Assembly: GCA_903835685.1 (NCBI GenBank)
Contig: CAILNX010000001.1
Location: 1 to 37,724, forward strand
Origin: an uncultured delta proteobacterium
GTDB lineage: Bacteria > Desulfobacterota > Desulfovibrionia > Desulfovibrionales > Desulfovibrionaceae
DNA length: 37,724 bases
Direction: 5' to 3'
Positions 1 to 37,724 of the stretch are shown in pieces; position 1 is the stretch's first letter, and every line of letters begins with the position of its first letter. A model generated the notes under the pieces. The model did not search any database. It saw nothing but the letters and a program-made list of their open reading frames with translations, and was not told the DNA's origin. A program made the translations under genes and the position numbers.

Positions 1-384
1 ATCCAACAGACCGGCGCCCATGGGGGTGCGGCGGTTGAAGATTTCGTAGTCGCCCTTGATCTTGTCGATGCCGGGCTTCATGGCGGCCTTGCGGTAAGGG
101 GCCATGGCCACCTCTTCCTCAAAGGGGGCGAAGGTGAACAGGCCGCCCATGTACTGAAGTTCCGGGATGGCCTGGGTCATGGAGGTCAGGAGTTCCTTGA
201 CCAGAACGATCTTGCGCTTGTTCACGTCCTTGTGGAGCATGGCCATGGAGCCCGAGTAGTCCACGAAGAGGATGAAATTGTCTACTTTGGGCACCAGCTT
301 TTCAGCCAGAACCGAAGAGGACAGAAACAGGATGGACAGGATGCCCATCGCCAGAGTCAAATACAGTCTTTTTACTTGAAACAT
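1..384 (-). CDS. Secreted VWA-domain protein, 5' part only
   Basis: The gene runs off the window's left edge; only the first 128 codons are present. It starts with ATG at 384, with AGGAG about 8 bases upstream. Residues 1-27 form a signal peptide (MFQVKRLYLT, hydrophobic core, ending SSSVLA). The mature part opens a von Willebrand factor A domain: the beta strand NFILFVDYSGSMA contains the metal-ion-dependent adhesion motif DxSxS (Asp42, Ser44, Ser46). The ending RRTPMGAGL resembles the second part of such a domain, where a Thr usually completes the metal site. VWA domains bind protein ligands through the metal. In this group such proteins often continue into an OmpA-like peptidoglycan-binding domain, but that part is not visible here. 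It is divergent from the caspase-like operon, with about 450 bp between them. Confidence 0.8.
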   Translation of the reverse strand, partial: MFQVKRLYLTLAMGILSILFLSSSVLAEKLVPKVDNFILFVDYSGSMAMLHKDVNKRKIVLVKELLTSMTQAIPELQYMGGLFTFAPFEEEVAMAPYRKAAMKPGIDKIKGDYEIFNRRTPMGAGLLD

Positions 385-831
385 GATTCGTATCTCCTGA
401 TAAATATTTATGAAAATAAGCAACATACTTTTCACGCCTTTTCTCACTTAGACCAAAAATACACCGCAAGTGAACTTGTGGCAAGAAATATTATGCATTT
501 GCGCGTTACGTTGAAAGAAAACTTCGCAACGGTTGGGGAGATATTCTTTTCAAGGGGGACCGGCGGGAATTCGGCTCGGTGGAACAGCTTCCTGCCTCGA
601 CAAGGTGTGGCAATGCGGTCAGAACATAAACAATGCATACCTATTCCCACCGATCATTCGTTCTGACTTGTACTGTTCTCGTTTTTTTGGCGGTGTAGGT
701 CAGAGGATTGTTCCCTGGCCCCTTGTCTCTGTCCTTGCCGGTGTGCTAGAAGAACGCAGAAGTGTTTGGCGAATGCGACCCCAGGGCGTCCGGGCCAGGT
801 CCGAACGTCTTACAAGCAGCAGGAGGGCTTC
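385..831. other. Intergenic region between divergent genes
   Basis: This 447 bp region separates the minus-strand VWA gene from the plus-strand WD40-caspase operon and must hold the promoters for both. It is clearly more AT-rich than its surroundings between about 390 and 550. No convincing -35/-10 pair, RNA gene or conserved small ORF could be seen. Open frames through it have no plausible start or domain. Confidence 0.5.
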
Positions 832-3222
832 ATGCGTATCCATCCCCTGGCCCGTATCCCCGCGGTCCTGGCCCCTATCCTGGCCCTTGTCGCGGCCCTT
901 GTGGTGGCCCTGGCCGGCCTGGCCGGAGAGGCCCTGGCCGTTGGCCCGTCCATGGACGTCATGCGTTCGCAAGCCAACGTCATCCGCTCGGCGGTGAAGA
1001 AGAACATCGACATCGTCATCCGGCCCAAGCTGGTGGTGGCCAAGGGGGCCACCGGCCCGGTGTCCACCCTGGCTTTAAGCCCCGACGAGAAATTCCTGAT
1101 CACGGCCGTGGGCGACAACTCGCTGCGGCTGTGGGACTTAAGCGTGGGCCGGGAGGCGGCCATCTTGACCGGGCACGGGGCCAAGATCGCGGCCCTGGCC
1201 GTGAGCCCGGACGGGAAGTTCGCGGCTTCGGCCGACGCCTCGGGTCAGGTGCGGGTGTGGGACCTGAAGAATCCCCAGGAATCCAAGGTCCTGCCCCTGG
1301 CCATGACCGGGGTGTCCCGCCTGGCCTTTGCCAGGGGCGGGCAGAGCCTGCTGCTGGCCGGGTCCTCGGGCGAGGTGGTCATCTGGGACCTGGCCGGGGG
1401 CCGGGAGACCGCGCGCGCGGCCGCCCATTCGGGCGGGGTCCTGGCGCTTACCGTGTCCCCGGACGGCTCCTCCTTCCTCACCTCGGGCGCGGACGGCAAG
1501 GTCAAGCAGTTCGACGCGGCTACCGGCAAGGCCCGCCTGGAGTTCAAGGCCCCGTCCAGCGACATTCTGTGCCTGGCCCTGGGACAGGGGCTGGGCCTGG
1601 CGGCCGGGGGTGGCCGCAAGGGCGAGGCCTATCTCTGGAGCCTGGCCGACGGCAGCCTGGTCAAGAAGTTCGAGGCCCATGACGGGCCGGTGTCCGGGGT
1701 GTCGGTCAACGACGCCTCGGGCCTCATGGCTACAGGCGGGGGCAAGGCCGGGGGCCAGGGCGAGGTCAAGGTCTGGAACGCCCGCACGGGCGCGGCCGTG
1801 AAGACCCTGGGCAAGCACGAGGCCGGGGTGAATTTCGTGCAGGTGGACCGGGAAGGGACCTTCGTGCTCTCGGCCTCGGAGGACGGGACCACCCGGCTGT
1901 GGAACATCCTGGGCGGCAACCTCCTGGTGACCATGATCTCCACGGTGAACGGCTGGGCCATTGTGGACGCCCAGGGCCGGTTCGACGGGAACCAGGCCGC
2001 CCTGTCCGGCATCGAATGGCAGGACGGCGCGACCAAGCTGCCGGTGTCCAATTTTTCCGAACTCTACTACGAGCCCACCCTGCTGCCCAAGCTCAAGAGC
2101 GAGCCCGCCTCCCTGGCCGGGGTGAAGTCCATCACCGAGGGCATCCATCTGCCGCCCACGGTGGAGATCGACCCGGGCCAGGCCGAGGAGGCCAAGACCC
2201 GGGGCGTGGTCAACATCCGGGTGCGCGGCGGGGACCAGGGCGGCAGCGGGGTGGAGGAGGTCCGCCTGTACCAGAACGGCAAGCTGGTGTCCGGGCAGGC
2301 CGCAGCCCAGCCCGAGGTGGTCACCACCGAGGCCGGGGTGGTGGAGATGGTCCGGCGCTACGAGCTGCCCCTGGCCCCGGGGGACAACATGCTGGCGGCC
2401 GTGGCCGTGAACAAGGAACGCCTGGAGAGTCCACCCTCCAGCCTGGTGGTCAAGGGCGGGACGGACGCGGCCCCGCCCACCCTGCACCTGCTCACCGTGG
2501 GCATCAACAAGTACCGCAATTCCAAGCTGAATCTGGACTATGCCGAAGTGGACGCCCGGTCCATCAAGGACTTTTTCACCTCCCCGGGCAAGACCTTCCC
2601 CTTTGCCAAGGTCCAGGTCACCCACCTGGCGGACCAGGAGGCCACCAAGGCGGCCATCCTGAACCTTTTCACACAGGTCCGGCAGATCCCGGCCCAGGAC
2701 ATCGTGGTCCTGTACCTGGCCGGGCACGGCGTGGGCCTGGGCGACGAATGGTATTTCGTGCCCCACGAACTGGAGAACCCGGAGTCCGGGCAGGTCCAGA
2801 GCATGGGTCTGTCCTCCCGGGAATTCAAGCAGGAGGTGGAGTCCATCTCGGCCAACCGGGTCTTTCTGGTCATCGACGCCTGCCATTCGGGCGGGGCCGT
2901 GTCGCCCATCAAGGACTTCCAGGGCATGAAGGCCCTGCGCATGCTGGCCCGCAACTCCGGGGTGCACGTGCTTTCGGCCACGGACAAGAACCAGTTCGCC
3001 GTGGAGCTGTCCCAGCTCAAGCACGGGGTGTTCACCTATTCCCTGCTCAAGGGGTTGGCTGGCGAGGCGGACACAAGCCACGACGGCACGGTCAGCGTGG
3101 AGGAGGCCATGGGCTTTGTGGAGCGCATGGTCCCATTGCTCAGCCAGAGGTACGCCAACTACATGCAGTATCCCACGGCCCATTCCCGGGGGTTTGATTT
3201 CCCCCTGGTGAATACGCGTTAA
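832..3222 (+). CDS. Secreted WD40-repeat caspase-like (C14) protein
   Basis: 796 aa; the ATG at 832 is chosen because AGGAGG lies at 821-826 and a signal peptide (cleavage near GEALA, residue ~36) begins there. Residues ~65-365 are about seven WD40 repeats with SPDGKF turns and LWD/VWD ends, expected to form a propeller for protein binding. A WAIVDAQGRFDGN segment follows, a motif common after propellers in bacterial WD40-caspase proteins. Residues ~430-540 look like a bacterial Ig-like domain. Residues ~551-790 are a caspase-fold peptidase: catalytic His632 in YLAGHG and Cys684 in IDACHSGG are both present, so it is probably active. Substrate is unknown; family members usually cut after basic residues or Asp. 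The stop codon overlaps the start of the CHASE2 cyclase gene, so the two are probably translationally coupled. The signal peptide puts the protein outside the cytoplasm. Confidence 0.88.
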   Translation: MRIHPLARIPAVLAPILALVAALVVALAGLAGEALAVGPSMDVMRSQANVIRSAVKKNIDIVIRPKLVVAKGATGPVSTLALSPDEKFLITAVGDNSLRLWDLSVGREAAILTGHGAKIAALAVSPDGKFAASADASGQVRVWDLKNPQESKVLPLAMTGVSRLAFARGGQSLLLAGSSGEVVIWDLAGGRETARAAAHSGGVLALTVSPDGSSFLTSGADGKVKQFDAATGKARLEFKAPSSDILCLALGQGLGLAAGGGRKGEAYLWSLADGSLVKKFEAHDGPVSGVSVNDASGLMATGGGKAGGQGEVKVWNARTGAAVKTLGKHEAGVNFVQVDREGTFVLSASEDGTTRLWNILGGNLLVTMISTVNGWAIVDAQGRFDGNQAALSGIEWQDGATKLPVSNFSELYYEPTLLPKLKSEPASLAGVKSITEGIHLPPTVEIDPGQAEEAKTRGVVNIRVRGGDQGGSGVEEVRLYQNGKLVSGQAAAQPEVVTTEAGVVEMVRRYELPLAPGDNMLAAVAVNKERLESPPSSLVVKGGTDAAPPTLHLLTVGINKYRNSKLNLDYAEVDARSIKDFFTSPGKTFPFAKVQVTHLADQEATKAAILNLFTQVRQIPAQDIVVLYLAGHGVGLGDEWYFVPHELENPESGQVQSMGLSSREFKQEVESISANRVFLVIDACHSGGAVSPIKDFQGMKALRMLARNSGVHVLSATDKNQFAVELSQLKHGVFTYSLLKGLAGEADTSHDGTVSVEEAMGFVERMVPLLSQRYANYMQYPTAHSRGFDFPLVNTR

Positions 3223-5105
3223 TGGCTATGCCCATGTCCATGCCAGACGCCCGGAGCCTCCAATCCCGGCCAACCCTGGCCCTGGCCGCAGCCCTGGTCG
3301 CGGCCCTTCTGGTCCTCGGCCTGGACGCCCTGTCGGCCTTCTCCCACCTGGAGTACCTGGCCCACGACGCCTATTTCGCGGCCAAGGCCCGTTTGCGTCC
3401 CCAGGCGGCCGAGGCCCCCATCTCCCTGATCGAGATGGACGACGCCACCTTCATGGACCCGGATTTCCGCAAGCCCCACATCTTCTGGTACACGGAGTAC
3501 GCGGACTTGATCGTGGCCCTGGCCGAGGCCAAGGCCAAGGTGGTGGCCCTGGACCACATGCTCCCGGACGTGCTCTTCGACGACTTCATTCCGGGCTATT
3601 CCCAGCGCTGGATCAAGGCCCTGGGCCTGGCCGCCCGGGCCGGGACCCCGGTCATCCTGGGCTACCAGGACTACCCGGACTCGGCCCTTCTGCCCAACGC
3701 CCGGTACATGAGCGCCCTGCGCGCGGCCCAGATGGCCTCTCCCAACCGGGCCAAGGGCGGGGAGGAGCGCTCCTGGCTCGGGTTCTTCAACCTGGCGGCG
3801 GACAAGGACAATTTCGTGCGGCGCTACACCCTGCGCCTGCCCGGGGCCAAACCCGGGGGGTCGCCTTTGAGCTTCGCCCTGGCCGCAGCCCTGGCCGTGG
3901 ACCCGGCCCTGTCCTTTCCCGAGGCCATTTTCGTGGACTATCCCACCCAGGACCCGGCCTTTCCCCGGTTTAGCCTGGCCGAGGTCGTGCGCCACGTGCG
4001 CGCCGGGGACACGGCCTATCTGGCCGAGCATTTTGGGGACCGCTACGTGTTCATCGGGTCCACGGATTCCCGCAACCAGGACGCCCATCCCACGCCCCTG
4101 TACTACACCACGGGCGAGCGCAACTTAAAGACCCCGGGCGTGGTCATCCACGCCTCGGCCCTGGACACCCTGCTTTCGGGCCGCCTGGCCCGGGGCCTGG
4201 GGTTTGCGGGCCGGGCCGCCCTGTACCTGGCCTGCGCCCTGGCCGTGGCCTTTGCGGTCATGTTCTGCCCCGAGCGGTTCATGATCCTGCCCGCCCCGGC
4301 CACCCTGGCCGCCCTGGCTGCCGTGGGCCTGTGGGCCTTTTTAAGCCGGATGATCCTGCCCGTGGCCCAGGGGGCCATCGCCCTGGTCCTGTCCGGGTTC
4401 GGGGCCTTTCTGGCCCGGGACTTCATCGTGAACCGGGAGAAGCGCCGTCTGCGCAACCTCTTTCAGCGCTACCTGCCCCCCACCGTGGTGGAGCAGATGG
4501 TCACGGGCCATGACGCGGACTTCTTCGCCGGGCAGAACAAGCGGCTGTGCATCCTGTTTTCCGACGTGCGCAGCTTCACCACCTATTCCGAGAACCGCAC
4601 CCCGGCCGAGATCGTGGGTCGGCTCAACGCCTATTTCCACGCCATGGCCGAGGAGATCGGCCGGGAAGGCGGGATCGTGGACAAGTTCATCGGCGACGGC
4701 ATTCTGGCCTTTTTCGGGGCGGTGCGGCCCACGGCCAACCCCAGTCTGGACGGGGTGCGCGCGGCCCTGCGCATGCAGGAGCGCCTGAAAGTCTTGAACG
4801 AGACCTGGACCGCCCGGGGGGAGCCGCCCTTCAAAATCGGCGTGGGCCTGCACACCGGCCTGGTCATGGTCGGCAACATCGGGTCCGAGTACAAGACCGA
4901 GTTCACGGTCATCGGGGATGCGGTGAACCTGGCCAGCCGCCTGGAAAGCACCACCAAGGAGCTGGCCACGCCCATTCTGGTCAGCCAGACCGTGGCCGAG
5001 GACATTGCTGAGTTCATGGAGACCGAGGAGAAAGGCGTGGTGCCCATCAAGGGGCGCCACGAAGAAAACGTTTTTGGGGTCATCGGCCCCAGGAGGCCCG
5101 CATGA
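3222..5105 (+). CDS. CHASE2-domain adenylate/guanylate cyclase
   Basis: 627 aa membrane protein, predicted to make cyclic AMP (or cGMP) in response to a signal outside the cytoplasm. A transmembrane segment (~18-36) leads into an extracytoplasmic CHASE2 sensor (~40-310). Two or three closely spaced membrane helices follow (~326-347, 353-372, 377-397), then a cytoplasmic class III cyclase domain (~405-620). The two metal-binding aspartates are visible, Asp448 in LFSDVRSF and Asp492 in KFIGDGILAFFG. The TVIGDAVNLASRLE segment is also intact, so the enzyme should be catalytic. The Asp in that last motif favours ATP over GTP, but this is not certain. The ATG overlaps the TAA of the caspase-like gene by one base. 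No strong ribosome site is seen, which suggests translational coupling; Met codons a few residues later are alternative starts. The next gene overlaps its end by 4 bases. Confidence 0.88.
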   Translation: MAMPMSMPDARSLQSRPTLALAAALVAALLVLGLDALSAFSHLEYLAHDAYFAAKARLRPQAAEAPISLIEMDDATFMDPDFRKPHIFWYTEYADLIVALAEAKAKVVALDHMLPDVLFDDFIPGYSQRWIKALGLAARAGTPVILGYQDYPDSALLPNARYMSALRAAQMASPNRAKGGEERSWLGFFNLAADKDNFVRRYTLRLPGAKPGGSPLSFALAAALAVDPALSFPEAIFVDYPTQDPAFPRFSLAEVVRHVRAGDTAYLAEHFGDRYVFIGSTDSRNQDAHPTPLYYTTGERNLKTPGVVIHASALDTLLSGRLARGLGFAGRAALYLACALAVAFAVMFCPERFMILPAPATLAALAAVGLWAFLSRMILPVAQGAIALVLSGFGAFLARDFIVNREKRRLRNLFQRYLPPTVVEQMVTGHDADFFAGQNKRLCILFSDVRSFTTYSENRTPAEIVGRLNAYFHAMAEEIGREGGIVDKFIGDGILAFFGAVRPTANPSLDGVRAALRMQERLKVLNETWTARGEPPFKIGVGLHTGLVMVGNIGSEYKTEFTVIGDAVNLASRLESTTKELATPILVSQTVAEDIAEFMETEEKGVVPIKGRHEENVFGVIGPRRPA

Positions 5106-6019
5106 AACGATGTGCCGCATTCATCATTGTCGTCCTGGTCCTGTGGGCCACGCCCGCGCTCTGCGTCGAATCCTCCATCCTGGTCATGGACATGGCCGGG
5201 GGCAAGGCCACCATGGCCTCGGGTCCCATGGCCGGGACCGAGCTTTCGCCCATGGACTTCCTCCTGCCCGAGGACAGCGTGACTGTGCCCAAGGGCGTGC
5301 GTCTGGTGCTCAACTATCTGGATTCGGGCCTGCGCGAGGAGATCATTGGCCCGGCCGTCCTGACCGTGGGCAAGACCCAGAGCGCCCTGACCCAGGGTGC
5401 GCCCGGGCAGCTCAAGCGGGAGTCCCTGGACTACATGCCGGACAAGGCCAAGGTGGCCCTGGCCGAGGCCCAGAACTTCGGAAACGTGGCCTTCCGGGAC
5501 GTCTCCACCGCCAAGTCCCCGCCAGCGATCCGGATCTTGAGCCTCATGAACACCGCCGTCATGCCCGGGACCAGGCCCAGTCTGCGCTTTTTGCCGGTGG
5601 ACGGGGCCGAGTCCTATTTGGTGGTGATGAAGGACAACAGCGGGGCGACCTTGCAGAATGTCCCTCTGGACCAGGGGCCGTATTCCCCGGACCCGTCCTA
5701 TCTCACCCCGGGCCGCCAGTTGGCCTGGACCCTGACCGCGCTCAAAGGCGGACAGCCCCTGGCCGAGGCCCAGGGCAAGTTCTCGGTCCTGGCCAAGGAC
5801 AGCGCGGCCGCCCTCAAGACCGAGACCGCGAGGCTCAAGGCCAAGCGCAAGGCCGAGAGCACCGAGGGCCAGGTGTTCTTGTCCCTGCTGTACCAGGGCT
5901 ACGGGCTGAACGACGACGCGGCCGAGGTGCTCCTGGCCCTGGCCAAGAAGAATCCGGACAACCTGGCCATCACCCGCCGCCTGGAGGCCTTGAATCCGGC
6001 CCTGGTCCCCAAGCCCTAG
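5102..6019 (+). CDS. Exported FecR-like protein with TPR-like C-terminus
   Basis: 305 aa. The start overlaps the cyclase stop (ATGA), with AGGAGG just upstream. Residues 1-22 are a signal peptide ending near PALC. Residues ~25-110 resemble the FecR-type beta domain often encoded beside CHASE2 cyclases: SPMDFLLPEDSVTVPKG, a stretch like LVLNYLDSG, then EEIIGPAVLTVG. A middle part (~145-235) may be a second beta domain. The C-terminus (~265-300) has helices with a TPR flavour (AAEVLLALAKKNPDNLAI). There is no membrane anchor after the signal peptide, so it is probably periplasmic. Its position suggests that it binds or tunes the CHASE2 sensor or the caspase-like protein, but that is inferred from context only. 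Domain assignment is moderate; the gene itself is secure. Confidence 0.72.
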   Translation: MKRCAAFIIVVLVLWATPALCVESSILVMDMAGGKATMASGPMAGTELSPMDFLLPEDSVTVPKGVRLVLNYLDSGLREEIIGPAVLTVGKTQSALTQGAPGQLKRESLDYMPDKAKVALAEAQNFGNVAFRDVSTAKSPPAIRILSLMNTAVMPGTRPSLRFLPVDGAESYLVVMKDNSGATLQNVPLDQGPYSPDPSYLTPGRQLAWTLTALKGGQPLAEAQGKFSVLAKDSAAALKTETARLKAKRKAESTEGQVFLSLLYQGYGLNDDAAEVLLALAKKNPDNLAITRRLEALNPALVPKP

Positions 6020-6129
6020 CCGAAGGATTTGAGATAGAGTTTGTCCAGGGCCGCGAACATGTTTTTGCGGGTGCCGTCAAAGGCTTCCAGTTCGCGCCAA
6101 ATCTCCGCCTGCCGCCCGGCCTCGGCCAT
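6016..6129 (-). pseudogene. Possible 3' remnant of a lost minus-strand gene
   Basis: A short minus-strand frame of 37 codons encodes MAEAGRQAEIWRELEAFDG followed by a helix ending LDKLYLKSFG. Its stop overlaps the stop of the FecR-like gene in convergent orientation. It has no ribosome site of its own and reads as the helical C-terminus of a longer protein. Upstream, in the same frame, the sequence turns into low-complexity Pro/Arg codons with no sign of a domain. It may be the surviving end of a deleted gene or chance coding. Family not recognised. Confidence 0.3.
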
Positions 6130-6300
6130 CTTCACGATGGGCCGGGGCCGGGGCCTGGGATTTCTCCACGTCCTTGCCCCTCCATGGGCCTGAAGCCCGG
6201 GAATGGTGGTCAGCCGCCCCCCGGCTTGCCCCGGCCGCGCCTTTCCTGCTAGTGAGTGATTTCAGCGCAGTGCAATATCAATCCGGGGCGCGGAGGGCGC

Positions 6301-7428
6301 ATGGAAAAGATTTTGTTCGTGGACGACGAACCCAACATCCTGGACACCTTCCGGCGGGCCTTTCACAAGCGCTATGAGCTGGAGACCGCCTCGGGCTCCC
6401 TGGTCGCCCTGGACCTGCTGCAAAGCCACGGTCCCTTTGCCGTGGTGGTCTCGGACCTGAAAATGCCGGGCATGGACGGCATCGAGCTTTTGAGCAAGAT
6501 CCACATCGCAAGCCCAACCACGGTGCGCATCATGCTCACCGGGCACGCGGACCTGGAGGCGGCCATAGCGGCCGTGAACGAAGGCAATGTCTTCCGCTTC
6601 CTGACCAAGCCCTGCCCGGCCGAGAGCATGGCCAAGGCCGTGGACGCCGGAATCGAACAGTACCGGCTGGTCATGGCCGAGCGGGAGCTTTTGCGCGGAA
6701 CCCTGCTCGGAAGCGTGGCCATGCTCACGGACCTTCTGGCCATGGCCAATCCCGAGGCCTTTGGCCGCAGCGGCCGGATCAAGCGGCACATGTTCCATCT
6801 GGCCCGCAAGCTGGAGGTCAAGAACGTCTGGCGCTACGAGGCGGCGGCCATGCTTTCCCAGGTCGGGTGCATCACCATCCCCGAGCCCATCCTCAGGAAG
6901 CGCTATCGCGGCGCGGCCTTGACCTTCGAGGAGCAGATGGTGATGGACCAGCACACGGCCATTTCCTCGGCGCTTTTGTCCAACATCCCCAGGCTGGAAT
7001 CCGTGCGCGAGATCATCGTGCGCCAGAACGACCCCTTCGACCGGGAATCTCCGCCCCCCCTGGGATCGCGCATGCTCAAGGTCATCCTGGACTACGACGA
7101 CCTGGAGCAGCAGGGCCTGGACAAGGTCGAGGCCGTGGGCGAGATGCAATTGCGCGAGGGGATGTACGATCCGGTGGTCCTGGAGTTGTTCTCGCAGTAT
7201 CTCTTCGGCGGGGAGCGGTGCATCCCCCGTCAGCTTCGCCTGGAGGAGATGCGGCCGGGCATGATCCTGGGCCAGGAGGTCAAGGCCCCCAGCGGGCTCA
7301 TGCTCATGGCCAAGGGCCAGTACCTGAACGAACCGGCCATAAAGCGTCTGGCCAGCTTCACCCGCTCCCACGGGGTGCAGGAGCCCATCCTGGTGCTCAT
7401 CCCGGTGGATGGAACCGGGACCTGCTAG
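6301..7428 (+). CDS. Response regulator with degenerate HD-GYP domain
   Basis: 375 aa; ATG at 6301 with GGAGGG just upstream. Residues 1-120 are a receiver domain: acidic pair Asp8-Asp9, phospho-acceptor Asp52 in VVSDLKMPG, Thr80 and Lys103 in FLTKPCP. Residues ~145-310 follow the RpfG-type HD-GYP fold, the class that breaks down cyclic-di-GMP. The catalytic residues are gone: the usual HDIGK reads LSQVGCI, and the HH/DGSGYP region reads IVRQNDPFDRE. One His survives in MDQHTAIS. The protein is therefore probably a non-catalytic output or binding partner. The last ~60 residues (LRLEEMRPGMILGQEV onward) are a small domain found at the end of many HD/HDOD regulators. No sensor kinase is adjacent. 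It converges on gabD with 3 bases between stops and a short GGGCTT/AAGCCC hairpin across the junction. Confidence 0.85.
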   Translation: MEKILFVDDEPNILDTFRRAFHKRYELETASGSLVALDLLQSHGPFAVVVSDLKMPGMDGIELLSKIHIASPTTVRIMLTGHADLEAAIAAVNEGNVFRFLTKPCPAESMAKAVDAGIEQYRLVMAERELLRGTLLGSVAMLTDLLAMANPEAFGRSGRIKRHMFHLARKLEVKNVWRYEAAAMLSQVGCITIPEPILRKRYRGAALTFEEQMVMDQHTAISSALLSNIPRLESVREIIVRQNDPFDRESPPPLGSRMLKVILDYDDLEQQGLDKVEAVGEMQLREGMYDPVVLELFSQYLFGGERCIPRQLRLEEMRPGMILGQEVKAPSGLMLMAKGQYLNEPAIKRLASFTRSHGVQEPILVLIPVDGTGTC

Positions 7429-7431
7429 GGC

Positions 7432-8805
7432 TTAAAGCCCGCCCAGGCAGACGTATTTCATGACCGTGTAGTCGTCCAGGCCGTGCCGGGAGCCTTCCCG
7501 GCCCATGCCGCTCTCCTTGACCCCGCCGAACGGGGCCTCGCAGCAGGAGATGAGGCTCTCGTTCACGCCCACCATCCCGTATTCCAGGGCCTCGGACACC
7601 CGGAAGGACCGGCCCAGGTCCCGGGTATACACATAGGCGGCCAGCCCGAACTCCGTGTCATTGGCCAGGGCCACGGCCTCGTCTTCGGTGTGGAAGCGGA
7701 ACACCGGGGCCAGGGGGCCGAAGATCTCCTCCCGGGCAAAGGCCATGTCCGGCCCGGCCTGGGCAATGACCGTGGGCTGGAAGAAGTTCCCGCCCAGGGC
7801 GTGGGGCGCGCCCCCGCAGGCCACCCGGCCGCCCCGGACCAGGGCGTCGGCCACAAAGGACTCGGTCTTGGCCAAGGCTTGGGCGTCGATGAGCGGTCCC
7901 TGGGTCACGCCCGGCTCAAGCCCCGGCCCTACGCGCAGCCCGGCCACGGCCTGGGTCAGCCCGGCCACGAAGCGGTCGTAGACCTTATCCTGCACGTAAA
8001 ACCGGTTGGCGCAGATGCAGGTCTGGCCCGAGTTGCGGAATTTGCTGGCCATGGCCCCGGCCACGGCCAGGTCCAGGTCCGCGTCGTCGAAGACCAGAAA
8101 GGGCGCGTTGCCGCCCAGCTCCATGGACACCTTCTTCACGGTCCCGGCGCATTGTTTCAGGATGACCTTGCCCACGGCCGTGGACCCGGTGAAACTGATC
8201 TTGCGTACCAGCGGATTTGCGGTCATTTCCGCGCCGATGATCCGGGACGATCCGGTGATGACCTGGAGCACCCCGCCCGGAACCCCGGCCTCCAGGGCCA
8301 GGCTGGTCAGGGCCAGGGCCGAGAAGGGGGTCTGGCTGGCGGGCTTGACCAGGGCCGGGCAGCCCACGGCCAGGGCCGGGGCCACCTTGCGGGCGATCAT
8401 GGCTGCCGGGAAGTTCCAGGGGGTGATGATCCCCACCGGCCCCACGGGTTCGCGGGTGACCAGGATGCGGCGGCCGGGCTGGGGCGCGGGCACGATGTCC
8501 CCGTACATCCGGCGGCCTTCCTCGGCGAACCAGCGCAAATAGCTGGCCGCATAGACGATCTCGCCCCGGGCCTCGGCCAGGGGCTTGCCCTGCTCGCTGG
8601 TCATGATGAAGGCCAAGTCCTCCTGGTGCTCAAGGACCAGGGCCTGCCAGCGCAAAAGGATTTCCGAGCGCGCCAGCGCGGTCATGGCCCGCCAGGCCGG
8701 CCAGGCCCGGGCGGCGGTCTCGATGGCCCGGGCGGTCTCGGCCTGTCCGCAGTCCGGGACCTGGCCCAGGATGTCGCCGGTGGCCGGGTTGTCCACGTCA
8801 ATCAC
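7432..8805 (-). CDS. gabD: Succinate-semialdehyde dehydrogenase, 5' end displaced
   Basis: The frame encodes 457 aa of an NAD(P)+-dependent aldehyde dehydrogenase very like GabD, which oxidises succinate semialdehyde to succinate. Seen: the cofactor loop FTGSTAVGK, catalytic Glu229 in MELGGNAPF, nucleophile Cys263 in GQTCICANR, and the C-terminal EAPFGGVKESGMGREGS. Family members are about 480-490 aa; the first ~26 residues are missing from this frame. They are found further upstream at 8906-8989, separated by palindromic DNA that adds a stop and a frameshift. The GTG at 8805 with GAGG about 12 bases upstream is the best remaining start, so a shortened enzyme could still be made. The missing part is an N-terminal beta strand region and not the active site. 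Whether the product is active cannot be judged here. Confidence 0.85.
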   Translation of the reverse strand: MIDVDNPATGDILGQVPDCGQAETARAIETAARAWPAWRAMTALARSEILLRWQALVLEHQEDLAFIMTSEQGKPLAEARGEIVYAASYLRWFAEEGRRMYGDIVPAPQPGRRILVTREPVGPVGIITPWNFPAAMIARKVAPALAVGCPALVKPASQTPFSALALTSLALEAGVPGGVLQVITGSSRIIGAEMTANPLVRKISFTGSTAVGKVILKQCAGTVKKVSMELGGNAPFLVFDDADLDLAVAGAMASKFRNSGQTCICANRFYVQDKVYDRFVAGLTQAVAGLRVGPGLEPGVTQGPLIDAQALAKTESFVADALVRGGRVACGGAPHALGGNFFQPTVIAQAGPDMAFAREEIFGPLAPVFRFHTEDEAVALANDTEFGLAAYVYTRDLGRSFRVSEALEYGMVGVNESLISCCEAPFGGVKESGMGREGSRHGLDDYTVMKYVCLGGL

Positions 8806-8911
8806 TGCGGGTTGATTCCTCGAAGCTCGCTTCGTTTACTCTTGGTTTGAGGAGTCTGTTCTGGGCCTTATGCCTTTGATGCTCCGCAGCTTGCTGCGGG
8901 GTAGTTCACCT
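8806..8911 (-). mobile_element. Palindromic insert splitting gabD
   Basis: About 106 bp between the two halves of gabD carries two hairpins: CCGCAGCTTGCTGCGG at 8884-8899 and CGAAGCTCGCTTCG at 8821-8834 (plus-strand reading). The stretch has no coding potential and interrupts gabD after codon 26. It looks like a small non-autonomous palindromic repeat of the REP/MITE kind. The right border is set where GabD homology resumes; exact ends may be off by a few bases. No transposase is nearby. Confidence 0.6.
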
Positions 8912-8989
8912 GGTCCGTCCGCTGTCGGCCTTGGCCCATTGCCCGTCAAGGAGACAGCACTGGCCGGTCAGAATGGGGTTAAAACGCAT
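8906..8989 (-). pseudogene. gabD: Detached 5' fragment of gabD
   Basis: The ATG at 8989 has a good ribosome site (GGAGG at 8994-8999 on the complement). It opens a 27-codon frame, MRFNPILTGQCCLLDGQWAK then ADSGRTR, ending in TGA at 8906-8908. This matches the usual GabD N-terminus, which runs into the IDVTNPATG segment that reappears at 8805. The stop arises inside the palindromic insert. The normal start site, translation signals and promoter of the gene therefore sit upstream of a break. A read-through or reinitiation product from the downstream GTG is possible. Confidence 0.75.
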
Positions 8990-9108
8990 GGTGTCCTCCG
9001 TGCGGTGATGCTTTTCTGGATTTCTCCTGTTGGCCTCAGGTCTCGTCCGGGCGCGTTTGCCTGGGAGATCCCGGGGCCGGGGAGGCCTTTTTCATTAGGG
9101 GAACGGGT

Positions 9109-9134
9109 CTATTATGTCAAATTTGACATAATAG
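9109..9134. promoter_or_regulatory. Perfect 26-bp AT-rich palindrome, candidate operator
   Basis: CTATTATGTCAAA and its exact reverse complement lie back to back with no spacer. This is striking in a GC-rich setting and sits about 120 bp upstream of the original gabD start. TTGACA occurs on both strands within it, so it could overlap a promoter and be an operator for a dimeric repressor. It is not followed by a T-run on either strand, so an intrinsic terminator is less likely. The regulator is unknown. Confidence 0.55.
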
Positions 9135-9232
9135 GATTTGGGCGCTTGACTCCTGGGTTTTGGCAGAGCCTCCACCGTGGGTGACGAGAGGGGAGAGCCG
9201 GGGCGGGGTCTTGGTCCGGGGCCAGGGAGGGG

Positions 9233-9985
9233 TCAGGAATGGGCGGGCCAGACTCTGTGCAGCCAGTCCTTGATTTCCTCGTCCAGGACCCAGGCCAAGA
9301 GGGCCAGGGCCAGGCCGACGCCGAACACGATTTCGACCATGAGTAGGTTGGTGTCCATGGCCGCGCCGGCAAAGGTGAGCACGACCAGGCCGGGAAGCCG
9401 TCCCAGGGTGTTCACGGCCAGAAGGGAGGTCAGGCGAAAGCGGGTGAGTCCGGCCATGAAGCAGATGGAGTCCTTGGGGGTCCCGGGCAGGAGGAAGAGC
9501 ATGAAGAAATTGCCCAACCCGCCCTGGGTCATGGTCTCGTCAAAACGCTGCTGGAGGGCCTGGGGCACGAAGGGGCGCATGACTCGTTCGCCGAATATCC
9601 GGGTGAAGAGCATGGCCGTGATGGAGCCGATGGCGTTGCCCAGGACGTTCAACCCCAGCCCCGGCCAGAATCCGAAGACGAATCCGCCGAGCATGCCCAC
9701 GAGCTGTCCCGGGATGGGCGCGATCACCACCTGGAGGAACTGGGCCAGGAGAAAGATCCAGACCGCCTGGTGGCCCCAGCCAATGAAAAAGGCCTTGAGG
9801 GCATTCTTGTTGGCCTCGAAGCCGTCATCGGGCAGGGAAACCAGAAAGTCGAAGAAATGATTGGGAAAGAGCTTGAGTCCGACCCAGGCCAGGGCGATCA
9901 GGAGCACGGTAAAGGCCAACGCGCCAGCCAGAACGGACACGGCCGCCAGAAGGCGGCGGAATTTGCGTTGAAGTCGGGGTAACAT
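9233..9985 (-). CDS. TVP38/TMEM64 (VTT-domain) membrane protein
   Basis: 250 aa when started at the ATG at 9985; a longer frame from 10057 would overlap the upstream GIY-YIG gene and is less likely. It is an inner-membrane protein with an N-terminal helix (~10-35), several later hydrophobic helices and a final helix near the C-terminus. The central VTT (DedA/TVP38) domain shows the re-entrant part QLVGMLGGFVFGFWPGLGLN and then LLPGTPKDSICFMAGL. Relatives of this family in eukaryotes act as lipid scramblases, and bacterial members affect membrane homeostasis; the substrate of this one is unknown. It follows the GIY-YIG gene on the same strand with about 30 bp between, so they may be co-transcribed. 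Confidence 0.8.
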   Translation of the reverse strand: MLPRLQRKFRRLLAAVSVLAGALAFTVLLIALAWVGLKLFPNHFFDFLVSLPDDGFEANKNALKAFFIGWGHQAVWIFLLAQFLQVVIAPIPGQLVGMLGGFVFGFWPGLGLNVLGNAIGSITAMLFTRIFGERVMRPFVPQALQQRFDETMTQGGLGNFFMLFLLPGTPKDSICFMAGLTRFRLTSLLAVNTLGRLPGLVVLTFAGAAMDTNLLMVEIVFGVGLALALLAWVLDEEIKDWLHRVWPAHS

Positions 9986-10016
9986 GGTGGGCTCGATGGA
10001 TTCCTTGTCCCGCAGG

Positions 10017-10319
10017 CTACACCGCTCCAGGGGCCAGGGCAAGGGGGCGGGTTTCATCCTGGCCTGCGCCCTGGCTCAGCAGGTAAGCCAGCTTGGCGCT
10101 TCGGGCCAGAGTCTTGATCCGATGCTCCAGGCGGCAGGCCCTGGCCCGATCCGGGCAGACCAGGCTGGCCAGCAGGCGCACCGGGCGGCGGCCCTGGGTG
10201 TAGCGCGCCCCTCCGGGGGCCTGGCCGTTGTGTTCGGCCATGCGCCGCTCAAGGTCCGTGGTCACCCCGCAATAGAGCGTGCCGTCAGCGCATTCCAGCA
10301 GATAGACCCGCCACTCCAT
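10017..10319 (-). CDS. GIY-YIG domain protein, YhbQ/UPF0213 type
   Basis: 100 aa; ATG at 10319 chosen because GGAG lies 8 bases upstream and homology begins at [14 protein letters not shown] frame open to 10430 adds a proline-rich stretch with no family match. Small single-domain GIY-YIG nuclease-like protein: the VYLL...LYCG pair corresponds to the GIY/YIG strands, followed by the conserved Arg in [10 protein letters not shown] and Glu in [10 protein letters not shown]. Proteins of this type (E. coli YhbQ relatives) have been linked to DNA nicking or repair, but their physiological role is unsettled. The domain reaches nearly the C-terminus. Confidence 0.82.
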
Positions 10320-10569
10320 CCCATTCTCCAGTCTGGACCGTTGCCAGGAGAGTTCCAGGGCCAGAATCCCTGGGGCCGCGCCCTTGTTTTGGCCTGTTTC
10401 GCCAGGCCGTTTGGGCGGCCGCTGCCGCACCTTGGGTCAGAGCGCCCGGCCCGGTCAAGGTCTATTCGTGCTGCCCGTCCCTCCCTGTTGGGACGAGCCC
10501 GGGGGACATCGGACCCGGAATTTTTGAAAAATACTGGCCACTCGTTGGGACAGGGTGTACAGGATTGCG

Positions 10570-11010
10570 ATGCTGAAAGCTTTGATCGTGGATGACAACG
10601 AGTCCCAGTGCCTGCTGCTCGGCCACTACTTGAAGGGTCTGTGCTCCTGCGACGCGGTCCAGGACGGGGCCTCGGCCGTGGTTCTTTTCCGCCAGGCCCT
10701 GCGCCAGGGCGAACCCTACGCGCTCCTGCTCATGGACCTCGACCTGCCGTACTTGAACGGCTACCAGGCCATGCGCCACATGCGCGCCCTGGAGGACGAG
10801 CACGGGTATTTCCCACCCCATGTCTGCCGCTTCATCGTGGTCAGCTCCCTGGGCAGCGCCTTCACGGTCTCGGCGGACAGCGACGGGTGCCTGGTGGACA
10901 CCTATTTCACCAAGCCCCTGTCCCAGGCCGACCTGCTGCGCAAGGTCAAGGCCCTGTCCGTGCTCTACGGTCCTCCCTCTGCCGATCCGGGCTCGTCTGG
11001 CCCCCTCTGA
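10570..11010 (+). CDS. Single-domain response regulator
   Basis: 146 aa, essentially a lone receiver domain. The acidic pair Asp8-Asp9 in LIVDDNESQ, phospho-acceptor Asp56 in LLMDLDLPYLNG, Ser92-Ser93 in VVSS and Lys115 in FTKPLS are all present, so it should be phosphorylated by a histidine kinase. There is no DNA-binding or enzyme output, so it would act by protein contact (CheY/Spo0F style). No kinase lies next to it. The ATG at 10570 has a weak AGGA upstream; a GTG five codons earlier (10555) is an alternative start. An AT-rich hairpin follows the gene. Confidence 0.82.
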   Translation: MLKALIVDDNESQCLLLGHYLKGLCSCDAVQDGASAVVLFRQALRQGEPYALLLMDLDLPYLNGYQAMRHMRALEDEHGYFPPHVCRFIVVSSLGSAFTVSADSDGCLVDTYFTKPLSQADLLRKVKALSVLYGPPSADPGSSGPL

Positions 11011-11034
11011 TCGACGGCATCCTTCTTTGGCGCA

Positions 11035-11072
11035 CAAGAATAAGAAATAATTATTTTTTTTCTTCATTCTTG
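11035..11072. repeat. AT-rich hairpin, AAGAATAAGAA family, copy 1
   Basis: CAAGAAT at 11035-11041 pairs with ATTCTTG at 11066-11072; AAGAAA and TTTCTT pair inside, and an eight-T run lies in the 3' arm. It lies just after the lone receiver gene and could terminate its transcript. The core AAGAATAAGAAATAAT recurs at 16477 and 17267, in sharp contrast to the GC-rich surroundings. Confidence 0.55.
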
Positions 11073-11223
11073 GGGCGTCGCCGGGCGCGACCGCGAGCCC
11101 GGGGGCGGCCCTGGTGAATTGACGGTTCAGCCCCGGGCCGCGTTGCCTTTTGGGCCTGCCTCGGCTATGCAAGGCCTCAAGCTTGGGCCTTGCCCCCGCA
11201 GGACCGAACAGAAGGCAGGAATA

Positions 11224-12408
11224 ATGTCCTCCACCACGCCACACCCCCAGGAAACCCCGCCCGACGCGGCCCGGCCCAAGACCGCGGTGCAGGCCACGCC
11301 CGGCCCGGGCGGGGTGCGCCTGACCCTGTCCGGCCTGCTGGAGACCGAGGTTCTGGGGCCGGTCTGGACCCAGGCCCTGGCTGCGGCCCGCACCGCCCCC
11401 GGTCCTGACGTGGAGGTGGAGGCCCGGGAGGTTCTGTGCCTGGACGGGGCCGGGGCGGCGCTGATCCTGCGCCTGCGCCAGGTGGCCGAGGCCCGGGGCG
11501 GACGGTTCTCCCTCACCGGCCTTTCCCCGGACCTGGCCCGGATGGTGGACATCTTCGATCCTGCGGCCGTGGCCCCGCTGCCGCCTGCGGCCCCTCTTTC
11601 CTTTGGCCAGCGGCTACGGGTAGATATTGAGGACATGGGGGTCTGGACCGTGCGGCTTCTGGCCGCCTGGGCCGGGCATATCGCCTTTACCGGGGAGATG
11701 ACCGCAGCCCTGTTCCAGGCCCTGCTCCACCCCCGGCGGGTGCGCTGGAAGGACGTGCTGGTGGCCGCGGAAAAGACCGGGGTGAACAGCCTGCCCATCG
11801 TCGGCCTTATCGGCTTTCTCATGGGGCTGATCATGTCCTTTCAGTCCGCGGTGACCCTGAAACGCTTCGGGGGCGAGGTGTTCATCCCCAACGGCCTGGG
11901 CCTGCTCTGCTTCCGGGAGCTTTCCGCGCTGATCACGGCCATCCTCCTGGCCGGTCGTTCGGGTTCGGCCTTTGCCGCCGAGATCGGGACCATGAAGGTG
12001 AACGAGGAGGTGGACGCGCTGACCACCATGGGCTTAAACCCCGTGCGTTTTCTGGTGGGACCCAAGATCATGGCCACCCTGGCGGTCATGCCCATCATGT
12101 GCCTGTTCTTTGATTTTTTCTGCCTCATCGGCGGGGCCGTGGTCATGCTCTCCCTGGGTTTCCCCCTGGCCACCTATACCTCCCGGGTGTTCGCCTCCAC
12201 CAGCTTCACGGATTTCTGGGGCGGCATGGTCAAGGCCATGGTATTCGCCATCCTGGTGGCCGGGGTGGGCTGCCGCCGGGGCCTGGGCACGGGCGAGGGG
12301 GCCTCGGCCGTGGGCGACTCCACCACCAGCGCCGTGGTGCTCGGGATCATCCTGGTGGCCGTGGCTGACGGCGTGTTCGCCGTGCTCTTTTTCTACCTGG
12401 GGCTCTGA
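11224..12408 (+). CDS. mlaE: STAS-MlaE phospholipid transporter permease
   Basis: 394 aa; the ATG at 11224 follows GGCAGGA. Residues ~20-115 form a STAS domain (LCLDGAGAALILRLRQVAE and a following FSLTGLSPDLARM-like stretch), corresponding to MlaB, which is a separate protein in E. coli; here it is fused to the permease. Residues ~130-394 are the MlaE permease with about five or six membrane helices. The family signature is in the AEIGTMKVNEEVDALTTMG stretch, and the protein ends in a hydrophobic helix. It is the inner-membrane channel of an Mla-type ABC system moving phospholipids between the inner and outer membranes. It is followed after 2 bases by the ATPase gene, then mlaD and a lipoprotein gene, all on the same strand, so one operon is likely. 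Confidence 0.92.
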   Translation: MSSTTPHPQETPPDAARPKTAVQATPGPGGVRLTLSGLLETEVLGPVWTQALAAARTAPGPDVEVEAREVLCLDGAGAALILRLRQVAEARGGRFSLTGLSPDLARMVDIFDPAAVAPLPPAAPLSFGQRLRVDIEDMGVWTVRLLAAWAGHIAFTGEMTAALFQALLHPRRVRWKDVLVAAEKTGVNSLPIVGLIGFLMGLIMSFQSAVTLKRFGGEVFIPNGLGLLCFRELSALITAILLAGRSGSAFAAEIGTMKVNEEVDALTTMGLNPVRFLVGPKIMATLAVMPIMCLFFDFFCLIGGAVVMLSLGFPLATYTSRVFASTSFTDFWGGMVKAMVFAILVAGVGCRRGLGTGEGASAVGDSTTSAVVLGIILVAVADGVFAVLFFYLGL

Positions 12409-12410
12409 GC

Positions 12411-13223
12411 GTGGAGAAGAACGAACAGAGCGCGGCCCAGGCCGAGACGGTCATCCGGGTGGAGAACCTCACCTGCACCTATGGTCAGGACCTGATCATC
12501 GACGACATCTCCTTCGAGGTGAAGCGCGGGGAAATCTTCATCATCCTGGGCGGGTCCGGCTGCGGCAAGACCACCCTGCTCAAGCACATGATCGGGCTCT
12601 ATCCTCCCAAGGCGGGCCGGGTGCTCATCGGCGGGCGGGATTTCGTCTCGGCCCAGGGCCGGGAGCGCCAGGACATCCTGCGCCATTTCGGGGTCATGTA
12701 CCAGAGCGGCGCGCTGTTCGGGTCCATGAACCTGCTGGAGAATGTGCGTCTGCCCCTGGAGGAGTTCACCTCCCTGCCCGGGGAGGCCATGGACCTGGTG
12801 GCCCGCATGAAACTGTCCCTGGTGGGCCTGGCCGATTACTCCGGGCACATGCCCTCGGAAATATCCGGGGGCATGCGCAAGCGCGCGGCCATTGCCCGGG
12901 CCTTGGCCCTGGACCCGGAGATACTGTTCCTGGACGAGCCCTCGGCCGGCCTGGACCCGGTGACCTCGGCCGGGCTGGACGACCTCATCAAGGAACTGAA
13001 CGCCAGCCTGAAGATGACCTTTGTCATCGTCACCCACGAACTGCCCAGCATCTTCGCCATTGCCGACCGGGTCATCATGCTGGATAAAGGAGTGAAGAAG
13101 ATCGTGGCCCAAGGAGATCCCCGGGAGCTTCGGGAAAAAAGCGAGAATCCGCTGGTGCGCCGCTTTTTCCTGCGCGAACCCGACCATCCGGCCCAGAAAG
13201 GGCCAAGGCAGGAGGGGCAATGA
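12411..13223 (+). CDS. mlaF: Mla-type ABC transporter ATPase
   Basis: 270 aa, GTG start 2 bases after the mlaE stop. Cytoplasmic ATPase driving the MlaE permease. Walker A GGSGCGKTT at residues 47-55, Q-loop MYQSG (~97-100), ABC signature SGGMRKR from residue 152, Walker B ILFLDEP at 171-177 and the switch His in VTHELPSIF are all intact. The SGGMRKR signature is characteristic of the MlaF/Ttg2A branch. Its end overlaps the mlaD start by 4 bases (ATGA), indicating translational coupling. Confidence 0.93.
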   Translation: MEKNEQSAAQAETVIRVENLTCTYGQDLIIDDISFEVKRGEIFIILGGSGCGKTTLLKHMIGLYPPKAGRVLIGGRDFVSAQGRERQDILRHFGVMYQSGALFGSMNLLENVRLPLEEFTSLPGEAMDLVARMKLSLVGLADYSGHMPSEISGGMRKRAAIARALALDPEILFLDEPSAGLDPVTSAGLDDLIKELNASLKMTFVIVTHELPSIFAIADRVIMLDKGVKKIVAQGDPRELREKSENPLVRRFFLREPDHPAQKGPRQEGQ

Positions 13224-14374
13224 CCGATCAGGCCCACTATTTCAAGCTCGGGCTCTTTCTGCTCATCGGGACCCTGTTCCTGGTGGCCGTGGTCCTGGTC
13301 CTGGGGGCCGGGCAGTTCTTCACCCGCTCCCTGACCCTGGAGACCTATTTCGACGAGTCCATCAACGGCCTCGAAGTGGGTTCGCCGGTCAAGTACCGGG
13401 GGGTGCGCGTGGGGTCCGTGGCCCGCATCGGGTTCGTGTCCGAGGAATACACCTCCCTGACCACCAGCGACGTGCGCTACGTGTACGTGGAATGCCGCCT
13501 GGACCAGGGGCCGCTCAAGGACATCGAGGAGAACTACCTCCTGGAGAAGCTGCCCCTGGAGCTGGACAAGGGCCTGCGGGTGCGGCCCACCTCCCTGGGG
13601 CTCACCGGCCAGTTGTTCCTGGAGATCGACTATTTGAACCCGGCGGCCAACATCCCCCTGCCCATCGACTGGAAGCCCCGGCACCTCTACGTGCCCTCCT
13701 CGCCCAGCACCATGAGCCGGGTGGAGGCGGCCATCTCCACCATCAGCAACAACCTGGAGAGCATCAACCGCGCGGACGTGACCCGGATCATGGAGAACCT
13801 GCGCGGGGTGACCGAGAGCCTGCGCACCATCCTGTCCAGCAAGGAAGGCGCGGCCATTCCCGGGCTGATCACGGCCAACCTGGACCAGTCCCGGCAGCTT
13901 CTGACCCGGGTCAACCAGGTGCTCTCCCATAAGCCCGTGGAGGACCTGATCCCGGAGGCTACCCGCACCTTGGCTGGGGTGCGCCGGGTGGTGGAGGCAG
14001 CCGAGCCTGACCTGGTGGGGACCATGCGCGAGATGCATGGCGCAGCCGAGTCCCTGAACCGGGTGGGCGAACGCCTGGCCGAATATCTGGAGGGTCCGGA
14101 AGGGGAGAAGGGGCTCACCAGCGCCTCCTCCACCCTGCGCAACGTGCAGAACGCCACGGCCGAACTCAGCCAGTCCGCCGTGCGCCTGCACGAGTTCCTG
14201 GACCGGGTCAACGCCCTCACCGCCGAGCAGCAGGGCAATATCCAGAGCGTGCTGGAAAGCGCCCGGGTGGTCATTGATAATTTGAGGGATTTGAGCGGCG
14301 AGGCCAAGCGCTACCCCTCGGCCGTGATCTTCGGAAGCCCGCCCGGGCCGGTTGTTCCAGCCCGGGGAAAATAG
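13220..14374 (+). CDS. mlaD: MCE-domain substrate-binding protein
   Basis: 384 aa; ATG overlaps the mlaF stop. One N-terminal membrane helix (~9-32) anchors it in the inner membrane. An MCE domain follows (~38-125), with GLEVGSPVKYRGVRVGSVARIGF as its clear signature. The long C-terminal part (~165-370) is mostly helical with regularly spaced hydrophobic residues (RVEAAISTISNNLESIN, then heptad-like segments), as in MCE proteins that form a periplasmic tunnel. At nearly 390 residues it is about twice the length of E. coli MlaD (183 aa) and closer to other bacterial MCE proteins with helical tails. It probably hands phospholipids between the MlaE/F complex and the downstream lipoprotein. Confidence 0.9.
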   Translation: MTDQAHYFKLGLFLLIGTLFLVAVVLVLGAGQFFTRSLTLETYFDESINGLEVGSPVKYRGVRVGSVARIGFVSEEYTSLTTSDVRYVYVECRLDQGPLKDIEENYLLEKLPLELDKGLRVRPTSLGLTGQLFLEIDYLNPAANIPLPIDWKPRHLYVPSSPSTMSRVEAAISTISNNLESINRADVTRIMENLRGVTESLRTILSSKEGAAIPGLITANLDQSRQLLTRVNQVLSHKPVEDLIPEATRTLAGVRRVVEAAEPDLVGTMREMHGAAESLNRVGERLAEYLEGPEGEKGLTSASSTLRNVQNATAELSQSAVRLHEFLDRVNALTAEQQGNIQSVLESARVVIDNLRDLSGEAKRYPSAVIFGSPPGPVVPARGK

Positions 14375-14383
14375 GAGAGACAT

Positions 14384-15022
14384 ATGCAGGGTTTCATCTT
14401 CGGGCCGGCCGCGCGCCTCGCTCTGTGGATCACGATTTTGGGCCTGGGACTCCTGGGCGCGGGCTGCGTCAAGCTGGAGCGCCCGGCCTTGGAGAAGCAT
14501 TACTTCAGCCTCCAGGCCGGACCCGGGACGGCCCTGCCCAGGGCCTTTGACTTGGCCGTGACCGTGCGCCGGGTGCGTCTGTCCCCCCGCTACGAGGGCC
14601 GGGAGTTGGTCTACCGCCAGTCCGCCACCGAGTACGTCTCGGACTTCTACAACGCCTATTTCATCGCCCCGGCGGACATGCTCACCCAGGAAATTCGGGA
14701 GCGGATCAAGGCCTCGAGTCTCTTCGCCCATGTCCTGGACCCGGCCAGCCTGGCCCGTTCCCGGTACGCCCTGGAAGGCGCGGTGAGCGAGCTCTATGGG
14801 GATTTCTCCCAGGCCGAGCCCAAGGCGGTGCTGAAAGCCCAGTTCTTCCTCCTGGAAGAGGGGCCGGGCAGCCCGACCATCGTTTTTTCCCGGGAATACG
14901 CCCGGGCCGTGCCCCTTATGGACAAGAGCGCCAAGGGCCTGGTGGACGGGCAGAACGCGGCGCTCACCTCGGTGCTGGACGAACTGGTCCGGGATCTGGC
15001 CGCCAAACCGGGGCAGCCGTAG
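14384..15022 (+). CDS. ABC-transport auxiliary lipoprotein (PqiC-like)
   Basis: 212 aa; ATG at 14384 with GGAGAG upstream. N-terminal signal with lipobox LGAGC, so Cys28 is the lipidated residue. The rest resembles the ABC_trans_aux/PqiC family: KHYFSLQAG near the start, RRVRLSPRYEGRELVYRQS, then NAYFIAPADMLTQEIRERI. PqiC-type lipoproteins sit in the outer membrane and complete MCE transport systems. The lipoprotein here takes the place of MlaA/MlaC, neither of which is encoded nearby. It is the last gene of the operon. Confidence 0.85.
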   Translation: MQGFIFGPAARLALWITILGLGLLGAGCVKLERPALEKHYFSLQAGPGTALPRAFDLAVTVRRVRLSPRYEGRELVYRQSATEYVSDFYNAYFIAPADMLTQEIRERIKASSLFAHVLDPASLARSRYALEGAVSELYGDFSQAEPKAVLKAQFFLLEEGPGSPTIVFSREYARAVPLMDKSAKGLVDGQNAALTSVLDELVRDLAAKPGQP

Positions 15023-15230
15023 CCGGTATGCGTATGGTAATATGTTAGAATGAATTATTATTTTTGTTGGCTGTGACTTGACTTTCCCCCTGGCGGTCTT
15101 ACCTCAATAGTGTCTGGGTCGCAGGTTACGGATACTTGGATAAGGAACGAACACCAACAAAAAGGGAAAGGGCGTAAGCCCATTACACCAAAGAGTTCTC
15201 GCCAAGCAGCCGGACGGCGCTCTGGACGAC

Positions 15231-15261
15231 AAGGCCCCTGATCACGGGGGCCTTCTTTTTT
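15231..15261 (+). terminator. Intrinsic terminator before marR
   Basis: AAGGCCCC and GGGGCCTT form a strong stem around a short TGATCAC-type loop, followed by CTTTTTT. It is on the plus strand about 210 bp after the lipoprotein gene, so it either ends the Mla operon transcript or closes a separate short transcript in the gap. Confidence 0.75.
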
Positions 15262-15302
15262 GCCCAGGCCAAGGCGGGCAGGGCATTGACTTCCTTGCGT
15301 GA

Positions 15303-15318
15303 CGTGTGTACGTACAAA
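15303..15318. promoter_or_regulatory. Candidate MarR operator at marR
   Basis: CGTGTGTACGTACAAA contains the perfect palindrome TGTACGTACA (15307-15316). It shares GTGTGTAC with the inverted repeat in front of the flavoredoxin gene. TTGACT at 15286-15291 is a possible -35 element just upstream. Its position 16-30 bases before the marR start fits autoregulation. Confidence 0.5.
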
Positions 15319-15333
15319 TGAAGGGGCCGCTTC

Positions 15334-15756
15334 ATGCTGGAAAACTATCTGCACAACTGTCTGTATTTCACGGCCAACAGCCTGTGCCGGACCATGACCC
15401 GCATGGCCGAGGAGGTCTTTGCGCCCGTGGGCCTGTCCCCCTCCCACGCCTTTGTGCTCATGCTGACGGACCAGGGCTCGGGCCTGACCCAGAAGGAGTT
15501 GACCCAGGCCCTGAACCTGGCCCCGTCCACCGTGACCCGGTTCGTGGATTTCCTGGTCATGCGCGGTCTGGTCCTGCGCCAGAGCGAGGGCAAGACCGTG
15601 CGGGTCTTCCCCACCCCGGAAGGGGAGGCCCTGCGGGAGGTCATTGCCGCCAGCTGGAAGAGGCTCCACGTTCGCTACCTGGACGTCCTGGGGCACGAAG
15701 GGGACGACCTGGCCCGGCGCATCGACCAGTGCTGCCAGAAGCTGGACGGGAAGTAG
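15334..15756 (+). CDS. MarR-family transcriptional regulator
   Basis: 140 aa, typical MarR length. ATG at 15334 with AAGGGG upstream. The winged helix-turn-helix is clear: LTQKELTQALNLAPSTVTRF (~51-70) as the DNA-binding helices and LRQSEGKTVRVFPTPEGE as the wing. Flanking helices should form the dimer interface. Three cysteines (Cys9, Cys18 and a CC pair near the end) are present, so redox sensing is possible but not shown. The flavoredoxin gene lies about 100 bp downstream, and matching inverted repeats precede both genes, so it probably regulates itself and flavoredoxin. Confidence 0.87.
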   Translation: MLENYLHNCLYFTANSLCRTMTRMAEEVFAPVGLSPSHAFVLMLTDQGSGLTQKELTQALNLAPSTVTRFVDFLVMRGLVLRQSEGKTVRVFPTPEGEALREVIAASWKRLHVRYLDVLGHEGDDLARRIDQCCQKLDGK

Positions 15757-15828
15757 GGCGCATTTCCCTGGCCTTGCCCCTTGGGTGCCCTGTGAACCTG
15801 TATGGAAAAGACCAAGTTGTCTGTATAG

Positions 15829-15844
15829 TTGTTTGTACACACAA
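15829..15844. promoter_or_regulatory. Candidate MarR operator at flavoredoxin
   Basis: TTGTTTGTACACACAA is an inverted repeat with one mismatched pair, centred on TGTACA. It directly follows a possible -10 box (TATAGT, 15824-15829) and lies 16 bases before the flavoredoxin start. Its complement shares GTGTGTAC with the site at marR. Binding there would block transcription start, consistent with repression. Confidence 0.55.
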
Positions 15845-15859
15845 GACAAGGAGCCGACC

Positions 15860-16441
15860 ATGAAGACGAACCTGGGACCGGTGAACGCCCTGTATCCGAG
15901 CCTGACCACCATCGTGGGCGCGGTGGTGGAGGGCCGCCCCAATTTCCTGGCCGTGGCCCACGTGGGCATCATGAACCACGGTACGCCCCAGTACCTGTCT
16001 TTTGGCATCAACAAGGCCCACTATACCAACCGGGCCATCCACGAGCACCGCCAGTTCAGCGTGAACATCCCGGGCGAGGACCTGGTGGTGCAGACCGACT
16101 ACGTGGGACTGGTCTCGGGCCGGAACACGGACAAATCCAAGGTCTTCGAGCTGTTCGCGGGCGAGCTGGAATTCGCCCCGCTCATCGTGGCCTGCCCGGT
16201 GTGCATGGAGTGCCGCTTGTACCAGGTGGTGGATTTCCCCAGCCACGACGTGTTCATCGGCGAGATCGTGGCCACCCATGCGGACCCGGCCGTGCTGGAC
16301 GAGGCGGGCAGGATCGACAACGCCCGGGTGCGGCCCCTGCTCTTTGACATGGCCTCGGCCTCCTACTGGTCCCTGGGCCGTCCCCTGGCCCGGGCCTGGG
16401 ACGCAGGCAAGGCCATGAAGCGGGCCGGGGAGAAAGAGTAA
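15860..16441 (+). CDS. flr: Flavoredoxin (FMN-binding flavin reductase-like)
   Basis: 193 aa; ATG at 15860 with AAGGAG at 15848-15853. A split-barrel FMN-binding protein of the flavin reductase-like family, close to Desulfovibrio flavoredoxin. Seen: MKTNLGPVNALYPSLTTIVG, GIMNHGTPQYLSFGINK, FSVNIPGEDLV and the C-terminal DMASASYWSLGRPLARAWDAG. Flavoredoxin is a soluble cytoplasmic electron carrier reported in Desulfovibrio, with a proposed part in thiosulfate reduction and iron reduction. Cys residues in ACPVCMEC (C-x2-C-x2-C) are notable for a flavoprotein but their role is unclear. Located downstream of the marR gene with a candidate operator in front. Confidence 0.85.
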   Translation: MKTNLGPVNALYPSLTTIVGAVVEGRPNFLAVAHVGIMNHGTPQYLSFGINKAHYTNRAIHEHRQFSVNIPGEDLVVQTDYVGLVSGRNTDKSKVFELFAGELEFAPLIVACPVCMECRLYQVVDFPSHDVFIGEIVATHADPAVLDEAGRIDNARVRPLLFDMASASYWSLGRPLARAWDAGKAMKRAGEKE

Positions 16442-16476
16442 GGGGTGGTCGCTGGCGTCGATCCATGAAATGAGAT

Positions 16477-16508
16477 AAGAATAAGAAATAATAATATTTA
16501 TTCTGTAT
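16477..16508. repeat. AT-rich hairpin, AAGAATAAGAA family, copy 2
   Basis: AAGAATAAGAAATAATAATA is followed by TTTATTCTGTATTC. GAATAA pairs with TTATTC to form a weak stem. It shares its first 16 bases with the core of the hairpin at 11037. It lies about 35 bp after the flavoredoxin stop, in the place expected for a transcript end. Confidence 0.45.
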
Positions 16509-16654
16509 TCGCGGGTGCGGGCGCCACATTCGCGCTGTCGGATTTCGGCCTTGGTTGCTGGTCTGGTCCTGGAGTCACCAGTCTTGCCTCGGAGGCCAAA
16601 AGAGGCTAGTCCCGTGCCGGGGTTCATCCCCGCATCACGCCCCAAGGAGCCCGC

Positions 16655-17173
16655 ATGAAGCCTGAACTCGCGCCGGTGGAAGTCGCGCCGGAATTCGACA
16701 TCTTTTACTACATGGACTTGAGCGGGGAGACCCGCCTGGAGCACGAGTTGGTGGTCAAGCTGGAGGAGTGCTGGGCCGAGTGGCTGCCCCACCTCAAGGC
16801 CTATGAACTGCGCTATCCCATTGGCGGCGGGCGCAACTGCCTGCTCATCTATCTGGAGGAGCCGGTGGACCAGGCCGTGGAGGCCATCTGGCAGACCTCG
16901 CCTTCGGACGGCCTGGCCTGCCACAATCTGGCTATCGCCATGGTCATGTCCGCCGCGGCCGGGCTCATCCCGGAACTGGTGGACGGCGGCTGCGCCCCCC
17001 TGCCCGAGCCCAGCGACCCGATCGGGGAGGCCCTGGAACCCTTGGGCCTGATCTGGAAGGACGAGGGAACCCTGAACCGCCAGTACGCGGTGCTCACCCC
17101 CTATCCCTATGCCGGGAGCTGCGCCATCTGCTATCTGCAGGAGAAATGCCCGCGCAGCCAGACCCGGGCCTGA
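16655..17173 (+). CDS. Hypothetical protein with C-terminal cysteine cluster
   Basis: 172 aa; ATG at 16655 preceded by AAGGAG. No family recognised. Acidic, soluble, no signal peptide. The C-terminus has SCAICYLQEKC, a C-x2-C-x5-C arrangement that could bind zinc or an iron-sulfur cluster. The middle has EEPVDQAVEAIW and a hydrophobic helix rich in Ala and Met (AIAMVMSAAAGLIPEL). Base composition matches the neighbours and the ribosome site is good, so the gene is probably real. It is convergent with the minus-strand gene at 17410, with an AT-rich hairpin between. Confidence 0.65.
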   Translation: MKPELAPVEVAPEFDIFYYMDLSGETRLEHELVVKLEECWAEWLPHLKAYELRYPIGGGRNCLLIYLEEPVDQAVEAIWQTSPSDGLACHNLAIAMVMSAAAGLIPELVDGGCAPLPEPSDPIGEALEPLGLIWKDEGTLNRQYAVLTPYPYAGSCAICYLQEKCPRSQTRA

Positions 17174-17266
17174 TCTTTCGGTTCTGGCTGGGGCTGCTCG
17201 GACCTGATCTCCGGGCAGTCCCGGGCCAACCAGGCGGTCTCCCCATGGTGTGTTTCGACAAGAGCG

Positions 17267-17295
17267 AAGAATAAGAATAATCAATTCTTATTCTT
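17267..17295. terminator. Perfect AT-rich hairpin between convergent genes, family copy 3
   Basis: AAGAATAAGAAT at 17267-17278 and its exact complement ATTCTTATTCTT at 17284-17295 form a 12-bp stem with a 5-base loop. It sits between two convergent genes and is symmetrical, so it could terminate both. It shares AAGAATAAGAA with the hairpins at 11037 and 16477. The T-tract on either side is short, so termination is a proposal only. Confidence 0.55.
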
Positions 17296-17409
17296 GTATT
17301 CTTGTTCCGATGGCGGGTGATTCCGAACGGTTGACGCACTGGCCCCATGGCCCGAATGTTTCCGGGAGGCTCGGTCCATGGGCCTGTTCGGTTGGTGAGG
17401 GCGGCCGGG

Positions 17410-17892
17410 TTACTCTTCCGGCTCCGAATCAAAAGCCATTTCGTGCAGCGGGGTCTTGCCCTCGAAGGCCTTGGCCAGGGGGGCCTGGTAGCGGCGCTGG
17501 ATGCGCAGGTCCGAGACCTCCAGGCCGCTGATCCGGCCGCCGTAGAGGATCAGCGCCCGGTCCACGAACTCGGCGTTCATGAAGCAGGCCTTGATCTTGC
17601 CCTTGCCCCCGTTCGCGCTGACCCCGATGGTCAGGACCCAGTCCTTGGCCGGTCCCAGGGTGAGGATGTTTCCGGTGTGCAGCAGGGCCGTGCGCACCTT
17701 GCTGGGCAGGCGGGCGCCGGACTTGGCCAGGTTCTGGGTGAAGGCGGGCTCCACGGCCAGATAGTAGTTGGGATCGATCTTGCAGGCCAGGGAATGGCCG
17801 GCCAAGTTCAGGATGGTGGGCGAGTCCTGGTAGGCCTGGCCCAGAATCTTTTGCAGGGCAAGGACGATTTCGCCGTAATCGGTCACGGACAT
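17410..17892 (-). CDS. Hypothetical protein
   Basis: 160 aa; ATG at 17892 with GGGAG about 6 bases upstream. No known domain recognised. It lacks a signal peptide and membrane helix, so it is probably cytoplasmic. Features: an N-terminal helix (YGEIVLALQKILGQAY), a GAKDW/LTIGVSANGG-type strand-turn in the middle, and a very acidic tail (FDSEPEE). Codon use matches the neighbours. It lies 119 bp downstream of the SPL-like gene on the same strand and could be the last gene of that transcript. Confidence 0.6.
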   Translation of the reverse strand: MSVTDYGEIVLALQKILGQAYQDSPTILNLAGHSLACKIDPNYYLAVEPAFTQNLAKSGARLPSKVRTALLHTGNILTLGPAKDWVLTIGVSANGGKGKIKACFMNAEFVDRALILYGGRISGLEVSDLRIQRRYQAPLAKAFEGKTPLHEMAFDSEPEE

Positions 17893-18011
17893 GGACTGCT
17901 CCCGGGGCTATGCGCGGCTGGTCCAGGGGGACCGGCCGGGCGGGTGGTCGGCACAAAACTTCGCGTCATTTCTTCAAGCACAAAAGGGGCTCGGGCGCAA
18001 GGAGAGGGGTT

Positions 18012-19118
18012 TCAGCCGCTGTCCCTCTCTCCGCCAAAGGCCCGGTCCATGAGATACCGGCCCAGCCCCCCGAATTCGCCCGGGGTGCGGCCCAGCACCG
18101 CCCGCCAGACCTCGTCCGACTCCATGCAGAAATACAGGGCCGGGCCGAATCCCAGGGCCGTGAGCCGTGCGGCCAGGAAGGTGAACTGCTCCACGCGCAA
18201 AGGCCGCAGCAGCCGCATCTTGCCGTCCAGCCCGGGCACGAACTCGCCGTGCACGTATCCGGCCTGGGGGTGGCGGCGGGCGATGATCCCGGCCAGCTCG
18301 GGCATGTGCCGGAAGGACCCCAGGCTGATGTAGGCCACGTGCTCGGGCGCAAGCATGTCCCCGATCATCTTGATGGTCCGGCTGTAGCCCTCCTGCCAGC
18401 CTGGAAAGTGAATGATGGGGTCGAAGTGCAGGCAGACCTTAAATCCCGCGTCGGCGCAGGTCCGGGCCGCCTGAAGGCGCTCTTCCAGGCTGGCCGTGCC
18501 TTGCTCCTGGGTGGCCACGATCTGGGGGGCGTTTAAGGACCAGGCCGGGAGCACCCGGTCGGGCCGGGGCACGCGGGGCGTCCAGGACAGGTCCACGATT
18601 TTCGATTTCAGCTCCAGGCAGACGTTCGGGAACCGCCCCAAAAATTCCACCAGGTCCCCGGAAAGCCCGGTCAGGGCCTCCAGGGCCAGGGAATCGGTGA
18701 ACTCTCCCGTGCCGATGCGCCAGCGCCGGGTCGGGTCCTCGGAAAAGGTGCGGTCCAGCTCCTCCAGGAAATCGTCGCGGTTCGTCCAGACCTTCAGGGT
18801 CCGGTCCTGGAAATAGGCCTGGAGGATGCAGTAGGTGCAGGACATGGGGCAGTTCTCGCCGATGTGGGCGATCTGGTAGGCGCAGCAGTGGTAGATGCGC
18901 GTGCCCGGGCAGGGGCGCAGGAAGCGGCCTTTGAAGCGCCGCAGCCACAGGGCCTGGCCCGTTCCGGGATGCTCCACCGGACCGGCCTCGTCCTCGCGCT
19001 CGGTCAGGGGCAGGCCGGGCAGGCGGTCGAGCACCCGGGCCGTGAGCGGCTCGTCCCGGGCCGAGCGGTCCAGGTAGATGTGCTCGATGGCCGCCAGGTG
19101 GGCTGGCAGATGGGTCAT
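18012..19118 (-). CDS. SPL-family radical SAM protein
   Basis: 368 aa; ATG at 19118 overlaps the stop of the ParB-like gene (ATGA), so the two are coupled. A radical SAM enzyme of the spore photoproduct lyase (SplB) family: CPMSCTYC gives the iron-sulfur cysteines Cys90, Cys94, Cys97. Also visible are IYHCCAYQIAHIGENC just before it, WRIGTGEFTDSLALE, the LELKSKI strand and FKVCLHFDPIIHF. True spore photoproduct lyase repairs UV-induced thymine dimers in endospores. Nothing in this window suggests a spore-former, and members of this wider family in non-sporulating bacteria have no settled function. C-terminal MESDEVWRAVLG is typical of the non-sporulating subgroup as I recall it. DNA repair is possible but not shown. 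Confidence 0.82.
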   Translation of the reverse strand: MTHLPAHLAAIEHIYLDRSARDEPLTARVLDRLPGLPLTEREDEAGPVEHPGTGQALWLRRFKGRFLRPCPGTRIYHCCAYQIAHIGENCPMSCTYCILQAYFQDRTLKVWTNRDDFLEELDRTFSEDPTRRWRIGTGEFTDSLALEALTGLSGDLVEFLGRFPNVCLELKSKIVDLSWTPRVPRPDRVLPAWSLNAPQIVATQEQGTASLEERLQAARTCADAGFKVCLHFDPIIHFPGWQEGYSRTIKMIGDMLAPEHVAYISLGSFRHMPELAGIIARRHPQAGYVHGEFVPGLDGKMRLLRPLRVEQFTFLAARLTALGFGPALYFCMESDEVWRAVLGRTPGEFGGLGRYLMDRAFGGERDSG

Positions 19119-20089
19119 GCCTCGGGTTCGGCCGGGGCCTCGGCCAGGTTGAAGAGCCGGTCCCACAGGGGCGAGGCCGCGATTTTCTGGAAATCCGCCG
19201 TGGCCCGGGACAGGGGGCCAGGTCCGGCCACGCGCACGGTGAGCTCCACGGCCGGGGTCTCGAACTGGTCCGGCCGGGTGAGGCGGAAGGCCGTGCCCGC
19301 GCAGATTTCCCGGCCCAGGCGCACGGCCTCGGTCTCCAGGCGGAACAGGGCCGGGTAGCGGGCGGCCCGGGCCAGGGCCGTGAGCGCCGTGATGGCGTCC
19401 TTGGGCGAGAGGCCCTCCTCGCTCAAGATGGGATAGAACCCGCCCTGGGCCAGGATTTCCGAGGCGCTCATCTCCCGAGCCCGGGCCGCCTCCAGTATCC
19501 AGGTGAGGAAGTTCACCGCGCTGCCCCGGGACCAGGCCAGGGTGGCGAAAAACGGGAGCACGGCCTCCTGTTCCTCCCGGGTCATGCGTGACAGGGGCTC
19601 CCCGGCGGCCAGGGGGAGGCGGCCGGACATGAGCGCCGGGTCAAAGGCGTCGGGCAGGTTGAACCAGGCCAGCAGCAGGCGGATGTCCCGGCCCTGGGGC
19701 GAGAGGCCCATGAGCGGGGCGACAAAATTCGTCAGCTCGGACTCGGTCAGGAGCATGTGGAAATAGCGCAGGGCCGCGAACCTCATGCCGTCGGTCAGGG
19801 GGCGGGCGGCGTTGGTGGAGAGGTACAAAAGGCCCTTCTCCAGGTCCGTGGCCTCCACCTCCCGGGCCAGGACCGGACGGCCCAGATCGGTCAGCACGGC
19901 CAGGCGTCTGGCCCCGGCCACCAGGGAGAAGCCCTCGCCCTGGCGCTCCACCAGAACCGGCTCCATCTGCCCCAGGCGGGCCAGGGAGAATGCGAGGCTT
20001 TCGTCGGGTTCGCCCGGCCAGAACAGGCAGGGCGAGGAGGCCTCGATGGCCTGGGCCGGAATGAGGATCACGGCGTCGGAAACAGTCAT
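19115..20089 (-). CDS. ParB/Srx-like domain protein
   Basis: 324 aa; ATG at 20089 has a strong GAGGGGG ribosome site. The N-terminal ~90 residues resemble a ParB N-terminal/sulfiredoxin fold: QMEPVLVERQGEGFSLVAGARRLAVLTDLG (split: EPVLVERQ, then GARRLA at ~59-64), where the GxRR motif is the conserved nucleotide-binding element of ParB CTPases. The usual ParB helix-turn-helix is not evident; residues ~100-290 are helix-rich with no match recognised. It is therefore unlikely to be the chromosomal ParB, and no parA is adjacent. It overlaps the SPL-like gene by 4 bases and is divergent from the EF-G gene, so it may serve the radical SAM protein. Confidence 0.65.
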   Translation of the reverse strand: MTVSDAVILIPAQAIEASSPCLFWPGEPDESLAFSLARLGQMEPVLVERQGEGFSLVAGARRLAVLTDLGRPVLAREVEATDLEKGLLYLSTNAARPLTDGMRFAALRYFHMLLTESELTNFVAPLMGLSPQGRDIRLLLAWFNLPDAFDPALMSGRLPLAAGEPLSRMTREEQEAVLPFFATLAWSRGSAVNFLTWILEAARAREMSASEILAQGGFYPILSEEGLSPKDAITALTALARAARYPALFRLETEAVRLGREICAGTAFRLTRPDQFETPAVELTVRVAGPGPLSRATADFQKIAASPLWDRLFNLAEAPAEPEA

Positions 20090-20127
20090 GCCTACCCCCT
20101 CGGAGAGCGCTTGTGGCGCGCCCTGAC

Positions 20128-20157
20128 TTGACAAATTCGTGTCCGCGTTCCTATAGA
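20128..20157 (+). promoter_or_regulatory. Sigma70-type promoter for the EF-G-like gene
   Basis: TTGACA at 20128-20133 and TATAGA at 20152-20157, 18 bp apart: a perfect -35 and a near-consensus -10. Transcription would start near 20165, leaving a leader of about 80 bases before the ATG at 20246. It overlaps the upstream region of the divergent ParB-like gene. Confidence 0.75.
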
Positions 20158-20245
20158 ACTAAACTTTCTAAAATCCAAGAGGATTCAACCTTCCGGACGG
20201 GCCGGGGGGCTTCGGAACATAACACATCGGCAAACGGAGTTGTGC

Positions 20246-22315
20246 ATGTCGGAAGCGCTCAAAAACCAGAGAACCTACGCCTTGGTTGGCAGCGGCGGCT
20301 GCGGCAAGACATCGGTTGCGGAAATGCTCCTCATGACCGCAGGGGTCATCAACCGCATGGGCAAAAGCGAGGAAGGGACCACGGTCCTGGACTACGAGCC
20401 CGAGGAGATCAAGCGCCGAGGCTCCATCCAGCCCGGCTTCGCCACCTACAAGTGGAACAAGAACACCCATTTCCTCATCGACACCCCGGGAGACGGCAAT
20501 TTCAACGGGGACCTGCCGTACATGCTGACCGCAGCCGACGCCGTTGTTTTCGTCATCGACGCCGTGGACGGGGTCAAGCCCCTGTCCCGCAAGGCCTGGT
20601 TCGACGTGAAAAAGGCCGGGATTCCGGCCCTCATCTTCATCAGCAAAATGGACCGGGACCGCGCGGACTTCGGCATGGCCATGGCCAGCGTGCGCGACGT
20701 GCTGGGGGCCAAGCCCGTGCTCCTGTTCATGCCCATCGGCGAGAGGGAGGAGTTCAAGGGCGTGGTGGACATGTTCACCGAGCAGGCCTACCTCTTTGAC
20801 GGCAAGGGCGGCCTGACCAAGACCGACATCCCGGCCGACCTGGCCGACGACGTCACCCTCCAGCGCCAGGCCATGATCGAGAACATCGCCGAGAGCGACG
20901 AAGTCCTCATGGAAAAATACCTGGAGTCCGGCGAATTGGCCCCGGACGAGATCCAGGCCGCCCTGTCCCAGGGCGTGAAAAGCGGCGAACTGGTCCCGGT
21001 CTGCGTGGGCTCCGGCCTCCAGAACCAGGGCGGATCGCTTTTGCTCGACGCCATCCAGGCCCTGCTGCCCTCCCCCCTGGACCATGCCCCCTGGAAGGGC
21101 GAGGGCGGGGCCGAGCGGGCCTCTTCCACCAGCGAGCCTCTGTCGCTCTTCGTGTTCAAGACCCTGGCCGACCCCTTTGCCGGGCAGCTCACCGTGGTGC
21201 GCGTGCTCTCGGGCACTCTTTCCCCGGACTGCACGGTGCAGAACACCGCCCGGGACGAGAAGGAGCGCATCGGCGGCCTGCTCTTCACCCAGGGCAAGGA
21301 GCAGATCCCCACCAAGGAGCCCCAGGGTCCCGGGGCCATCGTCACCCTGGCCAAGCTGAAAATGACCCGCACCGGGGACACCCTGTGCGAGGAGCGGGGC
21401 AAGTTCGCCCTGAAAAAGCCCGAACTGCCCAACCAGCTCATCACCTACGCCCTGGCCCCCAAGGAAAAGGGCGATGAGGACAAGGTCTACGCGGCCGTGG
21501 CCAAGCTCCTGGACGAGGACGTCACCCTCTTCCTCTCCCGGGACGAGGAAACCGGCGACACCCTGCTCTCGGGCATGGGCCAGAACCACATCGAAATCGC
21601 CGTGGAGCGGGCCAAGCGCCGCTACAAGGTGGACATCATCTTAAAAACCCCCAAGGTCCCCTACCGCGAGACCTTGAAAGGCCAGGCCCGGGAAATCCAG
21701 GGCCGTCACAAGAAGCAGACCGGCGGCCGTGGCCAGTTCGGCGACTGCTGGATCCACATGGAGCCCCTGCCGCGCAACTCCGGCTACCAGTTCGAGGACG
21801 CCATCGTGGGCGGCTCCATCCCCCGGCAGTTCATCCCGGCCGTGGACAAGGGCGTCCAGGAGTCCATGGTGCGCGGCTTTCTGGCCGGGTACCCGCTCAT
21901 CGACTTCAAGGTCACGCTGTATTACGGCTCCTACCACAACGTGGATTCCTCGGAAATGGCCTTCAAGGTGGCCGGGTCCCTGGCCTTCAAGAAGGCCTGC
22001 GAAAAGGCCGGGGTGAAGCTCCTCGAACCGATCATGACCGTGACCGTGTCCGTGCCCGACCAGTACATGGGCGACGTCATCGGCGACCTCTCCAGCCGCC
22101 GGGGTAAGGTCCTGGGGTCGGACGGCGCGGGCGGCGTGACCGAGATCAAGGCCCATGTGCCCATGAGCGAGATTTTGAAATACTCGCCGGACCTGCGGTC
22201 CATGACCAGCGGCCAGGGCACCTTCTCCATGGAGTTCTCCCACTACGAAGAGGCCCCGCCCCCGGTGGTGGAGAGGGTCGTGGCCGAGCACAAGAAGGCG
22301 GTGGGGGAAGAGTAG
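20246..22315 (+). CDS. fusA2: Elongation factor G-like GTPase (FusA2 type)
   Basis: 689 aa; ATG at 20246 with ACGGAG 6 bases upstream (a TTG two codons earlier touches the ribosome site and is rejected). Full-length EF-G architecture: GTPase domain with G1 GSGGCGKTS (15-23), G3 DTPG (79-82) and G4 SKMD (133-136), then domains II-V ending near SGQGTFSMEFSHYEE. Compared with canonical EF-G, the P-loop is GSGGCGKT instead of AHxDAGKT, and G4 is SKMD instead of NKxD. This identifies a paralogue and not the main translation factor. EF-G2 proteins of this sort have been linked to ribosome work under stress or have no known role. Monocistronic: own promoter, own terminator. Confidence 0.88.
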   Translation: MSEALKNQRTYALVGSGGCGKTSVAEMLLMTAGVINRMGKSEEGTTVLDYEPEEIKRRGSIQPGFATYKWNKNTHFLIDTPGDGNFNGDLPYMLTAADAVVFVIDAVDGVKPLSRKAWFDVKKAGIPALIFISKMDRDRADFGMAMASVRDVLGAKPVLLFMPIGEREEFKGVVDMFTEQAYLFDGKGGLTKTDIPADLADDVTLQRQAMIENIAESDEVLMEKYLESGELAPDEIQAALSQGVKSGELVPVCVGSGLQNQGGSLLLDAIQALLPSPLDHAPWKGEGGAERASSTSEPLSLFVFKTLADPFAGQLTVVRVLSGTLSPDCTVQNTARDEKERIGGLLFTQGKEQIPTKEPQGPGAIVTLAKLKMTRTGDTLCEERGKFALKKPELPNQLITYALAPKEKGDEDKVYAAVAKLLDEDVTLFLSRDEETGDTLLSGMGQNHIEIAVERAKRRYKVDIILKTPKVPYRETLKGQAREIQGRHKKQTGGRGQFGDCWIHMEPLPRNSGYQFEDAIVGGSIPRQFIPAVDKGVQESMVRGFLAGYPLIDFKVTLYYGSYHNVDSSEMAFKVAGSLAFKKACEKAGVKLLEPIMTVTVSVPDQYMGDVIGDLSSRRGKVLGSDGAGGVTEIKAHVPMSEILKYSPDLRSMTSGQGTFSMEFSHYEEAPPPVVERVVAEHKKAVGEE

Positions 22316-22353
22316 GGGCGGCGCTTGGGCGAGAAATAAAAAGGCTGAAAATG

Positions 22354-22383
22354 AAAGGCCGCCGGGGTTCCGGCGGCCTTTTT
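22354..22383 (+). terminator. Intrinsic terminator after the EF-G-like gene
   Basis: AAAGGCCGCCGG and CCGGCGGCCTTT pair almost perfectly around a GGTT loop, followed by a T-run. The stem can also act on the minus strand. Its second half, with the T-run, is repeated 850 bp away at 23215. Confidence 0.85.
22362..22383 (+). repeat. Direct repeat, left copy (within the terminator)
   Basis: CCGGGGTTCCGGCGGC at 22362-22377, then CTTTTT. The same 16 bases followed by TTTTTT occur at 23215-23236. The left copy is part of a complete hairpin; the right copy is not. This implies the repeat was duplicated from the terminator. Confidence 0.75.
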
Positions 22384-22423
22384 CCGTGCAACTCGTATTT
22401 GCCAATTGTATTGTCAATCTTGC

Positions 22424-23116
22424 TTATTCATTGGATTTGTTCGGGGTGTCGCGCTGGCGTTGTTTTCTTGAATGATGTTTCTTGACTTCGGAGGTTTCAG
22501 GAAAACAAGCTGACATTCGTCCTGTTAGTACAATTAAATAGCAGTATGATTGGAAACATATAAAATCGCAAAGTTCAGGTTCCGAAAGTGCTTTTCCCAC
22601 AGCATAGCCAAGTCCATGGTCGTCAATGTTAATCAGATTGAACGTAGCACCAATGGGGTCGCCATGCACGGCATGGTTGAAAATGTCGCAAACCTGCTGG
22701 GCATGATCCATATCTGCTTCTTTATTCATTGAGGCCAGCATTTTAAGTAGACTTGGCCGTTCTCCATATTTCCAACCCGAGTGCCATAATTTTACTTTTT
22801 CTGGATTCTCATGGAGATATGATATTGCAGCACATCGCTCGATGAGGGACCGCATAAGAACAACAGCAGAAAAAAGATAGCCTTGCCTCACAAGTTCACG
22901 GATACTCAATGCGAGGTTAATTCCATGCGGGATGATTTGTGAGGCTGCTTTTTGTAGCTCATTGAGTTCATGCGTGTGAGTATAGCTTGCGATATCTTCA
23001 TTCTTTTGAAGACATGCGCTAATAATTTGATCAAAATGGTATACTGAGATTCTCCCCAAATATGGTTCATTGTCTGGTGTAAAAACTATCGGAAATGATT
23101 CTGGATTATTAGGCAT
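22424..23116 (-). CDS. Unrecognised gene in AT-rich insert, DUF5677-like
   Basis: 230 aa; ATG at 23116 with AGGA about 9 bases upstream. AT-rich codon use is unlike everything around it, a sign of acquisition. Mostly helical with no signal peptide. The central part (IPHGINLALSIRELV, GYLFSAVVLMRSLIERCAA, ISYLHENPEK) resembles the DUF5677/AbiV-like group of small helical proteins sometimes found among phage-defence accessory genes; this is a recollected resemblance and not certain. The C-terminus is basic and hydrophilic (KKHHSRKQRQRD). It stands alone between two copies of a terminator sequence. Function unknown. Confidence 0.6.
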   Translation of the reverse strand: MPNNPESFPIVFTPDNEPYLGRISVYHFDQIISACLQKNEDIASYTHTHELNELQKAASQIIPHGINLALSIRELVRQGYLFSAVVLMRSLIERCAAISYLHENPEKVKLWHSGWKYGERPSLLKMLASMNKEADMDHAQQVCDIFNHAVHGDPIGATFNLINIDDHGLGYAVGKALSEPELCDFICFQSYCYLIVLTGRMSACFPETSEVKKHHSRKQRQRDTPNKSNE

Positions 23117-23214
23117 AATTGTTGTCCTGCGAGCAAGGATAATTTCTATGGTGTTTGTATATGGCTCTCGTTTGTCAGTTTTTAGCCAACTATCATCAGA
23201 TAGTCAGGCGTGAC

Positions 23215-23236
23215 CCGGGGTTCCGGCGGCTTTTTT
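23215..23236 (+). repeat. Direct repeat, right copy
   Basis: CCGGGGTTCCGGCGGC at 23215-23230, then TTTTTT. Identical for 16 bp to the right half of the terminator at 22362-22377. It lacks the left stem arm, so it is not itself a terminator. It touches the stop codon of the AsmA-family gene. Confidence 0.75.
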
Positions 23237-26200
23237 ATGGTGCTGGGCTGGATTGGTCCAGCGGGCTGGATTTGAGCACCTTCTTGTTCGGCAGGAAGAT
23301 GTCCCGCAGGAAGCGCAGGGGCTTCAAGGGGATGTCCAGCACGTCCTTGACCGTGTCCACCAGCAGCTCGCCCTTAGGCACGCTCACGTCCGGGTCCGAG
23401 AGCTTGCCGGACAGGCGCACGGGCATGTTGGTGGCGTGCATGAGATTCATGTTCAGGGTGTAGTTGATGCTGTCCGCCGGCAGGCTGAATTTCCCCCGGC
23501 CCTCGCCGCTGACCAGCAACCCGGTGAGGCTGAAATCGTCGTTGACGAACGAACCCTGGTCCACCTTGAAATTGGCCCGGACCTTGTCGAACACCGTGCG
23601 CTGTTCGCTGGGCGGGGAATTGGGCATGGTCCCGATGTCCCCGGCCGGGCTCTGGGGCGTGGGTGGGGGCTGGTCGTACCCGAAGAATTTGTAGGACCCC
23701 TTGGTGATGGTGAACCCGGCCTTGCCTATGAGGTTGCGCAGGATGTCCATGTCCGTGGCCCCGATGCTTTCCAGGTCGTAGTACATGTCCGTGGTCCCGC
23801 GCACGTAGTCCCGGTCGGACATGGCCTCCATGAACGGCCCGGCCTGGAAGGCGTTGATATGAATGTTCAAGCCCGCCTTGAGCAGAAAGGCCGTGACCTC
23901 GCCTCGGAAGGCGCACTCGTAGCGGCCCCCGTAGAACGCGGCCTGAACCGGCGCGAATTCGAACTGGCCCTTCCTGGCCTTCATCCTGGCCGTGAGCTGG
24001 GTCCAGAGCAGGTCCCGGTACTTGAAGCGGTTCAGGGACAGGCTGCCGTCCAGGTCCAGATTGCGCAGCCGGTCCAGTTGCAGGGGGGTCTCCTTGACCG
24101 GCTCGGGTTCGGCCTTGGGCGGTTTGGCCTGCTCCTCCTCCTTGGGCTTGGACGGCCGGTAGCGGTCCAGGTCCAGGGTGTCGGCCTCCAGGTTGAAGCT
24201 CACCCCAGGGTGCTCGTAGCCCGTAAGCCCCACCTCGCCCTTGAAATGGGTGTCGTCCAGGGTCCCGCTGACATTGCTGAAACTGGCCCCGTCCGGAGTC
24301 AGGGCCACATCGGCCTGGGCCGAGAACTGGCGCAGGGTTCTTAAGTCGCTGGTCTCGGGCTGGGTGGCGTTCAGCAGGGGCAGGAGGTCCCGGGGATTGG
24401 CCCGGGGCAGGCGCAGGGAGCCCTTGCCCGACCAGGCCGGGGTCCACAGGCCCTGGGCGCTGCCCTCGGCCTCCAGGTCCAGGCCCAGGGCCTTGAGGTC
24501 GGCCTTGCGCAGGGTGATTGCCCCCCGGATGGGGTCGAAATCAGCCTGGGCGGACAGGCTGGCCTGGCGCACGCCCGGGGGCAGGAATCCGTCCTCCAGG
24601 GCCGCGCTGACCGTGGCCCCGCGCAGGACCAGGGAGAGGTCCCGGGGAATATATTCCACGTCGCCCTGCACGGACGAGGACCACTGGTACTGGGGGCGGC
24701 CGTCGTGCATCTCGCCCGTGGCCGAGAGGTCCAGGCCCAGGCGGGTGCGCATGGGCTCGCTGTCCGTGCCCGGCTTGCCCGTCTGGGGGGAGGCGGGCAG
24801 GGGGGAGAGGGAGATTCTGGCCTGGGCCTGGGCAAAGGCCAGGGGAGGGCGGCCGGGCGCGGCCGGGGACTTGTCCGTCTTGGCCCCCAGGGTGAGGAGA
24901 CCGCGCTGGGACTTGAGCACCACGGTTCCATTGGCCGCCCGGGGCAGGTCGGCCGCCTCCGCGCCCATGGCCGAGAGCCGGGCCGAGAGGTCCAGGCGGC
25001 CGGTCAGGGACCGGGGCAGGGCCAGGGCCTCCTGGGCGGCTGTGGCCTCAGCCCCTTCCAGGTCCAGGCTCAGGCGGGCCAGCATCTGTTTCTCCAGGCC
25101 CTTGCGCGACCCGGGCAGGTCCGCGTTGACCTGGGCCTTGAGCTTTCCGCCCAGGACCTTGGCCTGCTCCACCTTGAGGACCATGGTCCCGGTGTTGGCC
25201 TGGGCCGAGAGCACCACGTCCCGGGCCTTGATCCCTCCGGCCGTGAGTTCCGTGGCCGTGAGGCGGCCCGAGCCCACCAGTTCGCGCCAGAAGGCGGTCG
25301 GGGCCTCGTGACGCCCGCGCTCCTTGGCCGGGGAGGCCTTGGCCGCGAGGGCGTCCAGGTCCAGGGCCGGGCAGCGCAGGTCAAAGGCGATCCGGGGATG
25401 CCGGAAATTGTCCAGGGAGGCCGAACCCTCCAGATTGAGATGGTCCAGACCGAGTTGCAGGCCGTCCAGGGCCAGGCTGGCGTTGCTGGCCTGGACCCGG
25501 CCGGAAAGGCGGGCCGTGGCGAAATTCTGGCTGGCCTGGGCCAGGGTGGAGTTGGGGGCCAGGGCCTTGAATAGGTTCTGGGGGGCGAATTCCGCGACCT
25601 GGAAGGTGGCGTTTATGGACGGTCGGGTCAGGGCGCCCGTCAGGCAGGCCTCGCCGCTGGCCGTGATTCCCAGGGCCTGGGCCGTGACATTGTGCATCCA
25701 CAGGGTGTCCGACCCGGGTTTCATCTCCGGTCGCAGGGAGAGCCGGGCTGGCCCGAAGTCGCCGGGGACCAGAGGGGTCAGGGTGTGCAGGTCCAGGCGG
25801 GACACGGTCAGGGCGGGGGTGCTGTTCCAGACCCCGTCCAGCACGGCCTCGGCCCGGGCGGCCAGGGGCCATTTCAGGCCCGGCTGGTTCAGGGTGGCGT
25901 TGACCTGCACGGCCACGGGCTGCCCGGGCCGGATGTCGCCCGTGCGCAGGTTGAAGCCCCCGAGGCTCACGGTCTGGTTCAGGCCTTGGTCCTGATAGGT
26001 GATGCGGGCCTCTTCCAGGACAACGGACTGGATGTCCATGCGTCCGGTGAGGTGGGTACGCAGGCCCTTGAACAGCCCGGCCTCCTGCACGTCGACTGGA
26101 CCGCTTTCCATGGCTCGGGCCAGGTTCCCGGGCAGGTCGCCCCAGTTGGTCCGGCCGTCCGGGCTGACGGCCAGGTTCAGGTCCAGGCCGCGCAGGGCCA

Positions 26201-26531
26201 GCCGGTCGGCCACTAGGATCTGGTGCAGCAGCGGCAGAGGCTGGATGCTCAGGGAGACCTTCTGGACCCGGAGCATGGGCTCGGGTCCGAATCCCGGGGC
26301 CGGACCCAGGCTCACGTCCTGGGCGGTCAAGGCCAGCCAGGGGCGGAAATCCAGTTGCAGGCGGCCGCCGATGGTCACGTTGCGGCCGGTGAGTTCGCTT
26401 AAACCCCGGGCCAGGTCCTGCTTGAAGTCATTGGCGTCCAGGTACTGGGCCACGAAGACCATGGCCATGAGGGCCAGGACAATGGCCAGGGCCATGGCGG
26501 AGAAGAGGAAGAGGAGGATGCGGCGGGGCAT
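23235..26531 (-). CDS. AsmA-family protein
   Basis: 1098 aa; ATG at 26531. One N-terminal membrane helix (~5-28) anchors it in the inner membrane with the rest in the periplasm. N-terminal AsmA domain with FKQDLARGLSELTGRNVTIG and GRLQLDFRPWLALTAQDVSLG. A long beta-rich middle repeats short strands. A charged Pro/Glu/Lys linker (SKPKEEEQAKPPKAEPEP) lies before the C-terminal AsmA-like domain. That domain holds LDRLRNLDLDGSLSLNRFKY and ends at a basic tail. AsmA-type proteins are thought to form hydrophobic grooves that carry phospholipids to the outer membrane. It follows lpxI with 9 bases between and is the last gene of the envelope cluster. Confidence 0.88.
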   Translation of the reverse strand: MPRRILLFLFSAMALAIVLALMAMVFVAQYLDANDFKQDLARGLSELTGRNVTIGGRLQLDFRPWLALTAQDVSLGPAPGFGPEPMLRVQKVSLSIQPLPLLHQILVADRLALRGLDLNLAVSPDGRTNWGDLPGNLARAMESGPVDVQEAGLFKGLRTHLTGRMDIQSVVLEEARITYQDQGLNQTVSLGGFNLRTGDIRPGQPVAVQVNATLNQPGLKWPLAARAEAVLDGVWNSTPALTVSRLDLHTLTPLVPGDFGPARLSLRPEMKPGSDTLWMHNVTAQALGITASGEACLTGALTRPSINATFQVAEFAPQNLFKALAPNSTLAQASQNFATARLSGRVQASNASLALDGLQLGLDHLNLEGSASLDNFRHPRIAFDLRCPALDLDALAAKASPAKERGRHEAPTAFWRELVGSGRLTATELTAGGIKARDVVLSAQANTGTMVLKVEQAKVLGGKLKAQVNADLPGSRKGLEKQMLARLSLDLEGAEATAAQEALALPRSLTGRLDLSARLSAMGAEAADLPRAANGTVVLKSQRGLLTLGAKTDKSPAAPGRPPLAFAQAQARISLSPLPASPQTGKPGTDSEPMRTRLGLDLSATGEMHDGRPQYQWSSSVQGDVEYIPRDLSLVLRGATVSAALEDGFLPPGVRQASLSAQADFDPIRGAITLRKADLKALGLDLEAEGSAQGLWTPAWSGKGSLRLPRANPRDLLPLLNATQPETSDLRTLRQFSAQADVALTPDGASFSNVSGTLDDTHFKGEVGLTGYEHPGVSFNLEADTLDLDRYRPSKPKEEEQAKPPKAEPEPVKETPLQLDRLRNLDLDGSLSLNRFKYRDLLWTQLTARMKARKGQFEFAPVQAAFYGGRYECAFRGEVTAFLLKAGLNIHINAFQAGPFMEAMSDRDYVRGTTDMYYDLESIGATDMDILRNLIGKAGFTITKGSYKFFGYDQPPPTPQSPAGDIGTMPNSPPSEQRTVFDKVRANFKVDQGSFVNDDFSLTGLLVSGEGRGKFSLPADSINYTLNMNLMHATNMPVRLSGKLSDPDVSVPKGELLVDTVKDVLDIPLKPLRFLRDIFLPNKKVLKSSPLDQSSPAP

Positions 26532-26540
26532 GGGCGAGGA

Positions 26541-27374
26541 TCAGGGGCCGAGGAAGTCCCCGGATATGCCGACCACGGCGATGCCCGCCCGGTCGGCCAC
26601 GGCCAGGGCCTGCTCCCGGTCGAAGAACAGGCTCTGGCCCGCTTCCACGCCCAGGGCAATGGCCTTGAACTCGCGCAAAATCTCGATGGTGGCCAGCCCC
26701 ACGCTGGGCAGGTCCACCCGCTTGCTCTGGCCGGGCTTGAACACCTTGACCGCCACGCATTTGGCCCCGGCCAGGGAGCAGCCCCGGCGGATGGTGGCGT
26801 CGGTCCCTTCCAGGGCCTCCACTGCGGCCACGATGCCCCGTTTGACCACCACGCACTGCCCGATGTCCAGGCGGCCCAGCTCCCGGGCCGTGGCCAAGGC
26901 CAGGCGCAGGTCCTTCACGGCCTGGGTCGAGGGCTTGGTCCTGGTCAGGATCCCGGCCGGGGTGAGGAGCTGGGGCAGCAGGGTGTGGGCCGGGACCACG
27001 GGCAGTCCCTCGCCTTCGAGTTCCTGGACCAGACCTCGAAAAAGCTGATCGTCGCCTTTCAAGGCCAGCCGGGCCAGGAGCTTGGCCGCCCGGATGTCCG
27101 GACGGATGTTCTTGAAGCTCATGGCCATGGACTTGTCGATGCTCCCGGCCATGAGCACCCGGCTCACGCCGTGGGCCTTGAAGAAATCGATGAGCCGACC
27201 GAGCTGGCCGATTTTCAGTTCGGACCAGGCCTGGGCCACCTGGGCCACCTCGGCATTGCTGTACCCGGCAAAGCCCACGGCCGCGACCGTAAGACCCTGC
27301 TCCCTGGCGGCCCGGGCCACCAGCAGGGGGAATTGCCCGCCTCCGGCGATGAGCCCGATGACTTGGTCGCTCAT
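26541..27374 (-). CDS. lpxI: UDP-2,3-diacylglucosamine pyrophosphatase LpxI
   Basis: 277 aa, the usual length for LpxI (formerly DUF1009). It hydrolyses UDP-2,3-diacylglucosamine to lipid X plus UMP, the fourth step of lipid A synthesis, replacing LpxH in many alpha- and deltaproteobacteria. Seen: IGLIAGGGQFPLLVARAARE at the start, VLMAGSIDKSMAMSFKNIRP, and the C-terminal GCVVVKRG-like stretch (IGQCVVVKRGIVAAVEALEG) with TIRRGCSLAGAKCVAVKVFK. Cytoplasmic, membrane-associated. It follows lpxA by 63 bases and precedes asmA. No lpxH is needed if this is active. Confidence 0.92.
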   Translation of the reverse strand: MSDQVIGLIAGGGQFPLLVARAAREQGLTVAAVGFAGYSNAEVAQVAQAWSELKIGQLGRLIDFFKAHGVSRVLMAGSIDKSMAMSFKNIRPDIRAAKLLARLALKGDDQLFRGLVQELEGEGLPVVPAHTLLPQLLTPAGILTRTKPSTQAVKDLRLALATARELGRLDIGQCVVVKRGIVAAVEALEGTDATIRRGCSLAGAKCVAVKVFKPGQSKRVDLPSVGLATIEILREFKAIALGVEAGQSLFFDREQALAVADRAGIAVVGISGDFLGP

Positions 27375-27437
27375 AGTTCCTGCCCGTGTACGGGGTCATG
27401 ACGGCCCGGGTCCGGCCCCGGGCCAGCCGGGGCCGCG

Positions 27438-28253
27438 CTACATCTCAACGCCGTTTTCGTCGTCGGAACTGGAGGCCGGAGTGATGCCCCGCTTGCTCTC
27501 GCGGATGAACCGGCAGAGGTTCCGCACCTCGGCCGTGGCCGAGATTTCGGCCTCCACCTGGACCAGGCCCTCTTCCTGGGTCAGGCCCGAGCGGAAGATG
27601 ATTTTGTAGGCGCTGATCAGGTCCCGGCGCGCATCGAGGGTGATTCCGGCCCTTTTCAGCCCGATGCGGTTGGGACCGTAGAGCCGTCCGCGCACGCCCG
27701 TGGCCAGCATGTACGGGGGCACGTCCTGGACAAAGCCGCCCATGGCCCCGATGAAGGCGTATTCGCCGATGCGCACGAACTGGTGGATGCCGGTCATGCC
27801 GCTGATGACCGCGTGGTCGCCCACCTCCACGTGCCCGGCCAGGCTGGCGGCGTTGGCCATGATCACGTGGTTGCCCAGGCGGCAGTCGTGGGCCACATGC
27901 ACGTAGGCCATGAGCATGCAGTCCGAGCCCACGGTGGTGGCCCCGTGCTCCCCGGGCATGGAGCGGTGGATGGTGGCGAACTCGCGCACGGTGTTGCGCT
28001 CGCCCAGGATCACCCAAGTCTCCTCACCCTTGTAGCCCATGTGCTGGGGGGCGGCGCCCAGAAAGACGTAGGAGTGGATGTGGTTGTCCGCGCCCATACG
28101 CACGAAGTTCTTGAGCTGGACATAGGGTTCCAGATGGCAGCGGTCACCGATCTCCACCCGTTCCTCGATGACGCAGAAGGGGCCGATGTTTACGTCCTGG
28201 CCCAACTGGGCCTTGGGGTGAACAATGGCCTGGGGGTGAATGAAGACAGCCAT
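27438..28253 (-). CDS. lpxA: UDP-GlcNAc acyltransferase LpxA
   Basis: 271 aa; ATG at 28253 overlaps the fabZ stop by one base (TAATG). Adds a 3-hydroxyacyl chain to UDP-GlcNAc, the first step of lipid A synthesis. A left-handed beta helix of hexapeptide repeats is plain from residue ~4 (IHPQAIVHPKAQLG, VNIGPFCVIE). The catalytic His sits in NAASLAGHVEVGD, matching His125 of E. coli LpxA. Also GIHQFVRIGEYAFIG. The C-terminal ~80 residues are helical as expected. A frame open further upstream is antisense to fabZ and is not part of the gene. Confidence 0.95.
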   Translation of the reverse strand: MAVFIHPQAIVHPKAQLGQDVNIGPFCVIEERVEIGDRCHLEPYVQLKNFVRMGADNHIHSYVFLGAAPQHMGYKGEETWVILGERNTVREFATIHRSMPGEHGATTVGSDCMLMAYVHVAHDCRLGNHVIMANAASLAGHVEVGDHAVISGMTGIHQFVRIGEYAFIGAMGGFVQDVPPYMLATGVRGRLYGPNRIGLKRAGITLDARRDLISAYKIIFRSGLTQEEGLVQVEAEISATAEVRNLCRFIRESKRGITPASSSDDENGVEM

Positions 28254-28714
28254 TAGACGAGCTCCCTGTCCATGACCGCCGCAGTCAGTTCGCCTTCGGC
28301 CGCGATGTCGCCGTCCACCGTGGCCGTGCTTTCCATTTTCCAGAGATGGCGCTTGTTGCGCACGTTCTGCACCGTGAGCACCAGACGGTCTCCGGGCACC
28401 ACCGGACGGCGGAAGCGGACCTTGTCCAGGCCGGTGAAGAGAAAGAGCTTGTTGGCCAGGGCCTCGCCCAGGCACAGACCCACGTAGACGCCCCCGGCCT
28501 GGGCCATGGCCTCCAGCAGAAGCACCCCGGGCATGATGGGCTTTCCCGGGAAGTGGCCCTGGAAAAAGGGCTCGTTCACGGTCACGTTCTTGTAGGCCGT
28601 CAGGCGCACCCCGGCCTCAAAGGCCATCACCCGGTCCACCATCAGGAAGGGGTAGCGGTGGGGCAGGATCTCCAATATTTTCAAGATATCTGCGTAGTAG
28701 GCTGGCTCACTCAT
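28253..28714 (-). CDS. fabZ: 3-hydroxyacyl-ACP dehydratase FabZ
   Basis: 153 aa, standard FabZ size. Dehydrates 3-hydroxyacyl-ACP in fatty-acid synthesis, competing with LpxA and LpxD for the same acyl-ACP. Hot-dog fold with [13 protein letters not shown] at ~17-29, and the active site His54/Glu68 in [23 protein letters not shown] at 28714 overlaps the lpxD end by 8 bases; its own end overlaps lpxA. The location between lpxD and lpxA is the common bacterial arrangement. Confidence 0.95.
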
Positions 28715-29750
28715 GGTTCATATTCCTGGCAAGAGTCGTTTTCAGCTCCTCCACGTCCTTTTCCAGGCGGGAGAGCTGCTTCATGATTTGGGGAAGTCTG
28801 GAAACACCCACGCTGGCGCGCAGATAGTCTCCCTGGGCCAGGACCGGACTGCCCGCGCCCCGGTAATTGTCCGGCAGACTGTGGTTGACTCCGGACTGGG
28901 CGCCCAGAACCACGTTGTCGCCGATGGTCAGGTTGTCCGCCAGGCCCACCTGTCCGGCCAGGATGCAGTTGTCCCCGATGCGGGTGCTCCCGGCCAGGCC
29001 CGACTGTCCGGCCAGGAGGCAGTTCCGTCCGATCCGGACATTGTGGGCCAGATGGACCAGATTGTCGATCTTGGTGCCCTGGCCCACCTGAGTCAGGTCC
29101 AGGGCGGCCCGGTCGATGCAGGTGTTGGCCCCGATCTCCACGTCGCTCTCAATGATCGTGCGCCCGATCTGGGGGATCTTCACATGTCCGGCCGGGGTGG
29201 GCACGTATCCGAAGCCGTCGCCGCCGATGACCGTGCCCGGCTGGATGCTCACCCGGTCGCCTAGGATGGTTCCGGCCATGAGCGTAACCCCAGGGTAGAG
29301 CAGGCAGTCTCGGCCCAGGGTGCAGTCCTCGCCCAGGTAGCAGTGGGGGAATATCCTGGTGCCCGGGCCGATTTTGGTCCGGGGGCCGACAAAGGCCAGG
29401 GGCATGACCGTGACGTTCTCGCCCAGTTCCGCGCTCTCGTGCACAAAGGCCAGGGGGCTGACTCCGGTCATGTCCCCCTGGGGTTTGGCGAAGAGGTGCA
29501 GGATTTTGGCCAGGTCCTGGTAGACATTGGCGCTGACCAGGGCGCTGGCCAGGCCCTGGGCCTGGTCCGGCCCGCCCACCAGCACGCATCCGGCCCGGGT
29601 GGCGGCCAGTTGGGGGGCGTATTTGGGGTTGGCCAGGAAGCTTAAGTCCGAGGGGCCGGCGGCTTCCAGGGTGTTGACCCCGGTGAGATCCCGGTCCTCG
29701 CCAGCAAGGGCGAGGCCGAGACCCTGGGCCAGTTCAGAGGCGAGCACCAT
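28707..29750 (-). CDS. lpxD: UDP-3-O-acyl-glucosamine N-acyltransferase LpxD
   Basis: 347 aa; ATG at 29750, 7 bases after the skp stop with AGG between. Adds the second acyl chain in lipid A synthesis. N-terminal uridine-binding domain (~1-100), then a left-handed beta helix of hexapeptide repeats. The catalytic His is within VHLAHNVRIG (matching His239 of E. coli LpxD). Seen also: GDGFGYVPTPAGHVKIPQIG and INTCIDRAALD-like IGANTCIDRAALD. The C-terminal helix (RLPQIMKQLSRLEKDVEEL) is as in the family. Confidence 0.95.
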   Translation of the reverse strand: MVLASELAQGLGLALAGEDRDLTGVNTLEAAGPSDLSFLANPKYAPQLAATRAGCVLVGGPDQAQGLASALVSANVYQDLAKILHLFAKPQGDMTGVSPLAFVHESAELGENVTVMPLAFVGPRTKIGPGTRIFPHCYLGEDCTLGRDCLLYPGVTLMAGTILGDRVSIQPGTVIGGDGFGYVPTPAGHVKIPQIGRTIIESDVEIGANTCIDRAALDLTQVGQGTKIDNLVHLAHNVRIGRNCLLAGQSGLAGSTRIGDNCILAGQVGLADNLTIGDNVVLGAQSGVNHSLPDNYRGAGSPVLAQGDYLRASVGVSRLPQIMKQLSRLEKDVEELKTTLARNMNHE

Positions 29751-29757
29751 TGACCTG

Positions 29758-30288
29758 CTATTTGCCCTTGGCCTTGTAGGCCTTGTTCACTTCCTGGATG
29801 ATCTGGGCGGTCACGTCCACGGATTCGTCGCTCCACATGATCGGGCTCTGGGGGCCGACGATGAGCAGGGCGGTGAGGGCGTTCTTCTTGCAATAGTCCT
29901 TGATGACCTCTTCCAGGATCTTGGCCACCGGCTGATTCAGGCGGCTGCGGTCAGCCTGGAACTTGCGCTGGAACTCGGTCATGGCGTCTTCCAAGTCCCG
30001 GGCCTTGCGCTTCATCTCCAGTTCCTTGTCCTGGCGGGCTTCCTGGGACAGGACCATGCGCTGCTTCTGGAGGTCTTCGGCCATCTTCTCCAGCTCGTTC
30101 TTGCGGCGCTCCAGGTCCTTGGCGATGGGGTCCGAGGTGGCCTTCAAGTCGGCCAGGGCCTTCTTGGAGGGTTCGGCCTGCTCCATGACGGCGATGGGAT
30201 TGAAGGTGGCGATCTTGGTCTCGGCAAAGCACAGGGAGGCGGCCAGGACAACAGTCAGGGTCAGAAGCGCGACCGTGCATTTTTTCAT
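29758..30288 (-). CDS. skp: Periplasmic chaperone Skp/OmpH
   Basis: 176 aa; ATG at 30288 preferred because AAGGAG lies 9 bases upstream (an ATG at 30297 touches the ribosome site). Signal peptide MKKCTVALLTLTVVLAASLCFA. The mature protein is one long charged coiled-coil (~55-130: KDLERRKNELEKMAEDLQ, further KARDLEDAMTEF), as in Skp, whose trimer holds unfolded outer-membrane proteins. It follows bamA with 109 bases between and precedes lpxD, the same order as in E. coli bamA-skp-lpxD-fabZ-lpxA. Confidence 0.9.
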   Translation of the reverse strand: MKKCTVALLTLTVVLAASLCFAETKIATFNPIAVMEQAEPSKKALADLKATSDPIAKDLERRKNELEKMAEDLQKQRMVLSQEARQDKELEMKRKARDLEDAMTEFQRKFQADRSRLNQPVAKILEEVIKDYCKKNALTALLIVGPQSPIMWSDESVDVTAQIIQEVNKAYKAKGK

Positions 30289-30397
30289 GGGATGCATCTC
30301 CTTTTCGTCACATGGTTTGGTCTTCCACTGGGGAAGGGGTTGGGGCAAAATCGTGCGCGCGCCCGGGTCCACAAGACCGACGCGGGGCGTAGTCCTC

Positions 30398-33115
30398 TTA
30401 AAACTGCTGGCCGAAGGAGAATTCGAACTTCTGGCGGCCGCTGCCTTCGAGCTTGTCCAGGCCATATCCGTAATAGACCTGCAAGGGACCCAAGGGCGAC
30501 ATGTATTTGATGCCCGGGCCAATGCTCTTGTACAGTCCCAGGCCCGGAGCCGGGTCGCCCTGGATCTGCGCGGAGGAGAAGAACATCTCCCCGGCCTTCC
30601 AGGTGTTGCCTGCGTCGAAGAAGAGCACGCCGGTGACGCCGAATTCCTTGCTGATGGGGAACAGGTACTCGAAATTGGTGAAGAACTCCTTGTTGCCGCC
30701 GATGCGCTCCCCGGTGTTCTCGTCCGCGGAGGATATCTTGCGGGTGGAGTAGCCGCGCACGTTTTCAATGCCGCCCAAAAAGAAGCGCTCGAACACAGGC
30801 ACTTCATTGTCGCTGTTCTGGTGGATGACGCCGGCCTGGCCGTGCCAGTGGAAGACCGTGTCCTTCCACACCGGGTAGTAGAAGTGCGAATCCCCGATGT
30901 ATTTCACAAAGTTGTCGTCCCCGCCGATGATCCCGCCGCCGTTGGCGATGGACAGGGAGTTGACCGTGCCGGTGCTCGGGCTCTGGCGGTTGTTGGTGGT
31001 GTCCCGCACGGCCGTGACCGAGACCACGCTGGAGATCCGGTAGCCGCCCATGGTCTGGATGGATGCGGCCGTGTTGTTGGCCACGTTGTAGATCTTGTAA
31101 TAGTCCATCCGGTAGTTGGTATACAGGTCCGTATACTCACCCAGGGGATAGACGGTCTTCAAGATTCCGCCAGTGGTGTCCTTGGAGAAGCTGACGAAGT
31201 TTTCCTTGCGGTTGTAGAGGTCAATGCCTGCGCCAAGCAGGGAGTCGTTCACCCGGGGGTTGAAGAAGCTTAAGACGTAGGCCGTGGTCTTGCTGCTCCA
31301 CTTGCCCGAAGCGCCCAGGATGTAGCCCTTGCCGAACAGATTGCGTTCCTGGATGCTGGTGGTGAAGAAGATGCCGTCATAGCTGGAGTAGCCCGCACCG
31401 CCGCTGATGGAGCCCGTGGGCTTGTCCTTGACCTTGACTTTCAGGTCCATTTCGTTGGGATTGCCCGTGGGCACGGGCTGGATGTCCACTTCAGCGAAAT
31501 AGTCCATCTTCTGGAGGCGTTCGGTGGAGCGGCGCAGGGCCTTGCCGCTGAACTGGTCCCCGTCGGTCAAGCGCAACTGGCGCAGGATGACGTTGTCCCT
31601 GGTCTTGGAATTGCCCTCCAGCACCACCCGGCGGATGTACACCTTCTGGTGCTTGGACAGGATGAAGGCCACGTCCACGGTCTTGTTCTCAGGCAGGGTG
31701 TTTAAGCGCACATCGGCTTCGGCGTAGGCGTACCCGTAGTTGGTGTAGAATTCGATGAGCTTCTGGCGGTCGTCGCGCAGGGCCGAGCGGTCGAAGAATT
31801 TGTCTTCCTTGGCCATTTTGGGGGAGACGATGGCCTCCTCCAGCTTGTCCGGGGCCTCGATCAGGTCGCCCTCAAAGGAGACCTTGCCCATCTTGTAGCG
31901 GGAGCCTTCCTGGACATTGAAATTGATGTAGATGCCGTCGTCGCGGATATCCACCTCGGGCTGGCCGACTTTGACGTCCACAAAGCCCCGGTTGCCGTAG
32001 AAGGCCTCGATGGCCGCGGCGTCGCGCTCCAGCATTTCCTCCTTGAGGATGCCGGACTTGGTGATGAAGGAGAACCAGCCCTCCTCCTTCAAGGCCAACT
32101 GGCCCTTGATGTCCGAGGTGTCGAGCTGTTCGGCGCCGGCGATGGTGATGCCCTTGATGGCCAGCTTGTTGCCTTCGTCAATGACAAAGGTCAGGCGTTT
32201 CTGGCGTTTGTCCGCTCCCTCCAGCTGGTACTCCACCTGGGCCTTGTAGAAACCTTTCTTGCGGTAGAGTTCGCGGATGGCGTTCAAGTCGTCGGACAGC
32301 AGTTTGGGGTTCAAGACCGCGCCCTTCTTGGTGGTCACCGCGGCCAGGATGTCGTCTTCGCTGATCTCCTTGGTCCCCTTGGTTCCCAGGGCCTGGATCA
32401 GGGGCTTTTCCTCCACCACGAACACGAGCTTCTTGCCCCCGGACACGTCCCGGACCACCACCTTCACGTCCTCGAAATAGCCCAGGTCGAAGATCCGGTG
32501 CACTTCGGCGTTGATGGCCTTCACGTCGAACACGTCGCCCTTGTGGATGGTCAGGCGCATGAGCACCACGTCCTTGTCCAGGACGATGTTGCCTTCCACG
32601 TCGAGTTCGGCGATGCGTTCCTTGCGCAACAGGTCCAGGCGCATGCGCTCCACCAGTTCGTCCACGGCCGGGAGCAGGTTGATGAGCCCGTCCTTGGTCA
32701 CGAAAATTTGGCTCGGGGGCCGGGCGTCAAAGGCTTCCACCACCCGGGCGTCCAGGCTCAAGGATTCGCCGAGCTGGCTGAAACTGCCGTACACGGCGTA
32801 GTTGGCCCCGGTCAGCAGGGCCAGTTCCTTGGCGGTCTTTAAGTCCAGGGTCTCGGTGGCCTTTTTGTGCAGGGCCTGGTCCACGGCCTCGGCCGGGACC
32901 ACGTTGAACCCGGCGTCGCGCAGCTTCTCGGCAACCAGATCAGGCAGACTGGATTTGAGGTAGGCCAACTCAGGGTCCGCGTTGACCCCGAAGGGGAGCA
33001 CGGCCACGGTCACGGCCTGTGCCCCCATGGGGCCTGCGGCCCTGGCCTCGGGGAGGCTTGCGGCGAACAGGCAGAATATGGCTATCAAGGCAAGCAGCCC
33101 TTTGCTAACAGGCAT
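30398..33115 (-). CDS. bamA: Outer-membrane assembly factor BamA with extra N-terminal domain
   Basis: 905 aa; ATG at 33115 with GGGGAG upstream. Signal peptide 1-~26 (ending ARA). Residues ~36-160 are an extra domain absent from E. coli BamA (810 aa): VAVLPFGVNADPELAYL, VAEKLRDAGFNVVP and GANYAVYGSFSQLGE recall the TolB-N/FlgO-type fold. Five POTRA domains follow (~165-510; e.g. VNVQEGS-like NVQEGSRYKMGKVSFEG and VYIRRVVLEGNSKTRDNVILR). The C-terminal 16-strand barrel carries the VRGY motif (IENVRGYSTRKIS) and ends in Phe (FEFSFGQQF). It inserts beta-barrel proteins into the outer membrane. Its start overlaps the lolD end by 11 bases. Confidence 0.93.
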   Translation of the reverse strand: MPVSKGLLALIAIFCLFAASLPEARAAGPMGAQAVTVAVLPFGVNADPELAYLKSSLPDLVAEKLRDAGFNVVPAEAVDQALHKKATETLDLKTAKELALLTGANYAVYGSFSQLGESLSLDARVVEAFDARPPSQIFVTKDGLINLLPAVDELVERMRLDLLRKERIAELDVEGNIVLDKDVVLMRLTIHKGDVFDVKAINAEVHRIFDLGYFEDVKVVVRDVSGGKKLVFVVEEKPLIQALGTKGTKEISEDDILAAVTTKKGAVLNPKLLSDDLNAIRELYRKKGFYKAQVEYQLEGADKRQKRLTFVIDEGNKLAIKGITIAGAEQLDTSDIKGQLALKEEGWFSFITKSGILKEEMLERDAAAIEAFYGNRGFVDVKVGQPEVDIRDDGIYINFNVQEGSRYKMGKVSFEGDLIEAPDKLEEAIVSPKMAKEDKFFDRSALRDDRQKLIEFYTNYGYAYAEADVRLNTLPENKTVDVAFILSKHQKVYIRRVVLEGNSKTRDNVILRQLRLTDGDQFSGKALRRSTERLQKMDYFAEVDIQPVPTGNPNEMDLKVKVKDKPTGSISGGAGYSSYDGIFFTTSIQERNLFGKGYILGASGKWSSKTTAYVLSFFNPRVNDSLLGAGIDLYNRKENFVSFSKDTTGGILKTVYPLGEYTDLYTNYRMDYYKIYNVANNTAASIQTMGGYRISSVVSVTAVRDTTNNRQSPSTGTVNSLSIANGGGIIGGDDNFVKYIGDSHFYYPVWKDTVFHWHGQAGVIHQNSDNEVPVFERFFLGGIENVRGYSTRKISSADENTGERIGGNKEFFTNFEYLFPISKEFGVTGVLFFDAGNTWKAGEMFFSSAQIQGDPAPGLGLYKSIGPGIKYMSPLGPLQVYYGYGLDKLEGSGRQKFEFSFGQQF

Positions 33116-33788
33116 AAATCTCCCCCGATCGCAGTTCCAATCGGCGGCCCATGAGATGGGCCAGTTCGTGGTTGTGGGTGACCACAATCATGGTCATGCC
33201 CAGTTCCTGATTGAGCCGCTTGAGCAGTCCGCCAATGCGTTTGCCCGTGGCCTCGTCCAGGTTCCCGGTGGGCTCGTCGGCGAGAAGCACCTTGGGTTCC
33301 AGGGCAATGGCCCGGGCGATGGCCGCGCGTTGGCGTTCGCCACCAGAAAGAGTCGTTACACCATGTTCCATGCGTTGTTCAAGGCCAACCAGCTCCAGGG
33401 CCGTCCGGGCCTTCTGCCGGGCCTTGTCTGCCGAGAGACCGGCGATCAGGGCGGGCATGGCCACGTTTTCTATGGTGGTAAACTCCGGAAGCAACTGATG
33501 AAACTGAAAAACAAAGCCGATCTCGCTGTTGCGCAGCCTGGCCCGTTCCAGGGGGTTCAACCGGCTCAAGTCCCGATCCAGGAACATGACCTGGCCATGG
33601 TCGGCCACATCCAGGGTGCCCAAAATGTGCAGCAGCGTGGTCTTGCCCGATCCCGAGGCCCCGATCACGGCCACGGATTCCCCCCGGGCCACGTCCAGGT
33701 CGATGTGGCTCAAGACCTCGATGTCCTCGCTGGGACCCTGGTAGGTCCGGCCCACGTCGCGCAAACGGTATACCGGGGGTCTACTCAT
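33105..33788 (-). CDS. lolD: Lipoprotein-releasing ABC ATPase LolD
   Basis: 227 aa, typical length. Drives release of lipoproteins from the inner membrane. Walker A GASGSGKTT (43-51), ABC signature LSGGERQR, Walker B VLLADEPTGNLD and switch His in VVTHNHELA are intact. The short MacB/LolD-type LDVADHGQVMF loop is present. ATG at 33788 overlaps the permease stop by 8 bases; both its ends overlap neighbours, so translation is coupled. Confidence 0.93.
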   Translation of the reverse strand: MSRPPVYRLRDVGRTYQGPSEDIEVLSHIDLDVARGESVAVIGASGSGKTTLLHILGTLDVADHGQVMFLDRDLSRLNPLERARLRNSEIGFVFQFHQLLPEFTTIENVAMPALIAGLSADKARQKARTALELVGLEQRMEHGVTTLSGGERQRAAIARAIALEPKVLLADEPTGNLDEATGKRIGGLLKRLNQELGMTMIVVTHNHELAHLMGRRLELRSGEIYAC

Positions 33789-35010
33789 AGCGCAAGGCCT
33801 CGGATACCCGCAGCCGGGCCGCCTTGTTGGCCGGGTACAGGGTGGAGAGGAAGCAGAGGATGAGGGCGGCCACGCCGATCAGGGACATGTCCAGAAAGTC
33901 CATGCGGATGGGGAGGTAGTCCACCGGGTACACGTCGCTGGGCAGCTTGATGAACTGGTATTTTTTGAGCAGCAGGCACAGGGGGATGCCCAGGCCGTAG
34001 CCCATGAGCGTGCCGATGAGCCCGATCAGGGTGCCCTGGAGCATGAACACCCGGCGGATGCTTTTGGGCTCGGCCCCCAGGGCCATGAGCACGGCGATGT
34101 CCTTGGTCTTCTGGATCACCAGCATGACCAGGGTGGTCACGATGGAAAAGGAGCCCACCAGGATGATCATGGCCAGGATGATGAACATGGCCGTTTTTTC
34201 CAGCTTGAGCGCGGCAAAGAGGTTGGCGTTCATCTCCTGCCAGTGGCGCACGTAGAGGGTGTGCGGGGCCAGGACCTGCTTGATGGCCTCGGAGATGGAC
34301 TCCACGGCGAACACGTCGTGCACCTTGAGCTCCAGGCCCGAGACCACGTCGCCCTTGTACCCCAGCAGGTTGCGGGCCGCGGGCAGGGAGACGTAGGCCA
34401 GGGAGGAGTCGTATTCGATCATGCCCGTGCGGAACACGCCCACCACCCGGAAGGTGCTGACCTTGGGGGTGAAACCGGCCGCGCTCTGGCGTCCGGCCGG
34501 GGAGAGCAGGTTGATCTGGGAGCCTAAGACCAGGCTCTGGCGGCGGGCCAGGTCCGAGCCGATGATGATGCCCGGGAAGGGGTCGTCAATCGCGATGTCG
34601 GCTACGTCCCCTTGGGTCATGGACTTGTCCAGGCCGATGACCGCATGGGCCGTGGCCGGGTCGATGCCCCGCAGGATGACCCCCTTGACCCCTCCGGCCG
34701 AGGACAGCATGACCTCGGAATAGATGTAGGGGGTGACCCCGGCCACGCCCGGGACCTGGGCCGCCTTGTCCATGAGCTCCTGGTAGTCCTTCAGGGTGTT
34801 GCCGAAACCGCCCACCATGATGTGGGCGTTGACCGCCAGGATCTTGTCTCGAAGGTCGTGGGTGAACCCGTTCATGACCCCGATGACCACGATGAGGGCG
34901 GCCACGCCCAGGCCCACGCCCAGCACGGCGAAGACCGAGATGGCCGAAATGAAGGACTCCCTGCGCAGGGAGAAGAAGTAGCGCAGGGCGACGAAGAGTT
35001 CGAATCTCAT
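33781..35010 (-). CDS. lolC: Lipoprotein-releasing permease LolC/E
   Basis: 409 aa. ATG at 35010 overlaps the lysS stop (ATGA). Four membrane helices: one near 20-45 (LGVGLGVAALIVVIGVMNGF), then a large periplasmic domain, and three in the C-terminal third (e.g. FIILAMIILVGSFSIVTTLV and LIGLIGTLMGYGLGIPL). The typical LolCDE topology. Only one permease gene is present, so this is likely a homodimeric LolCE-type system (often called LolF) instead of separate LolC and LolE. Gene symbol uncertain for that reason. Confidence 0.9.
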   Translation of the reverse strand: MRFELFVALRYFFSLRRESFISAISVFAVLGVGLGVAALIVVIGVMNGFTHDLRDKILAVNAHIMVGGFGNTLKDYQELMDKAAQVPGVAGVTPYIYSEVMLSSAGGVKGVILRGIDPATAHAVIGLDKSMTQGDVADIAIDDPFPGIIIGSDLARRQSLVLGSQINLLSPAGRQSAAGFTPKVSTFRVVGVFRTGMIEYDSSLAYVSLPAARNLLGYKGDVVSGLELKVHDVFAVESISEAIKQVLAPHTLYVRHWQEMNANLFAALKLEKTAMFIILAMIILVGSFSIVTTLVMLVIQKTKDIAVLMALGAEPKSIRRVFMLQGTLIGLIGTLMGYGLGIPLCLLLKKYQFIKLPSDVYPVDYLPIRMDFLDMSLIGVAALILCFLSTLYPANKAARLRVSEALRYE

Positions 35011-36560
35011 GATTCCCGGCCGTCCGCAGGCTCAACCCCGCCCGTTTGGGGGACTTCGGGCCGCAGGAGCGGAAAGAGGATGACCTCGCGGATGGAGGCG
35101 CTGTCGGTCAAAAGCATGACCAGGCGGTCGATGCCCACGCCCTGGCCGCCAGCCGGGGGCATGCCGTATTCCAGGGCCCGGACGTAGTCCTCGTCCATGA
35201 AATGGGCCTCGTCGTCCCCGGCCTCCTTTTCCTTGACCTGCTCCTCGAAGCGGGCGCGCTGGTCCACCGGGTCGTTCAGCTCGGAAAAGGCGTTGGCCAA
35301 CTCCCGTCCGGCCACGAAAAGCTCGTAGCGGTCGGTGATGTCCGGGTTGTCCTCGTTGCGTCGGGACAAGGGCGAGATGTCCGTGGGATAGTGGTAGATG
35401 AAATGCGGCTGGATGAGCTTGGGCTCCACCAGGATGTCGAAAAGCTTGGCCTGGAGCTTGCCCAGCTTCTCGTTCTTGACCACTTTTTCCCCCAGTCGGC
35501 GCACCGTGGCCTGGGCGGCCTCGATGGTCTCGTACTGGTCCGGGGTCAGGCCGCCGATGACCTCCAGGGATTTGTGGAAGGAGAGGCGCGTCCAGGTCCC
35601 GGGGGTCAGGTCGATGGTGTGGCCCTGGTAGGGCACCTTGCTCCCGCCGGTGACGGTCACGGCCACCTCGGCGAGCATGCGCTCGGTCAAGTCCATCAAG
35701 TCCCGGTAGTCGGCATAGGCCCAGTAGAACTCGAGCATGGTGAACTCGGGGTTGTGCTGGGTGGAGATGCCTTCGTTGCGGAAATTGCGGTTGATCTCGT
35801 AGACCTTCTCGAATCCGCCCACCAGGAGGCGCTTCAAGTACAGCTCGGGCGCGATGCGCATGTACAGCTTCATGTCCAGGGCGTTGTGGTGGGTCTCGAA
35901 CGGCTTGGCCGTGGCCCCGCCCGGGATGGGCTGCATCATGGGGGTTTCCACCTCCATGAAGCCATGATTGTTCAGGAACTGGCGCAAGGAGCGCACGATG
36001 GTGGTGCGCGCCCGGAAAATCTCCATGGTCCGGGGGGTGACGATCAGGTCCACGTAGCGGCGGCGGTAGCGGATCTCCACGTCTTTCAGGCCGTGGTACT
36101 TCTCGGGCAAGGGCCGCATGGACTTGGTCACCAGGCGGACCTCGGCGGCCTCCAGGGTGAGCTCGTCGGTCTTGGTGCGGAACAGCCTGCCGCGCACGCC
36201 CACGATGTCCCCGATGTCCAGCTTCTTGAAGCGGCTGTACGCTTCCTGGCCCAGGATGTCCCGGGAGGCGAAAATCTGCATGCGTCCGGTAGGGTCCTGG
36301 AGGTGGAAGAAGGCGGCCTTGCCAAAGGAGCGCAGGGAGACCATGCGCCCGGCCATGCGGAACTCCTGGCCCAGTTCGGCCAGTTCCTCGACCGTGGAGG
36401 CGTTGTACCGGGCGAAGAGGGAGGTTGTTTCCGTGTCTTTGCGGAAGTCGTTGGGATAGAGCTTGGAGCCTTCGTCCAGGAGGACGCAGGCCTTTTCCAC
36501 TCGGGTCTTGACCACCTCGCTCAGTTCATCACGGGCCTGCAAGGCCCGCAGCATGGGCAT
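35007..36560 (-). CDS. lysS: Lysine-tRNA ligase, class II
   Basis: 517 aa from the ATG at 36560. Charges tRNA-Lys. N-terminal OB-fold anticodon domain (GQEFRMAGRMVSLRSFGKAAF), then the class II core: motif 2 RNFRNEGISTQHNPEFTMLE and motif 3 GGQGVGIDRLVMLL. The frame stays open to a TTG at 36632, but a strong promoter lies inside that extra segment (36598-36626), and homologues begin near MLRALQARDELSEV; so 36560 (or 36554) is the better start. It is the first gene of the ten-gene minus-strand cluster and overlaps lolC by 4 bases. Confidence 0.92.
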   Translation of the reverse strand: MPMLRALQARDELSEVVKTRVEKACVLLDEGSKLYPNDFRKDTETTSLFARYNASTVEELAELGQEFRMAGRMVSLRSFGKAAFFHLQDPTGRMQIFASRDILGQEAYSRFKKLDIGDIVGVRGRLFRTKTDELTLEAAEVRLVTKSMRPLPEKYHGLKDVEIRYRRRYVDLIVTPRTMEIFRARTTIVRSLRQFLNNHGFMEVETPMMQPIPGGATAKPFETHHNALDMKLYMRIAPELYLKRLLVGGFEKVYEINRNFRNEGISTQHNPEFTMLEFYWAYADYRDLMDLTERMLAEVAVTVTGGSKVPYQGHTIDLTPGTWTRLSFHKSLEVIGGLTPDQYETIEAAQATVRRLGEKVVKNEKLGKLQAKLFDILVEPKLIQPHFIYHYPTDISPLSRRNEDNPDITDRYELFVAGRELANAFSELNDPVDQRARFEEQVKEKEAGDDEAHFMDEDYVRALEYGMPPAGGQGVGIDRLVMLLTDSASIREVILFPLLRPEVPQTGGVEPADGRES

Positions 36561-36597
36561 GAACCGTTCGACCTGGGGGGATTTGACCGCCAGTTTG

Positions 36598-36626
36598 ATT
36601 TTATTGCGCTTTTCGTCGCCGCTCAA
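36598..36626 (-). promoter_or_regulatory. Sigma70-type promoter for the lysS-envelope cluster
   Basis: On the minus strand TTGAGC (36626-36621) and TAAAAT (36603-36598) are 17 bp apart, close to consensus. Transcription would start near 36591, leaving about 30 bases of leader before the lysS ATG at 36560. This is the only good promoter candidate seen upstream of the cluster and it decides the lysS start. Confidence 0.65.
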
Positions 36627-36810
36627 GGTCAACCTACTTTAAGAAAAAACTGGGCCATAGGGCCCGGATAAGGGCAAGATGAAGCAGCCGTGCTGCCTAC
36701 GCCGTACGCGAACGAACGTCAAGAATTACGCTTTGGCCCGGACATTATCAACAATAATTTGGAGGAGCGGCCCAGGGGCGGGGGCTGGGGCGGTTTCTTG
36801 CAGAAAAGAC

Positions 36811-36839
36811 TTGACCGGGACCGGTCGGATTCGTTAAAG
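36811..36839 (+). promoter_or_regulatory. Probable promoter for tRNA-Asn
   Basis: TTGACC at 36811-36816 and TTAAAG at 36834-36839 with a 17-bp spacer, about 27 bp before the mature tRNA end. Followed by CGTTCTCCCG, a GC-rich discriminator-like stretch. The -10 is a moderate match. Confidence 0.5.
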
Positions 36840-36865
36840 GGCGTTCTCCCGTTGAACGGGAATGT

Positions 36866-36941
36866 TCCCCGGTAGCTCAATCGGCAGAGCGGTTGGCTGT
36901 TAACCAATAGGTTCGGTGTTCGAGTCACCGCCGGGGAGCCA
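36866..36941 (+). tRNA. tRNA-Asn (GTT)
   Basis: 76 bases with encoded CCA. Acceptor stem TCCCCGG pairs with CCGGGGA; D-arm AGCTCAATCGGCAGAGC; anticodon stem GTTGG/CCAAT with loop CTGTTAA giving anticodon GTT (36899-36901), which reads Asn codons; T-arm with GTTCGAGTC. All features of a functional elongator tRNA are present. Confidence 0.96.
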
Positions 36942-36949
36942 CGGGAATC

Positions 36950-36985
36950 AAGGGCTTTCAGGTTTGCGCCTGAAGGCCCTTTTTC
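36950..36985 (+). terminator. Terminator after tRNA-Asn
   Basis: AAGGGCTTTCAGG and CCTGAAGGCCCTT pair around TTTGCG, followed by TTTTT. It sits 9 bases after the tRNA CCA end. Confidence 0.85.
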
Positions 36986-37028
36986 GTTTTGGTGTTTTCT
37001 CTCCCCATTCTCTCCCCAACCAGCTGAC

Positions 37029-37451
37029 TCACTTTGACAACTTCTCCAAGACTCTAGCCATCTCCAGATTAAGCACGGCCAGTCTTTTCAGTCAGTTGCG
37101 CAAGCATGGCCTGCGACTCCAGGACATCTAGCACGACCAGCTTTTCGCATCCAACCTGCCGACCGCGAGTCTTGTTTCAGAATAGTTTTCTTGCCAGGCA
37201 AGTCTTCTGCCGCAAGAAAGCAGGCGTTTGTTTGCGACGTCTATGAACTCCCTTGTGTATTTCCAGGCCGTTACCTGTCCATGTTCGGTGGCAGGCTTAT
37301 TGTAATGCTGTGTATCGATACTAGCTATCGCGGCCAGCAAATGTTCTGTCCTGCGCCCGGAAAGCAAGTCGGAGGCAACGTGGGTACTTCCTGGCGGGAT
37401 ATGTGCAGAACAGAAGGCAACCCATAGATTGGAAATGTTTGAAAGAACTTG
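37029..37451 (-). pseudogene. Possible decayed gene downstream of tRNA-Asn
   Basis: On the minus strand protein-like segments continue each other across shifts of frame: an open stretch from 37451 to 37128 (WVAFCSAHIPPGSTHVASDL ... ETRLAVGRLDA), then in another frame KLVVLDVLESQAMLAQLTEK, then in a third LAVLNLEMARVLEKLSK ending in TGA at 37029-37031. Together they read as a helix-rich C-terminus broken by at least two frameshifts. No family recognised and no intact start. The DNA is less GC-rich than the chromosome on the other side of the tRNA, suggesting acquired and degraded DNA. Confidence 0.35.
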
Positions 37452-37724
37452 TCAGCAGGTGCGTGATTAAGAGCGACCGTGTCGCGTGGGCGAGAACATC
37501 CGATTCCTATCGCGGATTGAGACGGTGAGTATGTTTGATATCAGAAGCGTGGCTGACGAGACCTGACTGCAAAAAGTCTGTCTGCAATGCTGATACAATG
37601 AAAATATTTGCTTTACATTCCTAGCGAGTTGTGACAGCTTAGTCCAACAACGCCGGGGGATCGCCATGATAAAATGCAAAAACAGAGCACAACTTCAGCT
37701 TTTAGATACTGTGCCATGGCTCAC
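37452..37724. other. AT-richer DNA without a supported gene
   Basis: About 270 bp up to the window edge. Frames of 60-70 codons exist but have no ribosome site, domain or composition that would support them. An ATG at 37714 near the end is too close to the edge to judge. It may be part of the same decayed or acquired segment as 37029-37451. Confidence 0.4.

Follow-up and report, generated by a model that had tools for sequence, protein, structure and literature searches.

Overlapping genes for a WD40-caspase, a CHASE2 cyclase and a small exported-type protein in Desulfovibrionaceae: a possible link between envelope proteolysis and cAMP

The stretch of DNA analysed here (hereafter the window) comprises 37,724 nucleotides from an uncultured member of the Desulfovibrionaceae. 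It carries three plus-strand genes, encoding a WD40-Ig-caspase protein, a CHASE2-cyclase and a small exported-type protein, which overlap by 1 base (caspase/cyclase) and 4 bases (cyclase/third gene). In the first junction, the last A of the caspase stop codon TAA (3220-3222) is the first base of the cyclase ATG (3222), while the second is an ATGA overlap (5102-5105). Promoter and terminator scans gave results at chance level. The features of the region are the following:

821-826, + strand: Shine-Dalgarno-like AGGAGG preceding the caspase ATG at 832 (read directly)
832-3222, + strand: WD40/Ig-like/caspase (C14) protein, 796 aa, export-type N-terminus (ORF, Pfam, hydropathy, AF2)
832-939, + strand: signal-peptide-like segment, residues 1-36, hydrophobic at 12-30, with a cleavage-like ALA end (hydropathy)
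1024-1941, + strand: WD40 propeller, residues ~65-370 (PF00400, 133.6 bits; AF2 pLDDT ~90; propeller structure matches)
2158-2457, + strand: Ig-like beta sandwich, residues ~443-542 (AF2 strands, pLDDT only ~60)
2479-3201, + strand: caspase domain, residues ~550-790 (PF00656, 59.4 bits)
2725-2727, + strand: predicted catalytic His632 (GHG), invariant in 5/5 aligned orthologues
2881-2883, + strand: predicted catalytic Cys684 (DACHSG), invariant in 5/5, as is Asp682, two residues earlier
3222-5105, + strand: CHASE2-class III nucleotide cyclase, 627 aa (ORF, Pfam, orthologue alignment)
3300-4184, + strand: CHASE2 sensor domain, residues 27-321 (PF05226, 103.8 bits)
4536-5075, + strand: cyclase catalytic domain, residues 439-618, with Asp448, Asp492, Lys488 and Thr562 (PF00211, 80.9 bits)
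5102-6019, + strand: 'FecR-like' protein, 305 aa, exported-type (ORF, hydropathy; no family match)
6301-7428, + strand: response regulator with HD_5 domain, the next gene downstream after a 281-base gap, a doubtful member of the operon (Pfam, NCBIfam)

Bacterial caspases have been discussed mostly in the context of cell death. The caspase domain of the first protein exceeds the curated PF00656 cut-off of 21.4 bits and carries the invariant His632/Cys684 dyad, which assigns it by sequence to peptidase family C14. With NF047832, the model of EACC1-associated caspases, it scores 74.5 bits, below the NCBIfam cut-off of 140. In the AlphaFold model (mean pLDDT 63.8) the propeller is confident, with the seven-bladed 7bie among its best PDB matches (TMt 0.91), the Ig-like sandwich is weaker and the caspase domain is only partial, residues 683-796 having pLDDT <50. 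Since a signal-like N-terminus, judged by eye, is present in all six listed caspase orthologues, retention of the protein in the cytoplasm is unlikely from its sequence.

The second protein exceeds the cut-offs for CHASE2 (26.3 bits) and Guanylate_cyc (21.9 bits), and by hydropathy CHASE2 is flanked on either side by hydrophobic segments, the domain layout of a CHASE2-class III cyclase. Residues D448, D492, K488, T562, N569 and R573 are invariant in the four cyclase orthologues; we take D448 and D492 to be the metal aspartates, K488 the substrate lysine, and N569 and R573 the transition-state Asn and Arg. The enzyme probably makes cAMP, a product that we infer.

By hydropathy, the N-terminus of the third protein is signal-like; neither Pfam (FecR, PF04773, included) nor NCBIfam gives a match to this protein at E <= 0.1. 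AlphaFold run with no alignment reached a pLDDT of 38.4, a failed model that counts against the reading, set out below, in which envelope proteolysis alters cAMP. This poor model (pLDDT 38) suggests a signal segment, a beta region, a possible Fn3-like region and a helical C-terminus, ahead of which lies a candidate basic stretch, after residue 238. Such a layout would resemble that of MtxA (signal, beta, Ig/Fn3 and TPR), as judged from the poor model and by eye, and the gene context beside a CHASE2 cyclase matches. Sequence homology to MtxA (PF22121, PF22433) was nevertheless rejected, given the lack of a Pfam match and an hhalign E of 0.025 (probability 2%) against the MtxA of locus L185. A relative of the third protein is encoded in locus L202 between a CHAT gene and a CHASE2 cyclase (hhalign E 5.8e-6, probability 85%, against E 0.38 for an unrelated control). 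A single-sequence search found nothing in 38 other genomes, a sample outside which G148, G642 and HSG9 lie. The original prediction had proposed three genes overlapping end to start, a secreted caspase with an intact dyad, a CHASE2 cyclase with intact metal aspartates and a FecR-like protein. The overlaps, the dyad and the cyclase are confirmed; secretion agrees with the signal-like N-termini, export being predicted only; neither Pfam nor NCBIfam supports the FecR-like label.

A defence or cell-death role, in the form of a caspase effector coupled to a Pycsar-like cyclase or of an EACC1-type conflict system, would be suggested by a PADLOC scan limited to the three operon proteins, which matched PycC (102.4 bits, cyclase domain) and 'caspase' (54.8 bits), although the CHASE2 architecture differs from Pycsar. 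The sub-threshold EACC1 match of the caspase points the same way, and CHASE2 appears as a variable domain of EACC1-type systems in the relevant passages of PMC8195603. However, the signal-like N-terminus would take the caspase across the membrane, away from where a cytoplasmic suicide effector acts; the cyclase carries a CHASE2 ectodomain, and the partner genes encode envelope proteins. This explanation is very improbable.

The full trio is rare, being found in 3 of 288 family genomes, in two genera. It is intact, with its order kept, in G148 (L045) and G642 (L177); in the latter it belongs to a set of five same-strand genes for autotransporter, caspase, cyclase, FecR-like protein and hydrolase. 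The association is considered to be above chance, since a second genus has the trio too, with 38-43% identity in the caspase and cyclase and 24-27% in the third protein. The contig scan used two peptide patterns only, so that absence from it means little, and the PF00656 search of the family was listed without the L045 caspase, which profile A7 did recover. Relatives of all five genes also occur in the Desulfococcaceae genome HSG9, with the cyclase/FecR-like pair on a separate contig from the caspase. The window caspase is 53% identical to that of HSG9 and 38% to that of G148, a member of its own family; for the third protein, the values are 36 and 27%. This suggests transfer and, together with the rarity of the trio, would fit genes that became neighbours by chance, were kept so through descent or transfer and have no functional tie. 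Such an origin is nonetheless improbable, given the order kept across genera at this divergence and the CHAT analogues found elsewhere. All three families group window with HSG9 and G148 with G642; as a sign of co-evolution this was rejected as near-trivial, the last two being of one genus.

CHAT is also a caspase-clan gene, and it adjoins some other CHASE2 cyclases in several layouts: mtxA-cyclase-TPR-CHAT in Magnetospirillum UT-4, cyclase-TPR-CHAT in L186 and, elsewhere, CHAT-adaptor-cyclase and TPS-CHAT fusion-cyclase-DUF928. Among 40 preset Desulfobacterota CHASE2 cyclase loci, CHAT occurs in four, and the sole C14 case (L235) lies 4.8 kb off on the opposite strand; the other 35 have neither within 5 kb, which counts against proteolytic control of cAMP. 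CHAT or C14 lies within that distance in four of seven family cyclase loci, which were chosen for their CHASE2; the family loci L037, L038 and L040, with the cyclase and no caspase-clan gene in that range, likewise count against it, and in L037 and L040 a small protein gene follows the cyclase. Of nine CHAT proteins, eight begin with a hydrophobic export-type segment (L185 by eye; L202 cut). Type V secretion genes accompany both kinds of protease (PF03797 with C14, ShlB adjoining CHAT in L201, a TPS-CHAT fusion in L206), and in L201 and L202 the cyclase has cNMP-binding genes nearby. PF22121 matched 1 of 289 alphaproteobacterial genomes, and therefore mtxA is unusable for a wider census. A caspase-clan protein, mostly with an export-type start, a CHASE2 cyclase and a small exported protein thus form a recurrent, minority arrangement. 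The original prediction had called for a search for the trio within 5 kb and would have fallen if the genes were together only in close relatives by descent, with neither co-evolution nor predicted contact; the search succeeded in the second genus, but the exact trio proved rare, and with CHAT versions in other families and in Alphaproteobacteria the arrangement goes beyond simple descent. Similar sets in some relatives hint at an unstudied route from envelope protein cutting to an internal signal.

The neighbourhoods of the caspase itself were compared in nine single-propeller loci (the window, L045, L058, L059, L060, L143, L144, L145 and L177). An exported alpha/beta hydrolase lies near the caspase in 8/8 of the others, and a small autotransporter barrel (PF03797) in 7/8. 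Several results here count against proteolytic control of the cyclase: in the window neither gene is close to the trio; the cyclase adjoins the caspase in 3/9 loci (2/8 without the window), two of the six cyclase-less loci, L058 and L145, ending just past the caspase; G301 contains the caspase cluster and nothing that matches cyclase profile A2; G351 and G327 have distant matches only, the best in G327 being a CHASE2 cyclase with DUF928 on a separate contig (L187); and the long-form caspases L138-L142 (368-384 bits, equal profile scores) have no hydrolase, autotransporter or cyclase. Hydrolase and autotransporter, the steadiest neighbours of the caspase, did not figure in the original prediction, and their association with it extends to Alphaproteobacteria. 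Ahead of the autotransporter barrel lies a basic stretch that could mark a cut site, but the local alignment was too poor for a claim.

Two readings of the locus are equally likely. One, which may well hold but falls short of probable, sees two joined modules: caspase, hydrolase and autotransporter for surface-protein maturation, and CHASE2-cyclase plus FecR-like protein as an independent envelope sensor, sharing a promoter with no caspase action on the cyclase. It accords with the neighbour counts, with the separate HSG9 contigs and with the Campylobacterota clusters of CHASE2-cyclase and FecR-domain neighbours, in whose description caspase goes unmentioned (PMC9239204, relevant sections). 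Against mere co-expression stand the recurrence of C14 or CHAT genes beside some CHASE2 cyclases, the presence of all three genes in HSG9 though unlinked, and the overlaps in the window.

The other reading, a serious though tentative candidate, is an extracytoplasmic protease-to-cAMP envelope module. It builds on the gene set, the catalytic residues, the export-type N-termini, the linkage kept in few genomes and the replacement of C14 by CHAT; localisation, ligand, substrate, signalling direction and cAMP as product enter it conditionally. The exported WD40-Ig-caspase would act in the periplasm or at the surface, linked in most relatives with the hydrolase and an autotransporter-like outer-membrane protein of type V. 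Its propeller may bind a ligand (e.g., a surface protein or lipid that is wrongly assembled or has just arrived) and unleash the caspase to cut after a basic residue. The likeliest substrate would be the small exported adaptor paired with CHASE2, perhaps at the stretch after residue 238, or the autotransporter passenger. A cut adaptor would alter its contact with the CHASE2 ectodomain, switch the cytoplasmic cyclase and alter cAMP. In favour of the module are the intact trios of G148 and G642, the five-gene G642 set and its relatives in HSG9, CHAT beside CHASE2 cyclases, the export-type starts of CHAT proteins, the L202 adaptor relative, the type V genes and the nearby cNMP-binding genes. A broader claim, that exported C14 or CHAT proteases, CHASE2 adenylate cyclases and interchangeable exported adaptors (FecR-like, MtxA, DUF928), in several layouts with type V surface proteins, form a widespread extracytoplasmic-proteolysis-to-cAMP pathway, is rather doubtful; if true, it would account for the signal sensed by CHASE2 here and for the presence of mtxA in a signalling operon.

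What CHASE2 domains recognise was called unknown in 2016, in the pertinent part of PMC5192318. If an extracytoplasmic caspase-clan protease controls a transmembrane cyclase, CHASE2 would gain a testable input, caspase homologues that are exported would be given a role in signalling, and a function would be suggested for the mtxA operon; the five-gene set offers concrete mutants and substrates for testing. Searches of the open-licence literature (PMC) yielded no account of the trio or of exported caspases in such a role. The known systems below are compared through the relevant passages of their sources. In Campylobacterota, genes for CHASE2 adenylate cyclases cluster with those for FecR-domain and TPR proteins (PMC9239204). 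These clusters resemble the window in that the cyclase adjoins an exported FecR-domain protein, but those passages mention no caspase-clan protein and Pfam gives no FecR match for the window protein. In the mtxA-CHASE2 adenylate cyclase system of magnetotactic bacteria (PMC4439547), an exported beta, Ig/Fn3 and TPR protein adjoins the cyclase; in Magnetospirillum UT-4 a TPR-CHAT gene follows, with CHAT where the window has WD40-C14, but MtxA has no significant sequence relation to the window protein, and 'caspase' is absent from the main text as available. In a survey of prokaryotic metacaspases (PMC3501461), WD40 is the commonest partner domain (73/671 sequences), and 46 single-domain metacaspases are preceded by N-terminal helices that may be signal peptides; the passages concerned do not mention the CHASE2-cyclase/FecR neighbourhood. 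The Trichodesmium metacaspase-CHASE2 fusion (PMC3501461, PMC2853523) also couples a caspase domain to a CHASE2 receptor, but in a single polypeptide, with the caspase predicted to be cytoplasmic and no cyclase mentioned there. The BiofilmReg operon (PMC5192318) likewise pairs an exported (LysM-FecR) protein with a CHASE2 sensor, but its output is a histidine kinase and its description mentions no peptidase. Craspase (TPR-CHAT with Cas7-11) is a signal-activated caspase-clan protease too, but, as described, an RNA-guided CRISPR effector. In the Nostoc WD40/CHASE2/DUF928 cluster (PMC5587647), WD40 genes adjoin CHASE2, but it is cyanobacterial and has no caspase among the genes listed there. As in that cluster, DUF928 genes lie beside CHAT and CHASE2 cyclases in the loci analysed here.

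Three genes of the window follow one another in a row, as the original prediction had described:

832-3222, WD40/Ig-like/C14 caspase gene (C14 being peptidase family PF00656)
3222-5105, CHASE2-cyclase gene
5102-6019, third gene, labelled FecR-like

In the caspase a signal-like segment precedes a WD40 propeller and an Ig-like region, and the C14 domain after them contains both catalytic residues claimed to be intact, H632 and C684; the catalytic residues of the cyclase, likewise expected to be intact, are conserved. The caspase's Asp682, beside the catalytic cysteine, suggests cleavage after Arg/Lys, and Lys488 and Thr562 of the cyclase suggest that its substrate is ATP. An AF2 model of the caspase, built from four sequences, is confident in the propeller, weak in the Ig region and only partial in the caspase domain, and WD40 propellers, including a 7-bladed one, ranked first in a Foldseek search with it. 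The third protein has an export-type N-terminal start, and its FecR-like label was not borne out, given that Pfam and NCBIfam assign it to no family at E <= 0.1. On the other side of the trio (1-440, minus strand) begins a von Willebrand A-like protein that is exported, recognized by eye and truncated by the end of the contig, all 37,724 bases of which are spanned by the window.

The window's own genome contains three CHASE2 and three C14 matches. Among 149 genomes of the family (Desulfovibrionaceae), CHASE2 was found in 94 and C14 in 37 (117 matches), and a by-eye comparison of the matches listed placed the two within 5 kb of each other only in the window and in genome G068; the PF00656 listing used lacks the caspase copy of genome G148 (locus L045). 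A profile (A7) from the C-terminal half of the caspase, searched against 288 family genomes, gave some match in 47 and strong full-length matches in three: the window (736.6 bits), G148 (716.3) and G642 (630.7; locus L177). In G148 and G642 the caspase is followed by the cyclase and the FecR-like gene, in the window's order. The next-best A7 match reached 191.2 bits. In Desulfococcaceae HSG9 the caspase lies at one locus (L058), and a different contig (L184) bears a cyclase orthologue scoring 662.8 bits, with a FecR-like relative downstream of it. Since the window's caspase and third protein are closer to HSG9 (53% and 36% identity) than to G148 (38% and 27%), sequence comparison hints that the trio genes may have been transferred; the cyclase is about equally close to both (44% to HSG9, 43% to G148).

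CHAT is also a domain of the caspase clan. The best cyclase match of Magnetospirillum sp. UT-4 lies between mtxA (PF22121, 134.5 bits; PF22433, 110.9) and a TPR-CHAT gene (CHAT, 250.9 bits), and cyclases adjoin TPR-CHAT genes at L186 (251.6 bits; upstream side truncated by the contig end) and in family genome G087 (L039). G068 (L041, 6195-17052) holds a divergent C14 caspase, a CHASE2 cyclase, a CsgG/DUF4384 protein, an OmpA protein and TPR-CHAT, all inside 11 kb, and a short gene of G074 (L042) matches CHAT partially. From the 17 CHASE2 rows at 90-118 bits among the family matches listed (window excluded), nine loci were retrieved, and seven remained once L043 and L044, with no cyclase match, were left out; CHAT or C14 lies within 5 kb of the cyclase in four (L039, L041, L042, L045) and neither does in L037, L038 and L040. 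For a less selected sample, 365 Desulfobacterota genomes were searched and the 40 best cyclase rows kept, with no genome represented twice (window and G327:C350 excluded). Here CHAT was within 5 kb of the cyclase in 4/40 (L201, L202, L206, L207), C14 in 1/40 (L235; 4.8 kb, opposite strand) and neither in 35/40, several loci being truncated by contig ends. The chance expectation for C14 is about 0.3% per locus (0.8 matches per genome; some 12 kb of 3.7 Mb), a yardstick for the C14 counts alone.

These CHAT loci differ in layout. At L206 (108-5987) a single protein of 1959 aa combines TPS secretion and TPR domains with a CHAT domain at its C-terminus; its gene overlaps that of the cyclase, which is followed by DUF928. 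L201 contains ShlB, CHAT, cyclase, DUF928 and a cNMP-binding HD protein, and L207 CHAT, cyclase and DUF928; the upstream genes of both (517 and 1221 aa, respectively) look TPS-like by eye, yet have no Pfam match. At L202 the protein encoded between CHAT and the cyclase is exported, 322 aa long and a relative of the window's third protein (hhalign E 5.8e-6, probability 85%); a cNMP-binding gene is also present. Export-type starts were found in 8/9 CHAT proteins, the ninth, that of L202, being truncated.

The caspase has neighbours of its own. A collection of 84,980 species yielded three more full-length relatives, in HSG9, UT-4 and a Rhodospirillaceae MAG; in all three an alpha/beta hydrolase (secreted or lipoprotein-like) and a small PF03797 autotransporter barrel lie about 6 kb or nearer to the caspase, and both also stand beside that of G148. 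The caspase-linked hydrolases share 38-48% identity from locus to locus; at L059 hydrolase and barrel were assigned by similarity, without a Pfam scan. Since the profiles for both were derived from the HSG9, UT-4, Rhodospirillaceae and G148 loci, the independent test is given by the later-found L143, L144 and L145 (from a search of 395 genomes) and L177, with the hydrolase in 4/4 and the barrel in 3/4; the L144 contig stops 143 bases beyond the hydrolase. Among 134 loci of at least 5 kb, the barrel profile matches seven and the hydrolase profile nine, namely the eight single-propeller caspase loci and L106, a locus retrieved because of its hydrolase. Neither profile matches in the 16 loci with other caspases above 150 bits. 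The five long-form caspases (L138-L142, about 1,100 aa) score equal to L143-L145, yet lack both partners, as do the short, lower-scoring caspases of L147 and L155, this division by length having been set post hoc with the partner result already known. The window has neither hydrolase nor barrel within its 37.7 kb; its genome's hydrolase homologue sits on contig C14 (L106, G000:C14, 1434-2237), between genes that by eye resemble those for an ABC ATPase of the Wzt type and for a membrane protein, with no caspase found in the 15 kb inspected.

Caspase loci vary in other respects. At L144 (2056-12661) type VI secretion genes (FHA, VasE, DotU) adjoin the caspase and hydrolase, which are accompanied by a MopE-type metal-binding repeat protein and a protein that looks OmpA-like by eye. 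L143 (6831-11691) carries two single-propeller caspases in tandem, clustered with hydrolase and autotransporter, along with LysM and OmpA proteins. At L157 (120-11701) four caspase genes (about 900-990 aa) stand in tandem with successive 4-base overlaps, the last truncated by the contig end, and in genus g29 (e.g., G028, G082) a genome may contain as many as 13 C14 matches, a lineage-specific expansion of caspase genes.

Parts of these arrangements are documented in the portions of the literature consulted. CHASE2 cyclases cluster with FecR-domain and TPR proteins in Campylobacterota (PMC9239204), CHASE2 kinases occur with LysM-FecR proteins in Burkholderia (PMC5192318), WD40, CHASE2 and DUF928 genes are adjacent in Nostoc (PMC5587647), and CHASE2 is among the variable domains named in EACC1-type conflict systems (PMC8195603). 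A CHASE2 cyclase follows mtxA, deletion of which gave no phenotype (PMC4439547). Among 671 prokaryotic metacaspases surveyed, the domain most often paired with the caspase was WD40, and possible signal peptides had already been pointed out (PMC3501461); the caspase of a Trichodesmium metacaspase-CHASE2 fusion was assigned to the cytoplasm (PMC3501461, PMC2853523). The view that the trio is no characterized pathway agrees with a phrase-based search of open-licence papers that found no work combining CHASE2, caspase and FecR, none on an exported caspase and none on CHAT with CHASE2 in the cyclase-neighbour sense.

Taken together, these results support an arrangement that recurs in a minority of loci, in which a CHASE2 cyclase is accompanied by a small exported protein and by a caspase-clan protein whose start is of the export type, and which type V secretion genes join in several layouts. 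The reading adopted, tentatively, is an envelope checkpoint, in which proteolysis of the exported adaptor or the autotransporter would act on CHASE2 and so change cAMP. That two modules are simply co-expressed is given the same weight, and is an equally tentative reading. A link of cAMP to c-di-GMP type proteins is also possible, because a response regulator with an HD_5 domain (6301-7428, plus strand; HD and GYP motifs degenerate-looking by eye) follows the trio in the window and the cNMP-binding protein near the L201 cyclase is likewise of the HD_5 type.
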